Assembly: GCA_030418545.1 (NCBI GenBank)
Contig: QAIB01000009.1
Location: 124,001-188,000, forward strand
DNA length: 64,000 nt
Direction of reading: 5' to 3'
Origin: Xenophilus aerolatus
Lineage (GTDB): Bacteria > Pseudomonadota > Gammaproteobacteria > Burkholderiales > Burkholderiaceae_C
Shown here: in pieces, positions 1 through 64,000 of the stretch
How the letters are laid out: every line of letters begins with the position of its first letter
How positions within the stretch are numbered: the first letter of the stretch is position 1
The notes under the pieces: generated by a model
What the model was told of the DNA's origin: nothing
Databases searched by the model: none
What the model saw: only the letters and a program-made list of their open reading frames with translations
Translations under genes and position numbers: made by a program

Positions 1-1419
1 GGCCATCGAGCTGGCGGCACCGCCGCCCATGCCGATGCGCATGCCGGGCCCGCCCAGCTGGATCAGCAGCGTGCCGGCGGGGAACGGGATCTTCTTCGTC
101 TGGATGGCGTCGATCTGCCCCAGGCCACCCGCGATCATGATGGGCTTGTGGTAGCCGCGCTGCAGCGTGTCGACGTCGCTGGCCACCGTCTGCTCGTACT
201 CGCGGAAGTAGCCTAGCAGGTTGGGCCGGCCGAATTCGTTGTTGAAGGCCGCGCCGCCCAGCGGACCCTCGGTCATGATCTGCAGCGGGCTGGCGATGTG
301 CTCGGGCTTGCCGAAGCTGCCGTCCCACAGCTTGGACACCGTGAAGCCCGTGAGGCCCGCTTTGGGCTTGGAGCCGCGGCCCGTCGCGCCCTCGTCGCGG
401 ATCTCCCCGCCGGCACCGGTGGACGCGCCCGGGAAGGGCGAGATGGCGGTGGGGTGGTTGTGCGTCTCCACCTTCATCAGCACGTGGTGCGTGGCGCTAT
501 CCTTTTGATAGCTGGTTGCGCCCGCCCCGCCTGCGCCAGCGGCCGATCTGGCCATGAAACGCTCGATGGCATGGCCTTCCATCACCGAGGCGTTGTCGGC
601 GTAGGCGATGACGGTGTGCTGCGGGTTCGTGGCGTGCGTGTGACGGATCATTCCGAACAGGCTCTTGTCCTGGCGCACGCCGTCGATGGTGAAGTCGGCG
701 TTGAAGATCTTGTGCCGGCAATGCTCGCTGTTGGCCTGCGCGAACATCATCAGCTCGACGTCTGTGGGGTTGCGGCCCAGCTTGGTGAAGGCCTCGACCA
801 GGTAGTCGATCTCGTCCTCGGCCAGCGCCAGGCCGAAGCCGGTGTTGGCCGCCTCCAGCGCCGCCCGGCCGCCGGCCAGCACGTCGACGTGCGCCATCGG
901 CTGCGGCGGCAGCTCCGAGAACAGCGCGGCAGCGCCTTCGACCGAGGGCAGGACCGATTCGGTCATGCGGTCGTGCAGCAGGTCCGCGACGGCGGCGAGC
1001 GCATCGCCGTCGAGGGTCGGCGCCTTGCCGATCAGGGGCGCCTTCAGGTGCACGAAGTACTGCGTGATCCGCTCGACGCGGCGCACCGCCAGGCCGCAGT
1101 TGTGGGCGATGTCGGTGGCCTTGGAGGCCCAGGGGGACACGGTGCCCAGCCGGGGCGTCACCACGAGGCTGGTGCCGTCGGCAGTGCCCGCATCGAAGGG
1201 ATCGCCGTAGGTCAGCAAGGCCGAGAGTTGCTGGCGCGCTGCCGCATCGGGCGCTGCCTCGCTGAGCACCAGGTGGACGAAGCGGGCATCCAGGCCCTGG
1301 ATTTTCGGCTCGATGGCCTGCAGCTTGGGCAACAGCTGGCGAACGCGGAAGTCGCTGAGCGCCGCGCCTCCCTCGAAAACGGTCACGACGGGAGGGACGG
1401 TGTGGGCGGGCTGCGTCAC
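1..1419 (-). CDS. purL: Phosphoribosylformylglycinamidine synthase, N-terminal 473 residues (partial)
   Basis: PurL makes FGAM from FGAR, ATP and glutamine in purine synthesis. The gene runs off the left edge, so only about a third of the roughly 1300-residue protein is visible. Recognisable PurL segments are [44 protein letters not shown] and the glycine-rich [10 protein letters not shown] near the window edge. I chose a GTG start because the protein then begins [13 protein letters not shown] and flows into the conserved FEGG...ALSDFR start; no upstream ATG in this frame looks better. Residues about 290-308 are encoded by a copy of the dispersed hairpin repeat and read [17 protein letters not shown], replacing a short variable linker just before the conserved KVETHNHP segment. 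The gene is divergent from map. Confidence 0.95.
496..551 (+). repeat. Short hairpin repeat, copy 1, inside purL
   Basis: It begins with the palindrome GCTAT-CCTTTTG-ATAGC (496-512), followed by a GC-rich stem around CGCCCGC and ending in GGCCGATCTGG. It matches the intergenic copies at 5050, 13715, 38513, 41898, 46118 and 63484. It lies entirely within the purL reading frame and introduces no stop. Confidence 0.8.
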
Positions 1420-1532
1420 GGATGGAGGGGCCTGGCGGCCGGTGAACTTGGGGAGTCTTGTCCCGAAGGGCCGCTGACTGGGGCCATCCGGGAGAACCCG
1501 GCATTTTACGGGCCGAATGGGATAATCGCAGG

Positions 1533-2351
1533 ATGAGCATCACCTACCACGATCCGGCCAGCCTGGGCGACATGCGCACGGCCTGCCGGCTCGCTTCCGA
1601 AGTGCTGGACTACCTCACGCCCTTCGTGAAGCCGGGCGTCACGACCAACGAGATCGACCGCCTCGCCGCCGAATACATGGTCAAGCAGGGCACCACCTCC
1701 GCCACGGTGGGCTACATGGGCGCCAGCAGCGTGCCCTTCCCGAAGTCGCTGTGCACGTCGGTCAACCACGTGGTGTGCCACGGCATCCCCGACGACAAGC
1801 CGCTGAAGAAGGGCGACATCATGAACATCGATGTCACCGTCATCTACAACGGCTGGTTCGGCGACAACAGCCGCATGTTCGTGGTGGGCGACGCGTCCAT
1901 CGCGGCCAAGCGCCTGTGCCAGGTCACCTTCGAGGCCATGTGGCACGGCATTCTGCAGGTGAAGCCCGGCGCGCACCTGGGCGACGTCGGCCACGCGATC
2001 CAGAAGTTCGCCGAGGGCAACGGCTACTCGGTGGTGCGCGAGTTCTGCGGCCACGGCGTGGGCCGCACCTTCCATGCCGAGCCGCAGGTGCTGCACTACG
2101 GCCGCCCGGGCACGATGGAAGAGCTCAAGCCCGGCATGATCTTCACCATCGAGCCCATGATCAACATGGGCAAGCGCGACATCAAGGAAGACCACAAGGC
2201 CGGCAAGTACGACGGCTGGACCATCGTCACGCGCGACCGCTCGCTGTCCGCGCAGTGGGAGCACACGGTGCTGGTCACCGACACCGGCTACGAGGTGCTC
2301 ACGCTCTCGGCGGGCAGCCCGCCGCCGCCGGCCTTCGTGACCGCCGGCTGA
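1533..2351 (+). CDS. map: Type I methionine aminopeptidase
   Basis: This enzyme removes the initiator methionine from nascent proteins in the cytosol. The 273-residue product has all the expected metal ligands: D100 and D111 in [17 protein letters not shown]174 in [11 protein letters not shown]207 in TIEPMI and E243 in WEHTV, plus the substrate-site H83 in VCHGIPD. Length fits the bacterial type I enzyme, with a short proline-rich tail. ATG at 1533 is chosen because the protein begins just before the conserved helix and an in-frame start further upstream would run back into the purL promoter region. glnD follows 65 nt downstream on the same strand, so the two are probably co-transcribed. Confidence 0.97.
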
Positions 2352-2416
2352 CCGTGCGCCCCGCCCCGCCCGCCGCGCCGCGTCGCGCCTGTGGCCACAG
2401 CCCGCGAGGCTGACGC

Positions 2417-5038
2417 ATGGCCTTTTCCGTCGTCGTCGACCTGCCCGCCACCCTGCGCGACGAACTGCGCGCGCGCAAGAGCGCCCTGTTCGACCGGCTG
2501 CGCTCGCCCACCGGCGTGCGCAACATCCACAGCCTGCTGCGCGGCATGGCCGGCGCTGCCGACGAGGCGCTGCGCGCGCTGTGGCAGGACGCCGGCTTCG
2601 GCAACGCCTTCGCCCTGGTCGCCGTGGGAGGCTACGGCCGCGGCGAGCTGTTCCCCTATTCCGACGTCGACGTGCTGCTGCTGCTGCCCTCGGCGCCCGA
2701 AGGCGCGGCCGACGGCGACACCGGCGGCATCGCGCCGCAACGGCTGGAAGCCTTCATCGGCCGCTGCTGGGACGCAGGCCTGGAGATCGGCTCCAGCGTG
2801 CGCAGCGTCGATGAGTGCCTGGCCGAGGCGGCCAAGGACGTGACGGTGCAGACCTCGCTGCTGGAGTCGCGCCTGATCACCGGCAACCGGCGCCTGTACG
2901 ACGAATTCCGCCAGCGCTTTGACGGCAGCATCGACCCGCAGGCCTTCTTCGCCGCCAAGTCGCAGGAGATGCGGCACCGCCACCACAAGTACGACGACAC
3001 GCCGTACGCGCTCGAGCCGAACTGCAAGGAATCGCCCGGCGGCCTGCGCGACCTGCAGACCGTGCGCTGGGTGGCACAGGCGGCCGGCTTCGGCCAGCGC
3101 TGGGACGACTACGCGAAGAACGGGCTGGCCACACCCTTCGAGGTGCTGCAGCTCAAGCGCAACGAGGCGACGCTGTCGCTGATCCGCGCGCGCCTGCACG
3201 TGGTGGCCAATCGGCGCGAGGACCGGCTGGTGTTCGACCTGCAGACCGCGGTGGCCAGCACCTTCGGCTACGAGGGCGGACAGCGCAAGGCCAGCGAGGC
3301 CTTGATGCGGCGCTACTACTGGGCGGCCAAGGCGGTGTCGCAGCTGACCGAGATCCTGATGCTCAACATCGCCGAGCGGCTCAATCCGCAATCGGCCGCG
3401 CTCACCCGCATCAACGACCGCTTCTTCGAGAAGGCCGGCACCATCGAGGTGGCCAGCGACGACCTGTACATCCGCGAGCCGCACGCGATCCTCGAGACCT
3501 TCCTGCTCTACCAGAAGACCGTGGGCGTCAACGGGCTGTCGGCCCGCACGCTGCGCGCGCTCTACAACGCACGCCACGTGATGGGGACGCGCTTCAGCAA
3601 CGACCACGTCAACCACGTGACCTTCATGCGCATGCTGGTGGAGCCGCGCGGCATCACCCATGCAATGCGCCTCATGAACCAGACCTCGGTGCTGGGGCGC
3701 TACCTGCGCGTGTTCCGCAAGATCGTGGGGCAGATGCAGCACGACCTGTTCCACGTCTACACCGTGGACCAGCACATCCTGATGGTGCTGCGCAACGTGC
3801 GCCGCTTCTTCATCGCCGAGCATGCGCACGAGTACCCCTTCTGCTCGCAGCTCGCGGCCGGCTGGGACAAGCCCTGGATCCTCTACGTCGCGGCCCTCTT
3901 CCACGACATCGCCAAGGGACGCGGGGGCGACCATTCCGAGCTGGGCGCGCGCGACGTGCACCGCTTCTGCCGGCAGCACGGCATCGAGCGCGAGGACTCC
4001 AAGCTGATCGAGTTCCTCGTCGCCGAGCACCTGGTGATGAGCACGGTGGCGCAGAAGCAGGACCTGTCCGACCCCGAGGTGATCGCGGCCTTCGCGCGCC
4101 GCGTGGGCAACGAGCGCTACCTCACGGCGCTGTACCTGCTCACGGTGGCCGACATCCGCGGCACCTCGCCGCGCGTGTGGAACGCCTGGAAGGGCAAGCT
4201 GCTGGAAGACCTGTACCGCGCCACCTCGCGCGTGCTGGGCGGCCGCATGCCGGACCCCGACGCCGAGGTCGAGGCCCGCAAGCGCGAGGCCTTGACCGAA
4301 CTCAAGCTGCATGCCCTGCCCTTCGAAGCCCACAAGGCGCTGTGGGACACGCTGGACGTTGGCTACTTCATGCGCCACGACGCGGGCGAGATCGCGTGGC
4401 ACGCCAAGAAGCTGTCGCGCTTCGTGCCGCCGAAGAACGTGCCGGTCGACCCGCATGCGCAGGCCATCGTGCGGGCGCGCCTGTCGCCACTGGGCGAAGG
4501 GCTGCAGGTGGTGGTCTACACGCCCGACCAGCCCGACCTCTTCGCGCGCATCTGCGGCTACTTCGACCAGGCCTCCTTCAGCATCCTGGACGCGCGCGTG
4601 CACACGGCCAGCAACGGCTACGCCCTGGACACCTTCCAGGTCGTGACCACCTTCCTGCCCGAGCACTACCGCGAGCTGATCAGCATGGTCGAGACCGACC
4701 TCGCCCAGACGCTGAACACCGCCGGCGAACTGCCCCCGCCCAGCCGCGGGCGCGTCTCGCGGCGGGTGAAGAGCTTCCCGATCCGCCCGCGGGTGAACCT
4801 CACGCCCGACGAGAAGGCGCAGCGCTGGCTGCTCAGTATCTCGGCCAGCGACCGCGTCGGGCTGCTCTATTCGGTGGCGCGCGTGCTGGCAAGGCACCAC
4901 CTGAACCTGCAGCTGGCCAAGGTCAGCACGCTGGGCGAGCGGGTGGAAGACAGCTTCCTCATCAGCGGGCCCGAGTTGCAGGGGCAGAAGGCGCAGCTCG
5001 CGATCGAGACGGAGCTGCTCGAAGCGCTCGACGCCTGA
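2417..5038 (+). CDS. glnD: Bifunctional [protein-PII] uridylyltransferase/uridylyl-removing enzyme
   Basis: GlnD senses glutamine and adds or removes UMP on the PII proteins, controlling glutamine synthetase and nitrogen-regulated transcription. The 873-residue protein has the full domain order. The nucleotidyltransferase motif GGYGRGEL with DVD is at residues 71-85. The HD hydrolase motif ([16 protein letters not shown]) is near 495. Two ACT domains follow, near 700 ([15 protein letters not shown]) and 800 ([17 protein letters not shown]). Length and order match the proteobacterial family. It is the last gene of the map-glnD unit and converges on hom, with a hairpin repeat in the gap. Confidence 0.97.
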
Positions 5039-5049
5039 ACGCCGGTTTC

Positions 5050-5108
5050 GATTTGAATCGGGCTGCAGCGCCCGCCCAGCGGGCGTTGGCAGCTATCAAT
5101 TTCATAGC
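5050..5108 (-). repeat. Short hairpin repeat, copy 2, between convergent glnD and hom
   Basis: It reads as the reverse complement of copy 1: a GATTTGAATCGGGCTGCAG end, a CGCCCGC..GCGGGCG stem, then the terminal palindrome GCTAT-CAATTTC-ATAGC. It fills most of the gap between the two stop codons and could act as a bidirectional terminator, although there is no long T run. Confidence 0.8.
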
Positions 5109-5119
5109 AACCCTGCCGA

Positions 5120-6481
5120 TCAGGCGTCCAGCGTCTCCACGGGCAGCGCCTTGACCGGGCCTCGCACGGCGGGATGGGTAGCCAGGGCCCGCAGCGCGTC
5201 GTCCAGGGTGGCCTGCACGAGGAGCCCCGTGAGGCACAGCGCCTCGGGCGCCGCGGCGGGCGTGTGGTCGGCCCATACCACCCGCTGCAGCGACACGCCG
5301 TGCCCCGCCAACGCGGCCTGCAGCGCGTCCAGGCGCTGGCCGGCGACCAGCGGCACGCGCAGCCATCGCACGCCCGGAGCCGCTGCGCGCGGCAGCACCG
5401 GCAGCGCCTCGGTGGCATGCGGGTGCACGCCGAGGTGCGGCACCTGCTGCGCCGGCGGCACGCCCTCGAGGCGCGCCAAGTCCACCAGGTCGGCAATCAC
5501 TGCCGAGGCGGTCTGCTCCGCGCCGGCGCCGGCGCCGTAGTACATCGTCACGCCCGCCGCGTCGCCCTTGACCATCACGCCGTTCATCGAGCCGTTGACC
5601 TGCGCCAGCAGATGCGTGGCCGGCAGCAGCGTGGGCTGCACGCGCAGCTCCACGCCCTCGGGCGTGCGGCGCGCCACGCCCAGCAGCTTGACGCGAAAGC
5701 CGAGCTGCTCGGCGCCGCGCACGTCGGCCGCCTCCAGGCCGTCGATGCCCTCGACCTGCACGTCGGCGAAGCGCAGCGGCATGCCGAAGGCGTTGGCCGC
5801 CAGCAGCGTGAGCTTGTGGGCGGCGTCGATGCCCTGCACGTCGAAGGCCGGGTCGGCCTCGGCGTAACCGAGCGCCTGCGCCTCGCGCAGCGCGTCCGCG
5901 AAGCCCATGCCCTCGTCGCGCATCTTGCTCAGGATGAAGTTGCTGGTGCCGTTGATGATGCCGGCCAGCCATTCGACGCGGTTGGCAACGAGCCCTTCGC
6001 GCAGCGCCTTCACGATCGGGATGCTCACGGCCACCGCGCCCTCGTAGGCCACAGCCACGCCGCGCGCCCGCGCCGCCGCGAAGATCTCCTCGCCGTGCAC
6101 CGCCAGCAGGGCCTTGTTGGCGGTCACCACGCGCTTGCCGTGCGCGATGGCCGCCAGCACCCAGTCGCGCGCCGGCCCGGTGCCGCCGGCGGCCTCGACC
6201 ACCACGTCGACCTCGGGGTGGGCGGCCACCTCGAAGGGATCGGCCGTGACCGGCACCGCCGCGCCGACGATGCGCGCCGCGCGCGCCAGGTCGCGCGCCG
6301 CCACGGCCACGATCTCGATGCCCCGGCCGGCGCGCGCGGCGATGTGGCGCTGGTTGCGAGCCAGCACGCGGAAGGTGCCGCCGCCCACGGTGCCGATGCC
6401 GATCATGCCCACGCGCAGCGCACGGGTGGCGGCCGGCAGCAGGCCGCGGGCTTCGAGGGACGGGACGGGATCGCGGTACAT
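5120..6481 (-). CDS. hom: Homoserine dehydrogenase
   Basis: It reduces aspartate semialdehyde to homoserine, the branch point to threonine, isoleucine and methionine. The 453-residue protein has the Rossmann motif GIGTVGGG near residues 28-35, TANKALLA near 120, and the catalytic-domain segment EGAVAVSIPIVKALREGL continuing into INGTSNFIL. The C-terminal 80 or so residues are the expected regulatory ACT-like region. The start is fixed by a good Shine-Dalgarno (CAGGAG) seven bases before ATG. Neither thrC nor an aminotransferase adjoins it here; upstream on the same strand is aapM. The 5' leader carries a threonine-type attenuator (separate entries), which implies feedback by charged tRNA-Thr and tRNA-Ile. 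Confidence 0.95.
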   Translation of the reverse strand: MYRDPVPSLEARGLLPAATRALRVGMIGIGTVGGGTFRVLARNQRHIAARAGRGIEIVAVAARDLARAARIVGAAVPVTADPFEVAAHPEVDVVVEAAGGTGPARDWVLAAIAHGKRVVTANKALLAVHGEEIFAAARARGVAVAYEGAVAVSIPIVKALREGLVANRVEWLAGIINGTSNFILSKMRDEGMGFADALREAQALGYAEADPAFDVQGIDAAHKLTLLAANAFGMPLRFADVQVEGIDGLEAADVRGAEQLGFRVKLLGVARRTPEGVELRVQPTLLPATHLLAQVNGSMNGVMVKGDAAGVTMYYGAGAGAEQTASAVIADLVDLARLEGVPPAQQVPHLGVHPHATEALPVLPRAAAPGVRWLRVPLVAGQRLDALQAALAGHGVSLQRVVWADHTPAAAPEALCLTGLLVQATLDDALRALATHPAVRGPVKALPVETLDA

Positions 6482-6497
6482 GGACTTCTCCTGACGA

Positions 6498-6527
6498 CAA
6501 AAAACAAACCCGGCTGCCAGGCCGGGT
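6498..6527 (-). terminator. Intrinsic terminator in the hom leader
   Basis: On the minus strand the RNA forms a stem ACCCGGC/GCCGGGT with loop CTGGCA, followed by TTGTTTTTT, and ends about 17 nt before the hom ATG. A terminator directly upstream of a start codon on the same strand is the hallmark of an attenuated leader. Confidence 0.85.
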
Positions 6528-6556
6528 GGGTCAGTCGTTTGGAGGAAGATCGATCA

Positions 6557-6601
6557 CCAGGTGGCTGCCGGAACGGGCCACCTGCACGTGCTCAGGTGGC
6601 C
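6557..6601 (-). promoter_or_regulatory. Mutually exclusive hairpins of the hom attenuator
   Basis: Three segments share sequence. In RNA order they are GGCCACCTG (6601-6593, overlapping the last leader codons), CAGGTGGCC (6584-6576) and GCCACCTG (6565-6558). Segment 2 can pair with segment 1 (9 bp) or with segment 3 (8 bp), not both. When segment 1 pairs with 2, segment 3 is freed and its ACCTGG could pair, with one wobble, with CCGGGT of the terminator stem. The exact antiterminator link is therefore inferred. Confidence 0.7.
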
Positions 6602-6624
6602 GTGGTGGTAATCGAAATCATCAT
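6592..6624 (-). CDS. Threonine/isoleucine-rich leader peptide MMISITTTAT
   Basis: This 10-codon ORF (two consecutive ATG codons, ending TGA) contains four Thr and two Ile codons out of ten, like the E. coli thr operon leader peptide in logic though not in length. It overlaps the first arm of the competing hairpins and precedes the terminator and hom, so a ribosome stalled at the Thr or Ile codons would change leader folding. No strong Shine-Dalgarno is visible before the first ATG, which is the main weakness. It is too short for normal gene callers. Confidence 0.75.
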   Translation of the reverse strand: MMISITTTAT

Positions 6625-6720
6625 TCGTGCGTCCGGTGTCCGCCGGGCGGCGGACGGCATCGCACGGCCCGGATGGGCGGCGGATGCGCGGTGGAACGGA
6701 TGGCACGACATGGAGCGGCG

Positions 6721-6726
6721 AGTATA
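6721..6726 (-). promoter_or_regulatory. Candidate -10 box for the hom leader transcript
   Basis: TATACT on the minus strand differs from the sigma-70 consensus at one base. It sits just after the aapM stop codon and about 95 nt before the leader peptide. No convincing -35 was found at standard spacing. Confidence 0.35.
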
Positions 6727-6735
6727 GGCCGGGTT

Positions 6736-7770
6736 TCACGGCGCGCTGGCCAGGTGTCGCTCCAGCCATGCGCTGTAGCGCGACAGGCCGAAGCACAGCA
6801 CCCAGTAGACGGCCGCGATGAAGAGGTAGCCCTCGAGGTAGAACGGCCGCCAGGTCGGGTCGCCGCCCAGCGCCAGGCCCAGCGCGCCGGTCAGCTCGAA
6901 CAGGCCGACGATGGTGACGAGCGACGTGTCCTTGAGCGTGCCCACGACGTTGTTGGTCAGCGCCGGCACCACCAGGCGCAGCGCCTGCGGCAGCACGATG
7001 TCGCGCTGCACCGGCCAGCGGCCGAAGCCCAGCGCCATTGCCGCCTCGGTCTGGCCGCGCGGCACGGCCTGCAGGCCGCCGCGGATGATCTCGGCCAGGT
7101 AGGCCGCCACGAAGAGGCTCAGGCCGGCCAGCACGCGCACCAGCACGTCGGGCTTCCAGCCCGCGGGCCACAGCAGCGGCAGCAGGTACGAGGCCATGAA
7201 CAGCACGGAGATCAGCGGCACGCCGCGGATCAGCTCCACGTAGGTCGCGGCCAGGGCGCGCACCGCCGCCCAGGGCGAGCGCCGCGCCAGCGCGAGCACC
7301 AGCGCCAGCGGAAAGGCCAGCGCCAGCCCGACCACGGCCAGGCCGATGGTCAGCGGCAGCCCACCCCACCGGTTGGTGGGCACCGGCGACAGCCCGGCCA
7401 CGCCGCCGAACATCAGCAGCACCGCGACGGCCAGCGTGCCGGCCCACAGCGGCAGCAGCCACCAGCGCCAGCAGCGCGGCCAGGCGCTCAGCAGGGTCGT
7501 GGCCGACAGCAGCGCGACCGCGACCGCCGGGCGCCACTGTTCCTCGTAGGGATAGCGACCGAAGAGCATCGGCCGCCACTTCTCGGCGATCACGCCCCAG
7601 CAGGCGCCGTGGTGCGCCGCGCGGCAGGCTTCGGCGTCGGGCCGGAAGACGGCATGCAGCAGCGCCCAGTCAAAGGCATGCCAGGCCGCCCAGCCCAGCG
7701 CGGCCAGCAGCAGCAGACTCACCGCGGCGCGCACCGGCGAGCCGAAGAGTTCCGCGCGCCAGCCGGTCAC
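6736..7770 (-). CDS. aapM: General L-amino-acid ABC transporter permease
   Basis: This is the second membrane subunit of a polar-amino-acid importer. The 344-residue protein has an N-terminal segment, several hydrophobic helices and the permease EAA-like region VPRGQTEAAMALGFGRWPVQRDIVLPQ, conserved in the His/Glu/Gln/Arg/opine family. It starts at a GTG whose last two bases overlap the aapQ stop codon (GTGA), so it is translationally coupled. The matching ATPase gene aapP, which usually follows, is absent: hom comes next on this strand. Confidence 0.9.
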   Translation of the reverse strand: MTGWRAELFGSPVRAAVSLLLLAALGWAAWHAFDWALLHAVFRPDAEACRAAHHGACWGVIAEKWRPMLFGRYPYEEQWRPAVAVALLSATTLLSAWPRCWRWWLLPLWAGTLAVAVLLMFGGVAGLSPVPTNRWGGLPLTIGLAVVGLALAFPLALVLALARRSPWAAVRALAATYVELIRGVPLISVLFMASYLLPLLWPAGWKPDVLVRVLAGLSLFVAAYLAEIIRGGLQAVPRGQTEAAMALGFGRWPVQRDIVLPQALRLVVPALTNNVVGTLKDTSLVTIVGLFELTGALGLALGGDPTWRPFYLEGYLFIAAVYWVLCFGLSRYSAWLERHLASAP

Positions 7771-8780
7771 GAGGACCACCCGCGCAGCGCCACGCGGGCG
7801 TTGTAGACGTCCATCGCCGCCGAGATGAGAAGCGACAGCGTGAGGTACACCGCCATCACGATCGCGATGCACTCGAAGGCCTTGCCGGTCGAGTTGAGCG
7901 AGGTGTTGGCGACCGACACCAGCTCGGGGTAACCCACCGCCACGGCCAGCGAGGAGTTCTTGGTCAGGCTGAGCAGCTGGTTGGTCAGCGCCGGCACGAT
8001 GACGCGCAGCGCCTGTGGCAGCACGACCAGCCGCAGTTCCTGTCCGGGCACGAGGCCCAGCGCACGCGCGGCCAGCTTCTGCCCCGCCGACACCGACAGG
8101 ATGCCGGCGCGCACGATCTCGGCCACGAAGGCGGCGGTGTACAGCCCGAGGCCGAGCACGATCGCCAGGTACTCCGGGCTCAGCGCCGCGCCGCCAACCA
8201 CGTTGAAGCTGGTCGGCTCCGGCCAGTCGATCCGGCTGGGCCAGAAGGCGCCCTCCTCGGCCACCGGCCAGGGCATCGCGAGACCCCCCTTGCTGAGCCA
8301 CACGCCGGGCAGGATGCGCAGCGGCTCGGTCGAGTCCGGCAGCAGTTGGGTGAGTGCGAAGTACAGCATCAGCAACTGCACCAGCAGCGGCACGTTGCGC
8401 AGCGTCTCGACGTAGGCCGTGCAGATGCCGCGCACCAGCCGATGCGGCGCGAGCCGGCCGATGCCGATCAGCGTGCCCAGCAGCACCGCCAGCACGGCCG
8501 CAGGCACCGCCGCGCGCAGCGTGTTCACCAGCCCGGCGAGGAATGCGCGCCAGAAAGGCTCGCTGGAGTCGAAGGCCAGCCAGCCTTCCGACAGTCCGAA
8601 GCCGGCCGGCTGGGCAAGAAAATCGAAATGCGTGTGGGCCCAGCGCCAGAAGCCCGCCGCGCCCGGCAGGCCACGCGCCAGCCACAGCAGGCCGGCGACC
8701 AGCGCCACGCCCAGCAGGACCTGCAGGCCCGCGGGCAGCGCGAGCCGGGGTGCGGCGCCGCGCCGCGCCGCGCGGCTCAT
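7767..8780 (-). CDS. aapQ: General L-amino-acid ABC transporter permease
   Basis: This is the first membrane subunit of the importer, 337 residues. The region LSVSAGQKLAARALGLVPGQELRLVVLPQ is the cytoplasmic loop that docks on the ATPase, and the protein carries the inserted periplasmic segment of about 90 residues typical of AapQ/BztB permeases. It overlaps aapJ upstream by 4 nt (ATGA) and aapM downstream by 4 nt (GTGA), so J, Q and M form a tightly coupled operon. Confidence 0.9.
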   Translation of the reverse strand: MSRAARRGAAPRLALPAGLQVLLGVALVAGLLWLARGLPGAAGFWRWAHTHFDFLAQPAGFGLSEGWLAFDSSEPFWRAFLAGLVNTLRAAVPAAVLAVLLGTLIGIGRLAPHRLVRGICTAYVETLRNVPLLVQLLMLYFALTQLLPDSTEPLRILPGVWLSKGGLAMPWPVAEEGAFWPSRIDWPEPTSFNVVGGAALSPEYLAIVLGLGLYTAAFVAEIVRAGILSVSAGQKLAARALGLVPGQELRLVVLPQALRVIVPALTNQLLSLTKNSSLAVAVGYPELVSVANTSLNSTGKAFECIAIVMAVYLTLSLLISAAMDVYNARVALRGWSS

Positions 8781-9814
8781 CGCACCGGCAGTGCGTACAG
8801 CAGGCCGCCCTTGTTCCAGAGGTTGTTGGCGCCGCGCGGCAGCTTCAGCACCGACTTGGGACCGACGTTGCGCTCGAAGATCTCGCCGTAGTTGCCCACG
8901 GCCTTGATCGCGCGGTAGGACCACTCCTTGTCCAGGCCCAGCAGCTTGCCCAGGTCGTCGCCGGTGCCCAGCAGGCGCTGCTGCGCCGGGTCCTTGCTCG
9001 AGCCCTTGAGCTCGTCGATGTTGGCCTGCGTGATGCCGACCTCCTCGGCCTCGATCAGCGCGTTGGGCACCCACTTGGCAATGGCGAACCACTCGTCGTC
9101 GCCGCGCTTGACGGCCGGCGCCAGCGGTTCCTTGGAGATGAGTTCGGGCAGGATGACGTAATCGTCGGGATTGGGCGCTTCCTTGTTGCGCAGGCCGGCG
9201 AGCGCCGAGGTGTCGGTGGTGAAGGCCTGGCAGCGGCCGGCGAAGAAGGCCTTGAACGAGGCCTCGAAGCTCTCGAACACCACCGTCTTCACCGGGATGC
9301 CCTGCGCCTTGGACCAGTCGGCCACGTTCTTCTCGTTGGTGGTGCCCGACTGCGTGCAGATGGTCGCGCCCTTGAGCTGCTTGGCGCTGGTCACCTTGAT
9401 CTTCTTGGGCACCAGGAAGCCCTGGCCGTCGTAGTAGTTGATGGTGGTGAAGTTCAGGCCCAGCGAGGCGTCGCGCGTGAGGTTCCAGGTGGTGTTGCGC
9501 GCCAGGATGTCGACCTCGCCGGCCTGCAGGGCGGCGAAGCGCTGCTGCGAGTTGAGCGGCACGAACTCGACCTTCTTCGCGTCGCCCAGCACGGCCGCGG
9601 CGATGGCCCGGCAGCTGTCGACGTCCAGGCCCGACCAGTTGCCCTGCGTGTCGGGCGCCGAGAAGCCGGCGACGCCGTTGGTCACGCCGCATTTGACGGC
9701 GCCGCGCTGCTTGACGGCATCGAGGGTCTTGCCGGCGTACGCGGGAACGGCAGCGAGGGTCGTCGCCAGCGCGAGGGCGCCGGCTGCGAGGGCAATCAGG
9801 GGGCGTTGGGTCAT
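8777..9814 (-). CDS. aapJ: Amino-acid ABC transporter periplasmic binding protein
   Basis: The 345-residue protein has a Sec signal peptide ending near AVPAYA|GKTLD, followed by the family-3 solute-binding fold: AVKCGVTNGVAGFSAPD, GLDVDSCRAIAAAVLGD, and AGEVDILARNTTW early, then SYRAIKAVGNYGEIFERNVG near the end. This is the AapJ/BztA type that captures glutamate, glutamine, aspartate and other polar amino acids. ATG at 9814 is chosen because it directly precedes the signal peptide. It is the first gene of aapJQM; promoter elements must lie in the 168-nt gap to the divergent DoxX gene, where I see no clear consensus. Confidence 0.92.
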   Translation of the reverse strand: MTQRPLIALAAGALALATTLAAVPAYAGKTLDAVKQRGAVKCGVTNGVAGFSAPDTQGNWSGLDVDSCRAIAAAVLGDAKKVEFVPLNSQQRFAALQAGEVDILARNTTWNLTRDASLGLNFTTINYYDGQGFLVPKKIKVTSAKQLKGATICTQSGTTNEKNVADWSKAQGIPVKTVVFESFEASFKAFFAGRCQAFTTDTSALAGLRNKEAPNPDDYVILPELISKEPLAPAVKRGDDEWFAIAKWVPNALIEAEEVGITQANIDELKGSSKDPAQQRLLGTGDDLGKLLGLDKEWSYRAIKAVGNYGEIFERNVGPKSVLKLPRGANNLWNKGGLLYALPVR

Positions 9815-9982
9815 GGGCGTGCTTCCGGTGACTGAGGATCGCGGCCAGTGTACGGGGGCCACATCGCTGCTGCCAAAGACAGCCGGGTGCATTGCTTATG
9901 CGTCGCCGCGCGGTATCGCCGCGCCGCGAGTTTCACTAACATGCGGCCCCGTGACCAACTACTACCGCTGACGAAAAAACAC

Positions 9983-10378
9983 ATGACCAAATCCGACGAC
10001 TTCGGCAAACTGATCCTGCGCGTCGCCCTGGGCGTGCTCATCCTGCTGCACGGCATCGCCAAGCTGCACACGGGCGTGGGCGGCATCGGCGGCATGCTCG
10101 CTTCGCACGGCCTGCCGGCGGCCACCGCCTACCTGGTCTACGTCGGCGAGATCGTGGCGCCCGTGCTGCTCATCGTCGGCCTGTTCACGCGACCGGCTGC
10201 ATGGGTCGTGGTCATCAACATGCTGGTGGCTGTGTGGCTGGTGCACCTGAAAGACCTCGGCGCGCTCAACGGCCAGGGCGGCTGGGCGCTCGAACTGCAG
10301 GGCATGTTCCTGTTCTCGGCGCTGGCCGTGGCCTTCCTCGGCGGCGGGCGCATCGGCATCGGCGGACGCTTCAACTGA
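9983..10378 (+). CDS. DoxX family inner-membrane protein
   Basis: The 131-residue protein has four hydrophobic helices: LILRVALGVLILLHGIAKL, TAYLVYVGEIVAPVLLIVGL, AWVVVINMLVAVWLV and GMFLFSALAVAFLGGG. The LHGIAKL motif and a central FTRPAA turn are typical of DoxX/DoxD-like proteins. Substrate is unknown in most of this family; some members are linked to thiosulfate-quinone oxidation or oxidative stress. ATG at 9983 begins the conserved core. It is monocistronic, followed by a strong terminator. Confidence 0.85.
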   Translation: MTKSDDFGKLILRVALGVLILLHGIAKLHTGVGGIGGMLASHGLPAATAYLVYVGEIVAPVLLIVGLFTRPAAWVVVINMLVAVWLVHLKDLGALNGQGGWALELQGMFLFSALAVAFLGGGRIGIGGRFN

Positions 10379-10403
10379 ACGCATTCGCTGCGCAAACATG
10401 ACA

Positions 10404-10429
10404 ACGGCCTGCATCGCAGGCCGTTTTTT
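10404..10429. terminator. Intrinsic terminator between doxX and def
   Basis: Perfect 9-bp stem ACGGCCTGC-ATC-GCAGGCCGT followed by TTTTT on the plus strand. It lies between convergent genes; the minus-strand reading has only a short T tract, so it mainly serves the DoxX gene. Confidence 0.85.
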
Positions 10430-10452
10430 CATGCAGTTCGCGCGCGCAGGGA

Positions 10453-10992
10453 TCAGTCGTCGTCGCTCGCGTCCAGGCCGGGGAACAGGACCTCGGTGAA
10501 GCCGAAACGGCTGAAGTCACGCACCCGCATCGGGTACAGCTTGCCCAGCAGATGGTCGACCTCGTGCTGGACGACACGGGCGTGGAAGCCGTCCACCGTG
10601 CGGTCGATGGGGTCGCCGTAGGGGTCGAAGCCCGTGTAGCGGATGCGCGCGAAGCGCGGCACCACGCCGCGCAGGCCCGGCACCGACAGGCAGCCTTCCC
10701 AGCCCTCCTCCTCCTCGGTCCCGATCGGCTCGATGACCGGGTTCAGGAGCACGGTGCGTGGCACCACGGGTGCCTCGGGGTAACGGGGGTTGGGCGCATC
10801 GGTGCCGAAGATCACCAGCTGCTGGTCGACGCCGATCTGCGGCGCCGCCAGGCCGGCACCGTTGACCGCATGCATGGTCTCGAACATGTCGCGCACCAGC
10901 AGGTGCAGTTCGTCGGTGTCGAAGGCGGCCACCGGCTGCGCGATGCGCAGCAGGCGGGGGTCGCCCATCTTGAGGATGTCGCGGACTGTCAT
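10453..10992 (-). CDS. def: Peptide deformylase
   Basis: It removes the formyl group from nascent peptides. The 179-residue protein has the three conserved motifs: [10 protein letters not shown] (46-54), EGCLSVPG with metal ligand C101, and QHEVDHLLG with ligands H143 and H147 and catalytic E144. The second motif carries V where many family members have I. No fmt is adjacent, unlike the classical def-fmt arrangement, so this may be a second deformylase copy in the genome. Confidence 0.95.
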
Positions 10993-11016
10993 GCGCCGAT
11001 TGTGGCGCGGCTGGCC

Positions 11017-11442
11017 TCAGGGGCCGTCGCCATGCGACGGGCGGCTCCAGCTGGCACCCGGGCTCAGGCCCGGCGCCCCGCGCGGCGCGCCGGAAGGCAG
11101 CACGCCCACACCCGGACGCGCGACCGGAGGCGTGCCGGGACGCACGTTCGGCGGCGGAGGACGCACGCCGGCGACCGGCGGACGGCCGCCGTACGCGGGG
11201 CCCTGCCAGCCCGGATAGCCGGGGCGGTAGCCATCGCGATACCCGTGGTAGTAGCCGCCACCCCAGTAGCGAGGACGCGAGTAGACGTCGATGTCGACAT
11301 ACGCCGGGCTGCCGTAGACCGGCGCGGGCGTGGCGTAGTAGGGGTAGTCGCCGTAGACGGTCGGGCCGGGAGCCACACAACCGCCCAGCAGGGCCAGCAC
11401 GCCGGCGGCGCCGCCCAGTGCGAGAACTCGGGAACGATTCAT
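11017..11442 (-). CDS. Proline/glycine/tyrosine-rich lipoprotein
   Basis: The 141-residue product begins MNRSRVLALGG and has a lipobox LLGGC, so the mature protein should start at the cysteine near residue 22. What follows is low-complexity: YGDYPYYATPAPVYG and YSRPRYWGGGYYHGYRDGY, then proline-rich repeats PPPPNVRPGTPPVARPG. No enzymatic domain is visible. Such YXXP/GGYY-rich small lipoproteins are common near cell-envelope genes in Burkholderiales. It lies alone between def and ligA on the same strand, and the name is only descriptive. Confidence 0.8.
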   Translation of the reverse strand: MNRSRVLALGGAAGVLALLGGCVAPGPTVYGDYPYYATPAPVYGSPAYVDIDVYSRPRYWGGGYYHGYRDGYRPGYPGWQGPAYGGRPPVAGVRPPPPNVRPGTPPVARPGVGVLPSGAPRGAPGLSPGASWSRPSHGDGP

Positions 11443-11564
11443 GACTCAGCTCCTTGAAGAAATGGCCGAAGGCCCTTGCCTGTCGGACCCCGACGATCCA
11501 CCCTGAATTCCCATTCGCGGGGTAACGCGGGGTAAAAGTCAGGTAAAGCTCAGAAATCCAGGCC

Positions 11565-13777
<2,213 letters not shown>

Positions 13778-13781
13778 GATC

Positions 13782-14891
13782 TCAGCTGAACAGGCGCCGC
13801 GCCAACGACGACCCGGCCGCCAGGTCGCGCTCCTCCAGCGTGTCGTAGAGCTCCTCGAGGTCGGCGCCGATGGCGTCCATCGTCTCTTCGCGCAGCGGCT
13901 GGCCGTCGCTGTCGGTGACCACGCCGTCCATCTCGCGGCCCAGCGCATCGGCGATCTCGCGCATGCGCAGGAAGGGTTCGGCACCGCGGTCGACCTGCGG
14001 CACGTCCAGGCTCAGCCCCAGTTCGCGGATCGCGGACTGGGCCGGGTCGTCGGCCAGCGCCGCCTGGGTGTCGAAGCTCAGGCCGAGGATGGGCGGTGCG
14101 CCGGCGTCGGTGTTGGGCAGGACCATGCGGCCCGGCATCATGCCCGGCACGAAGCCCAGCCGCGCGGCGTTCTGCTGCACGTAGCCGGGGCTCCACGCCG
14201 CATGGCGCGCGCGCAGCACGAAGGCGAGCTGCGCATCGTGCCCGCTGGCGAACTGGTCGAGCTCGCGGGCGCGGGCCACTTCGTCGAGCATCTCGGGAAA
14301 CTCCGGCGCGCCGTTCACCGCATCGGCGAAGGCCTGCGCCTTGACCACGAACTCGGAGTACTCGATTTCGTTCAGCGCGCCGGTGCGGTTGGCCAGCTGC
14401 ACCCCAACCTGGAAGGCGCGGTAGCGCTGGCCCGCCACGGGCTGCTCCCACTGGCCGCTGTGCTCGTTCAGGCCCTCGACGGCGATGGGCTTGCTGCCCG
14501 CGCGACGCGTCGGCGGCAGCGCCGCCAGCGCGGCGGCGCCCGACACCGGCGCGTCGAGCGACACGGGCGCGATGACGTCGATCAGCGGATCGAGCCCGCC
14601 GCGGCGGTCGACCAGCTGCGCGGCGGTCTGGGCATTCGGCGGCGGCAGGTCGGGATCGAAGAGCGGCTCGTGGCGCTCCGCGCTCGCCACCTCGTGCGGG
14701 TCGACATGCAGCACCGGCTCCTCGTTGCCGGCCGGCAGCTCGATGCCGCCATGGCCGGTCGGCGGCGGGTCGCCCTCCACCCGGTCGGGCTGGCGCGGCG
14801 CGTTGCGGCGCGACATCCAGGTGTTGTAGCCGATGACGGCGGCGAGCACGAGGCCGCCGAGGATCGCGAGGGCGACGGTGAGATTGCTCAT
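13782..14891 (-). CDS. zipA: ZipA-like FtsZ-binding cell-division protein
   Basis: The 369-residue protein begins with a membrane anchor (VALAILGGLVLAAVIGYN, about residues 5-22) and a short cytoplasmic tail sequence. A proline/acid-rich linker follows, then a C-terminal domain of about 150 residues containing YRAFQVGVQLANRTGALNE and LGLSFDTQAALADDP. This is the ZipA architecture (tether, flexible linker, FtsZ-binding domain), although the C-terminal domain is divergent. The position between smc and ligA is the standard Burkholderiales order and supports the call. Confidence 0.8.
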   Translation of the reverse strand: MSNLTVALAILGGLVLAAVIGYNTWMSRRNAPRQPDRVEGDPPPTGHGGIELPAGNEEPVLHVDPHEVASAERHEPLFDPDLPPPNAQTAAQLVDRRGGLDPLIDVIAPVSLDAPVSGAAALAALPPTRRAGSKPIAVEGLNEHSGQWEQPVAGQRYRAFQVGVQLANRTGALNEIEYSEFVVKAQAFADAVNGAPEFPEMLDEVARARELDQFASGHDAQLAFVLRARHAAWSPGYVQQNAARLGFVPGMMPGRMVLPNTDAGAPPILGLSFDTQAALADDPAQSAIRELGLSLDVPQVDRGAEPFLRMREIADALGREMDGVVTDSDGQPLREETMDAIGADLEELYDTLEERDLAAGSSLARRLFS

Positions 14892-14937
14892 TCGAATTCT
14901 TGTGCGAGCGAAAAAAGGACCGTGGGACGGGCGGAGT

Positions 14938-17900
14938 TCAGCTCTCCGCCATCGTGACGGCGGATTCCATGTCCACCGCCACGATGCGCGAGACGCCCTG
15001 CTCCTGCATCGTCACGCCGATCAGCTGTTCGGCCATCTCCATCGCGATCTTGTTGTGGCTGATGAACAGGAACTGCGTGCCCTGCCCGCTCATCTTGGTC
15101 ACCAGCTTGGCGTAGCGCTCGGTGTTGGCGTCGTCCAGCGGCGCATCGACCTCGTCCAGCAGGCAGAACGGCGCCGGGTTGAGCTGGAAGATGGCGAACA
15201 CGAGCGCGATGGCGGTCAGCGCCTTCTCGCCGCCCGACAGCAGGTGGATGGTCTGGTTCTTCTTGCCCGGCGGCTGGGCCATGACCTGCACGCCGGAGTC
15301 GAGGATCTCGTCGCCGGTCATGATGAGCTTGGCATTGCCGCCGCCGAAGAGCTCCGGGAACATGCGGCTGAAGTGCTCGTTGACGATCTTGAAGGTGCCG
15401 CCGAGCAGCTCGCGCGTCTCGCCGTCGATCTTGCGGATGGCATCTTCCAGCGTGGTGATGGCCTCGTTCAGGTCGGCCGACTGCGCGTCGAGGAAGGTCT
15501 TGCGCTCGCGCGCGCTGGTGAGTTCGTCGAGCGCCGCGAGGTTGACCGGGCCAAGTGCCGCCACCTCGCGGTGCAGGCGGTCGATCTCGCCCTGCAGGCC
15601 GATGAGGCGCACCTTGTCGTCCTCGATCGACTGCTTCACGGCGTCCAGGTCTGCCTGCGCATCGGCCAGCAGTTGGGCGTACTGCTCGAAGCCCAGGCGC
15701 GCGGCCTGCTCCTTGAGCTGGAACTCGGTGATGCGTTGGCGCAGCGGGTCGAGCTCGCGCTCCAGTTGCAGACGGCGCTCGTCGCTGGCGCGCAGCTTGA
15801 GCGTGAGGTCGTCGTACTGGCTGCGCATCGCCGCGAGGGACTGCTCGCGCTCGAGCTTCAGGCTCAGCGCGTCCTGCAGGCCGGCCTGGGCCGCGGCGTC
15901 CGACAGACGCGCCAGCTCGCCCTGGGCGCGTTCGCGCTCGTCGGCCAGCGCCACAGCCTGCTGCGACGCGGTCTCGATCGCGCGGTTGAGTTCGCCGCGC
16001 CGCGCCTCCAGCGTGCGCTGCGAGAAGGCGGCCTCCTGCAACTGGCGCTCCAGGCTGCGGTGCTGCTCGCGGGCGGCCGTCAGTTGCCGTGCGGCCTCGA
16101 TCACGCGCTCCTCCAGCTGGGCATGGCGCTCCTGGCTGTCGGCCAGCTGCATGTCCAGCTCCTCGAAGCGGCCCTCGGCCGCCACGCGGCGCTCCTGCAG
16201 CTCTTCCAGCTGGGCATCGACCTCGCCGAGGTCGGCGGAGAGCTGCTCGCTGCGCGCGCGGGTCTGCTCGGCCAGCTGCGACAGGCGCAGTGTCTCGACC
16301 TGCAGCTCGTGGGCGCGCGACTGCGTCTCCGCCGCCTCGCGCCGCACGGTGACCAGGCGGGACGCAGCGTCGGCATACGCCGCCTCGGCGCGGACCAGCG
16401 CGGTGCGTGCCTCGTCGGCGATGAGGTTCTGGGCGCGCAGCTGGCGCTCCAGGTTCTCCATCTCCTGCTGGCGCGCCAGCAGGCCGGACTGCTCGGAGTC
16501 CTGGGCGTAGAAGCTCACGCTGTGCGCGGTGACCGAATGGCCGCTCTTCACGTAGATCGCCTCGCCCGGCGCAAGACGCTCGCGCTGGGCCATCGCCTCC
16601 TCCAGCGATTCGGCCGTGTGGCAGCCGTGCAGCCAGTCGGCCAGCAGCGCCTGCAGGCCGGCGTCGTTCAGGCGCAGCAGATCGGACAGGCGCGGCAACC
16701 CGCCCGCGGCAGACGGCGCGGCGGCGCTCGGCGCGCTGTAGAAGGCCAGCTTGGCCGGCGGTGCGTCGTTGCCGAAGGCGCGCGCCATGTCGAGCCGCGA
16801 GATCTCCAGCGCGCCCATGCGCTCGCGCAGGGCCGCCTCGAGGGCGTTCTCCCAGCCGGACTCGATGTGGATGCGGCTCCACAGGCCCTGCAGGCCGTCC
16901 AGCCCGTGCTTGGCGAGCCAGGGCGCGAGCTTGCCGTCGGTCTTGACCTTTTCCTGCAGCGCCTTGAGCGCTTCCAGCCGGGCCGACAGCTCGGCCAGGC
17001 GCGCGCCCTCGGTGTTGACGGCCTGCTGCCGCGTGCGACGGTCGTCGTCGAGCTGCGGCACGCTCTCCTGCAGTTCATGCAGGCGGGCGTCGGCCTCGGT
17101 CGCGGCTTCCTGGGCAGCAGCGAGCTGTTCCTGCAGGGCCGCGAGGCGCGCCTCGTCGGGCGCGGCCAGGGCGTTGCGGTCGGCGCGAAGGCGTTCGCTG
17201 CGCTGCGTGAGCTGCCGCGTCTGCTCCTCGATGTTGCGCTGGTCGGCGGCCAGCACCTGGATCTGCTGCTGGATCTGCACGACCGCGGCGCGCTGCGTGT
17301 TGGCCTCGTCCTGCGCACGCTGCTGGGCGTCTTCGAGTTCGGGCAGGCGCGCGTCGTGTTCTTCGAGCTGGGCGGCGAGGATCGCGCCCTGCTCCTCCGC
17401 ATCGACGCCCTGCCCCGCCAGCGTCTCGATCTCGGCCTCGGCATCGGCGCGGCGCGTTTCCCACTGGCCGATCTGCTCGGCAAGTTGCACCAGGCGCTGC
17501 TCGACGCGCTGGCGGCCCTCGACCACGAAGCGGATCTCGCCTTCGAGGCGGCCGACCTCCGCGCTGGCCTCGTACAGCTTGCCCTGCGCCTGGTTGACCT
17601 GATCGCCGGCACCGTAGTGGGCCTGGCGGATGGTCTCGAGTTCGGCCTCGACGTGGCGCAGGTCGGCGGTGCGCGATTCGAGGTCGTTCAGCGCCTTGTC
17701 GGCATCGGCCTTGACGCGCGCCTGGTCGGCCTCGCTCTCGCTGCGCTTGAGGAACCACAGCTGGTGCTGCTTGCGCGTGGCGTCGGCCTGCAGCGCGTTG
17801 TAGCGGGCCGCCACCTCGGCCTGCTTCTCCAGGCGCTCCAGGTTGGCGCCCAGCTCGCGCAGGATGTCCTCGACGCGGGTGAGGTTCTCGCGCGTGTCGC

Positions 17901-18453
17901 CCAGGCGGTTCTCGGTCTCGCGGCGGCGCTCCTTGTACTTGGAGACGCCGGCGGCTTCCTCGAGGAACAGGCGCAGCTCCTCGGGCTTGGATTCGATGAT
18001 CCGGCTGATCGTGCCCTGGCCGATGATGGCGTAGGCGCGCGGGCCCAGGCCCGTGCCCAGGAACACGTCCTGCACGTCGCGCCGGCGCACCGGCTGGTTG
18101 TTGATGTAGTAGCTGCTGGTGCCGTCGCGCGTGAGCACGCGCTTGACGGCGATCTCGGTGAACTGGCTCCACTGGCCGCCGGCACGGTGGTCGGCGTTGT
18201 CGAACACCAGCTCCACGCTGGAGCGGCTGGCCTGCTTGCGCGAGGTCGTGCCGTTGAAGATCACGTCCTGCATCGACTCGCCGCGCAGTTCGCTGGCGCG
18301 CGACTCGCCCAGCACCCAGCGCACCGCGTCCATGATGTTCGACTTGCCGCATCCGTTGGGGCCCACCACGCCGACCAGTTGGCCGGGAAGCATGAAGTTG
18401 GTGGGTTCCGCGAAGGACTTGAAGCCCGAGAGCTTGATCGAATTGAGACGCAC
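14938..18453 (-). CDS. smc: Chromosome segregation ATPase SMC
   Basis: SMC dimers compact and segregate chromosomes with ScpA and ScpB. The 1171-residue protein has Walker A GPNGCGKSN at 31-39 and long coiled coils (about 170-490 and 680-1000) rich in Q, E, L and R. A hinge lies between them, around 500-660 (GKLAPWLAKHGLDGLQGLW to the glycine/alanine-rich APSAAAPSAAGG). The ABC signature LLSGGEKALTAIAL is near 1071 and Walker B FCLLDEVDAPLDDAN near 1101. The hinge holds an alanine-rich loop. The gene leads the smc-zipA-ligA unit and is divergent from a lipoprotein gene. Confidence 0.97.
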   Translation of the reverse strand: MRLNSIKLSGFKSFAEPTNFMLPGQLVGVVGPNGCGKSNIMDAVRWVLGESRASELRGESMQDVIFNGTTSRKQASRSSVELVFDNADHRAGGQWSQFTEIAVKRVLTRDGTSSYYINNQPVRRRDVQDVFLGTGLGPRAYAIIGQGTISRIIESKPEELRLFLEEAAGVSKYKERRRETENRLGDTRENLTRVEDILRELGANLERLEKQAEVAARYNALQADATRKQHQLWFLKRSESEADQARVKADADKALNDLESRTADLRHVEAELETIRQAHYGAGDQVNQAQGKLYEASAEVGRLEGEIRFVVEGRQRVEQRLVQLAEQIGQWETRRADAEAEIETLAGQGVDAEEQGAILAAQLEEHDARLPELEDAQQRAQDEANTQRAAVVQIQQQIQVLAADQRNIEEQTRQLTQRSERLRADRNALAAPDEARLAALQEQLAAAQEAATEADARLHELQESVPQLDDDRRTRQQAVNTEGARLAELSARLEALKALQEKVKTDGKLAPWLAKHGLDGLQGLWSRIHIESGWENALEAALRERMGALEISRLDMARAFGNDAPPAKLAFYSAPSAAAPSAAGGLPRLSDLLRLNDAGLQALLADWLHGCHTAESLEEAMAQRERLAPGEAIYVKSGHSVTAHSVSFYAQDSEQSGLLARQQEMENLERQLRAQNLIADEARTALVRAEAAYADAASRLVTVRREAAETQSRAHELQVETLRLSQLAEQTRARSEQLSADLGEVDAQLEELQERRVAAEGRFEELDMQLADSQERHAQLEERVIEAARQLTAAREQHRSLERQLQEAAFSQRTLEARRGELNRAIETASQQAVALADERERAQGELARLSDAAAQAGLQDALSLKLEREQSLAAMRSQYDDLTLKLRASDERRLQLERELDPLRQRITEFQLKEQAARLGFEQYAQLLADAQADLDAVKQSIEDDKVRLIGLQGEIDRLHREVAALGPVNLAALDELTSARERKTFLDAQSADLNEAITTLEDAIRKIDGETRELLGGTFKIVNEHFSRMFPELFGGGNAKLIMTGDEILDSGVQVMAQPPGKKNQTIHLLSGGEKALTAIALVFAIFQLNPAPFCLLDEVDAPLDDANTERYAKLVTKMSGQGTQFLFISHNKIAMEMAEQLIGVTMQEQGVSRIVAVDMESAVTMAES

Positions 18454-18548
18454 GGCGGATCGGCTTTTGCAGCCAAGGTATTGATTTGTAAGGAAAAATG
18501 CACGCGGCGATGCGCTGCCGCCCGGCCGGGCGATGATAACGTGCAGGT

Positions 18549-19310
18549 ATGCGCTTCCCGGTCCCCTCCCACTCGTCCCGCGGCCGCATTCGCGCCCGCC
18601 TGGCGCTGCCGCTGGTCGCGGTGCTCGCGGGCTGCGGCGCCTTCACCGACACGCAGCGCGCCGAGCCTTACGAGGGGCGCGAATGGCTGCAGTCCGGCAC
18701 CAACCGCATTGCCAACTTGGCGCTTCGCGACAACCTGCAGTCGGTGCAGCGCGTGCAGCTGTCGCTGTACCGCCGCAACCCGCGCGAATGGCGCAAGTGG
18801 GCCACCAGCGCCGACGACGCGATTGCCCGCACCTGGGACGCGATCCACAACGACAAGCCCCTGGCCGAACTGCGCGGCGCCACCAGCATCGACGCCGTGC
18901 GCATGGCCTTCGAGACCGGACCCGCACCGGCCTACCAGGGCGACCGCGTGGCCGCGCTGGTGGTGGGCTGGGCGGCGATGCTCAAGCAGGCCAACGGCGA
19001 CACCTGGCAGCAGACCATGATCGACGGCGTGAGCGCCGAGAACGCCTACCGCGCGGCACGCAATTTCGAGATCTCGCTGTGGCTGTTGAGCTCGCGCACC
19101 GGTCCCGACGGCCGTCCGCTGCTGCTGTCGACCGAGATCAGCGACCGTGGTCGCAACCTGGTGGTCGACCGCGAACTGTCCAAGGTGGTCGGCCGTCTCG
19201 ACCTGCTGGCCGCCCAGGCCGACGAGAAATACCGCCGCGCGGCACTCGACTTCAGCCAGAACTGGTTGATGGGCAGCCTGGGGCCATTTCTGCAGATGGT
19301 CCAGCGTTGA
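18549..19310 (+). CDS. Conserved lipoprotein of unknown function
   Basis: The 253-residue protein has a basic N-terminus (SSRGRIRARLALPLVAV), then lipobox VLAGC, so it is probably lipid-anchored from C29. The mature part is mostly helical: NIANLALRDNLQ-like and LQRVQLSLYRRNPREWRKW segments, a central AALVVGWAAMLKQANG helix and a C-terminal AALDFSQNWLMGSLGPFLQM. No catalytic motif is recognisable. It is divergent from smc with a 95-nt gap, and similar genes next to smc seem common in Comamonadaceae (from memory, not searched). Confidence 0.8.
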   Translation: MRFPVPSHSSRGRIRARLALPLVAVLAGCGAFTDTQRAEPYEGREWLQSGTNRIANLALRDNLQSVQRVQLSLYRRNPREWRKWATSADDAIARTWDAIHNDKPLAELRGATSIDAVRMAFETGPAPAYQGDRVAALVVGWAAMLKQANGDTWQQTMIDGVSAENAYRAARNFEISLWLLSSRTGPDGRPLLLSTEISDRGRNLVVDRELSKVVGRLDLLAAQADEKYRRAALDFSQNWLMGSLGPFLQMVQR

Positions 19311-19370
19311 GACGCGTCGTCATCATGCAGCGCTTCCCATGAGGTGCTTCCGGAAATTAAATTCCTTTTT

Positions 19371-19394
19371 ATCCGAATACGGTAATATGTTTCC
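19371..19394 (+). promoter_or_regulatory. Candidate hipBA promoter/operator
   Basis: A short AT-rich island interrupts the GC-rich background. TATCCGAATACGGTAATA contains an imperfect dyad (ATCCG..CGGTA) resembling the TATCC-N8-GGATA operators bound by E. coli HipB, but the right arm does not match well. TAATAT at 19383-19388 is a plausible -10; transcription would then start at or next to the GTG start, giving a nearly leaderless mRNA. Confidence 0.4.
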
Positions 19395-19730
19395 GTGGAC
19401 AAGAAGGAACTTCTCCAGCGCCTGGCCGGCCAGCGCGACGCGCTCGGCCTCACGGGCCAGCAGGTGGCCGAGCGCGCAGGCCTGACCGAGCGCTCCATCC
19501 GAAACGCGCTGGGGCCGCAGGGCAATCCGCAGCTGTCGTCGCTGCTGGCGCTGGTCGATGCGCTGGACATGGAACTCCAGCTCGTGCCCAAGGGCTTCGG
19601 CGCGGCCGTCGTGCCTGCGGGCGACGCGGACTACCGGCCCGTGGGCACGCGCATCGGCGACGCGCTGGCGACGGCGCATGCCGACAGCCCGCCCACGCCA
19701 GCGCCGGCCCCGCGCCGAAGCCCGCCATGA
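19395..19730 (+). CDS. hipB: HipB-like XRE-family antitoxin/repressor
   Basis: The 111-residue protein has an N-terminal helix-turn-helix (LTGQQVAERAGLTERSIRNAL, about residues 19-39), then LLALVDALDMELQLVP, typical of HipB-like antitoxins. The C-terminal 40 residues are an Ala/Pro-rich tail (PPTPAPAPRRSPP) that could bind the toxin or be disordered. It starts at GTG without an obvious Shine-Dalgarno. Its stop overlaps the hipA start by 4 nt (ATGA), so it very likely co-regulates and neutralises the downstream kinase. Confidence 0.85.
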   Translation: MDKKELLQRLAGQRDALGLTGQQVAERAGLTERSIRNALGPQGNPQLSSLLALVDALDMELQLVPKGFGAAVVPAGDADYRPVGTRIGDALATAHADSPPTPAPAPRRSPP

Positions 19731-21028
19731 ACGTCAAGATCCTGGAGATCGCCCTCGGCGGGCGCCGCTGGGGCAAGCTCTTCCAGTACGGCGACCTGTG
19801 CCGCTTCGTGGCCGAGCCGGCCATCGTCGCCAGCCCGCCCGAGGCGGTGCTGTCGCTGTCCATGCTCGCCAGCGATGCGGCCACGCAGTCCGCACTGTGG
19901 GCCGACCTGAAGAACCCGCTCTTCAACGCCCAGGGCGGCCGCCTGCCCACCTGGTTCCAGAACCTGCTGCCCGAAGGCGTGCTGCGCAGCCACATCGCGC
20001 AGTTGCGCGGCTGCCGGGAGGACGACCACTTCGAACTGCTGGCGGCCTGCGGCGGCGACCTGCCCGGCGCGGTGAGCGCGCGGCCGGTGGAGGTCGACCG
20101 CCCCACCCTGCAGCGCCTGGTGACGCAGGACCAGGACGCGCTGGAGATGTCGGTGGTGGCCAACCCGCTGCCGCAGGGCATCTCGGTGTCGGGCGTGCAG
20201 CCCAAGCTGGGGCTGGCGCGCCAGGGCGGGCGCTACACCGCACGCACGCGCGCCGGAACCAGCACGCGCGTCATCGCCAAGCTGCCGCTGGTCGGCAGGC
20301 CGCACATGCCGCAGCTGGAGATGCTTTCGCTGCAGATGGCCGCAGCCGCCGGCGTGACGGTCTGCCATGCCGAGCTGGCGCCGCTCTCGGCCATCCACGC
20401 CGAGCACAGCTACGCGCTGCCCGACGAGCCCGAGTTCCTGGCCGTGACGCGCTTCGACCGCGATGGCGCACGCCGCATCCATTTCGAGGACTTCGCGCAG
20501 GTGCTCGCGATCGACCCGCAGGACAAGTACGGCGCCAGCTACCTCGCGATGGCGCTGGCCATGCGCGCCTTCCCCACGCTCGGCGACGAGGCCGTGCTCG
20601 AGCTGGTCCGGCGGCTGGTGGTCAACGAACTGCTCGGCAACCCCGACGCGCACCTGAAGAATTTCGGCGTGCTGTACCCGGAGGGCACCGCGCCGCGACT
20701 CGCGCCCGCCTATGACATCGTGGCCTACGCCGCCATGCAGGGCGCCGAAGGCCATGCCTTGCCGCTGCTGCCGCCCGCACGCGGCACCGCACCGGCCGCG
20801 CGGCGCGGCACGCTCTTCACGCCGGCCAACGTGCGCGCCTTCTGCTTCTCGGCCGGCCTGCACGAGCCGCTCGTGCGCAAGACCATCACCGAGACCGCCC
20901 GCCTCGCCAAGGCACGCTGGCCGGCCATGCTCGAAGCGTCCACCCTGCCCGACGCCTGGAAGGCCAGGCTGCAGGCGCGCTGGGCGGCACACACTTTGCT
21001 GCACAGCGTGTCACGGGCCCGCTCCTAG
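19727..21028 (+). CDS. hipA: HipA-family serine/threonine kinase toxin
   Basis: HipA kinases arrest growth, classically by phosphorylating glutamyl-tRNA synthetase. The 433-residue protein is full length. It has an N-terminal HipA_N region (residues 1-110, including LPEGVLRSHIAQLRGCRED) and a nucleotide-binding loop segment SGVQPK at 155-160 with a candidate ATP lysine K185. The catalytic NELLGNPDAHLKNFG follows with D308 and N312, then the metal-binding LAPAYD with D330. All key residues are present, so it should be active. The true target of this branch is not predictable from sequence. Confidence 0.9.
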   Translation: MNVKILEIALGGRRWGKLFQYGDLCRFVAEPAIVASPPEAVLSLSMLASDAATQSALWADLKNPLFNAQGGRLPTWFQNLLPEGVLRSHIAQLRGCREDDHFELLAACGGDLPGAVSARPVEVDRPTLQRLVTQDQDALEMSVVANPLPQGISVSGVQPKLGLARQGGRYTARTRAGTSTRVIAKLPLVGRPHMPQLEMLSLQMAAAAGVTVCHAELAPLSAIHAEHSYALPDEPEFLAVTRFDRDGARRIHFEDFAQVLAIDPQDKYGASYLAMALAMRAFPTLGDEAVLELVRRLVVNELLGNPDAHLKNFGVLYPEGTAPRLAPAYDIVAYAAMQGAEGHALPLLPPARGTAPAARRGTLFTPANVRAFCFSAGLHEPLVRKTITETARLAKARWPAMLEASTLPDAWKARLQARWAAHTLLHSVSRARS

Positions 21029-21107
21029 AATCAAAGCGCTTCATCGACGCCGGTGCACACGCGCCGCGCCGTCGCCTCCAACCCTTCGGACTTCTTCCCT
21101 CCCATCC

Positions 21108-21800
21108 ATGAGCTCACTCAATTTCATCGGCGGCGAAAAAGGCGGCGTCGGCAAGTCGGTCACCTCGCGCCTGCTGGCCCAGTACTTCATCGACCACAGC
21201 CGGCCCTTCGTCGGCTATGACACCGACCGGTCGCACAACTCCTTCACCCGCTTCTACGAGGGCTTCGCCTCGCCGGTGGCGGTGGACAGCTTCGAAGGGC
21301 TGGACACGGTGGTCAACGGCTTCGAGCACAACCCGCAGCAGAGCGTGATCGTCGACATGGCGGCGCAGACGCTGGCGCCGCTGGCGCGCTGGATCGAGGA
21401 ATCGCAGCTCTTCGACGTCTTCGCCGAGATCGGCGTGCACGTGAACTTCTGGCACGTGATGGACGACGGCCGCGATTCGAGCGACCTCCTGGGCAAGCTG
21501 GTCGACACCTTCGGCAGCCGCGCCAACTACATCGTGGTGCAGAACTACGGCCGCGGGAGCGACTTCGGCCTCATGCTCGGCTCGCAGTCGCTGGCCAAGG
21601 CCACGGCCCAGGGCGCGCGGGTCATCTCCCTGCCGCGCCTGAAGGAAGCCAGCATGCGCAAGATCGACAACCGCAACACCAGCTTCTGGAAGGCCGTGAA
21701 CGACAAGGAAGGCCCCGACGCGCTGGGCCTGCTGGAGCGCCAGCGCGTCAAGAGCTGGCTGGCGCAGGCCTATGCGGCCTTCGACACGCTGCCGCTCTGA
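21108..21800 (+). CDS. ParA/MinD-like P-loop ATPase
   Basis: The 230-residue protein has a deviant Walker A GEKGGVGKS at 9-17 with the signature lysine K11 of the ParA/MinD/Mrp group. A switch-like VGYDTDRSHNSFTRF (about 38-52) and a Walker B-like SVIVDMAAQ (about 80) follow. The ATG at 21108 puts the P-loop at the expected distance from the N-terminus. Unlike true ParA there is no ParB partner nearby. Relatives are often annotated as mobilisation proteins, but no other plasmid gene is here. The substrate it positions is unknown. It is followed by a strong terminator. Confidence 0.8.
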   Translation: MSSLNFIGGEKGGVGKSVTSRLLAQYFIDHSRPFVGYDTDRSHNSFTRFYEGFASPVAVDSFEGLDTVVNGFEHNPQQSVIVDMAAQTLAPLARWIEESQLFDVFAEIGVHVNFWHVMDDGRDSSDLLGKLVDTFGSRANYIVVQNYGRGSDFGLMLGSQSLAKATAQGARVISLPRLKEASMRKIDNRNTSFWKAVNDKEGPDALGLLERQRVKSWLAQAYAAFDTLPL

Positions 21801-21817
21801 AGCGACCCGCTCCAACG

Positions 21818-21846
21818 AAAACACCGCCCGAGGGCGGTGTTCTTTC
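21818..21846 (+). terminator. Intrinsic terminator after the ParA-like gene
   Basis: Stem ACACCGCCC-GA-GGGCGGTGT followed by TCTTTCTT. It lies between convergent genes and may work for dsbB on the other strand too, since A-rich sequence precedes it. Confidence 0.8.
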
Positions 21847-21882
21847 TTGCGCCTGCAGTGGGAGCTGCAGTTGCAGTCGGGC

Positions 21883-22404
21883 TCAGGCCGTCACGAAGCG
21901 CTTGGCCGGCCGGTTGCCACGGCCGACGAGCAGGCCCAGGATGACCAGTCCGAAGACGACGAAGCAGATGAAGGACCAGTTGGCGATCGACAGGCCCAGG
22001 AAGGTCCAGTCGACCTTGCTGCAGTCGCCGCTGCCCTTGAAGATCATCGGGATGGCGCGCTGCAGCGGGAAGGTCTCGATCATCCCGTAGATGTCGCGGC
22101 CGCAGCTCGCGAACTCCGGCGGGTGCCACTGCAGCCAGGTCTGGCGTGCGGCCGTGTAGGCCCCGCCGATGGCGAACAGAAGGCCCAGGCCGCCCCAGGT
22201 CTTTTGCAAGCCGATGCGGCCTGTAGCGCCCGCCAGTGCTGCGAACACCGCGATCAAAACGAGGGCATACCGCTGCACCACGCACATCGGGCACGGCTCG
22301 AGGCCCACGACGTGCTGCAGGTACATGCCGAAGGCGAGCATCAGCACGCAGGCGATGCAGATGAGCCAGTAGGTGCGGCGCGGGGCGCCAAATACGAATT
22401 TCAT
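21883..22404 (-). CDS. dsbB: Disulfide bond formation protein DsbB
   Basis: DsbB reoxidises periplasmic DsbA using quinone. The 173-residue protein has four membrane helices and both periplasmic cysteine pairs: C38-PM-C41 in EPCPMCVVQRYAL, and C101 (FASCGRDIYG) with C128 (KGSGDCSK). ATG at 22404 follows a repeat-containing 82-nt gap below cysA. Whether it is transcribed with the sulfate operon is unclear; its cysteine-dependent function fits that neighbourhood. Confidence 0.93.
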   Translation of the reverse strand: MKFVFGAPRRTYWLICIACVLMLAFGMYLQHVVGLEPCPMCVVQRYALVLIAVFAALAGATGRIGLQKTWGGLGLLFAIGGAYTAARQTWLQWHPPEFASCGRDIYGMIETFPLQRAIPMIFKGSGDCSKVDWTFLGLSIANWSFICFVVFGLVILGLLVGRGNRPAKRFVTA

Positions 22405-22424
22405 CAGCACCGCCCGGCCGCCCG

Positions 22425-22486
22425 TAGGTGCTGATGCGCCCCCTCGGGGGGCAGCGATACGCGAAGCGATGAGCGTGGGGGTGAAG
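22425..22486 (-). repeat. Intergenic GC hairpin repeat upstream of dsbB
   Basis: On the minus strand it reads CACCCCCACGCTCATCGCTT, then a run through GCTGCCCCCCGAGGGGGCGCATCAGCACC. The core is a CCCCCTCGGGGG hairpin with CGAAGCG flanks. A second copy forms the start of ssuC (59229-59310). It fills the gap between the cysA stop and the dsbB start. Confidence 0.65.
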
Positions 22487-23590
22487 TCATATCCCGAGTC
22501 CTTGTTCGACGAAGACACGCGCCTTGCGCGGGCTGGCCACCACGGTGTCGCCCTCGCGCAGCCCCATGTCACGGTACTGCTGCGCGGAAATCTGCGCCTC
22601 GATGATGTTGCCGGATCCAGGATTGTCTGGATTCGGTTCGACAGGTTCGAGTTCCATGCGCGCGATCGGGCCGACGACGATGGCGCGGCCGATGGTAGCG
22701 ACGATCCCCTGCGCGTGCCCGCTGCCCGGCGCGAAGCGGGTGATCTCGAAGTCGTGTGGGCGCACGTAGGCCAGCGCCTTCGCGTCCTCGGCCGCATCGG
22801 CTTCGGACGAAGCGATTCGCACGCCCTGCACCTCGACCTCGCCCTGGTGGGCGCGCCCGTGGAACAGGTTGACGTCGCCCAGGAACCCGTAGACGAAGGG
22901 GCTGGCCGGGTGGTCCCACACGTCCTGCGGCGAGCCGACCTGCTCGATGCGGCCGGCGTTCATCAGCACCACGCGGTCGGCCACCTCGAGCGCCTCTTCC
23001 TGGTCGTGCGTGACGAAAATCGAGGTGACGTGCAGTTCGTCGTGCAGGCGGCGCAGCCAGCGGCGCAGTTCCTTGCGCACCTTGGCGTCGAGCGCGCCGA
23101 AGGGTTCGTCCAGCAGCAGCACCTTGGGCTCCACGGCCAGCGCGCGCGCCAGGGCGATGCGCTGGCGCTGCCCGCCCGAGAGCTGCGAGGGATAACGGTC
23201 GGCCAGCCAGTCGAGCTGCACCAGCTTGAGCAGGTCCAGCACCTTGGCCTTGATCTGTGCGTCGCTCGGGCGCTGGCCGCGCGGCTTGATGCGCAGGCCG
23301 AAGGCCACGTTCTCGAACACCGTCATGTGCCGGAACAGCGCGTAGTGCTGGAACACGAAGCCCACGTTGCGCTCGCGCACGTGCACGTCGGTCGTGTCCT
23401 CACCCGAGAACAGGATCGTGCCGCTGTCGGCCGTCTCCAGCCCCGCGATGATGCGCAGCAGCGTGGTCTTGCCGCAGCCTGACGGGCCCAGCAGCGCGAA
23501 CAGCTCGCCCGAATCGATGTTCAGGCTGACGTCGCGCAGCGCGTGGAAATCGCCGAAGCGCTTGTTGACGTTGCGAATTTCGATGCTCAT
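22487..23590 (-). CDS. cysA: Sulfate/thiosulfate ABC transporter ATPase
   Basis: This subunit powers sulfate and thiosulfate uptake. The 367-residue protein has Walker [10 protein letters not shown] near 36-44, Q-loop [22 protein letters not shown], signature [16 protein letters not shown] and Walker [13 protein letters not shown]. The switch histidine follows in [10 protein letters not shown], then a C-terminal TOBE-like regulatory domain from about residue 240. It starts [18 protein letters not shown], the expected N-terminus. It is the last transport gene, separated from cysW by 147 nt of inverted-repeat sequence. Confidence 0.95.
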
Positions 23591-23611
23591 GGGGATTCCT
23601 TGGATGCGGAC

Positions 23612-23725
23612 TTCCGTACGCGAAGGACGCGAAGATTTCGCGAAGAACGCAAAAGGAAGACAAACTATCTTTTGATATCTTTTTCGCGACCTTCGCGCAA
23701 CCTTCGCGCCCTTCGCGTACGGATG
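23612..23725. repeat. Long imperfect inverted repeat in the cysW-cysA gap
   Basis: The outer arms TTCCGTACGCGAAGGACGCG and the complement of CGCGCCCTTCGCGTACGGAT form a nearly perfect pairing over about 22 bp. Internally, CGCGAAG-type units recur about every 9-10 bases on each side of an AT-rich centre (CTATCTTTTGATATCTTTTT). It occupies most of the only large gap in the otherwise overlapping cysTWA cluster. Confidence 0.75.
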
Positions 23726-23737
23726 TCCGGTGTTCTC

Positions 23738-24640
23738 TCAGCCCGCCGCCGGCCGCTCCGGCGGCAGTTCGGAGATGGCTTTCATTTCACGGTCGTGGCG
23801 CCATTCGGCCACGGTCTTGATGACCAGGGTCACCAGCGCCAGGATGGCCAGCAGCGAAGCGACGGCGAAGGCGGCGACGGACTGGTACTCGTTGTAGAGC
23901 ACCTCGACGTGCAGCGGCATGGTGTTGGTCTGGCCGCGGATGTGGCCCGAGACGACGGACACGGCGCCGAATTCGCCCATCGCCCGCGCGTTGCACAGGA
24001 TCACGCCGTACAGCAGCCCCCACTTGATGTTGGGCAGGGTCACGCGCCAGAAGGTCTGCCAGCCGCTCGCGCCCAGCACGATGGCGGCCTGCTCCTCGTC
24101 CGTGCCCTGCGCCTGCATCAGCGGCACCAGTTCGCGCGCGATGAAGGGAAAGGTGACGAAGATGGTGGCCAGCACGATGCCCGGCACGGCGAAGATGATC
24201 TTGATGTCGTGCGCCGCCAGCCACGGGCCGAGCCAGCCCTGCGCGCCGAAGACCAGCACGTAGATCAGGCCCGCCACGACAGGCGAGACGGCGAAGGGCA
24301 GGTCGACCAGCGTCGTCAGGAAGGCCTTGCCCCTGAACTCGAACTTGGCGATGGCCCAGGCCGCCGCGACGCCGAACACCAGGTTCAGCGGCACCGAGAT
24401 CGCCGCGACGATCAGCGTGAGCCGGATCGCCGACCAGGCGTCGGGCTCCTTCAGGGCTTCCCAGTACGCGTCCCAGCCCTTGCGCAGCGCCTCGGTCGCC
24501 ACCGCCGCCAGCGGCAGCACGAGGAAGAAGAACATGAAGAGCAGCGCCAGGCCGATCAGCGTCCAGCGCACGGCTGGCGATTCGGTGGTCCCCGCCTGCG
24601 CGCGCCGCACCGGGGCACGCATTCCCGTGCCGCCGCTCAT
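23738..24640 (-). CDS. cysW: Sulfate ABC transporter permease CysW
   Basis: This is one of two membrane subunits for sulfate uptake. The 300-residue protein has six hydrophobic helices (first [20 protein letters not shown]). Family segments are [43 protein letters not shown] (the EAA loop that contacts CysA) and [23 protein letters not shown] at 24640 overlaps the cysT stop by 4 nt. The residues before the first helix ([17 protein letters not shown]) are poorly conserved in type. Confidence 0.94.
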
Positions 24641-25524
24641 GCCGATGCCCCCCGCCTGCGCTGCCAGCTCTGCAGGGCGTTGATGACCAGCAGCATCAGG
24701 AACGAGAAGACCAGCATCACGAGCGCCACCGCCGTGGCGCCCGCGTAGTCGTACTGCTCCAGCTTGCCGATGATGATGAGCGGCGTGATCTCCGAGATCA
24801 TGGGCATGTTGCCGGCGATGAAGATGACCGAGCCGTACTCGCCGATGGCGCGCGCGAAAGCCATCGCGAAGCCGGTCAGCAGCGCGGGCGTGATCGACGG
24901 CAGGATGACCAGGCGGAAGGTCTGCCAGCGCGTGGCACCCAGCGAGGTGGCGGCTTCTTCCAGTTCCTTTTCCGTGTCTTCGAGTACCGGCTGCACCGTG
25001 CGCACCACGAAGGGCAAGCCGATGAAGATGAGGGCGATCACCACGCCCGCAGGCGTGAAGGCCAGCTTGATGCCCAGCGGTTCGAGGTACTGGCCGATCC
25101 AGCCGTTGCCGGCCAGCAGCGCCGTGAGCGAGATGCCGGCCACGGCGGTGGGCAGCGCGAACGGCAGGTCGACCAAAGCGTCGACGATCTTCTTGCCCGG
25201 AAACTTGTAGCGCACCAGCACCCAGGCCACCAGCAGGCCGGCGAACAGGTTCACCAGCGCGGCCAGGAAGGACGCGCCGAAGGTCAGCCGGTAGGAGGCC
25301 AGCACGCGCGGCGCGGTGACGGCCACCCAGAACTGCTCCCAGCTCATCGTGAAGGTCTTGAAGACCAGCGCCGACAGCGGGATGAGGACGATGAGGCACA
25401 GGTACAGCAGCGTGTACCCGAGCGTGAGGTGGAAGCCCGGCAGCACCCGCTTGGCGCCGCCGGCCCTGCCACGCGAAATCGGCGCTGCCGCGGACGGCAG
25501 CGCCGATGAAACGGCACTGGTCAT
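24637..25524 (-). CDS. cysT: Sulfate ABC transporter permease CysT/CysU
   Basis: This is the partner permease of CysW, 295 residues. Family segments are [22 protein letters not shown] at the first helix, [22 protein letters not shown], and the EAA loop [42 protein letters not shown] follows. It begins 4 nt after the sbp stop and overlaps cysW by 4 nt (ATGA), so it is translationally coupled on both sides. Confidence 0.95.
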
Positions 25525-25528
25525 GGAC

Positions 25529-26536
25529 TTATCGGCCGGGGGTGTAGAGCTTGTCGAACTGGCCGCCGTCGTTGAAGTGCACCTTCTGCGCTTCGCTCAG
25601 GCTGCCGAAGAGTTCCTGCACCGTGAACAGCTGCAGCGGCTTGAAGGTGGCGACGTGCTTCTTCAGCACGGCCTGCGAGCGCGGGCGCAGCGCATGCTTG
25701 GCGGCGATCTCCTGCGCCTCGTCCGAGTACAGGTAGTCGAGGTAGGCCTTGGCCAGCTCGCCCGAGCCCTTCTTGGCGGTGGTGCGCTCGACCACGGCGA
25801 CCGGGTTCTCGGCCAGGATGCTGATGCTGGGGTAGACGGCGTCGACCTTGCCGGCGCCGAACTCGCGGTCGATCGACACCACCTCCGACTCGAAGGTGAT
25901 CAGCGCGTCGCCGATGTTGCGTTGCAGGAAGGCGGTGGTCGCATCGCGGCCGCCGCGCGCCAGCACCGGCACGTTCTTGAACAGCTTGCCCACGAACTCC
26001 GCGGCCTGGGCGTCGGTGCCGCCCTTCTTCTTCACGTAGCCCCAGGCGGCCAGGTAGGCGTAGCGGCCGTTGCCGCCGGTCTTGGGGTTGACGATCACGA
26101 CCTGCACACCGGGCTTGACCAGGTCTTCCCAGTCCTTGATGCCCTTGGGGTTGCCGTTGCGCACCAGGAACAGCATGGTCGAGGTGGTCGGTGCCGCGTT
26201 GTCGGGGAAGCGCTTGGCCCAGTCCTTGGCCACCACGCCCTTGTCGGCCAGGAACTCGATGTCGGTACTGGTGTTCATCGTCACCACGTCCGCATCGAGG
26301 CCGTCGGCCACCGCGCGGGCCTGGGCGCTCGAGCCGGCATGCGACTGGTCGATCTTCACATCGACGCCCTTCGTCTTCTTGTAGTGCGCGACGAAAGCGG
26401 CGTTGTAGTCCTTGTAGAACTCGCGCGCCACGTCGTACGAAACGTTCAGCAGCTGGTTCTGCGCCCACGCCGAACCGGCAATGGCCGAGGAGGCGACGAT
26501 GAGCGCGGCGGCGATGTTCTTGATTCTCGATGTCAT
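25529..26536 (-). CDS. sbp: Sulfate-binding periplasmic protein
   Basis: It captures sulfate in the periplasm for CysTWA. The 335-residue protein has a Sec signal peptide cleaved near SAWA|QNQLL. Sulfate-binding signatures follow: [15 protein letters not shown], a [13 protein letters not shown] loop, [15 protein letters not shown], and [13 protein letters not shown] with [10 protein letters not shown] near the end. A second, partial paralogue lies at the right edge of the window. Its ATG overlaps the hydrolase stop by 4 nt, so it belongs to an operon beginning with peroxiredoxin. Confidence 0.94.
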
Positions 26537-27120
26537 GGTGATGTGAAGGTTTCGAAACTCTGGCGCCCGGCTCCCCGCTCCTCGAAAAGGCGGCTGGGCG
26601 CGTCCGTCAGGGACTCGAGCAGGGCCAGCCCCAGGGGCCAGTCGCCATGTCCCGAATCGACGTTGATGTGGCCGGCATTTTGCATCCGGACGAATTCGCT
26701 GCCCCAGGCGCGGGCATAGGCCCCCGCGAGGCGCACCGGGCAGAAGGGGTCGTTGCTGCTCGCGACGACGATGCTGCGGTAGGGCAGCCGCGCATAAGGC
26801 ACGGGCGCGAAGTCGTTGAGCGCCGCGCGGCGTTCCGGGTCGGCGGGCGCCACCAGCAGCGCCCCGGCGACGCGCGACGCGGCCGCTTCGCCCAGGTGGG
26901 CCGTGGCGATGCAGCCCAGGCTGTGGGCGGCGATCACCACCGGCTGTTCCTGCGCCAGGATGAGCCGCTCCAGCGCGCCGACCCACGCCTCCCGCTTGGG
27001 CGACACCCAGTCGTCCTGCACCACGCGGCGGGCCGACTGCATGCGCTCCGCCCACAGGCTCTGCCAGTGGCCGGGGCCGGAGTCGCGCCAGCCGGGGACG
27101 ATGATGACCGGGGTCGTCAC
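26533..27120 (-). CDS. RBBP9/YdeN-type alpha/beta hydrolase
   Basis: The 195-residue protein has the family signature GWRDSGPGHWQSLW (11-24) and the nucleophile elbow AHSLG. The other likely triad members are the aspartate in SSNDPFCP and the histidine in NAGHINVDSGHGDWP. This is the small single-domain serine hydrolase family DUF1234/RBBP9; substrates are largely unknown. It sits 6 nt after the peroxiredoxin stop and overlaps sbp by 4 nt, so it is embedded in the sulfate-uptake operon. The same three-gene start may recur in relatives, suggesting a role in sulfur or thioester metabolism; that is inference. Confidence 0.9.
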   Translation of the reverse strand: MTTPVIIVPGWRDSGPGHWQSLWAERMQSARRVVQDDWVSPKREAWVGALERLILAQEQPVVIAAHSLGCIATAHLGEAAASRVAGALLVAPADPERRAALNDFAPVPYARLPYRSIVVASSNDPFCPVRLAGAYARAWGSEFVRMQNAGHINVDSGHGDWPLGLALLESLTDAPSRLFEERGAGRQSFETFTSP

Positions 27121-27126
27121 GGCGCT

Positions 27127-27768
27127 TTACTTGTTCGGCTGAGGGGTCAGCCGCAGGTACGGGCGCACGGCGTTCCAGCCCTTGGGGAAGCGCTCCTTCA
27201 GCTCGGCCGGGTCCTGCAGGCTGGGGATGATCACCACGTCGTCGCCGTCCTTCCAGTTGGCGGGCGTGGCGACCTTGTGGCTGTCGGTGAGTTGCAGCGA
27301 GTCGATCACGCGCAGGATCTCGTCGAAGTTGCGGCCCGTGCTCGCCGGGTAGGTGATGGTGGCGCGCACCACGTGCTTGGGGTCGATGATGAACACGCTA
27401 CGCACGGTGGCCGTCGCCGAGGCGTTCGGATGGATCAGGTCGTAGAGCTCGGCCACCTTGCGGTCCGCATCCGCCAGGATGGGGAAGTTCACCGTGGTGT
27501 TCTGCGTCTCGTTGATGTCGCCGATCCATTCCTTGTGCTTGTCGACCGGGTCGACGCTGATGGCGATCGGCTTGACGCCACGCTTGGCGAATTCACCGCC
27601 CAGCGCGGCGGTCTTGCCCAGTTCCGTGGTGCACACGGGCGTGAAGTCCGCCGGGTGCGAGAACAGCACGACCCAGGAATTGCCCGCCCATTCGTGGAAA
27701 TGGATCGGGCCTTCGGACGAGTCCTGGGTGAAGTCGGGGGCGGTGTCGCCCAGTCGCAAGGTGGCCAT
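27127..27768 (-). CDS. 1-Cys peroxiredoxin (Prx6 type)
   Basis: It reduces hydrogen peroxide and organic peroxides. The 213-residue protein has the Prx6 active site SHPADFTPVCTTELG with peroxidatic C46, no resolving cysteine, and the long C-terminal extension (ATPANWKDGDDVVIIPS, then KGWNAVRPYLRLTPQ) typical of this class. It is the first gene of the hydrolase-sbp-cysTWA unit, linking peroxide defence with sulfate import. The start is supported by a Shine-Dalgarno CAGGAG. Confidence 0.93.
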   Translation of the reverse strand: MATLRLGDTAPDFTQDSSEGPIHFHEWAGNSWVVLFSHPADFTPVCTTELGKTAALGGEFAKRGVKPIAISVDPVDKHKEWIGDINETQNTTVNFPILADADRKVAELYDLIHPNASATATVRSVFIIDPKHVVRATITYPASTGRNFDEILRVIDSLQLTDSHKVATPANWKDGDDVVIIPSLQDPAELKERFPKGWNAVRPYLRLTPQPNK

Positions 27769-27826
27769 GTCGCGCGCTCCTGTGGATCAAATCGGACCGG
27801 CGATTGTCGAAAGCCCGCCTACGATC

Positions 27827-27850
27827 TCAAACGAATATCTCCTTGTTTGA
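27827..27850 (-). promoter_or_regulatory. Dyad upstream of the peroxiredoxin-sulfate operon
   Basis: Perfect inverted repeat TCAAAC-N12-GTTTGA, within which GAATAT also occurs as a direct repeat 16 nt apart (27833 and 27849). It lies 60 nt upstream of the first gene of the operon in AT-rich sequence. CysB-type LysR regulators commonly bind such sites, but I cannot assign the regulator. Confidence 0.45.
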
Positions 27851-27912
27851 ATATGCTTCCGACCGAATAAGCGCTTGAAGCGCTGCGATCGAATCGATAG
27901 CTCAGGCCCCCG

Positions 27913-28854
27913 TCAGACGGGCATCACCACCAGATTCGATCCGTGGTTCAGCTCGTCGTCGCACTTCTGCAGGTGCTCGGCGAAGAAGTCCAGCAGCAGC
28001 CGCACCGCCGGCACCAGCGCCCGCCGCGGCGGGTACATCGCGTGGACGATGCCCGACGGCGGATGCCAGCCCGGCAGTGCCTCGACCAGCCGCCCGGCGT
28101 GCAGGTCGTCCTGACACATGTAGTCGGGCATGAATCCGGCGCCGACACCCTGCAGGATCGCGAAGCGCAGGGTCAGCAGGTCGTCGGCCAGGTAGCGTGG
28201 AAAGGGCGTGTAGACGAAGCTGCGCCCGTCGGGCCCCACCAGCAGGGTGCCGGTGCGCGCATCGGCCGCCGACATGGCGACCGCATCCAGCCCGGCCAGG
28301 TTCTCCGGCCCCTGCAAGGGCTGCCGGCGGGCCAGCACCTCCGGCGCGGCGACCAGCAGCAGCCGGCTGCGGCTGAAGCTGCGCGCAGCCAGCGTGGCGC
28401 TGTTCTCGATTTCGGCGCGCACCCGCAGGGCCATGTCCACGCCCTCCTCCACCGGATCGACCGGGCGGTTGAGCACGCGCATCTCGACCGTGACGCCCGG
28501 ATGGCGCTTCATGAAGATGGGCAGGATCGGCCCCACGCTGCTTTGCGCCAGCGTCACCGGGCAGCTCAGCCGCACGGTGCCGCGCGGCTCCTTCTGCACC
28601 TGGGCCACGGCTTCGGCGCCGGCCTCGGCCGTGTCGCGCACCGCGATGCAGTGGCGCAGGTAGATCTCGCCCGCCGGGGTGAGCGACAGGCGCCGCGTGC
28701 TGCGCTGCAGGAGCTGCACGCCCAGCGCGCTTTCCAGCTCGGCGACCCGCCGCGACAGGCGCGACTTGGGCACGTTCAAGGCCTTGCTGGCAGCCGTGAA
28801 GCCGCCCCGCTCCGCCACCTCGGCGAAGAACAGCATGTCGTTCAGGTCTTGCAT
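27913..28854 (-). CDS. LysR-family transcriptional regulator
   Basis: The 313-residue protein has the N-terminal LysR winged helix ([38 protein letters not shown], 4-41) and an effector domain beginning [20 protein letters not shown]. It belongs to the large DsdC/AaeR-like group that regulates neighbouring oxidoreductases. It is divergent from the azoreductase gene, with a dyad in the gap, so it very probably controls that gene. The ligand is unknown. Confidence 0.92.
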
Positions 28855-28885
28855 GGGCTCGATTGTTCTCGTAGCGGGACAAAGA

Positions 28886-28910
28886 GTCGCTATTTTGGCC
28901 TCTTATCGAC
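28886..28910. promoter_or_regulatory. Candidate LysR operator between lysR and azoR
   Basis: GTCGCTA-N11-TATCGAC, with arms GTCGnTA and TAnCGAC, fits the T-N11-A style dyad of LysR regulators. It lies in the 144-nt divergent gap. Confidence 0.5.
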
Positions 28911-28998
28911 CGATTGGTGCGCCCATAGACTTATTCTCATGCCGCCTCGAACCCACTACCACGGGGCGACGCCAACCACCCAACGAAAGAGGTTCCCC

Positions 28999-29646
28999 AT
29001 GAAGCTGCTTCAAGTCGATTCCAGCGTCCTCGGCACGAATTCCGTCTCGCGCCAGCTCACGGCCGAGATCACGGCCGAATGGCGCGCCAGCCACCCCGGC
29101 ACCACGGTGGAACTGCTGGACCTCGCCACGGACACGCCCAACCACTTCAACGCCGACGCGCTCGGCATCAAGGCCGGCCTGCAGGCCGAACCCACCGAGG
29201 CGCAGCGTCGCGAGAACGCCGTGTCCGAGCGCCTGGTGAGCCAGTTCCTCGCAGCCGACGTGATCGTCGTCGGCGCCCCGCTCTACAACTTCTCGGTGCC
29301 CACCCAGCTCAAGGCCTGGATCGACCGCCTCGCCCAGGTCGGCCGTACCTTCAAGTACACCGAGAAGGGTCCCGTCGGCCTGGCCGGCGGCAAGACGGTG
29401 ATCGTGGCCTCGACCCGCGGCGGCATGTACTCCACCAGCGACGCCGGCAACGCGATGGAACACCAGGAAAGCTACCTGAAGACCATCTTCGGCTTCTTCG
29501 GCATCACCGACGTTCGCATCGTGCGCGCCGAAGGCCTCGCAATGGGCGACGCAGCCAAGGCCGCGGCACTCGCCGCGGCGCGCGCCGAGATTGCCACGGC
29601 CACCGCCCAGGCGGCCAACCAGGACCAGGCCACGCTGGCCGCCTGA
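28999..29646 (+). CDS. azoR: FMN-dependent NADH-azoreductase
   Basis: It is a flavodoxin-like quinone and azo-compound reductase. The 215-residue protein starts [20 protein letters not shown], the AzoR phosphate-binding segment. It continues with [22 protein letters not shown] and [33 protein letters not shown], all strongly conserved in AzoR. ATG at 28999 has an AGAGG Shine-Dalgarno. A strong terminator follows. With the divergent LysR it looks like a quinone- or electrophile-inducible detoxification pair. Confidence 0.94.
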
Positions 29647-29671
29647 GCCCGCCGTCCACCTCCCCCCTCAC

Positions 29672-29704
29672 GCCGCCGGCCCACCAGAGCCGGCGGCTTT
29701 TTTT
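29672..29704 (+). terminator. Intrinsic terminator after azoR
   Basis: Perfect 9-bp stem GCCGCCGGC-N8-GCCGGCGGC followed by TTTTTTT. Confidence 0.9.
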
Positions 29705-29797
29705 CGGCCGCCGGCCGCGCGCCGGCAGGCGGATGGGTTGCGCCCCGGGCCTCGGCACAATGCGCCTCCAGGGCCCGCCGGATGGGCACGAGGTGCT

Positions 29798-31651
29798 ATG
29801 AAAAAAAGAGCGTTCTGGGCTGCAGGCATGTGGCTGTCGATGCTGGCGACTGCCATCGCAGGCCCGGTACGGGGGGATGAACCCCTGCAGATCGTCACCG
29901 CGCCTGCCGCGTTGCAGGCTGCGGAAACCGCCGGCGCCGGCCTGGCGCGCTGTTTCGACGCGACGCCCGGCGCCGACGGGCTGCTCGACAACCGCAATCT
30001 GGCGCGCTCGCCACGGTGGCGGGAAGTCCTGGCGCCGTTGGCCGAGGGCGTGGCTGCCATCGCGCGCGTCGATCCACAGGCCGGCGTCGGCGTCGCGCGC
30101 TACGCGCACCGGCTTTTCGACAGCCGCTGGCTCCGCAGCCCGGACGCCTTCTTCGAACTCGTGGGCGTGGTCAACCGGCTGGACCGCCGCGCCTTCCACG
30201 ATGGCGCCTGCGGCGAGACCCGCCTCGTGTACCGGCTGGCCTACCGCACACCCCGGATGCAGTCGCGCCTGCCGATGACCCTGAGCGTCGAGTTGCGGGC
30301 CGACCCGCCCGACGCACAGGGCGGTTGCGCCGGCGCCGCGCGCCTGTGGGTGCCGCCGGCCGGGCTCGACGAGCCGGCGCTCGGCCGCTGGCTGCTGTCA
30401 CCGCAGGGCCCGCTCGCGCCCGAGCGCCTCGCACGGCAGCGGCTCGTGCAGATCGCCGTCAACCTGCAGAGCGTGCGCTGGCCATCGGGGGTGCGGCCCG
30501 ACCTGGGCGGCCATGCGGAATATCTGATGCGTGCCTTCCGCTGGAATGCCACGGACAGCCGCTACGAAGCACGCCCGCTGGAGAACACGCCCGATCTCGC
30601 GCGCCTGCAGGCCGACGCCCGCCTGCGCGAGGACCTGCTGCGCTGGCTGCAACAGCCGTCGCAACGCCAGGCCCTGGACAGCGGCCAGTTGCGCATTCCC
30701 GAGCGCTACCTGGCCACCGAGGCGCGGTCGGTCACGCCGCGCGGCCTGGCCCGCCTGGCCAACCGGCCCTTCGTGCAGCTCTACGGCCAGGTGCCATGGC
30801 AGGCCGTGCCGGGTTCGCACACGCTGAGCTCGCCGGCCGCCTGGCTGCGCCGGCTCGACGACCTGAGCTGCGCCGGCTGCCACCAGAGTCGCGCCGTCGC
30901 CGGCTTCCATCTGCTGGGCGAGGACCGCCCCGAGGCGACGCGCACCTTCACGCCCGGCAACGCGCTCGCGGTCGGCCACTCGCCACACCTTCAGGACGAA
31001 CTCGTCCGCCGCGCCGCCTACCTGAGCGCTACGCTGGCCCAGGGCCGCGCGGACCCCTTCCGGCCCCTGGCCGAGCACGGCGGGCCGGCCGGCGGCATGG
31101 GTGCGGCCTGCGGTCTCGGCGATGCGGGCTTCGAGGGCTGGCGCTGCGGGGCGGGCCTGCGCTGCCAGGCCGAAGGCGGCGCCAGCCACGATCGCAGCGT
31201 GGGGGTGTGCATGCCCGAACGCCCCGCCGTCGGCGCGATGTGCGAGCCTGCCCGGCTCACGCCCCGGGCCGATCCGCGCCTGGACCGCGCGCTGCGCGGC
31301 CAGCGCCTGTCGTGCGGCGACGCGGGCGTCTGCGAGAAGACGGCGGTCGGCTTCCCGGGCGGCATGTGCTCGGGTGCGTGCAAGCCGGGCGATGCGGACG
31401 GCGTGTGCGGACAGATCGCCATCCTGGACGACTTCAACCGCTGCCTGGCCGGGAACAAGCCCTTCGCGCAGTGCCTGCGGCACACGCGGCCGGGGCAGCT
31501 GCGCCGCTGCTCCGCCGCCCAGGCCTGCCGCGACGACTACGTCTGCACGCAGGTGGCCCAGCCATCCGGGCCGCTGTTCGCATCGGACAGCGGCGGTGCC
31601 TGCATGCCGCCCTACTTCCTGTTCCAGATGCGGGTGGACGGCCACCCGTGA
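29798..31651 (+). CDS. Secreted cysteine-rich protein with one CXXCH motif
   Basis: The 617-residue protein starts with a Sec signal (MKKRAFWAAGMWLSMLATAIAGPVRG). A central domain of about 300 residues contains VVNRLDRRAFHDGACGETRLVYRL and FVQLYGQVPWQAVPG. A single heme-c-like motif CAGCH is at 358-362, in DDLSCAGCHQSRAVAGFHLLG. The last 200 residues are rich in cysteines (CGLGDAGFEGWRCGAG, CGDAGVCEKTAVG, CSGACKPGD, CRDDYVC), suggesting many disulfides. I do not recognise the family; it resembles proteins described only as hypothetical in Burkholderiales and Myxobacteria. ATG at 29798 directly precedes the signal peptide. Confidence 0.8.
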   Translation: MKKRAFWAAGMWLSMLATAIAGPVRGDEPLQIVTAPAALQAAETAGAGLARCFDATPGADGLLDNRNLARSPRWREVLAPLAEGVAAIARVDPQAGVGVARYAHRLFDSRWLRSPDAFFELVGVVNRLDRRAFHDGACGETRLVYRLAYRTPRMQSRLPMTLSVELRADPPDAQGGCAGAARLWVPPAGLDEPALGRWLLSPQGPLAPERLARQRLVQIAVNLQSVRWPSGVRPDLGGHAEYLMRAFRWNATDSRYEARPLENTPDLARLQADARLREDLLRWLQQPSQRQALDSGQLRIPERYLATEARSVTPRGLARLANRPFVQLYGQVPWQAVPGSHTLSSPAAWLRRLDDLSCAGCHQSRAVAGFHLLGEDRPEATRTFTPGNALAVGHSPHLQDELVRRAAYLSATLAQGRADPFRPLAEHGGPAGGMGAACGLGDAGFEGWRCGAGLRCQAEGGASHDRSVGVCMPERPAVGAMCEPARLTPRADPRLDRALRGQRLSCGDAGVCEKTAVGFPGGMCSGACKPGDADGVCGQIAILDDFNRCLAGNKPFAQCLRHTRPGQLRRCSAAQACRDDYVCTQVAQPSGPLFASDSGGACMPPYFLFQMRVDGHP

Positions 31652-31661
31652 GCGAGGCCGC

Positions 31662-32216
31662 TCAGCCGTTGTGCGTCTTGACCCAGGCGACGTACTTGTC
31701 CACCCAGCCCTGGAGGAACTGCTTGGTCGCCTCGTTGCCGATGTGGCCCTTGTCGTCGAACAGGTCTTCCTTGTTCTGGATGAAGGCCTCGGGCTGGCCG
31801 AGCGTGGGCACGTCGAGGTAGGCCAGCACGTTGCGCAGGTGCTGCTGCGCCAGCGCGGTGCCGATGGCGCCGACCGACACGCCGATCACGCCGGCGGGCT
31901 TGCCGGCCCAGGCGCTCTGGCCATAGGGACGCGATGCGTGGTCGATCGCGTTCTTCAGCACGCCGGGAATCGAGCGGTTGTACTCGGGCGTGACGAACAG
32001 CAGGCCCTGCGCGGCCGCGATCTCGCTCTTGAGCTTGAGCACCTCGGGGGCCTGCTTGCCGTCGTGGTCCTGGTTGTACAGCGGCAGGTTGTCGATGCGC
32101 ACATGCTCGAAGGTGAAGTTCTCCGGCGCAAGGTGTGCCAGCGCGAGGGCCAGCTTGCGGTTGAAGGAATCCTGGCGAATGCTGCCGATGACGACGGCGA
32201 TCTTGAACTGGCTCAT
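31662..32216 (-). CDS. NAD(P)H-dependent FMN reductase
   Basis: The 184-residue flavodoxin-fold protein has VVIGSIRQDSFNRKLA at the phosphate-binding loop and FVTPEYNRSIPGVLKNAIDHASRP, the hallmark of the ChrR/AzoR1/YieF-like NADPH:FMN reductase family. Members reduce quinones, chromate and azo dyes. Its stop codon almost meets the convergent CXXCH gene (10-nt gap). Upstream is a 404-nt gap dominated by the 267-bp repeat. Confidence 0.92.
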   Translation of the reverse strand: MSQFKIAVVIGSIRQDSFNRKLALALAHLAPENFTFEHVRIDNLPLYNQDHDGKQAPEVLKLKSEIAAAQGLLFVTPEYNRSIPGVLKNAIDHASRPYGQSAWAGKPAGVIGVSVGAIGTALAQQHLRNVLAYLDVPTLGQPEAFIQNKEDLFDDKGHIGNEATKQFLQGWVDKYVAWVKTHNG

Positions 32217-32327
32217 GCGGGCTCCTGGCGATGGGTGAAGGGCAATCGAGGGACAACCATTATGGGAGCCCGAGCATGACCATGCAGCGGCAGCGCGGGC
32301 CGCTTCGGAGCATCATCCGCCCTCCTT

Positions 32328-32594
32328 AGAACGTGTTCAGGGTCTCCAAGGGGTCGCGTTGGGGTGCAATCGGGATGCGATCAGTGTCCCGGCGCGCCGC
32401 ATGGGCTCATGCCCATGCAAGCGACGGGGCGCTGAGCGGGCCCGATTGCGCCCCAACCCGAAGGGCAGCCGCCTTGCCGGGCGGCCTGCGGCGTTGCAGC
32501 GCTTGCTCGTAGATGACTACGAGCGGCGCGCTGCGCCTTGCAGGCCGCCCGGCAAGGTGGCTGCGCGACCCCTTGGAGACTCTGAACACGTTCT
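32328..32594 (+). repeat. 267-bp structured inverted-repeat element, copy A
   Basis: The ends are inverted repeats of about 30 bp: AGAACGTGTTCAG...CTGAACACGTTCT, then GTCTCCAAGGGGTCGCG on both sides. Inside are two large hairpins. One is GTTGGGGTGCAATCGGG paired with CCCGATTGCGCCCCAAC, with CATGGGCTCATGCCCATG at its tip. The other is GCCTTGCCGGGCGGCCTGC paired with GCAGGCCGCCCGGCAAGGT, with CTCGTA/TACGAG at its tip. It fills most of the gap upstream of panE and encodes no protein that I credit. Confidence 0.9.
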
Positions 32595-32620
32595 TACATC
32601 CTCGACGGCAAGGCAAATTC

Positions 32621-33550
32621 ATGCGAATCCTGATGGTGGGCGCGGGCGCGCTCGGTGGCTACTTCGGCGGGCGGCTTCTTGCCGCAGGCCGTGACCTCAC
32701 CTTCCTCGTGCGCGCCGGGCGCGCGGCACAACTGGCGCGCGACGGGCTCGTCGTGCGCAGCCCCAAGGGCGACCTGCAGATCGACGCGCCGCCCCACGTG
32801 CTGGCCGAGCACATCGATGGCCCCTACGACCTCGTCGTGGTGAGCTGCAAGGCCTTCGACCTCGACCCGACCATGGACGCCATCGCGCCGGCGGTGGGGC
32901 CCGACACCGCGGTCCTGCCGGTGCTCAACGGCATGGCCCACTTCGGCCGGCTTGCGCAGCGCTTCGGCGACGACAAGGTGCTCGGTGGCCTGTGCATGAT
33001 CTCCGCCTCGCTCGACGCGCAGGGCCATGTGGTCCATCACAACGACCTCGACGGCCTGACCTTCGGCGAGCGCAGCGGCGGCCGTTCGGCCCGCGTCGAG
33101 GCCATCGCCGCGCAGTTCCAGGGTGCGGGATTCACCGACCGGCTGAGCGACGACATCCTGCAGGACCTGTGGGAGAAGTGGCTGTTCATCGCCTCGGCCG
33201 CCGCACTGACCACGCTCATGCGCGCCAGTGTCGGCGCGGTGCACGCGGCCGGCGGCAGCGACGTGGCCCTGGCACTGGTCGACGAATGCGCGGCCATCGC
33301 GGCCCACAACGGCTTCGCGCCACGGCCCGCCACCCTCGAACGGGCGCGCGCGTCGGTGACGCAGGCCGGCTCGCCGCTGACGGCCTCGATGTACAAGGAC
33401 ATGGCACGCGGCGCGCGCGTCGAGGCCGACCAGATCCTGGGCGACCTGCTCGCGCGTGCGCCGGCCGGCTTCGCGTCGCCGTCGATGCTCCGCGCCGCCT
33501 ACGTCAACCTCAAGACCTACGAAGTGCAGCGCGCGGCCGCCGCCGCCTGA
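32621..33550 (+). CDS. panE: 2-dehydropantoate 2-reductase
   Basis: It reduces ketopantoate to pantoate with NADPH for coenzyme A synthesis. The 309-residue protein has the Rossmann motif MVGAGALGGYFGGRL (4-18), the conserved VVVSCKAFD, LPVLNGM with the substrate asparagine, and the C-terminal EKWLFIASAAALTTLMR and GSPLTASMYKDM with catalytic-region Lys and Ser. ATG at 32621 is chosen because it begins at the Rossmann strand. An in-frame ORF continues upstream into the 267-bp repeat but has no ribosome-binding site. Confidence 0.92.
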   Translation: MRILMVGAGALGGYFGGRLLAAGRDLTFLVRAGRAAQLARDGLVVRSPKGDLQIDAPPHVLAEHIDGPYDLVVVSCKAFDLDPTMDAIAPAVGPDTAVLPVLNGMAHFGRLAQRFGDDKVLGGLCMISASLDAQGHVVHHNDLDGLTFGERSGGRSARVEAIAAQFQGAGFTDRLSDDILQDLWEKWLFIASAAALTTLMRASVGAVHAAGGSDVALALVDECAAIAAHNGFAPRPATLERARASVTQAGSPLTASMYKDMARGARVEADQILGDLLARAPAGFASPSMLRAAYVNLKTYEVQRAAAAA

Positions 33551-33574
33551 GCCGGCTGCAGCCGGTGGCGCGCG

Positions 33575-33775
33575 TCAGGCGCGCTCGACCTGCGGCGGCA
33601 GCAGCTCGCGGCCGAGCATGCCGCGTGCATAGAAGTAGTTGGCGCGCGCGCGCTCGCTCAGCGCATCGAGGTCGACGTGGCCGGCGGCGTCGCAGGGGAA
33701 GCTGAAGCCCCGGCCCGGATGGAAGATGGAGCGAAAGCGCAGCTGCCAGCGCCGCAGATCGGTGTCATTGCCCAT
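33575..33775 (-). CDS. Small conserved protein, FPCDAxG type
   Basis: The 66-residue product MGNDTDLRRWQLRFRSIF.. contains FPCDAAGHVDLDALSERARANYFYARGMLGREL. I recognise this as a recurring small hypothetical protein in Burkholderiales, often alone. An AAGGAG Shine-Dalgarno precedes the chosen ATG, so I do not use the longer upstream frame. It is convergent with panE and upstream of epsC on the same strand. Function is unknown. Confidence 0.7.
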   Translation of the reverse strand: MGNDTDLRRWQLRFRSIFHPGRGFSFPCDAAGHVDLDALSERARANYFYARGMLGRELLPPQVERA

Positions 33776-33904
33776 GGAAACTCCTTCCTGACGCCATGTA
33801 CACGGCGCCAGGATAGGCCCGCTGCGCGGCCAGGCCTGCGGGCGGGCAGCCTGGCCTCGCGTGCGCCGGGCTGAGCGTCCGGCGTCGGACGGCGCCACGC
33901 GTGC

Positions 33905-34825
33905 TCAGCAGTCGCCGGGGCGGTTGCCCTTGGCCTTCTGCAGGCTGGCCTGCGTCACGCTGGCGCCTGCCGGCACGTCGTCGGTGATCCACACGTTGCC
34001 GCCGATGGTGGCGCCCTTGCCGATGGTCACGCGCCCGAGGATGGTGGCGCCGGCGTAGATCACCACGTCGTCCTCCACCACGGGGTGGCGCGGCAGGCCC
34101 TTCTGCAGGTTGCCCTCGGCGTCGGTCGGGAAGCGTTTCGCCCCCAGCGTCACGGCCTGGTACAGGCGCACGCGCTGCCCGATCACGGCCGTCTCGCCGA
34201 TCACGATGCCCGTGCCGTGGTCCATGAAGAAGCCCGGGCCGATGGTGGCGCCGGGGTGGATGTCGATGCCGGTCTGCGCATGCGCGCGCTCGGCGACGAT
34301 GCGCGCCAGCAGCGTGAGGCCCAGCTTGTACAGCGGGTGCGCGATGCGGTGGTGGATCATGGCCGTCACGCCCGGGTAGCACAGCAGCACCTCGTCCACG
34401 CTGCGTGCGGCCGGGTCGCCGTGGTAGGCGGCCATCACGTCGGTGTCGAGCAGCGCGCGGATGGCCGGCAGCTGCGTCGCGAAGTCGCGCGCGCGGGCCA
34501 GCGCATCGGCGCTCACGGCCGCGGCGTCGAAGGCGGTGTGGCGCAGTTCGTGCCGCAGCTCGAGCGTGGCCTGCCCGTGCAGCAGGTGCAGCGCGGCGTC
34601 GAGCGTGTGGGCGACATAGAAGTTCTCGCTCTCCTGTCGCAGGTCGGTCGGGCCCAGGCGCATCGGAAACAGCGCGCCGGTCAGCGACTCGACCAGCTCG
34701 GCCACGACCTGCCTAGAGGGCAGTTCGCGTTCGCCGCCGGACTGCGAGCGCTGCTGCGATTCGCGCCAGTCGTGCCGCACGCGGTGCAGCGAGGCGACGA
34801 TATCTTCGATGGGGAATGCGCTCAT
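33905..34825 (-). CDS. epsC: Serine O-acetyltransferase, EpsC type
   Basis: It makes O-acetylserine, the acceptor for sulfide in cysteine synthesis. The 306-residue protein has an N-terminal helical domain and a hexapeptide-repeat catalytic domain: GIDIHPGATIGPGFFMDHGTGIVIGETAVIG, RHPVVEDDVVIYAGATILG and GATIGGNVWITDDVPAG. The active-site histidine and Asp lie in FFMDHGTG. This is the long EpsC-like form, with a larger N-terminal domain than CysE. No cysteine synthase is adjacent. Confidence 0.93.
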   Translation of the reverse strand: MSAFPIEDIVASLHRVRHDWRESQQRSQSGGERELPSRQVVAELVESLTGALFPMRLGPTDLRQESENFYVAHTLDAALHLLHGQATLELRHELRHTAFDAAAVSADALARARDFATQLPAIRALLDTDVMAAYHGDPAARSVDEVLLCYPGVTAMIHHRIAHPLYKLGLTLLARIVAERAHAQTGIDIHPGATIGPGFFMDHGTGIVIGETAVIGQRVRLYQAVTLGAKRFPTDAEGNLQKGLPRHPVVEDDVVIYAGATILGRVTIGKGATIGGNVWITDDVPAGASVTQASLQKAKGNRPGDC

Positions 34826-35093
34826 GGCAAGGCCTTGTCGTGTGGGTGTCGGGCTCGTGGGTGGCGAGCATCGCACGGCCCTGCCGGCGCTGCAGTGCCG
34901 TGCGCCGCAGCGGCCCGAATTGGGACCGAAAGCATAGCTGCTCGCGCCGGTGGGACGCGGCCTTGCAGCCCTCGTCGTCATCGATGCAGGGCCGGGGGAA
35001 CTCCGGGGTGTAACTTCGCGGATCGCGGCACGAACTCGAGACAGACGCAGTGCGATCGCGCTGCGGCACCCGTCCCACCAAGGAAGCATCCAC

Positions 35094-35840
35094 ATGAGAC
35101 TCGACGAGACGACACGATCCACCACGGCCACGGGCTGGACACGCCGCACGGCCTTCCTCGGTACGGCCGCGCTGCTGGGATGGGCAGGCTGGGGGGTCGC
35201 ATCCATGGCGGCCGAACGCGCCGTCGTCATTCCCCCGCCCGCCGACGACCCGGCCGCACCGGGCGGCGCGAGCACGGCGACCGCCGTGCTGGCCGGCGGC
35301 TGCTTCTGGGGCGTGCAGGGCGTGTTCCAGCATGTGAAGGGCGTGGCCAACGCGGTCTCCGGATACGCCGGCGGTGCGCCCCAGACGGCCCGCTACGAGG
35401 TCGTCGGCTCGGGAACCACCGGCCACGCGGAAGCCGTGCAGATCACCTATGACCCGCAAGAGGTCAGCTATGGAAGGCTGCTGCAGATCTTCTTCTCGGT
35501 GGCGCACAACCCGACCGAGTTGAACCGCCAGGGGCCCGACCATGGCACGCAATACCGCTCGACCGTGTTCGCCCAGGATGCGGAGCAGGCGCGCATCGCC
35601 AGGGCCTACATCGCCCAGCTCGACCGGGCGCGCAGCTTCGACGCACCGATCGTCACCACGATCGAGTCGGGCAAGCCCTTCTTCCCCGCCGAGGGCTATC
35701 ACCAGGACTACCTCACGCGCAACCCCGGCGAGCCGTACATCGTCGTCAACGACCTGCCGAAGATCGAGAACCTCAGGAAGACCTTCCCGGACCGTTACCG
35801 CGAGACGCCGGTGCTGTTCCACGGACGGGCCAGGGGCTGA
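35094..35840 (+). CDS. msrA: Tat-exported peptide methionine-S-sulfoxide reductase
   Basis: It reduces methionine S-sulfoxide in proteins. The 248-residue protein has the MsrA active site GGCFWG with C70 and the conserved VVGSGTTGHAEAVQITYDP and GPDHGTQYRSTVF segments. The N-terminus TRRTAFLGTAALLGWAGWG has a twin-arginine (R17-R18) signal with a hydrophobic core, so this form should be exported folded. No MsrB domain is fused. ATG at 35094 follows a good AAGGAAG Shine-Dalgarno. It is divergent from epsC. Confidence 0.92.
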   Translation: MRLDETTRSTTATGWTRRTAFLGTAALLGWAGWGVASMAAERAVVIPPPADDPAAPGGASTATAVLAGGCFWGVQGVFQHVKGVANAVSGYAGGAPQTARYEVVGSGTTGHAEAVQITYDPQEVSYGRLLQIFFSVAHNPTELNRQGPDHGTQYRSTVFAQDAEQARIARAYIAQLDRARSFDAPIVTTIESGKPFFPAEGYHQDYLTRNPGEPYIVVNDLPKIENLRKTFPDRYRETPVLFHGRARG

Positions 35841-35888
35841 GCCCGACGGCGGCGCCCGCCGCCCGCCGCGGATGCCGATACTCTGCGC

Positions 35889-36140
35889 ATGCAAGACCCG
35901 AAGAAAAGCTGGATGTGGGGCCGTGCGTTCCGCACCTATCCGCTGTCGATGTTCCCGCCGGCGCTGCGCCTCACGGTGAGTGCCGAGCTGACCGGTGACG
36001 GCCCGGCGACCGAGGATGCGCAGTGCGCACTGCGCCTCGCCGACGGCACGCAGGTGGGCCGCGTCAACCGCGACACGGGCGAGGTGCTGGTCGGCCGCCG
36101 GCTGAAGGAAGGCGACCTGCCCGGCAGGCCGCGCGCCTGA
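35889..36140 (+). CDS. Small hypothetical protein
   Basis: The 83-residue product MQDPKKSWMWGRAFRTYPLS.. contains a positively charged start and a central beta-rich segment (LRLTVSAELTG...CALRLADGTQVGRVNRDTGEVLVG). No known domain is recognised. Its codon use fits the neighbours, and it lies in a short gap on the msrA strand, 48 nt after msrA. Confidence 0.5.
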   Translation: MQDPKKSWMWGRAFRTYPLSMFPPALRLTVSAELTGDGPATEDAQCALRLADGTQVGRVNRDTGEVLVGRRLKEGDLPGRPRA

Positions 36141-36222
36141 GCCGCTGCCGTCCCGTCCGCCGGCGCGGGCTTCGGCCCCGCGCCTGCACCGATGTGGTGC
36201 CTGTGGCAGGATCGCCGGCCGC

Positions 36223-37467
36223 ATGCCTGCCGATCACCTTTCCCCCGCCCGCCCCGCCCCTCCTGTCCGACCCACAGCCCCCGGCCGCGACCGCGCCGGC
36301 CTGCTGATGCTCGGTGCGGCGATCGTGCTGATCGCCTTCAGCATGCGCCCGGTGTTCTCCAGCCTCTCGGTGGTGCTGCCCGACATCGTGGCCGGCACCG
36401 GCATGTCGGCCGCCACGGCGAGCGCCCTCACCACGCTGCCGGTGATCTGCCTGGGCGCCTTCGCGATGGTGGCGCCCTGGCTGGGGCGGCGGGTGGGCAT
36501 CGAGCGCACGCTGCTGGCCTGCATGGTGCTGATCACGGCGGGCACCGCGCTGCGCGGCACGGCACAGGTGCCGGCGCTGTTCCTGGCCTCGGCGCTCGCG
36601 GGCGTGGGCATCGCGGTGGCCAACGTGCTGCTGTCGGCACTGGTCAAGCGCGACTTCGACCGCCGCCCGGCGCTGATGATGGGCCTGTACACCATGGCCG
36701 TGTGCGGCGGTGCGGCCAGCGGCGCCGGCATGACCGTGCCGCTGCAGCATGCACTCGGCACCGACTGGGCCGGTGCGCTGGCGATCTGGGCGGTGCCCGC
36801 GGCGGTGGCGCTGCTGCTGTGGGTGCCCTTCGCCCTGCCGGCCGGCCCGCAGCCCGGCGATGCCGACTACCGCGTGCGTGGCCTGTGGACCGACCCGCTG
36901 GCCTGGCAGGTGACCTTCTTCATGGGCCTGCAGTCGGCCCTCGCGTACTCGGTGATGGGCTGGCTCGCGCCGATCCTGCGCGAGCGCGGACTCGCAGCGG
37001 CGACGGCCGGCTTCGTCGTCTCGCTGTCGGTGCTGGTGCAGGTCCCCGTCTGCCTGGTCATCCCCGCACTGGCGCAGCGCCAGCGCCACCAGATCGGCCT
37101 GGCCGTCGGCCTGACGGTGCTCACGCTGGCGGCGCTGCTCGGCGCGATGTTCGCGCCGCTGCCCACGGTGTGGCTGTGGGCGGTGCTGCTCGGCGTGGCG
37201 CAGGGCGGCACCTTCGCGCTGGCGCTGACCCTGATCGTGATGCGCTCGCCCGACGCGCGCGTCGCGGCGCAGCTGTCAGGCATGGCGCAGGGTGTCGGCT
37301 ACCTCGTGGCGGCCACCGGGCCGATGCTGGTCGGCCTGATGCGTGCGTGGACGGGGAGCTTCCGCGCCAGCGCCCTGCTCTTCGTCGCCATCGGCGTCGT
37401 GCTCGCCATGGCCGGCGCGGGTGCCGGGCGCGCCCGGGTGGTGGGCGCGGCGGCGGTGCCGCGCTGA
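36223..37467 (+). CDS. MFS transporter of the CynX/NimT type
   Basis: The 414-residue protein has the twelve-helix MFS layout: first core helix LLMLGAAIVLIAFSMRPVFSSLSVVLPDI, the loop LGRRVGIERTL, and AVCGGAASGAGMTVPLQHALG. The N-terminal MRPVFSSLSVVLPDI and the long C-terminal half resemble cyanate (CynX) and nitroimidazole (NimT/YeaN) transporters. No cyanase gene is nearby, so the substrate is unclear. It converges with the dienoyl-CoA-reductase-like gene. Confidence 0.88.
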   Translation: MPADHLSPARPAPPVRPTAPGRDRAGLLMLGAAIVLIAFSMRPVFSSLSVVLPDIVAGTGMSAATASALTTLPVICLGAFAMVAPWLGRRVGIERTLLACMVLITAGTALRGTAQVPALFLASALAGVGIAVANVLLSALVKRDFDRRPALMMGLYTMAVCGGAASGAGMTVPLQHALGTDWAGALAIWAVPAAVALLLWVPFALPAGPQPGDADYRVRGLWTDPLAWQVTFFMGLQSALAYSVMGWLAPILRERGLAAATAGFVVSLSVLVQVPVCLVIPALAQRQRHQIGLAVGLTVLTLAALLGAMFAPLPTVWLWAVLLGVAQGGTFALALTLIVMRSPDARVAAQLSGMAQGVGYLVAATGPMLVGLMRAWTGSFRASALLFVAIGVVLAMAGAGAGRARVVGAAAVPR

Positions 37468-37489
37468 TGCGGCAGCGCCGCCGCGCGGC

Positions 37490-38392
37490 TCAGCGCTGCG
37501 CCTTGTCCTTCTGGTTCTGCGCCTCGATGCGTTCGCGCGCGGCCATCCAGTCGGCGTCGCTCCACTGGCGCAGCTCGTAGAAGTTGCCGCCCGTGGCCAG
37601 GGCCTGGCCGCCGTCCATCATGATGCTCTGGCCGGTGAGCCAGTCGCACTGGCCCGGCGCCATGAGGAAGGTGGCCAGGTTCTGCAGCTCGCGCATCTCG
37701 CCCACGCGGCCTTGAGGATTCGCCTTCTTCGTCCGCTCGCCAGGTTCCTCGCCGGGGTTCAGGCGCTTGCTCATGCCTTCCGTGGGAATCTCGCCCGGAC
37801 CGATGCAGTTCAGCCGCACGCCCCACCGTGCCCACTCCACCGCCAGCGACTTGGTCATGACCTCGATGCCGGCCTTGCTCATGGCCGAGGGCACGACGTA
37901 GGGGCCGCCGTTGTCGACCCAGGTGGTGATGATGCTCATCACGCTGCGCATCGGGTCGCCGGCCTTCCATCGGCCCGCGCGGGTGTCGGCGATCCAGCGC
38001 TTGCCCACCGCCTGCGTCACGTAGAAGGTGCCGTGGAAGACGATGTTGGCCACGGCGTCGAAGCCGCGCGAGGACAGCGCCTCCGTCGGCGAGACGAAGT
38101 TGCCCGCCGCGTTGTTGATGAGGCCGGTGAGGCCGCCGCTCTGCCACAGCGACTCGACCATTTCCTCCACCGCTGCGGCCACGCGGATGTCGACGCCGAA
38201 GGTGTCGATGCGCCGTTGGGGAAACTGCGTGCGCCACTGCGCAGCCGTCTCTTCGCACACCGACTGGCGGCGCCCGCAGATCGCGATGTCGGAGCCCAGC
38301 CCGAGCAGCCGCTCGGCCATGGACTTGCCCAGGCCGGTGCCGCCGCCGGTGACGAGGATGCGCTGCCCGCGCATGAGTTGGGAATCGAACAT
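37490..38392 (-). CDS. SDR oxidoreductase, 2,4-dienoyl-CoA-reductase-like
   Basis: The 300-residue protein has TGGGTGLGKSMAERL (15-29) and NNAAGNF (93-99). A PSAMSKAGIEVMTKSLAVEW segment closely follows the mitochondrial/peroxisomal 2,4-dienoyl-CoA reductase pattern rather than the classical YxxxK. K173 sits where that family keeps its catalytic lysine; the usual tyrosine 15 residues earlier is W158, with a tyrosine at 165 instead. It likely reduces unsaturated acyl-CoA during beta-oxidation, although the altered site leaves the chemistry open. Confidence 0.8.
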   Translation of the reverse strand: MFDSQLMRGQRILVTGGGTGLGKSMAERLLGLGSDIAICGRRQSVCEETAAQWRTQFPQRRIDTFGVDIRVAAAVEEMVESLWQSGGLTGLINNAAGNFVSPTEALSSRGFDAVANIVFHGTFYVTQAVGKRWIADTRAGRWKAGDPMRSVMSIITTWVDNGGPYVVPSAMSKAGIEVMTKSLAVEWARWGVRLNCIGPGEIPTEGMSKRLNPGEEPGERTKKANPQGRVGEMRELQNLATFLMAPGQCDWLTGQSIMMDGGQALATGGNFYELRQWSDADWMAARERIEAQNQKDKAQR

Positions 38393-38512
38393 GGTGTCTC
38401 CTGTGAATCGTGAACGAGCGATGCGTGGGCCATGCTAGCGGGCGCGGCGCCGCGGCGCTTGTCAAATCCGGCTCATCGCGCGCCGCGCCGCCCTGGCGAC
38501 AATCGCCTCCAA

Positions 38513-38577
38513 GGTTTCAAGCCGAACGGGCCCGCAGCGCGCGCCCCGCCTGCGCGAGAAGCTACCGAATTCATAGC
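38513..38577 (-). repeat. Short hairpin repeat, copy 4, upstream of the CoA-transferase gene
   Basis: GGTTTCAAGCCGAACGGGCC end, CAGCGCGCGCC..GCGCGAG stem and the terminal near-palindrome GCTAC-CGAATTC-ATAGC. It ends 20 nt before the CoA-transferase start, so it lies in the 5' untranslated region. Confidence 0.7.
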
Positions 38578-38597
38578 ATCCCGAGGAGACGCCCCGC

Positions 38598-39479
38598 ATG
38601 TCCGACGCCCCGCCCCCGTCCTTCCAGCCGCTGGCCGGCGTGCGCGTGCTGAGCCTCGCGCTCAACCTTCCCGGCCCCGCGGCGCTGATGCGCTGCCGCG
38701 CGATGGGCGCCGAATGCCTCAAGTTCGAGCCGCCGGCCGGCGACCCCATGCGGCACTACAACATCACCGCCTATGCCGCGCTGCACGCCGGCGTCGACGT
38801 GCGCACGGTGGACCTGAAACAGCCCGAGGGCCAGGCCGCGCTGCACGAGGCGCTGGCCCGCACCGACGTGCTGCTGACGTCCTTCCGCCCCTCCGCGCTC
38901 GCCAAGCTCGGGCTCGATCGCGCTGCCCTGCAGGCCCGCCACCCGCGGCTGTCGCAGGTGGCCATCGTCGGTGCCGCCGGCGCGCGCGCCGAGGAGCCGG
39001 GTCACGACCTCACCTACCTGGCCGACGCCGGCCTCGTCACCGGCACCGCGCTACCGCCCACGCTCTATGCCGACATGGGCGGTGCCCTGCTCGCGAGCGA
39101 GGCCGTGCTCCAGGCCGTGATCCAGGCGCGCGCCACCGGCCGCGGCGTGCACCACGAGGTGGCGCTGAACGACGCCGCGCAATGGCTCGCGCTGCCGCGC
39201 ACCTGGGGCCTGACGGTGCCGGCCGGCGCCGTCGGCGGTGCCCATGCCGGCTACCGCGTCTACCCCTGTGCCGATGGCCGCGTGGCCGTGGCGGCGCTGG
39301 AGCCGCACTTCGCCGCGCGGCTGTGCGATGCGGCCGGGATGCCGCCCGCCGACATGGCCGACGCCGCCACGCACCGCGCCATCGCCGCCTGGCTCGCGGG
39401 CCAGACGCGCGCCGCGCTCGATGCGCTCGCACACGCGCGCGACATCCCGCTGCACACGCTCGCACCGGACGCCACATGA
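38598..39479 (+). CDS. Class III (CaiB/BaiF) CoA-transferase
   Basis: It moves CoA between carboxylic acids through an aspartyl thioester. The 293-residue protein begins LAGVRVLSLALNLPGPAALMRCRAMGAECLKFEPP, the family start, and has the catalytic aspartate D137 in GHDLTYLADAG. It is shorter than the usual 380-400 residues because the C-terminal part after ADMGGALLASEAVLQAV is compressed. The substrate cannot be called. It overlaps the next gene by 4 nt. Confidence 0.88.
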   Translation: MSDAPPPSFQPLAGVRVLSLALNLPGPAALMRCRAMGAECLKFEPPAGDPMRHYNITAYAALHAGVDVRTVDLKQPEGQAALHEALARTDVLLTSFRPSALAKLGLDRAALQARHPRLSQVAIVGAAGARAEEPGHDLTYLADAGLVTGTALPPTLYADMGGALLASEAVLQAVIQARATGRGVHHEVALNDAAQWLALPRTWGLTVPAGAVGGAHAGYRVYPCADGRVAVAALEPHFAARLCDAAGMPPADMADAATHRAIAAWLAGQTRAALDALAHARDIPLHTLAPDAT

Positions 39480-40153
39480 GGTCCACCGGCACCGTGCGTC
39501 AGTGGGACGCCACCCGCGGCTTCGGCTTCATCCGAACCGGCGACAGCCAGGACGTGTTCTTCCACGTGCGCGACTGGCGCGCCGGCTTCGAGCCGCAGGT
39601 CGGCACCGCCGTGCAGTTCGAGCGCATCGAGGTCGGCGGCAAGGGGCCGCGCGCCATGGCCGTGCAGCCCGTGGGCGCCACCGCTGCCCAGTCGAGTCGC
39701 CCATCCGCCGGCCCGACGCGCGAGCCCCGGCGCGGTGGCGATGCGCGCCCTGCGGCGGCTCGCCGGCGTGGCGGCTCTCGCGCGCCGTCGCGCCTCGGCG
39801 CCGCCTGGTGGGTCGCGTTGCTGCTCTGGGCGGCCCTGCTTGCATTCGGCCTGTCAACGCATCGCCTGCCCGCCTGGCTGGTGGCCGCGCTCGCGGCGCT
39901 GAACCTCGCCACCTTCGTCGCCTACTGGATCGACAAGCGCGCGGCCGAGGCCGGCCGGCAGCGCACGCCCGAGAACACGCTGCATCTCTTCGCCCTGCTG
40001 GGCGGCTGGCCGGCCGCGCGCGTGGCGCAGCAGGGCCTGCGGCACAAGTCCAGCAAGGCCGAGTTCCTGCGCATGTACGCGGCGACGGTGGTGGCGCACC
40101 TGGCCTTGCTTGCGGCGTGGGTGACGGGCTGGGTCGATCGCTTCGTGCGCTGA
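39476..40153 (+). CDS. Cold-shock domain plus DUF1294 membrane protein
   Basis: The 225-residue protein joins an N-terminal cold-shock domain (GTVRQWDATRGFGFIRTGDSQDVFFHV, residues 4-30, with RNP1-like GFGFI and RNP2-like VFFHV) to a basic linker. A C-terminal three-helix DUF1294 region follows (WWVALLLWAALLAFGL, LVAALAALNLATFVAYWIDKRAA, and AATVVAHLALLAAWVTGW). This arrangement recurs in Proteobacteria and would tether a nucleic-acid-binding fold to the inner membrane; its role is unknown. ATG overlaps the CoA-transferase stop by 4 nt. Confidence 0.88.
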   Translation: MRSTGTVRQWDATRGFGFIRTGDSQDVFFHVRDWRAGFEPQVGTAVQFERIEVGGKGPRAMAVQPVGATAAQSSRPSAGPTREPRRGGDARPAAARRRGGSRAPSRLGAAWWVALLLWAALLAFGLSTHRLPAWLVAALAALNLATFVAYWIDKRAAEAGRQRTPENTLHLFALLGGWPAARVAQQGLRHKSSKAEFLRMYAATVVAHLALLAAWVTGWVDRFVR

Positions 40154-40229
40154 ACGCCGCCGATGCCCCGGCCGCTGCGGGGTGATTGAGACGGGCGGGA
40201 CCGGGCCGCTCGGCAGAATCCCGGCCCAC

Positions 40230-41882
40230 ATGGTCACCCTCCCCGCCACCGGCCCGGCGCCGGCTGCCTCCTCACGCCGCTTCTGGCCCGCGCTCGGCGC
40301 ACTGGCGGCCCTGCTGGCCAGCGTGATCGTGCTGGGCCACGACGGGCGGCGCGTCGCGCAACTGCTCGTCCTGGCGCTGCCGCTGCTGGCCTGGCTGTCC
40401 TGGCCGGTGCGCAGTGCCGGCATGCACCGCCTGCGGCAGGCGGCCGTCACGCTGTGGGTCCTGGCCTTCGCGCTCGACGGCGTCGTGCGTGCCTACCTGC
40501 TCGACACCTACCAGTCCGCGCCCGATGGCGCGCTGGTGCTGGGCGCCGCCGCCAACACCAACCCGCGCGAGAGCGCGGAATACCTGTCGATGCACTGGCG
40601 CACCGCGCTGCTGTGGCTGCTGGCCGTGCTGGCCGCGGTGGCCTGCGCGTGGCGGCTGGCGGCACGCGGGCGGCGCGGCCCGTCGGCGCGGCTGTCGCGA
40701 TGGGCCGCGGCCGGCCTGGCAGCGGTGCTGCTGCTGTCGGGCGTGGCCTATGCGAGCAAGCCCTGGCGCCGCCTGCACCCGGTGCTGTTCTGGAGCGGCT
40801 GGCAGTCGCAGCTCGACACCCTGCGTGCCGGCTGGGCCGACCAGCAGCGCGTGCGCGATGCGGCCCTGGCCCGTGCCCGCGCCGCGGCACCGGTGATCGC
40901 GCGCGAGGGGCCGTCGACGGTGGTGCTGGTCATCACCGACAGCATCAACCGCGACAACCTGGGCCTGTACGGCTACCGGCGCGCCACCACGCCGCGCCTG
41001 CAGGCGCAGCAGCGGCAGCTGGGCGAGCAGCTCACGGTGCTGCGCAACGCCTGGTCGGTCGATGCCAGCACCCTGCCCGCGCTGCGCAACCTGTTCGCAT
41101 TCGGCGAGCCCGACCGCGCAGACCCACAGCACCTGCTGGCCATGGCCCGCGCGGCCGGCTACAAGACCTGGTGGATGAGCAACCACGACGACGTCGCCAT
41201 CGAGCAGCAGCATGCACGCCTGGCCGACGTGGTCGACATCGTCAACCGCACCCCCGGCCGCGCCAGCGCCTCGCTCGACAGCGAGCTGCTGGACTGCGTG
41301 CAGGAGGCGCTGGAAGACCCGGCCGAGCGCAAGCTGATCATCGTGCACCTGCTGGGCGCGCACCCGCACTACACCTTGCGCTTCCCGCCGGGCCAGAACC
41401 CCTTCGACGACGAGGTCGACGCCGTGGAATCCGACATGGCGAAGAGCGGCCGTTCCGCCTGGGTGCGGCGCTTCCGGCAGGAGTACGACGCCGCACTGCT
41501 GTACCACGACTTCGTGGTGGGCGAGATGCTGCAACTCACCCGCACCGTGGGCCGCACCGACGGCTACCGCGCCTGGATGTACCTGTCGGACCACGGGCAG
41601 GAAGTGGGCCACGGCAGCGACCGCGCCGGCCACAGCCCCAGCACCGAGTCGGGCTACCGCATCCCCGCCCTGGTGTGGCGCAACCAGCCGCCGCCGGCCG
41701 AGGCCGCGCCGCCCGCCGAGGCGGCCCTGCGCCCCTTCCGCGCCGACTGGGCCGCCTGGACGCTGGCCGACCTGCTCGCGCTGCGCTGGAACGGCCTGCG
41801 CACCGAGCGCGACGTGCTGGCCGCCGGCTACCGCTGGGAAGCGCCGACGCTGCCGATGGCGGTGCGCTCGTTCACGGACTGA
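40230..41882 (+). CDS. EptA/CptA-like phosphoethanolamine transferase
   Basis: The 550-residue protein has about five N-terminal membrane helices and a periplasmic sulfatase-fold domain. The nucleophile region reads TDSINRDNLGLYGYRRATTP (D237, S238). In EptA-type enzymes this is GETxRAxN, so D and S replace the usual E and T. Other metal ligands are visible in HLLGAHPHY and SDHGQEVGHG. It likely decorates lipid A or another glycan with phosphoethanolamine, but the altered site could mean another substrate. ATG at 40230 is used; a GTG 48 nt upstream is an alternative. Confidence 0.85.
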   Translation: MVTLPATGPAPAASSRRFWPALGALAALLASVIVLGHDGRRVAQLLVLALPLLAWLSWPVRSAGMHRLRQAAVTLWVLAFALDGVVRAYLLDTYQSAPDGALVLGAAANTNPRESAEYLSMHWRTALLWLLAVLAAVACAWRLAARGRRGPSARLSRWAAAGLAAVLLLSGVAYASKPWRRLHPVLFWSGWQSQLDTLRAGWADQQRVRDAALARARAAAPVIAREGPSTVVLVITDSINRDNLGLYGYRRATTPRLQAQQRQLGEQLTVLRNAWSVDASTLPALRNLFAFGEPDRADPQHLLAMARAAGYKTWWMSNHDDVAIEQQHARLADVVDIVNRTPGRASASLDSELLDCVQEALEDPAERKLIIVHLLGAHPHYTLRFPPGQNPFDDEVDAVESDMAKSGRSAWVRRFRQEYDAALLYHDFVVGEMLQLTRTVGRTDGYRAWMYLSDHGQEVGHGSDRAGHSPSTESGYRIPALVWRNQPPPAEAAPPAEAALRPFRADWAAWTLADLLALRWNGLRTERDVLAAGYRWEAPTLPMAVRSFTD

Positions 41883-41897
41883 GACAAGGGACCGGTT

Positions 41898-41962
41898 GCT
41901 ATCTTTTCGATAGCATCCTGCACTCGCCGGACACGGGCTGCGGGCCGACTTGGCTCTGGAAT
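41898..41962 (+). repeat. Short hairpin repeat, copy 5, between convergent genes
   Basis: GCTAT-CTTTTCG-ATAGC followed by CCTGCACTCGCCGG, CACGGGCTGCGGGCC and GACTTGGCTCTGGAAT. The stem is more diverged than in copies 1-3. It lies between the stops of the EptA-like gene and the histidine kinase. Confidence 0.75.
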
Positions 41963-41963
41963 C

Positions 41964-44771
41964 TCACGCCGGCGCGCGCCGCTGCCCATCCAGCTCCACC
42001 AGCCGCGCCAGCAGGATCTCCACCTGCGCCGGCTTGGCGAAGTGGTCGTCGAAGCCCGCACCCAGCGCCTTGCGGCGGTCGGCCTCGCGGCCGTAGCCGG
42101 TGAGCGCGATCAGCGCCATGGCCTGCGTTGCCGGCTGGCCGCGCAGCTGCGTCGCCAGCTCGTGGCCGCTCATGCCGGGCAGCCCGATGTCGACGACGGC
42201 GCCGTCGGCCGGCGCCTCGGCCAGCGCCGCGAGCGCCTCCTCGGCCGAGTAGGCGGTGCGCACCCGGTGGCCCTCGAGTTCGAGCCAGCTCGCCAGCGCG
42301 TCGGCCGCGTCGCGGTTGTCGTCGACCACCAGCAGCGCAAGCGTGCGGGTCGGCGCGGGCGGCGCTTCGGCGGCGTCCACGGCCACCTCCGCACCCATCA
42401 GCAGCGGCAGGCGCAGCTCGAAGGTGCTGCCCTGGCCCACGCCGTCGCTGCGCACGCCGATGGCGCCGCCGTGCAGCCGCGCGAGGCTCTGCGCGATCGC
42501 CAGGCCCAGGCCGAGCCCGCCCGCCGCACGCTGCAGCGGCTGCTGGCCCTGCACGAAGCGTTCGAAGACCTGCGGCAGCAGATCGGGCGCGATGCCGATG
42601 CCCTCGTCGATGACCTGCAGGACCGCCTGCGGGTCGCGTGCCGAGGGATCGACCGCCAGCACCACCCGGATCGCGCGGCCGGGGTCGGTGAACTTGGCGG
42701 CGTTGTTGAGCAGGTTGCCCACGATCTGGGCCAGCCGCAACAGATCGCCATGCACCAGCACCGGCTCGGCCGGCAGCTTCACCTCGGGCATCTCGCCGCG
42801 CTGCTGCAGCGCCGGCAGGGTCAGCTCCAGCGCCCGCGCGACGACGTCGCGCAGGTCCACCGTCTCGGGCCGCAGCACGATCTTGCCGGAGACGATGCGC
42901 GACACGTCCAGCAGGTCGTCCACCATGCGCGAGAGGTGCCGCACCTGGCGGTCGATGATCTGCCGCTCGCGCGGAAAGGCCTGCGCATCGCGCCGCTGCA
43001 TCAGCTGCAGCGCCAGCGCCATCGGCGCCAGCGGGTTGCGCAGTTCGTGGCCCAGCATGGCGAGGAATTCGTCCTTGGCTTGGTTGGCATCCTCGGCCGC
43101 CTTCTGCGCGGTGCGCGCCTGTGCGAGCAGGCGCACGTTGTCCAGGGCCAGCGCGGCGCGTTGCGCCACTTCCTGGATCAGCGTGCCGTCGTCGGCCGAG
43201 AAGCGCCGCCCGGACTCGGCCTGCAGCACGGCCATGGCGCCGATGGTGCGGCCGCGCGCGACCAGCGGCACGATGCAGCCCGCCGTGACGCCCAGCGCAC
43301 GCACGAACTCGCGCAGTTGCGGGTCGAGCGCGCCGGGCAGGTCCGAATCGTCGATGTTGCGCAGGAAGGTCTGCCCGGTGGCGATGGCCCAGGGGAAGGA
43401 GCCCGGCGCATCGGACGGCGCCTGGCGCATGGTCACCATGTGGGCGATGGCGGCCGTGCGTTGCGGGTCGAAGTGATGGGTCAGCTTGCGCTGCAGCACA
43501 CCATGCTCGTCGAGCAGGTCGATGCGGCAGAGGTCGCCCACGTCGGGCACGATCACCTGCGCGATGGCCGCCAGGGTCGACTCCTCTTCCAGCGAATGCG
43601 ACAGCGCCGCGCTGGCCCGCACCAGGCGTGCCAGGCGCTGCTCGGCCGCCTGCGCCGTGCCGCGCGCCTGCTGTTCGGCCTGCAGCAGCTTCTCCCGCTC
43701 GGCCTCGCTGAGCCGGTGCTGGGCGGCGGCGGCCTCCAGGGCCCTGGCCACGGCATCCACCTCGGGCACGCCCGAAGGCTCCAGCGCCAGCGCCTGCCCG
43801 CGGCCCAGCGCGCCGGCCTGCTGGCCCAGGCGCGCGATGGGGCGGGTCACGCCGCGCGATATCCACCACGCGGCCAGCCCGCCCAGCAGCAGCGAGAACA
43901 GCAGCCCGCCCCCGTAGGCCAGCAGGCCGCGGCGGAACGCCGCCTCCGCCAGCGACAGCGGCACGCCGATCACCACGAACCAGGGCGTGGATTCCATGCG
44001 CGCCACCGCTGTCTGCGAGCGCACGCCCTCGACGTTGATCGACCGGCCGACGGCGTCGCGCCGGTCGCCCATCTCGCCCAGGATCTTCTTCAGGCTGTCG
44101 CTCGGCGGGCTGCCGCGCAGGCGCGCCTCGTCGACGTTGCGCGCCACGCGGCGCTCGCGCGAGTCGAACACCGAGACGGTCCAGCCCTCGGGAATGCGCT
44201 GGCGCTGGAGCACGCCGGTGATCGCCTCCGGCAGCACCACGGCGGTGAGGACATAACGCGTGGCGCCCTCGCGCTGCACCGGCACCCGCACGGCGAAGGC
44301 GGTGCGGCCCGCATAGGGCCCGGGCGCCATCGCGCCCACGGCGGGCTGGCCGGTGCGCAGCACCTGGTCCAGGCTGTCCCGCTCCACCACCCGGTCCACC
44401 GCCTGGCCGGCGCCGCGCTCGGTGTTGAAGAGCACGCGCCCGTCGGGCGCCGCGAGCAGCAGCGCTGCCCACTCGGGATGCGAGCGGCGCACCGCGGACG
44501 CCAGGTCGCGGGCCGTGTCCAGGCCCTCCGGCGTGGTCGCGCCCAGGGGTTCGGTCAGGGCCAGTGCGTCGAGCGTGGCGATGGTCAGGCGCAACTCGCT
44601 GTCCACGGCCGTGGCGACGGCCCGCGCCACGCCCAGCGTTGAGGCGTCGGTCTGCGCGTACTGCGACCGGAACAGCGCGTCGAGCGCCGCGCCGCACACC
44701 AGTGCCAGCGGCAGGATGGCCACCGATGCGATCAACATCAGGCGGCCCTGCATCGTGATGATGCGGCGCAT
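41964..44771 (-). CDS. Hybrid sensor histidine kinase with GAF and receiver domains
   Basis: The 935-residue protein starts with a membrane helix (LMLIASVAILPLALVCG). A periplasmic dCACHE-type sensor of about 270 residues and a second helix (LLFSLLLGGLAAWW) follow. Then come HAMP, a coiled segment, a GAF domain, the HisKA region with H575 in LAMLGHELRNP, HATPase_c (NNAAKFTDPG, GLGLGLAIAQSL) and a C-terminal receiver with D861 in VVDIGLPGMSG. ATG at 44771 is chosen because the membrane helix begins just after it; an in-frame upstream extension is proline-rich and lacks an RBS. No response regulator is adjacent. Confidence 0.93.
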   Translation of the reverse strand: MRRIITMQGRLMLIASVAILPLALVCGAALDALFRSQYAQTDASTLGVARAVATAVDSELRLTIATLDALALTEPLGATTPEGLDTARDLASAVRRSHPEWAALLLAAPDGRVLFNTERGAGQAVDRVVERDSLDQVLRTGQPAVGAMAPGPYAGRTAFAVRVPVQREGATRYVLTAVVLPEAITGVLQRQRIPEGWTVSVFDSRERRVARNVDEARLRGSPPSDSLKKILGEMGDRRDAVGRSINVEGVRSQTAVARMESTPWFVVIGVPLSLAEAAFRRGLLAYGGGLLFSLLLGGLAAWWISRGVTRPIARLGQQAGALGRGQALALEPSGVPEVDAVARALEAAAAQHRLSEAEREKLLQAEQQARGTAQAAEQRLARLVRASAALSHSLEEESTLAAIAQVIVPDVGDLCRIDLLDEHGVLQRKLTHHFDPQRTAAIAHMVTMRQAPSDAPGSFPWAIATGQTFLRNIDDSDLPGALDPQLREFVRALGVTAGCIVPLVARGRTIGAMAVLQAESGRRFSADDGTLIQEVAQRAALALDNVRLLAQARTAQKAAEDANQAKDEFLAMLGHELRNPLAPMALALQLMQRRDAQAFPRERQIIDRQVRHLSRMVDDLLDVSRIVSGKIVLRPETVDLRDVVARALELTLPALQQRGEMPEVKLPAEPVLVHGDLLRLAQIVGNLLNNAAKFTDPGRAIRVVLAVDPSARDPQAVLQVIDEGIGIAPDLLPQVFERFVQGQQPLQRAAGGLGLGLAIAQSLARLHGGAIGVRSDGVGQGSTFELRLPLLMGAEVAVDAAEAPPAPTRTLALLVVDDNRDAADALASWLELEGHRVRTAYSAEEALAALAEAPADGAVVDIGLPGMSGHELATQLRGQPATQAMALIALTGYGREADRRKALGAGFDDHFAKPAQVEILLARLVELDGQRRAPA

Positions 44772-44944
44772 GCGTCTCCTCGAGGGGGTTGGCGTCGGGA
44801 CGCCGGGATGCTCGCCGGGGCGGCGGGTCCGGGGCCCTCCGGCGGCATTGTGCAGCAGCGATGCAGGTGCCCCGGCGCCCGGGCTGCGCCCACTCGGCGC
44901 CTCGGCCTGCATGCGCGCCGGCATGCGCATGGCCCAATGCCGGC

Positions 44945-45244
44945 ATGGACCTCGAACCCGCGCGCTTCTCCCGGCTCATCCTGCTGTGCACCGATTGCGA
45001 GAAGCGCGACAACGGCCCCAGGTCGCTGGCCGCCAAGCCGGCGCTGCGCCAGCTCAAGCACCTGGTCGCCGAGGGCCCGGGCAAGGTGAAGCTGCTGCGC
45101 ACGCGCTGCATGGGCCTGTGCCCGCGCAAGGCGATGGCGGCCGTGGTCTGCGGCGAGGGGCTGGCACCGGCGACCGCCGAACTGGCGAAGGACGGCGACC
45201 TCGAGACGCTCGCGCGCTCTGCCGCCGCCGCTACCGCACGCTGA
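44945..45244 (+). CDS. Small thioredoxin-like [2Fe-2S] ferredoxin
   Basis: The 99-residue protein has two cysteine pairs, CTDCEK near residues 15-20 and CMGLCPRKAM near 55-64, the layout of the small (2Fe-2S) ferredoxin fold seen in Fdx/NuoE-like domains. No partner is adjacent. It is divergent from the histidine kinase. Function is unknown, though such proteins are widely conserved. Confidence 0.8.
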   Translation: MDLEPARFSRLILLCTDCEKRDNGPRSLAAKPALRQLKHLVAEGPGKVKLLRTRCMGLCPRKAMAAVVCGEGLAPATAELAKDGDLETLARSAAAATAR

Positions 45245-45342
45245 GCCTGCCTTCCTCGCCCGCCCGGGGCTGCAACAGCGCTGACATCAAGTTACGTTCT
45301 TCTCCGGCACGACCGGCCGTGGGCCCGGTGTGGGATGGCGGC

Positions 45343-45705
45343 ATGTCCACGTCCCCGCCTTCCGGCGCGCCATCGCACCCCGACGAAGCCCGCCCCGCGC
45401 AGGCGCGGCCCTCCGCCTCGCCGGCCCCGAGGCGTTGGAGCGGCGCCGACACCGGCCCGCTCCCGACCCCCGCACTGCGCCCGCTGCAGCGGGCCGCCCT
45501 CAGCGCCCTGAGCGCCGGTCGCCGGATCGCCAGGGGCGGATTGCGCGGCGTCGACGCGGCCAACGCGCAGCAGGTCGTTGCCTTTCCCACGCCCACCGTG
45601 CAGGCCCTGCTGCGCTACGGCTTCATCGAGGAGGAGGACGTGAGCGGCGTCTTCCGCGCGACCGACCATGGCCTGCGCGCGCTGGCGGTGCTGCCCGTAT
45701 CGTGA
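45343..45705 (+). CDS. Small hypothetical protein
   Basis: The 120-residue product starts with a proline-rich 40-residue tail (PSGAPSHPDEARPAQARP), then a compact core: QRAALSALSAGRRIARGG, VVAFPTPTVQALLRYGFIEEEDVSGVFRATDHGLRAL. I see no known family. Its stop overlaps the next gene by 4 nt (GTGA), so the two are probably co-expressed. Confidence 0.55.
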   Translation: MSTSPPSGAPSHPDEARPAQARPSASPAPRRWSGADTGPLPTPALRPLQRAALSALSAGRRIARGGLRGVDAANAQQVVAFPTPTVQALLRYGFIEEEDVSGVFRATDHGLRALAVLPVS

Positions 45706-46133
45706 CGCGCTGCTCTTCGTCCGCGATGCTGGGGGGCCTGCTGCTGCTCGGTGCGGTGGCATGCACCCCCGCCGAGCCGCCGGCCGCGCCCACGGTGGAG
45801 ATCGCCATGTGCCCGGAGCCCTGGCAGTTGCAGGACTGTGGCAGCCGCGCCGCTGAAGGGCCGAGTTGCGCGTTCATTCCCGCGTCGGCCGATGCGACGG
45901 CAGGACAGCCACGCGCCTGGGCCTACGACGCCGACGGCGTGAAGCTGACGGACTTCGCCTTGCCGCTCGTGCCGGGCGCGGAAGGCGCGCCGCGTCGCGT
46001 GCGCCTGGCGCTGGAGCATGCGGCACGCCCTGTGCACCGCATCGTCGTGTGTTCGGTCGATCCGCATCTGCCGGTGGTGCGCGAGCGCATCACGCCGGTG
46101 GTCCAGCGCGCCGCGACGCTATCGAATCCATAG
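45702..46133 (+). CDS. Small secreted or lipid-anchored protein
   Basis: The 143-residue product has a short signal MLGGLLLLGAVAC (from an internal Met) and a lipobox-like GAVAC. Four cysteines follow in a mature domain (MCPEPWQLQDCGSRAAEGPSC, and a later VVCSV). The GTG start overlaps the upstream stop; an ATG at 45726 is a reasonable alternative and would begin directly at the signal. The gene ends inside the short hairpin repeat at 46118, which supplies its TAG stop codon. The family is unknown. Confidence 0.6.
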   Translation: MTRCSSSAMLGGLLLLGAVACTPAEPPAAPTVEIAMCPEPWQLQDCGSRAAEGPSCAFIPASADATAGQPRAWAYDADGVKLTDFALPLVPGAEGAPRRVRLALEHAARPVHRIVVCSVDPHLPVVRERITPVVQRAATLSNP

Positions 46134-46183
46134 CTGCCTGCGCAGGACCCGCGGGGCTACAGGCCGATTCGGCTTGCAAGTTC
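46118..46183 (+). repeat. Short hairpin repeat, copy 6, providing a stop codon
   Basis: GCTAT-CGAATCC-ATAGC (46118-46134) followed by a CTGCGCAGGACCC/GGGGCTACAG stem and GGCCGATTCGGCTTGCAAG. Its TAG ends the small lipoprotein reading frame. It lies between convergent genes. Confidence 0.8.
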
Positions 46184-46187
46184 GGCC

Positions 46188-48269
<2,082 letters not shown>

Positions 48270-48282
48270 AAACGGAAATCCT

Positions 48283-48891
48283 TCATCGGCGGGCCGGCAG
48301 GCGGATGCGCGAGCCGGGCGTGGTCGCCACGCGGAACACCGTCTCGAACTGCTCCAGCACCATCGCCTGGCGCCGTGCCGTCTGCGTCGCGACGCAGTCG
48401 CGCGGCACCGTCACTTCCAGCGCATGCATGCGCGCGTCGGCCACGGTGGCCAGTATGCATTGGTCGCTGGCAACCCCGGTCACGATGATGCGCTTGGCCT
48501 GCAGGTGCTGCAGCAGCAGGGCCAAGGGCGTGCCCGAGAAACCCGAGAGATGCGGCTTGAGCACGAAGTAGTCCTCAGGCTCCGGCATCAGCGCCTGCGT
48601 GATGGCCGCACCCGCCCCGCCCTGGGCCATCGACTGCTCGACCAGCGACGGGAAGTCCGAGCGCCAGCGGCCCCGGTTGTCGTTGGCGTAGATCACCGGC
48701 ACGTGCGCCGCGCGCGCCCGTCGGCACAGCGCCGCCAGCGGCCGGGTGATGGCCTGCGCGCCCGGCAGCAGCTTCTCGGCGTCGGGGAAGTCCCAGGCGC
48801 TGATCATGTCGACCACGAGCAGGGCCCAACCGCCTGCTGCCGGCCCGTCGGCCAGGGCGCCGTTGCGCCTGGATGCTGCCTTGGTGCCCAT
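48283..48891 (-). CDS. Isochorismatase-like cysteine hydrolase
   Basis: The 202-residue protein has the Asp-Lys-Cys triad of the family: D28 in [11 protein letters not shown]112 in [13 protein letters not shown] and C145 in [15 protein letters not shown]. Members include nicotinamidase, isochorismatase and N-carbamoyl hydrolases. Placement just before nadE suggests nicotinamidase or a related role in NAD salvage, but the metal-binding residues of nicotinamidase are not clearly present. It follows the methyltransferase gene by 11 nt. Confidence 0.85.
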
Positions 48892-48902
48892 GGCGGTCCT
48901 CC

Positions 48903-49517
48903 TCAGCCGATGCCTTCGCGCGCCGCCACCGAGCGCGCATCGCGCGACCACAGCTGCAGCACGAAGTCGTCTTCCTCGTGCCGCAGCAGGCGCCGCAGGC
49001 CCAGGCCTTCCAGCGCCGCGTGCACGGCCTGCGTGGACTGCCGACGCTCGGCGAAGTCGGGCCGCCAGTCGCAGGCCACCAGGTCGCCGTCCGGCGCGAG
49101 CGAGGCGAGGCAGGCACGCGCCACCGCGGCCCAGGCCTCGGGTTCGATGAAGTAGCCGATCTCACCCAGCACGATGAGGTCGAAGGGCCCGTCGGCACGG
49201 GGCCAGTCCTGCGGCAGCGCGTGACGCTCGACGCGCACCTGCGGCAGGTCCGCGGTGCGGCGCCGTGCGACATCGACCGCGTGGGCGTTGAAGTCGCTGG
49301 CCAGCACGCGCTCGCAGCGCTCGGCCAGGGCGGCCGTGAGCTCGGCCGTGCCGCAGCCGGGCTCGTAGGCGCGGCGGTAGCGCGGCCGCGTCAGGCTGGC
49401 CAGCAGCAGCGCGCGCTTGCGGGCCTCGTACCAGCGGCTGCGCACGCCGTAGGGGTCGTCGGCTGCGCCGTAGAGCGAGTCGAAGTACGCGGGAAGCGAG
49501 GAAGCCTGCGCACTCAC
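48903..49517 (-). CDS. SAM-dependent methyltransferase (NodS-like)
   Basis: The 204-residue class I methyltransferase has the SAM loop AYEPGCGTAELTAALAERCERVLASDFN and the second motif DLIVLGEIGYFIEP, followed by LASLAPDGDLVACDW. NodS-type enzymes methylate sugar amines, which would suit the adjacent deacetylase. It starts at GTG, overlapping the PIG-L stop by 4 nt. Confidence 0.88.
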   Translation of the reverse strand: MSAQASSLPAYFDSLYGAADDPYGVRSRWYEARKRALLLASLTRPRYRRAYEPGCGTAELTAALAERCERVLASDFNAHAVDVARRRTADLPQVRVERHALPQDWPRADGPFDLIVLGEIGYFIEPEAWAAVARACLASLAPDGDLVACDWRPDFAERRQSTQAVHAALEGLGLRRLLRHEEDDFVLQLWSRDARSVAAREGIG

Positions 49518-50278
49518 GCGAACATCAGCTCGAAGGGGCGTGCGGCCCGCGCCACCGAGCCCGGATCGAGGATCGGCGCGGCGCCGGTCGAGGCATCGGG
49601 TCGCAGCTGGCTCTCGAAGGCCTGCAGCGCGGCGCACTTGCGCTGCACGGTCGCCTCGTCCAGCTCGAGCCGGCGGGCGCGGTGCCAGGGCAGGCGGGGG
49701 TCGTCGGGGCGGGCCCAGTGCCAGCCCCAGACGGGCACCTCGACCAGGCGCGCGCCGGTGCGCGCCGCCGCCCAGGCGCAGGCATGGCCGACCGCCTCGT
49801 GGTCGGGATGGCCGTCCATGCGCCAGGTGGTGAAGACCACGTCGTCCTCGTCGAAGAGCTGCACCAGACGCTCTGCCAGGTCGAGGTACAGGCGCTGCAC
49901 GCCGCCGTCGGGCAGCGCCAGGCGGTGCATCTCGGCATCGGTGACGCCCAGGCGTGCCAGCGCCCTCGCCTGCTCGCGTGGCCGTTCCTGACCCAGCCGT
50001 TCGGCGGGCCATTGGCGCGAGCCGGGGTGGCTGGCGGTGCCGTCGGTCACGGCCACCAGCGCCAGCCGCCTGCCGGCGCGCGCCAGCTGCGACATGAGGC
50101 CGCCGACGGCCAGCACCTCGTCGTCGGGATGGGGCGCCACCACCACGGCACGCGAGCGCATCGGCACCAGCTGGGCCGCGCTGGTGGGTGGCGCATCGCG
50201 CAGCGCGGCGCAGGCCATCCACGCGTCCTCCGGCGTGCCCCGGCCGGGGTGGATGGTGCGATCGATCACAGCTGCCAT
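49514..50278 (-). CDS. PIG-L family zinc deacetylase
   Basis: The 254-residue protein has the zinc motif VVVAPHPDDEVLA (H50, D52, D53) and the second metal histidine in RMDGHPDHEAVG, typical of N-acetylglucosamine deacetylases such as PIG-L, MshB and BshB. An N-terminal extension of about 40 residues precedes the domain. It overlaps the acyl-CoA-dehydrogenase-like gene by 13 nt and the methyltransferase by 4 nt, so the three are made together. Confidence 0.9.
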   Translation of the reverse strand: MAAVIDRTIHPGRGTPEDAWMACAALRDAPPTSAAQLVPMRSRAVVVAPHPDDEVLAVGGLMSQLARAGRRLALVAVTDGTASHPGSRQWPAERLGQERPREQARALARLGVTDAEMHRLALPDGGVQRLYLDLAERLVQLFDEDDVVFTTWRMDGHPDHEAVGHACAWAAARTGARLVEVPVWGWHWARPDDPRLPWHRARRLELDEATVQRKCAALQAFESQLRPDASTGAAPILDPGSVARAARPFELMFA

Positions 50279-51276
50279 GCGAAGCTCTCCTCTTGGGGGT
50301 CGGCGTCCAGCGCCAGGGCGCCGAGCGCGGCGAGATCGCGCTCGGCATGGCTCTGGCGGATGAAGACGGGAAGGTCGGCCATCGCGCGTGCGAAGCGCGC
50401 GTCGCGGCACAAGGGGGCGGCGCCGAGGCCGCGGGCCGCGTGGCGCATCACGGATTCGGCGGCGTCCTCGACGGCCAGGCGCACGCGCAGTGCCCAGGCC
50501 TGGGCGTTCGCCTCGGGATGCGCATCGATCCAGGCCGCGCACTCGCGCAGCAAGGCCGCGCTGGACGCCAGCGCCGTGTCGATGCCACCCACATGCGCCA
50601 GCCGGTGCGGGTCGCTGCGGCTGCCTGCCTTCTCGCGCACCATGGCCGCGATTCCGGAGGCCCCGCCCCACCAGCAGGCGGCGATGCCTGCCCCGCCCTG
50701 CCAGAAGCCGGGCCGGCGCGTGTAGTCGCCGGGCCGGCCGAGCGACAGGGCCGCTGCGCCGTCGAAGCGCACGTCGACGCTGGCGCTGCCGGCCATGCCC
50801 ACGGCCTGCCAGCCGGTGTCGGTGACCGTCACGCCCGGGGCGTCCATCGCGACCGTGGCCAGGCAGGGTTCGCCGTCGGCATTCCAGCCGCTGACCACCG
50901 CATGGGTCACCTGGGCCGCGCCGGAGCACCAGGCCTTGGTGCCGCGCAGGCGGTAGCCGTCGCCGGCGCTCTCGAACAGCAGACGCGCGTCCGGCGGCTC
51001 CGCGCACCAGGTCGCCCACCGGCTGCCGGAGGGCGCGGGTGCGCCGCCCAGTTCCGCCAGGATCGCCAGCGCGTCGGTGTGGCCTTCGAAGAGCTTGACG
51101 AGCGAAAGATCGTGGGCTGCCACCTGGGCCAGCCGCCGCCACCGCTCGAGCGTGGCGCCGCTGCCGGGCCGCGGCAGGCGGTCGAGGCCGGCATCGACCA
51201 GGTCGGCCAGCGAGAGCGGGCGGCCGAGCGCTTCGCGCAAGGCTGCGACCGGGTCCGCGGGAGTAGATGAAACCAT
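50266..51276 (-). CDS. Acyl-CoA-dehydrogenase-like flavoprotein
   Basis: The 336-residue protein has the mid-domain of the acyl-CoA dehydrogenase fold (WATWCAEPPDARLLFESAGDGYRLRGTKAWCSGA, then GVTVTDTGWQAVGMAGSASVDVRFDG) and the C-terminal helical bundle, but it is short. The usual catalytic glutamate segment (YEGT) is not visible; the end reads FIRQSHAERDLAALGALA, more like flavin monooxygenases of the same fold. The reaction is therefore open. It leads the PIG-L and NodS-like genes. Confidence 0.82.
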   Translation of the reverse strand: MVSSTPADPVAALREALGRPLSLADLVDAGLDRLPRPGSGATLERWRRLAQVAAHDLSLVKLFEGHTDALAILAELGGAPAPSGSRWATWCAEPPDARLLFESAGDGYRLRGTKAWCSGAAQVTHAVVSGWNADGEPCLATVAMDAPGVTVTDTGWQAVGMAGSASVDVRFDGAAALSLGRPGDYTRRPGFWQGGAGIAACWWGGASGIAAMVREKAGSRSDPHRLAHVGGIDTALASSAALLRECAAWIDAHPEANAQAWALRVRLAVEDAAESVMRHAARGLGAAPLCRDARFARAMADLPVFIRQSHAERDLAALGALALDADPQEESFAWQL

Positions 51277-51372
51277 TGCGCCGATGGTGCGGCCCGACAG
51301 CGCACTCGCCGGTCGGCCGGCAGCACCCCGGCCTGTAGGCGATCGCCCGCCTCCCGGTGCGCCGCGCCAAAA

Positions 51373-51399
51373 GAAAGGGCGCCCTTCGGGGGCGCCCTC
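51373..51399 (-). terminator. Minus-strand terminator in a divergent gap
   Basis: On the minus strand GGGCGCCC-CCGAA-GGGCGCCC is followed by TTTCTTTT. It is 97 nt upstream of the acyl-CoA-dehydrogenase-like start, and no annotated gene ends there on that strand. Within the 409-nt gap (51277-51685) the only ORF ending just before it is 35 codons (51507-51400), without a Shine-Dalgarno. I see nothing else in the gap. Confidence 0.75.
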
Positions 51400-51685
51400 T
51401 CACGGCTGTCGATCATCCCCGGCGCGCTGCCGTGCGTGCATCGGTTTGCTGGCTTCGTGGCGGGCATCCCCTTCACGATGCACGGAATCCGGTGTCGCTC
51501 GTCGCATCGCTGGAGCCCGGGACGTCTCGTCGACCGCAGAATCAATCTACGGCCATGCGGCGCGCCGCCTGTAGGAAGTGCGACATCAAACGCGTCACCC
51601 GTTCCGTACGACGCCGGCGCTCAGGCGCATCGGCGGCGCAGGAATTCGCGCACACTGTCGGGCCCCACCCACCGCCGTTCCCCCG

Positions 51686-52318
51686 ATGTACATCCCCGCC
51701 CATTTCGCAGAAACCCGGCCTGACGCCCTGGCGCGCATCATGCGCGAGCATCCGCTGGGCATGCTGGTCCATTCGCACGACGGCCGCTTCGACGCCGACC
51801 ACATCCCCTTCGAGTACGAGCCCGGCGAAGGTCCGCACGGCACCCTGCACGCCCACGTCGCGCGCGCGAACCCGCTGTGGCAGCGCTGCCCCACCGGCAC
51901 GCCCGTCATGGTCGTCTTCCGCGGTGCGCAGGCCTACATTTCGCCGAGCTGGTACCCGAGCAAGCACGAGACGCACCGCCTGGTGCCGACCTGGAACTAC
52001 GAGGTGGTGCACGCCCACGGCACGCTCGTCATCGACGAGGACGAGCGCTCGGTGCGCCGCATCGTGGCCCGGTTGACGCGGCGCCATGAAGCCCAGGAGC
52101 CGCAGCCCTGGAAGATGGGCGACTCCGCGCCCGAGTTCGTCGACGAACTGCTGCGGCACATCGTCGCGATCCGCGTCGAGCTCACCTCGCTCGAAGGCAA
52201 GGTCAAGCTGAGCCAGAACCGCGACGAACGCGACCGGCTGGGGGCAGCCGGCACGCTAGATGCTCGCGGCGACACAGCGACGGCGCGCGCGATGCGGGAC
52301 GCCGGCCCGAGTTCATGA
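51686..52318 (+). CDS. paiB: PaiB-type FMN-binding transcriptional regulator
   Basis: The 210-residue protein starts MYIPAHFAETRPDALARIM and contains HSHDGRFDADHIPFEYE, GTLHAHVARANPLWQ, YISPSWYPSKHETHRLVPTWNYEVVHAHG, all characteristic of the PaiB (FMN-binding split-barrel) family first described as a Bacillus repressor. Its ligand and targets are not visible here. It is followed by a small gap to the HxlR pair. Confidence 0.92.
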   Translation: MYIPAHFAETRPDALARIMREHPLGMLVHSHDGRFDADHIPFEYEPGEGPHGTLHAHVARANPLWQRCPTGTPVMVVFRGAQAYISPSWYPSKHETHRLVPTWNYEVVHAHGTLVIDEDERSVRRIVARLTRRHEAQEPQPWKMGDSAPEFVDELLRHIVAIRVELTSLEGKVKLSQNRDERDRLGAAGTLDARGDTATARAMRDAGPSS

Positions 52319-52446
52319 CTGGCGCGGGGGGCGTCGATGGCCCGGGTACGGATCGGCTGACACCATCCCCCTCGCAGACCGCGGCGAGCCATCGCGCGCC
52401 AAAGAAGCTTTGATCCGTTCAGGCCGGGCCGGACCAGGTCGCGGTC

Positions 52447-52809
52447 TTACTGACGCTCACGCGCCGACTGCGCAGCCGTCAGTTCACCGCCGTGCTGCTG
52501 GGCCCAGCGGATCAGGCTTTCGAAGGGCTGCTGCAGCGTGCGCCCCAGCGGGGTGATCGAATATTCCACGGCCACGGGCGAGGTGGCGAGCACCTTTCGG
52601 TCGACCAGGCCGTTTCTCTCCAGGCGGCGCAATGCTTCGGTCAGCGCCTTGTGGGTGATCGGATCGAGGCGGCGCTTGATCGCGTTGAAGCGCGATGGCT
52701 GCTCGCAAAGAACGGCCAGCACCAGAACCGACCACTTGCTGGCGATCTGTTCGAGCACCGGCTTCGTGCTGTTGATTTCAGCGAGCACGGCCGCGACGTC
52801 TTGAGGCAT
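52447..52809 (-). CDS. HxlR-family transcriptional regulator
   Basis: The 120-residue protein has the HxlR winged helix: LEQIASKWSVLVLAVLCEQPSRFNAIKRRLDPITHKALTEALRRLERNGLVDR, then VEYSITPLGRTLQQPFESLI. ATG at 52809 is preferred because a GGAAAG Shine-Dalgarno precedes it; a longer start at 52836 would reach into the operator. It is divergent from the SDR gene and shares a clear dyad with it. Confidence 0.92.
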   Translation of the reverse strand: MPQDVAAVLAEINSTKPVLEQIASKWSVLVLAVLCEQPSRFNAIKRRLDPITHKALTEALRRLERNGLVDRKVLATSPVAVEYSITPLGRTLQQPFESLIRWAQQHGGELTAAQSARERQ

Positions 52810-52819
52810 GACGCTTTCC

Positions 52820-52871
52820 TTTCGTATATCTAGCATAGATCAGGTGCGTAATTGACACTAGATATACGAAA
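52820..52871. promoter_or_regulatory. HxlR operator: two 14-bp inverted arms
   Basis: Perfect arms TTTCGTATATCTAG (52820-52833) and CTAGATATACGAAA (52858-52871), with 24 nt between, lie exactly in the divergent gap. The centre-to-centre distance of 38 bp is close to four helical turns. The regulator gene starts 10 nt from the left arm and the SDR 42 nt from the right arm. Confidence 0.85.
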
Positions 52872-52913
52872 TGCATCATGCGGGGCCGACCCACTCATGC
52901 AGGAACAGTTCCC

Positions 52914-53642
52914 ATGTCGAAACTTCGTGGAAAGACCGCGCTCGTCACCGGCGGCAGCAGCGGCATCGGCCTGGCTATCGCCCGGCGCTTCGCCGCCGAA
53001 GGCGCCAAGGTCTTCATCGCCGGCCGCAGGCAGATGCAGCTGGACCAGGCGCTCTCCCAGATCGGCCACGGGGCCGAAGCGGTCCAGGCCGACATCACCA
53101 CCACCGCCGACCTCGACCGGCTGTTCAGCACCCTGGCCCAGCGCGCCGGCCGGCTCGACGTGCTGGTCACCTCGTCCGGCGTCGCCGAACACGCCACCCT
53201 CGACGAGACCACCGAGGCGCACATCGACCGCGCCTTCGACCTGAACGTGCGTGCGATGGTCCTGACCGTCCAGCGTGCCACGCGGCTCATGACGGAGGGC
53301 GGATCGATCGTGCTGGTCGGCTCGATCGCCGGGACCATCGCCAACCCCGGGTACGCCACCTACTCGGCCTCCAAGGCCGCGGTGCGCTCGTATGCCCGGA
53401 CCTGGACCCACGAGCTGGCCGGCCGGGGCATCCGCGTGAACACGCTCAGCCCGGGACCGACCGACACGCCGATGTTCGACGGCGTCAGCGACGACCTGCG
53501 CAAGACCTTGACCGACCGGATTCCGTTCAGGCGACTCGGACAGCCGGACGAGATCGCGAACGCCGCCCTGTTCCTCGCGAGCGACGACAGCAGCTATGTC
53601 GGCGGCGCCGATCTGCATGTCGATGGCGGCATGGTTGCGTGA
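52914..53642 (+). CDS. Short-chain dehydrogenase/reductase
   Basis: The 242-residue classical SDR has TGGSSGIGLAIARRF (cofactor loop), the TSSGVAEHATLDE strand end, S in IVLVGSIAG, and catalytic Y and K in YATYSASKAAVRSY. Then come PGPTDTPMF and the C-terminal SDDSSYVGGADLHVDGG. The substrate is unknown. It is regulated with the divergent HxlR gene, a pairing often seen for redox-cued or quinone-stress oxidoreductases. Confidence 0.94.
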   Translation: MSKLRGKTALVTGGSSGIGLAIARRFAAEGAKVFIAGRRQMQLDQALSQIGHGAEAVQADITTTADLDRLFSTLAQRAGRLDVLVTSSGVAEHATLDETTEAHIDRAFDLNVRAMVLTVQRATRLMTEGGSIVLVGSIAGTIANPGYATYSASKAAVRSYARTWTHELAGRGIRVNTLSPGPTDTPMFDGVSDDLRKTLTDRIPFRRLGQPDEIANAALFLASDDSSYVGGADLHVDGGMVA

Positions 53643-53719
53643 GTCGGGTGGCGCCGCTCGTGCACACGCGAGGCGCATTCTTCAGTCAGTGGCGCGACAC
53701 GGGCGCCTCGCGCCCACGC

Positions 53720-54613
53720 TCAGGTCGTCAGGCCTTCTACCGCCGCGGGCCGGGCACGCGCCGTGATGGCACAACCCACCGACGCCCCCATGACCAGCGC
53801 GATGGCCAGCGACTGGGTGACGCTCAGCCGCTCGCCCAGAAGACCCAGCGCGAGCAGCGCGGCGACGGCGGGTTCCATGCTGATCATGATGCCGAAGGCC
53901 TCCTTGGGCAGGCGCTTGAGCGCCACCATCTCGAGCGAGATCGGGATCGCACTGGAGATGACGGCGACGCACAGGCCCACGGCCAGCACGCTAGGCGCCA
54001 GCAACGCAGCGCCGGCGTGCCACACGCCGACCGGCAGCACGACCAATGCCGCCACGCTCAGGCCCAGCGCCACCGAGTGGCCGGCATGCAGATGGCCCAG
54101 CCGCTTGCCGAAAACGATGTACAGGCCCCAAAGGGTCGCGGCCGCGAGTGCCCACAGCACGCCGACAGGATCGAGCCGGCTGTCACCGATGCCCAGAGGC
54201 AGCAGCAAGGCCAGGCCCGAGGCGGCCAGCGCCACCCAGACGAAGTCGACCGTGCGGCGCGAGGACAGCACCGCCACCGTCAGCGGCCCCGCGAATTCGA
54301 TGGCCACCGCCAGCCCGAAGGGGATGGTGCGCAGCGCCATGTAGAAGCTCAGGTTCATGAGCCCGAGCGTGGCGCCGTAGAGCACGACGGCGCGTGCGTC
54401 GCCGGGCCGCAGCGGTCGGCGCCAGGGCCGCCAGATCAGCAGCAGCAACAGCGCCGAGAAGCCCACGCGCAGGGCTGTCGTGCCCTGGGCGCCGATGGCC
54501 GGGAACAGGGCGTGCTTGGCCCAGGAGGTGCCCAGGCCCAGCGCCGTGACGGCGCCCAGCACGGCAAGAAAGGGAACGAAGGCGGCCGGCGTGCGGCCCG
54601 CGGGAGAAGGCAT
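53720..54613 (-). CDS. EamA/RhtA-type exporter
   Basis: The 297-residue protein has about ten hydrophobic helices and two EamA repeats. Recognisable RhtA-like segments are SWAKHALFPAIGAQGTTALRVGFSALLLL, ALRTIPFGLAVAIEFAGPLTVA and ALKRLPKEAFGIMISMEPAVAALLGL-like. RhtA exports threonine and homoserine. Here it is not linked to hom, so the substrate is a guess. Confidence 0.85.
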   Translation of the reverse strand: MPSPAGRTPAAFVPFLAVLGAVTALGLGTSWAKHALFPAIGAQGTTALRVGFSALLLLLIWRPWRRPLRPGDARAVVLYGATLGLMNLSFYMALRTIPFGLAVAIEFAGPLTVAVLSSRRTVDFVWVALAASGLALLLPLGIGDSRLDPVGVLWALAAATLWGLYIVFGKRLGHLHAGHSVALGLSVAALVVLPVGVWHAGAALLAPSVLAVGLCVAVISSAIPISLEMVALKRLPKEAFGIMISMEPAVAALLALGLLGERLSVTQSLAIALVMGASVGCAITARARPAAVEGLTT

Positions 54614-54647
54614 CGGGCGCAGTATCGCCCGCGCCCTCCCCCGCGCC

Positions 54648-54863
54648 TCACAGCTTGGCGATCGACACTTCGGTCGACTTGACCAGCGCGACGACGTCGG
54701 AGCCGATCTTCAGTTGCAGCTCGTCCACCGAGCGCGTGGTGATGACGGAGGTGACGATGCCCCAGGGCGTCTCGACGTCGACTTCGGAGACGACGTCGCC
54801 GCGGATGATCTCGCGGACCTTGCCCTTGAACTGGTTGCGCACGTTGATGGCCTGGATGGTCAT
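54648..54863 (-). CDS. Mop/TOBE molybdenum-pterin-binding protein
   Basis: The 71-residue product is a single TOBE domain: SARN-like INVRNQFKGKVREIIRGDVVSEVDVETPWGIVTSVITTRSVDELQLKIGSDVVALVKSTEVSIAKL (positions 5-71, key NQFKGKV and GDVVSEV). Such molbindins store molybdate or tungstate. It closes the sulfonate cluster; a molybdenum link to sulfur oxidation is possible but not shown here. Confidence 0.88.
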   Translation of the reverse strand: MTIQAINVRNQFKGKVREIIRGDVVSEVDVETPWGIVTSVITTRSVDELQLKIGSDVVALVKSTEVSIAKL

Positions 54864-54914
54864 GATGGTTCCTTGTTGGGTGAGTGGTTTGCTAGGAATT
54901 CGTATGCCGCGTGC

Positions 54915-56204
54915 TCACGCGGACGCCGCCTTCAACGCCTGGTCGAGGTCCGCGATCAGGTCGTCGATGTGCTCGATGCCGACCGACAGTCGCACCGTGT
55001 CTTCCGTGACGCCCGCCTTGGCGAGCTCTTCCGGCGAAAGCTGGCGGTGCGTGGTCGACGCCGGGTGCGTGGCCAGCGAGCGGACGTCGCCGATGTTCAC
55101 CAGCCGCGTGAAGAGCTTCAGCGCATCGAGGAACTGCGCGCCGCCCGCGCGGCCGCTGCCGATGCCGAAGGTGAGCACGCCGCTGGCCTTGCCGCGCAGG
55201 TACTTCTGCGCCAGGGCATGGTCCGGGTGGTCTTCCAGTGCGGCGTAGTTGACCCACTTCACGGCCGGGTGCTGCTGGAGGTGGCGCGCCACGGCCAGCG
55301 CGTTGTCGCTGATGCGGTCCACGCGCAGCGCCAGCGTCTCGATGCCCTGCAGGATCTGGAAGGCATTGAAGGGCGAGATGGCGGCCCCGGTGTTGCGCAG
55401 CGGCACGACGCGCGCCCGGCCGATGTAGGCGGCCGGTCCCAGCGCCTCGGTGTAGACCACGCCGTGGTAGCTCACGTCGGGCTCGTTCAGGCGCTTGAAG
55501 CGTTCCTTGTGCTGCGCCCAGGGGAACCTGCCGGAATCGACGATCGCACCGCCGATGCTGGTGCCGTGGCCGCCGAGGTACTTGGTGAGCGAGTGCACCA
55601 CGATGTCGGCGCCGTGCTCGATGGGCCGGCTGAGGTAGGGCGAGGGCACCGTGTTGTCGACGATCAGCGGCACGCCGTGCTTGTGCGCGATGGCGGCCAC
55701 CGCGGCGATGTCGGTGATGTTGCCGGCCGGGTTGCCCAGCGACTCGACGAAGATGGCCTTGGTCTTCGCGTCGATCAGCGGCTCGAAGCTGGCCGGATCG
55801 CGATGGTCGGCGAAGCGCGTGGTGATGCCGAACTGCGGCAGCGTGTGGGCGAACAGGTTGTAGGTGCCGCCGTAGAGCGCCGTGCTGCTGACGATGTTGT
55901 CCCCCGCTTCGGCAATGGTCTGGATGGCGTAGGTCACGGCCGCCTGGCCGGAGGCCAGCGCCAGCGCGGCGATGCCGCCTTCCAGCGCCGCGACGCGCTG
56001 TTCCAGCACGTCCTGCGTCGGGTTGTTGATGCGGGTGTAGATGTTGCCCGGCACCTTGAGGTCGAACAGGTCGGCGCCATGCTGCGCCGAGTCGAAGGCA
56101 TAGGCCACCGTCTGGTAGATGGGCGGCGCCACGGCGCGCGTGGTCGGATCGGGGCTGTAGCCGGCGTGCACCGACAGGGTCTCGAATTTCCAGTCCTTGG
56201 ACAT
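54915..56204 (-). CDS. metY: O-acetylhomoserine aminocarboxypropyltransferase
   Basis: It makes homocysteine from O-acetylhomoserine and sulfide. The 429-residue PLP enzyme has the Cys/Met-metabolism signature [19 protein letters not shown] with the PLP lysine, [23 protein letters not shown], and a C-terminal [26 protein letters not shown] at 56204 begins [15 protein letters not shown], the expected start. It links hom-derived acceptor chemistry to the sulfonate-sulfur released by SsuD. Confidence 0.95.
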
Positions 56205-56238
56205 GCGACTTCCTTTCAGGGGTTGGGCAACAACACGC

Positions 56239-57087
56239 TCACACGGCCCAGCGCAGCGTGTGCGCGGGCGAGTCGGGCCAGTGGGCATCGTTGGCGGGTT
56301 CGGCCTTGTCGGCCGCGGGCTTCTGCAACACCCGGTCGAGGATGCGTTTCTCGATCGCCGCAAAGGCCGCGTCGCCCTGCGAGCGCGGGCGCGCCAGCGC
56401 GATGCGCTCGTCCAGCGCGATGCGGCCGTCCTCGATCAGGATCACGCGGTCGGCCAGAGCGACGGCTTCCTGCACGTCGTGCGTGACCAGCAACGCGGTG
56501 AAGCGGTGCTGCTGCCACAGGCCCTCGATGAGGCGGTGCATCTCGATGCGGGTGAGCGCGTCGAGTGCGCCCAGCGGCTCGTCGAGCAGCAGCAGCCGCG
56601 GGTGATGCACGAGCGCACGGGCCAGGGCCACGCGCTGGCGCTGGCCGCCCGACAGGCGCGCCGGCCATTCGTTCTCGCGATCGGCCAGGCCGACCTGCGC
56701 CAGGACCTTGCGCCCGCGCCCTCGCGCCTCGGCCGGCAGCCCCAGCGTGACGTTGTCGAGCACGCGCTTCCAGGGCAGCAGGCGCGCCTCCTGGAACATG
56801 ATGCGCGTGTCGTCGTGCAGGCCATCCACGGGCTTGCCGTCGGTGACGAGCTGGCCGCCGCTGGCCGCTTCCAGCCCCGCAATCAGGCGCAGCAGCGTGC
56901 TCTTGCCGCAGCCGCTGCGGCCGACGATGGCGATGAATTCGCCGGGCGCGATGGCCAGCTGCGTGTCGCGCAGCACCTCGCGTTCGCCGTAGCGCTTGAC
57001 GAGGTGGCGGGCCTCCAGCTTCACGCCGCCGGCGATCGGCAAGGCGCTCGCGTCGGGGACGGCAGGGGTGTCGATGACAGCGCTCAT
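56239..57087 (-). CDS. ssuB: Aliphatic sulfonate ABC transporter ATPase
   Basis: The 282-residue ATPase has Walker [11 protein letters not shown]-loop [20 protein letters not shown], signature [16 protein letters not shown], Walker [13 protein letters not shown] and [10 protein letters not shown], followed by an extended C-terminal tail containing [14 protein letters not shown]. It closely fits SsuB. ATG at 57087 is preferred; an in-frame ATG at 57177 would add a 30-residue extension overlapping the upstream gene. Confidence 0.93.
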
Positions 57088-57182
57088 GGGTTCGGGACTC
57101 CAGGTGGCCGCCGCCTCCCAGGCGCCGTACTCGGTGAAGAGCGACAAGGCACGCAGGTGGCGGGTGGCGGGTTTCATGGCGA

Positions 57183-58415
57183 TCAGGCCGGCGGCTTGAA
57201 CAGGTCGATGTCGAGCGCGTCCACCGCCTGGAGCCTGTTCAGTGTCTCCAAGGGGTCGCGCAGCCACCTTGCCGGGTGGCGTGCAAGGCGCAGTGCGCCG
57301 CTCGCAGTAATCTGCGAGCAAGCGCTGCAACGCCGCAGGACGCCCGGCAAGGCGGCTGCCCTTCGGGTTGGGGCGAAATCGGGCACGCGCGGCACCCGTC
57401 CGCTTGCATGGGCATGAGCCCATGCGGCGCGACCGGGCACCACGCGCATCCCGATTGCGCCCCAACGCGACCCCTTGGAGACACTGAACAGGCTCCTGCG
57501 CAGCAGCTTCTCGGCGAAGAAGGCATCGGCGATGCGCTGCTGCTCGCCGATCACCTCGCGGGTGGCGGGGCGCACGGCATAGCTGCGGCGGGCGTTGGCC
57601 TGCTCGACGATGGCGGCGTCCAGGCCCCAGAAGGGCGCCAGCAGCGCGGCCGCGTCGCGCGGGTTCTGCTTGACCCAGCGGCCGGTCTTCTCGAGCTCGG
57701 CGTACAGCACGCCCAGCACCTGCGGCTGCAGGCGCGCGAAGCGGGTGCTGGCCAGGTAGTAGCGCTGGTAGGACGCGAGCCCGGTGCCGTCGGCGAGCAC
57801 GCGGGCGCCCGACTGGCGTTCGGCGGCCGAAAGAAAAGGGTCCCACACCACCCAGGCGTCGATGGCGCCGCGCTCGAAGGCGGCCCGGCCGTCGGCGGGC
57901 GTGAGGTACGCCGGTTCGATGTCCTTGAACGACAGGCCGGCCTTCTCCAGCGCCGCCAGCAGCAGGTAGTGCACGCCCGCGGCCTTGGCGAATCCGATCT
58001 TGCGGCCCTTGAGGTCGCCCAGCGTCTTCAGCGGCGAGTCGGCCTTGACCAGGATCGCCTGCGCCGTGGGCGACGGCGCCTCCTGCGCGACGAAGGTGAG
58101 CTTGGCGCCCGCGGCCTGCGCGAACACCGGCACGGTGTCGGCCACGTCGGCGCTGACGTCCACGTTGTCGAGGTTGAGCGCCTCGAGCAGCGGCAGACCG
58201 CTGGTGAACTCGTGCCAGCTCGGCTTGACGCCCAGCGGCGCGAACTGTTTCTCGAGCGTGCCCTGGATCTTGAGCACCGCGACGAGCGTGGAGGACTTCT
58301 GGTAGCCGATGCGCACGGTCTGAGCGGCGGCCCCCTGCCCCCAGGCGGCTCCGGTGGCCAGCGCCGCGGCCATGCCGAGCGCCTCGCGGCGGGTGGGTCG
58401 AAGGATGTTCTTCAT
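57183..58415 (-). CDS. ssuA: Sulfonate-binding protein with in-frame element insertion
   Basis: The 410-residue periplasmic protein begins with a Tat-like signal ([19 protein letters not shown]) and the SsuA start [16 protein letters not shown]. It then keeps the full NMT1/SsuA fold up to [11 protein letters not shown] at residue 307. Residues about 308-394 are encoded by copy B of the 267-bp element and read through without a stop, after which the native C-terminus [14 protein letters not shown] resumes. Normal length for the family is about 323 without the insert. Two intact paralogues lie upstream, so loss of function would be buffered. Confidence 0.85.
57230..57496 (-). repeat. 267-bp structured element, copy B, inside ssuA
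   Basis: Same length as copy A and roughly 90 percent identical by eye, in opposite orientation. Its tips are GGAGCC and GGCTCC, instead of AGAACG and CGTTCT in copy A, so both ends changed together. The distal stem tip is CTCGCA/TGCGAG instead of CTCGTA/TACGAG, again compensatory. Three positions in the central stem are mismatched here but paired in copy A. Confidence 0.9.
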
Positions 58416-58425
58416 GGCTGCGTCC

Positions 58426-59310
58426 TCACTTCGCCTGGTAGCCGGGATGCCAGCGCAGCCACCAGTGCTCCAGCGCCCGTGCGAACACGTCGGCCAGCTT
58501 GCCCAGCAGCGCATAGAGCAGGATGCCGACCAGCACCACGTCGGTCTGCAGGAACTCGCGGGCGTTCATCGTCAGGTAGCCGATGCCGGCCTGCGCCGAA
58601 ATGGTCTCGGCCACGATCAGGATCACCCACATCAGCCCCAGCGAGAAGCGCAGGCCCACAAGGATGGACGACAGCGCGCCGGGCAGGATCACGTCGCGAT
58701 ACAGCTGCCAGCGCGTGAGCCCGTAGGTGCGGCCCATCTCGATGAGCTGCGGGTCGACGTTGCGGATGCCGTGGAAGGTGTTGAGGTAGATCGGGAAGAA
58801 CACCGACACGCTGATGAGGAACAGCTTGGCCGTCTCGTCGATGCCGAACCACAGGATCACCAGCGGGATGAGCGCCAGCGCCGGGATGTTGCGCACCATC
58901 TGGATGGTGGAGTCGAGCAGCGTCTCGAAGAACTTCACCGAGCCGGTGAGCAGCCCCAGCACCAGCCCGGCACCGCCGCCGATGGCCAGGCCCAGCAGCG
59001 CACGGCCGGCGCTGACCTTGACGTGCGTCCAGAGCTCGCCCGACACCGTGAGCGACCACGCGGCCTTGACCACGTCGATCGGAGCGGGAAGCACGCGGGT
59101 GGACAGCCAGCCCAGCGACGAGGCGATCTGCCAGGCGACGATGAGGCCGATGGGCACGAGCCAGGGGACGAGGCGGTGGGCGAATGCCGACGCCAGAATG
59201 CGAAGATCAGGAACGCCGCGGAACCGGCTTGGCCGGGCCGCTGGCGTTGCCCCCTGCAAGGGGGTTGGCGAAGCGACACGAAGTGCGCGAAGACTGGGGG
59301 TGTGTGACAT
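58426..59310 (-). CDS. ssuC: Aliphatic sulfonate ABC transporter permease
   Basis: The 294-residue protein has the SsuC layout: about six membrane helices, the ELWTHVKVSAGRALLGLAIGG segment and the EAA loop MGRTYGLTRWQLYRDVILPGALS. The first 28 residues (MSHTPSLRALRVASPTPLQG.. ) are not conserved in kind and are encoded by an intergenic-type repeat; the native protein probably began near VPDLRILASAFAH. It starts 2 nt after the ssuD stop with no clear Shine-Dalgarno. Confidence 0.9.
   Translation of the reverse strand: MSHTPSLRALRVASPTPLQGATPAARPSRFRGVPDLRILASAFAHRLVPWLVPIGLIVAWQIASSLGWLSTRVLPAPIDVVKAAWSLTVSGELWTHVKVSAGRALLGLAIGGGAGLVLGLLTGSVKFFETLLDSTIQMVRNIPALALIPLVILWFGIDETAKLFLISVSVFFPIYLNTFHGIRNVDPQLIEMGRTYGLTRWQLYRDVILPGALSSILVGLRFSLGLMWVILIVAETISAQAGIGYLTMNAREFLQTDVVLVGILLYALLGKLADVFARALEHWWLRWHPGYQAK
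59229..59310 (-). repeat. Intergenic GC repeat forming the ssuC start
   Basis: Minus strand: CACACCCCCAGTCTTCGCG, then CTTCGTGTCGCTTCGCC and the hairpin CCCCCTTGCAGGGGG. It matches the gap repeat at 22425-22486 in order and spacing of motifs. Confidence 0.6.
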
Positions 59311-59312
59311 GA

Positions 59313-60491
59313 CTAGCTTTGCGCGCGCAGGCGCGACGGTGCGTCGACGTTGGCGACGACCTCGCCGAAGGGGCCGGTGAGCGAGCCACTGCCCGATCCA
59401 CCCAGGCGCTGCTGCACGCGCCGCGGCAGCAGGGGGAACACCAGCTCGGCGAAGCGGTAGGCCTCCTCCAGGTGCGGGTAGCCCGAGAGGATGAAGGCGT
59501 CGATGCCCAGCGAGGCGTAGTCCTCGATCCGGGCGGCGACCTGCTCGGGACTGCCGACCAGGGCCGTGCCGGCACCGCCGCGCACCAGGCCCACGCCGGC
59601 CCAGAGGTTCGGGCTGATCTCGAGTGCCTCTCGGCTGCGGTTGGCGCCACCGCGATGGAGGGCGGCCATGCGGCGCTGTCCCTCCGAATCCATGTTGGCG
59701 AAGGCGGCCTGCGCCCGGATCACGGTCGCATCGTCGACGCGGCTGATGAGCGAATCGGCGGCCTGCCAGGCCTCCTGCTCGCTCTCGCGCACGATCACGT
59801 GCAGGCGGATGCCGAACTCGACGCGGCGGCCCTTGCCCTCCGCCCTCGCCCGCACGTCGGCGACCTTCTTGGCCACCTCGTCGGGCGTCTCGCCCCAGGT
59901 CAGGTAGCGGTCGACCTGCTCGGCCGCGAGCTCGTGTGCGGCCTCGGACGAGCCGCCGAACCACACCGGCGGGTGCGGCTTCTGCACCGGCGGGAACAGC
60001 AGCTTGGCGCCCTTGACCTGCAGGTGCCGGCCGTCGTAGTCGAAGGCCTGCCCCTCGTGGCTGCGCGCGATGATCTCGCGCCAGATGCGGATGAACTCGG
60101 CCGACTGCTCGTAGCGCGCGGCGTGGTCGAGGAACACGCCGTCGCCTTCCAGCTCCGCGCGGTCCCCGCCGGTGACGAGGTTGACCAGCAGGCGCCCGCC
60201 CGACAGCCGGTCGAAGCTGGCGGCCATGCGCGCAGCCAGCGCCGGCTGGTGCAGGCCCGGCCGCACCGCGACCAGGAACTTCAGCCGCTTCGTCGCGCCG
60301 ATGAGGCTGGACGCGACGATCCACGGGTCTTCGCAGGAGCGGCCGGTTGGAATGAGCACGCCTTCGTAGCCGAGGGTGTCGGCGGCGCCAGCCACCTGCT
60401 GCAGGTAGGCCAGGTCGACCGGGCGCGCGCCCTCGGTGCTGCCGAGGTAGCGGCTGTCGCCGTGGGTGGGAAGGAACCAGAAGATCTGCAT
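59313..60491 (-). CDS. ssuD: FMNH2-dependent alkanesulfonate monooxygenase
   Basis: It cleaves alkanesulfonates to aldehyde and sulfite with reduced flavin from SsuE. The 392-residue luciferase-fold protein starts [23 protein letters not shown] and carries [31 protein letters not shown] and [32 protein letters not shown], all signature SsuD segments. Its partners SsuE, SsuA, SsuC and SsuB are all in this cluster. Confidence 0.95.
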
Positions 60492-60511
60492 GGGAACAAA
60501 GTCCTTTGCGC

Positions 60512-60724
60512 TTACCAGGAATGCGCGAGAAGGCGCGCCGGTGGCGCGATGGCGCCCGCCGCGGCCAGCCGGCGCAGCGCCCGCGCCGGCACGTAGCCGT
60601 GCGGCGCGCGGCGGGCCACGGCATGGGCCGAAGGGAGCTTGATGCCCCAGGCGACCACGGTGACGCCCAGCACGCGCAGCGCCTGCTGGGCGGGCGAGGA
60701 TGGAACGGCGAAACGGGAACTCAT
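60512..60724 (-). CDS. Small ORF in the ssu operon
   Basis: The 70-residue product starts [20 protein letters not shown] and ends ARRLLAHSW-like. It is basic and Ala/Arg-rich with one hydrophobic stretch ([13 protein letters not shown]). A GAGGA Shine-Dalgarno sits before the ATG and it lies between two ssu genes without gaps, so it may be a real small subunit or a leader-like spacer. No family is recognised. Confidence 0.5.
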
Positions 60725-60735
60725 GCGTTCGATCC

Positions 60736-61701
60736 TCAGGCCAGGCCCGGGGCCGCCGCCTCGAGCACGTTGATGCGCTTGGGGATCAGCTTGAGATCGA
60801 AGAAGGTGTCGGCGATCTGCTGTTGCTCGCCCAGGATGGCCTTGGTGATCGGCCCCGTGCCGAACTGCGAACGCCCGATCGACACGTCGACCACCGGCTT
60901 GGGCAGGCCCCAGATCTGCGCCAGCTCGCCCGCGAGTTCGCCGCGGTGGTCCTTGCCCCACTGGTCGACCTTGTCGAGCTCCTCGATCAGCACCTTGATC
61001 ACGTCTGCGTTCTTCGCCGCGTAGTCGAGCGACGAGAAGTAGTAGGCGCGGTTGCCCACCACCCCCGTGGCGTCGGCCAGCACCCTGGCATCGAGCGACT
61101 TCTCGGCCGCGGCGAGGAAGGGGTCCCAGATGACCCAGGCGTCGATCGAGCCCTTCTCGAAGGCGGCGCGCGCGTCGGCCGGCGGCAGGAAGACGGCGTT
61201 CACGTCCGCGTACTGCAGCCCGTGCTTCTGCAGCAGCTTGACCAGGAAGTAGTGGACGTTGCTGCCCTTGTTGAAGGCGACCTTCTTGCCCTTCAGATCC
61301 GCCACGCTGCGAATGGCCGAACCCTTGGGCACCAGCACGGCTTCGGACTGCGGGCGCGGCACGGTGGCCGCCACGTAGGCCAGCGGCGCGCCGGCAGCCT
61401 GCGCGAAGATGGGCGGCGCCTCGCCGACGTCGCCGAAGTCGATCGAGCCGACGTTCAGCGCTTCCAGCTGCACCGGGCCGGCGGTGAACTCGGTCCATTT
61501 GACCGACACCTTGAGCGGGGCGAGGCGCTGCTCCAGCGCGCCGCGGCCCTTGAGCAGGCTGAGGTAGCCCTTCTGGTTGCCGATGCGCAGTTCGCGTGCG
61601 GCGCCCTGGGCGAAGGCCGGTGCGCCGGCCACGGCGGGCAGCGCGAGCGCGGCGGCCCCCTTGAGCAGGCCGCGGCGGGACAGGGATGGGTGCAGGGTCA
61701 T
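60736..61701 (-). CDS. ssuA: Sulfonate-binding periplasmic protein, paralogue 2
   Basis: The 321-residue protein has a strong Tat signal ([19 protein letters not shown]) and the full SsuA fold: [66 protein letters not shown] and [23 protein letters not shown]. Ligand choice among sulfonates and taurine is not predictable. It sits directly below paralogue 3 and above the small ORF. Confidence 0.92.
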
Positions 61702-61726
61702 GGCAATTTCTCCGTCGGAGTGCTTC

Positions 61727-62749
61727 TCAGGGCTGGCCGAGCAACACGGCGTCGCTCACCTTGATGGCCTTCGGAATGAGCTTGAGCTCGTAGAAGGTGT
61801 CGGCGATCTTTTGCTGGTCGGCCGCCACCTCGCGGGTGATCGGCTTGACGTTGAACTCGTAGCGGCGCAGCGCGAGTTCCACCACGTCCACCGGCAGGCC
61901 CTGCAGCGGCGCGATCAGCTCGGCCGCCTGGCGCAGGTTTTTCTTGAGCCAGATGCCCTGTGTCACCGCGTCGTCGAACAGCGCCTGGATGACCTTCGGG
62001 TTCTTCTGCGCGTAGCCGCGCTCGGCCAGGTAGTACTGGTAGTTGTTGACCACGCCGGGCGTGCCGTCGGCGAGCACGCGCGCGCCGATCGCCTTCTCGG
62101 CGGCGGCCTGGAACGGGTCCCAGATGACCCATGCGTCCACGGCCTTGCTCTCGAAGGCGGCGCGGCCGTCGGCGGGTGCGAGGTACACGGGCTGGATGTC
62201 GCCGAGCTTCAGGCCCGCCTTCTCCAGTTGGTTGACGAGCAGGAAGTGCACATTGCTGCCCTTGTTGAGCGCGACCTTCTTGCCCTTGAGATCGGCCACC
62301 GTGCGGATTGGCGAATCCTTGCTGACCAGGATCGCCTCGGCGCGCGGTGCGGCAGGATCGAAGCCGATGTACACGAACTTGGCGCCCGCGGCCTGGGCGA
62401 AGATCGGCGGCGCCTCGCCCACGAAGCCGACGTCGACGGCGCCGACGTTCAGGCCTTCGAGCAGCTGCGGCCCGGCCGGGAACTCGACCCACTTCACGCC
62501 GACGTTCAGCGGGGCGAGCTGCTTCTCCAGGGTGCCCTGCGCCTTCTGCAGCACGAACAGGCTGGCCGACTTCTGGTAGCCGATGCGCAGTTCCTTGGCG
62601 GCCTGCGCGTGCGCCGAGGTGGCGACGAGGAAGGAACTGACGAGCGCGATCGCCGCCACCAGCACGAGGGCGACGAGGAAATCGATGAAGACCTGCAGGC
62701 GCGATCGCGGTTGTGCGGCAGGAAAGTGGTCGGTGAGGATGGGAGGCAT
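61727..62749 (-). CDS. ssuA: Sulfonate-binding periplasmic protein, paralogue 3
   Basis: The 340-residue protein has a long hydrophobic N-terminus (FIDFLVALVLVAAIALVSSFLVA) before AHA|QAAKELRIGYQKSASLF, then the same fold: [73 protein letters not shown]. It uses a Sec rather than Tat type signal, unlike the other two paralogues. Confidence 0.92.
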   Translation of the reverse strand: MPPILTDHFPAAQPRSRLQVFIDFLVALVLVAAIALVSSFLVATSAHAQAAKELRIGYQKSASLFVLQKAQGTLEKQLAPLNVGVKWVEFPAGPQLLEGLNVGAVDVGFVGEAPPIFAQAAGAKFVYIGFDPAAPRAEAILVSKDSPIRTVADLKGKKVALNKGSNVHFLLVNQLEKAGLKLGDIQPVYLAPADGRAAFESKAVDAWVIWDPFQAAAEKAIGARVLADGTPGVVNNYQYYLAERGYAQKNPKVIQALFDDAVTQGIWLKKNLRQAAELIAPLQGLPVDVVELALRRYEFNVKPITREVAADQQKIADTFYELKLIPKAIKVSDAVLLGQP

Positions 62750-62870
62750 GGCGGTTCAGCGTGTTTCTTCGGGCAAGGCTCTGCCCTTGCCGCGCAGCGG
62801 GCCGCGCGGAGGGAATGCGGGAGGGTGGAGAAGCGCGAGGCGCAGGCGGCGGCGCGAGGCCGCCCTCGCC

Positions 62871-63458
62871 TCACACGCTACATCGCACCTGCGAGAAGTG
62901 CACCGGCTCGAAGGCGGCCGCGCGCGGGCCGAGCTTCAACCCCTCGGCCGCCAGCGTGTCGACGGCCTCGGCGAGGCGGTCGAACAGCTCGACCTGCAAC
63001 TGGTAGGCCCCTTCGGGCGTGAGCGTGACCTGGGCATCGCTCGCGTAGACGCCGGGCAGGATGTGCCGCGCACCCAGCGCGTTGAGCACCGGCCGCAGCG
63101 CGTAGTCCAGCGCCAGCATGTGGTGCGGGCTGCCGCCCGTGGCCAGCGGCAGCACGGCCTTGCCGCGCAGTGCGGTCTGCGGCAGCAGGTCGAGGAAGAC
63201 CTTCAGCAGGCCGCTGTAGGCCGCCTTGTAGACCGGCGTGGCCACGACGATGGCCTGTGCTTTCGCGATGCGGTCGACGGCCAGTTGCACGCTGTGGTGG
63301 CTGGTGTCGGCCGCCAGCAGGGCCGCGGCCGGCAGGTCGCGCACGGCCAGCGCGTCGGTGGCCACGCCGCGGCGCGCCAGCCGGTCGGCCACGGCGTCGA
63401 GCAGCGCGGTGGACCGCGACGGCGAGGACGGGCTACCCGCCAGCAACAGCACAGACAT
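62871..63458 (-). CDS. ssuE: NAD(P)H-dependent FMN reductase
   Basis: The 195-residue flavodoxin-like protein has LLAGSPSSPSRSTALL at the flavin loop and IVVATPVYKAAYSGLLKVFLDLLPQ, typical of SsuE, which feeds reduced FMN to SsuD. It is the first gene of the sulfonate cluster after the sulfate-binding gene. A hairpin repeat lies just upstream. Confidence 0.93.
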   Translation of the reverse strand: MSVLLLAGSPSSPSRSTALLDAVADRLARRGVATDALAVRDLPAAALLAADTSHHSVQLAVDRIAKAQAIVVATPVYKAAYSGLLKVFLDLLPQTALRGKAVLPLATGGSPHHMLALDYALRPVLNALGARHILPGVYASDAQVTLTPEGAYQLQVELFDRLAEAVDTLAAEGLKLGPRAAAFEPVHFSQVRCSV

Positions 63459-63483
63459 CGGACGCTCTCAGGAGATTAGGGAC

Positions 63484-63538
63484 GAAATCGGCCTGCAGCG
63501 CCCGCCGGACGAGCGCTACCAGCCATGGAATCAATGGC
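63484..63538 (-). repeat. Short hairpin repeat, copy 7, upstream of ssuE
   Basis: GAAATCGGCCTGCAGCGCCC, then CGCCGGACGAGCG and the terminal palindrome GCCAT-GGAATCA-ATGGC. This copy changed GCTAT/ATAGC to GCCAT/ATGGC on both arms, which keeps the hairpin. Confidence 0.7.
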
Positions 63539-63569
63539 AGAGGCCACTCCGGCCCCCGCATGCCGCGAC

Positions 63570-64000
63570 CTACTTCTGCTTGTTGGTGTAGATCTGGTCG
63601 AAGCTGCCGCCGTCGGCGAAGTGCGCCTTGTCGGCCTGCGTCCAGCCACCGAAGGCCTCGTCGATGGTGAAGAGCGCCAGCTTGGGGAACTGGTTGGCGT
63701 ACTTCGCCTTGGCCTTGTCGGCGGTCGGGCGGTAGTAGTTGCGGCCGGCGATGTCCTGTCCTTCGTCGGTGTACCAGTACTTGAGGTATTCCTCGGCCAC
63801 CGCGCGGGTGCCGTGCTTGTCGGCGAACTTGTCGACCACGGTCACGGCCGGCTCGGCCAGGATGGAAATCGAGGGCACGACGATCTCGAACTTGTCGGGA
63901 CCGAACTCCTTCAGCGCCAGGAAGGCCTCGTTCTCCCAGGCCAGCAGCACGTCGCCCACGCCGCGCTGCACGAAGGTGATCGTGCTGCCGCGCGCGCCCG
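63570..64000 (-). CDS. sbp: Sulfate-binding periplasmic protein, C-terminal part (partial)
   Basis: The gene runs off the right edge; 143 residues are visible. The segments [48 protein letters not shown] and TIDEAFGGWTQADKAHFADGGSFDQIY match the C-terminus of Sbp-type sulfate-binding proteins and align with the sbp at 25529. It is a second sulfate-binding protein, next to the sulfonate cluster. Confidence 0.9.
   Translation of the reverse strand, partial: GARGSTITFVQRGVGDVLLAWENEAFLALKEFGPDKFEIVVPSISILAEPAVTVVDKFADKHGTRAVAEEYLKYWYTDEGQDIAGRNYYRPTADKAKAKYANQFPKLALFTIDEAFGGWTQADKAHFADGGSFDQIYTNKQK

Follow-up and report, generated by a model that had tools for sequence, protein, structure and literature searches.

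How is the homoserine dehydrogenase gene (hom) at 5120..6481 controlled in this window, the 64,000-nucleotide stretch of Xenophilus aerolatus DNA analysed here, and does the short Thr/Ile-rich reading frame upstream of it act as its sensor? Leader-peptide attenuators are a textbook mechanism, and the E. coli thr leader combines Thr/Ile codons, mutually exclusive stems, and an intrinsic terminator before a homoserine dehydrogenase gene. The original prediction placed a threonine-type ribosome-mediated attenuator with this logic upstream of hom. Our analysis retained Thr/Ile sensing before hom in a Comamonadaceae bacterium, but not the E. coli wiring. We consider it likely that a ribosome-mediated attenuator controls this second hom via Ile/Thr supply, through a switch built on the pairing of segments 1 and 2 (1:2) together with that of segments 3 and 5 (3:5); the whole basis for an attenuator before hom is comparative or thermodynamic. 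The element spans more than first described, from about 6726 (promoter −10) to 6485 (hom Shine-Dalgarno), and consists of the following features:

6721..6726, minus strand: TATACT, −10-like box of the leader's own predicted promoter; such a hexamer lies 6-10 nt before the ATG in 54/54 loci
6592..6711, minus strand: leader ORF, 39 codons, MSCHPFHRASAAHPGRAMPSAARRTPDARMMISITTTAT*, probably leaderless; frame open in 54/54 loci
6592..6624, minus strand: sensor tail (the earlier 10-codon ORF); Ile at codons 3 and 5, Thr at codons 6, 7, 8, and 10
6593..6603, minus strand: segment 1 (ACGGCCACCTG), from codon 8 into the stop codon
6573..6584, minus strand: segment 2 (CAGGTGGCCCGT), pairs with 1 or 3
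6557..6572, minus strand: segment 3 (TCCGGCAGCCACCTGG), 3' half pairs with 2, 5' half with 5
6534..6548, minus strand: segment 6 (CTTCCTCCAAACGAC), anti-Shine-Dalgarno linker
6521..6527, minus strand: segment 4 (ACCCGGC), terminator 5' arm
6508..6520, minus strand: segment 5 (CTGGCAGCCGGGT), terminator loop and 3' arm; partner 4 (terminator) or 3 (antiterminator)
6498..6507, minus strand: U-tract (TTGTTTTTTG)
6485..6498, minus strand: segment 7 (GTCGTCAGGAGAAG), hom Shine-Dalgarno region, pairs with 6
5120..6481, minus strand: second hom copy, encoding a homoserine dehydrogenase in which no ACT domain is detectable

A model (R1) built from 10 relatives was searched against 399 genomes of the family at E up to 0.1 and matched 77, 46 of them at E 3.6e-6 or better. 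In the other 31 genomes, matches occurred only at E 4.5e-4 or worse; the two that were fetched (L156, L159) had no leader, nor did the weak second matches L157 and L158 in other genomes. The comparison set of 54 loci comprised the 46 genomes minus three repeats, plus 11 loci titled Xenophilus, Variovorax, Acidovorax, Comamonadaceae, or only Proteobacteria, with L030, L031, and L119-L122 excluded as repeats of another genome. An order-level search matched 21 of 399 genomes, three being the window's and those of two known family members, and gave 19 new loci (L160-L178); 14 of these were read, and L160, L161, and L166 were judged real by eye. At the class level, 8 of 321 genomes matched besides the window, all at E 4e-4 or worse, and none of the seven loci read among the nine was leader-like. 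Across the relatives, Thr/Ile codons and covarying stems are kept at the same place, so the original prediction survived this comparison. The layout exceeds chance above all because the same arrangement recurs in 54 loci. The terminator hairpin with its U-tract had been correctly placed before hom (6527-6498, leaving 16 nt to the hom ATG) and also stands above chance, as a terminator scan of 5500-7700 returned two overlapping matches to this same hairpin against 0.4 in shuffles. The fold of the window element had a z of −3.0, with 1 of 200 shuffles equally stable, and a z of only −1.5 for the part without leader codons. By eye, the terminator hairpin and U-rich tail were present in 50/54 loci and the U-tract was gone in 4/54; an automatic hairpin search across loci misplaced some stems.

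The 10-codon leader MMISITTTAT of the original prediction (ATG ATG ATT TCG ATT ACC ACC ACG GCC ACC TGA) was confirmed at 6624-6592 on the minus strand, but these codons are only the tail of a 39-codon ORF (6711-6592, minus) that starts with an ATG 9 nt downstream of the TATACT box. A set of −10-like hexamers (TACACT, TATACT, TATGCT, TAAACT, TAGACT), picked after the loci had been inspected and with no reading frame built in, was combined with an ATG 6-10 nt later. This yielded exactly one site per locus, sharing the tail's reading frame in 54/54 and lying in another frame in none, whereas chance would put such an ATG in frame one time in three. The distance from box to ATG was 9 nt in 24 loci, 7 in 17, 10 in 5, 6 in 5, and 8 in 3. 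Transcription usually starts 6-8 nt after a −10 box; by that rule, the 5' UTR would measure about 0-4 nt and the leader mRNA is probably leaderless. Leaderless translation is probable because the in-frame ATG follows a −10-like box at 6-10 nt in all 54 loci. The missing Shine-Dalgarno sequence had been counted as a weakness, and none is clear before the ATG of the ten codons, but the probable leaderless start of the longer ORF answers this objection. The leader ORF measures 31-50 codons across the 54 loci, and Thr and Ile codons occur in 54/54 tails. The internal ATG of the short ORF is missing in L127 and L135 (2/54), where the upstream in-frame ATG is kept. Changes in the N-terminal part are spread evenly over the codon positions (63/52/51 in 19 close, non-independent pairs), and this stretch seems to be conserved as an open frame, not as a sequence. 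Frame +2 is also stop-free in 48/54 loci and frame +1 in 17/54. Since other frames are often stop-free, openness alone is weak evidence, and the argument for the leader depends on where the ATG lies.

The predicted mutually exclusive stems are present (GGCCACCTG/CAGGTGGCC versus CAGGTGGC/GCCACCTG), but the antiterminator, originally taken to be 2:3, is corrected here to segment 3 pairing with the terminator loop and 3' arm (3:5). Among 12 close relatives, most columns in segments 1-3 do not vary. RNAalifold on 12 relatives predicted 1:2 together with this 3:5. The antiterminator role of 2:3 was rejected, as RNAalifold pairs 3:5, and 2:3 and the terminator coexist in the fold. An alternative 3:4, segment 3 with the terminator 5' arm, was considered by eye; RNAalifold picked 3:5, and coevolution supports 3:5. 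Among 41 distinct sequences, the central 3:5 pair was G-C in 14, U-A in 8, A-A in 16, and G-A in 3, and 80.2% of the 3:5 cells were standard pairs, compared with 15.6-41.8% in slid alignments. Of 2000 row shuffles, none matched the observed pairing, and 22 equalled or exceeded the 13 double changes. When the alignment had been fitted to that structure, 96.2% of the 1:2 cells were paired and four double changes were counted; with mafft, the paired share was 91.5%. In the 41 sequences, 2:3 cells were paired at 92.9% with zero double changes. Only 70.7% of 4:5 cells were paired; because mafft misaligned the terminator 5' arms, support for 4:5 was taken from the hairpin search and the swap test.

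The swap test compares how well a segment pairs with the partner from its own lineage and with one taken from a different lineage. Over all 35 distinct pairs, 3:5 reached −17.4 kcal/mol with its own partner versus −15.6 otherwise, and 0/10000 permutations did as well; the corresponding counts per 10000 were 0 for 1:2, 0 for 2:3, 3 for segment 3 with the loop (3:loop), and 11 for 4:5. In a hand-picked set of 20 lineages (17 genus labels plus L125, L037, and L041), as-good permutations per 20000 numbered 4 for 1:2, 490 for 2:3, 2 for 3:5, 51 for 3:loop, 16 for 4:5, and 0 for 6:7, while three unproposed pairings gave 7815, 14411, and 2198. By these comparisons, helices 1:2, 4:5, and 3:5 coevolve across the 20 lineages and 2:3 does so weakly; the coevolution signal of 2:3 is the weakest among the proposed helices. 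The element resembles the attenuator class in its end-product codons within a short ORF, its terminator before the gene, and an antiterminator, supported by coevolution, that excludes the terminator.

In the switch that we propose, transcription would begin just before the ATG of the 39-codon leader, which would be translated without a Shine-Dalgarno sequence. A shortage of charged Ile- or Thr-tRNA would stall the ribosome near tail codons 3-6, just upstream of segment 1; helix 1:2 would then form, leaving segment 3 free to capture the terminator loop and 3' arm, and transcription would read through into hom. Because it is 3:5 that competes with the terminator, the stall would have to leave segment 1 uncovered. 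With ample supply, the ribosome would reach the stop codon inside segment 1, and 2:3 and the terminator 4:5 would form. Helix 6:7 over the hom Shine-Dalgarno would probably hold back translation of any transcripts that escape termination.

This scheme was examined by mask folding, in which the ribosome-covered stretch was held unpaired at equilibrium only, with assumed ribosome footprints. In the window, P(3:5) was 1.00 for a ribosome edge 12-24 nt after the short-ORF ATG, P(terminator) was 1.00 at nt 28-42, and 3:5 returned at nt 44-52, positions at which the ribosome covers segment 2. Over 38 distinct loci, mean P(terminator) rose with mask length, from 0.24 (20 nt) through 0.51 (24 nt, codon 6) to 0.91 (38 nt). 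The 20-to-38 shift averaged 0.67, versus −0.01 with shuffled linkers, and exceeded 0.5 in 26/38 loci (0.5 or less in 12/38), compared with 5.6% of shuffled linkers. The edge of a ribosome lies about 7-12 nt beyond the first base of the A site. This puts ribosomes stalled at Ile 3 or Ile 5 of the window within the read-through range, those at Thr 6 on its border, and those at Thr 7-10 at or beyond it. The Ile codons of the window would therefore, under this folding model, fit the read-through range better than its Thr codons; most relatives have their first Thr codons at positions 3 and 4, well inside that range. Without a ribosome, the terminator had a probability of 0.97 in the window and a mean of 0.59 over loci, and in the lowest-energy fold of the window the codons ATTACCACC were paired with GGTGAT. 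Applied to the E. coli thr leader, the same procedure gave no switch, P(terminator) staying at 1.00 for edges 0-88; because of this, the mask model, unvalidated on a known case, can miss a real switch.

Between segment 6 and the hom Shine-Dalgarno region (segment 7), pairing with the own partner reached −15.6 versus −12.6 kcal/mol (0/10000; 47 distinct pairs from 52 loci); no start was found in L151 and L152, and the starts in L150 and L155 look misplaced, which also holds for the later folding and swap analyses. Helix 6:7, which lies over the hom Shine-Dalgarno and has the strongest coevolution signal, suggests a translational layer. In L126 and L138, the linker and the Shine-Dalgarno region both differ from those of the other loci, TGTCATTCC with GGAATGAC. 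As the segment order 3-6-4-5-7 makes them cross, 3:5 and 6:7 should exclude each other. At equilibrium in the full-length RNA, 6:7 formed under any mask (means 0.86, 0.85, and 0.88 over 51 loci), and 4:5 plus 6:7 won under any mask in nearly all 51; translation of read-through mRNA would therefore need kinetic trapping. The U-tract is missing in L127, L132, L135, and L142, where a helix over the Shine-Dalgarno region is possible, which suggests an exchanged platform in which only the translational layer would remain.

Could the output be mainly translational, with 6:7 over the hom Shine-Dalgarno as the effector and the terminator secondary? We regard this as rather unlikely. Helix 6:7 does give the strongest coevolution signal of the tested helices (0/20000), and the four loci without a U-tract retain a possible Shine-Dalgarno helix, but the terminator hairpin and U-rich tail persist in the 50/54 loci noted above. 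Moreover, equilibrium 6:7 is insensitive to ribosome position in the 51 loci except for L129 and, partly, L127, the latter being the only one of the four U-tract-less loci that responds to the mask. We consider it unlikelier still that the textbook thr/trp logic applies, in which the stalled ribosome would cover segment 1 and 2:3 would be the antiterminator. The original prediction had adopted this as the thr-leader logic of E. coli, whose leader has the same kind of codons, and 1:2 and 2:3 are indeed conserved and exclusive. Yet 2:3 shares no base with the terminator and does not touch it, whereas 3:5 excludes it; with segment 1 masked, P(2:3) was 0.94 and P(terminator) 0.91 (means, 38 loci), and the coevolving 3:5 has no role in that logic.

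The remaining alternatives concern the reading frame itself. That the 10-codon ORF is the leader and is initiated at its own ATG appears very improbable: an ATG lies at or adjoining that point in 52/54 loci, but it is absent in L127 and L135, no clear Shine-Dalgarno precedes it by eye, and an upstream in-frame ATG occurs in 54/54 loci, on which ground the ten codons were rejected as the whole leader. It is scarcely credible that the hairpins represent a constitutive terminator or a ligand- or protein-bound leader with Thr/Ile codons coincidental to pairing. Although some of the codon content follows from the pairing of segment 1, the codons upstream of that segment lie outside the proposed helices, Thr and Ile codons occur in every tail, the reading frame is preserved in 54/54 loci, and no Rfam family matched at gathering score. 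We favor the ribosome-mediated switch in which 1:2 formation would release segment 3 for 3:5.

The original prediction spoke of a single hom gene, which does not hold if meant genome-wide, since the genome carries another, canonical hom (L002) whose product has an ACT domain (E 5e-10), whereas no ACT domain matched in the attenuated Hom at E up to 1. By eye, an aminotransferase-like gene precedes the canonical copy and a threonine-synthase-like sequence follows it. R1 matched the window site alone in this genome at E up to 0.1, leaving the canonical hom without an attenuator, and inspection by eye found no attenuator before canonical hom in L002, L008, L014, L044, L046, L049, or L051. Among the 46 attenuator genomes, Hom matches at E 1e-40 numbered two in 43 and one in 3, and the same-species genome G006 has the same two hom copies. 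The window and Xenophilus sp. E41 (L030, L031) share a 100% identical Hom, and L030 has the same leader as the window. In that strain, the hom region occurs on two scaffolds (L030, L031) with identical Hom and leader, which may reflect a duplication or an assembly effect. In the three genomes with a single Hom match, all of genus g72 (L145, L146, L149), the attenuator precedes a stand-alone protein of 114-119 residues that aligns to the C-terminal part of the second Hom and has no catalytic domains, whereas the genus member G085 retains the full gene.

To our knowledge, threonine attenuators are known only from enterobacteria and other gamma-proteobacteria; proteobacterial attenuators were reportedly treated by Vitreschak and colleagues in 2004. 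In the open PMC literature, we found no report of a threonine attenuator before hom in beta-proteobacteria, and in the accessible part of PMC2965389 the words threonine and homoserine were not found. Rfam gave no family in the window at gathering score and only chance-level matches below it; RF00506 was absent among nine sub-threshold matches at E up to 10, whereas the E. coli control scored 122 bits. The likeness to E. coli thr (RF00506) lies in the short Thr/Ile ORF, the homoserine dehydrogenase gene, the exclusive stems, and the intrinsic terminator. The window differs in its antiterminator, which is 3:5 with an extra segment, in its probably leaderless leader of 39 codons (21 in E. coli), in the second hom standing in place of thrABC, and in the Shine-Dalgarno helix. 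In the four-segment thr/trp arrangement, 2:3 shares segment 3 with the terminator stem, whereas in the window 2:3 and 4:5 coexist. In the his attenuator of E. coli and Salmonella, a stall gives B:C with D:E, and termination gives C:D with E:F. The window resembles this architecture in its extra segments and in that a stall would favor an upstream hairpin plus a downstream antiterminator; it differs in having no A:B hairpin, and with the stop codon in segment 1 the terminating ribosome would act as A. According to PMC7298713, the attenuator RNA of Sinorhizobium meliloti trpL (rnTrpL) begins with the leader ATG of a leaderless leader ORF; that system concerns Trp, a 14-aa leader, and an alpha-proteobacterium, and the likeness considered here is the leaderless start. 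S. meliloti trpL is a precedent for a leaderless leader ORF.

Threonine-rich leaders were also observed before another gene. In L160, L161, and L166, from other Burkholderiales families, a Thr-rich leader ORF (in L161 ...FIVTTTTTTSTAT*) with the same 1:2/2:3 core precedes a gene that by eye looks like threonyl-tRNA synthetase (thrS), this gene being one of two thrS copies in G439 (L161) and G483 (L166). The ATG lies 6-7 nt after a −10-like box in L161 and L166 (by eye), and at these loci no U-tract was seen and a helix adjoins the thrS Shine-Dalgarno. In the window's own genome, L199 (G000:C11:681200-681840) shows by eye a different short Thr-codon ORF, MTPRTTGTASSGLFPKGMGR*, followed by a terminator before thrS, and L196, L201, L202, and L205 likewise have a short Thr-codon ORF and a terminator before thrS (by eye). 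An Rfam scan of L199, L201, L202, and L205 found tRNAs in the last three and no other family. The leader of the L199 type looks like a separate Thr attenuator.

A wider reading, which we put forward tentatively as a possibility, is that one leader-peptide switch with a leaderless sensor ORF has two outputs. In this form, 3:5 would both remove the terminator and, by crossing 6:7, keep the hom Shine-Dalgarno open, 2:3 would permit both termination and closure, four loci would be purely translational, and a related leaderless Thr leader would precede the second thrS in other Burkholderiales. As the isozyme under the attenuator has no detectable ACT domain, control at the RNA level may replace allosteric feedback. 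A conserved Comamonadaceae version with a leaderless sensor, another switch register, and a Shine-Dalgarno helix would show the mechanism built with different wiring, and the system offers a way to ask how leaderless initiation supports coupled attenuation.
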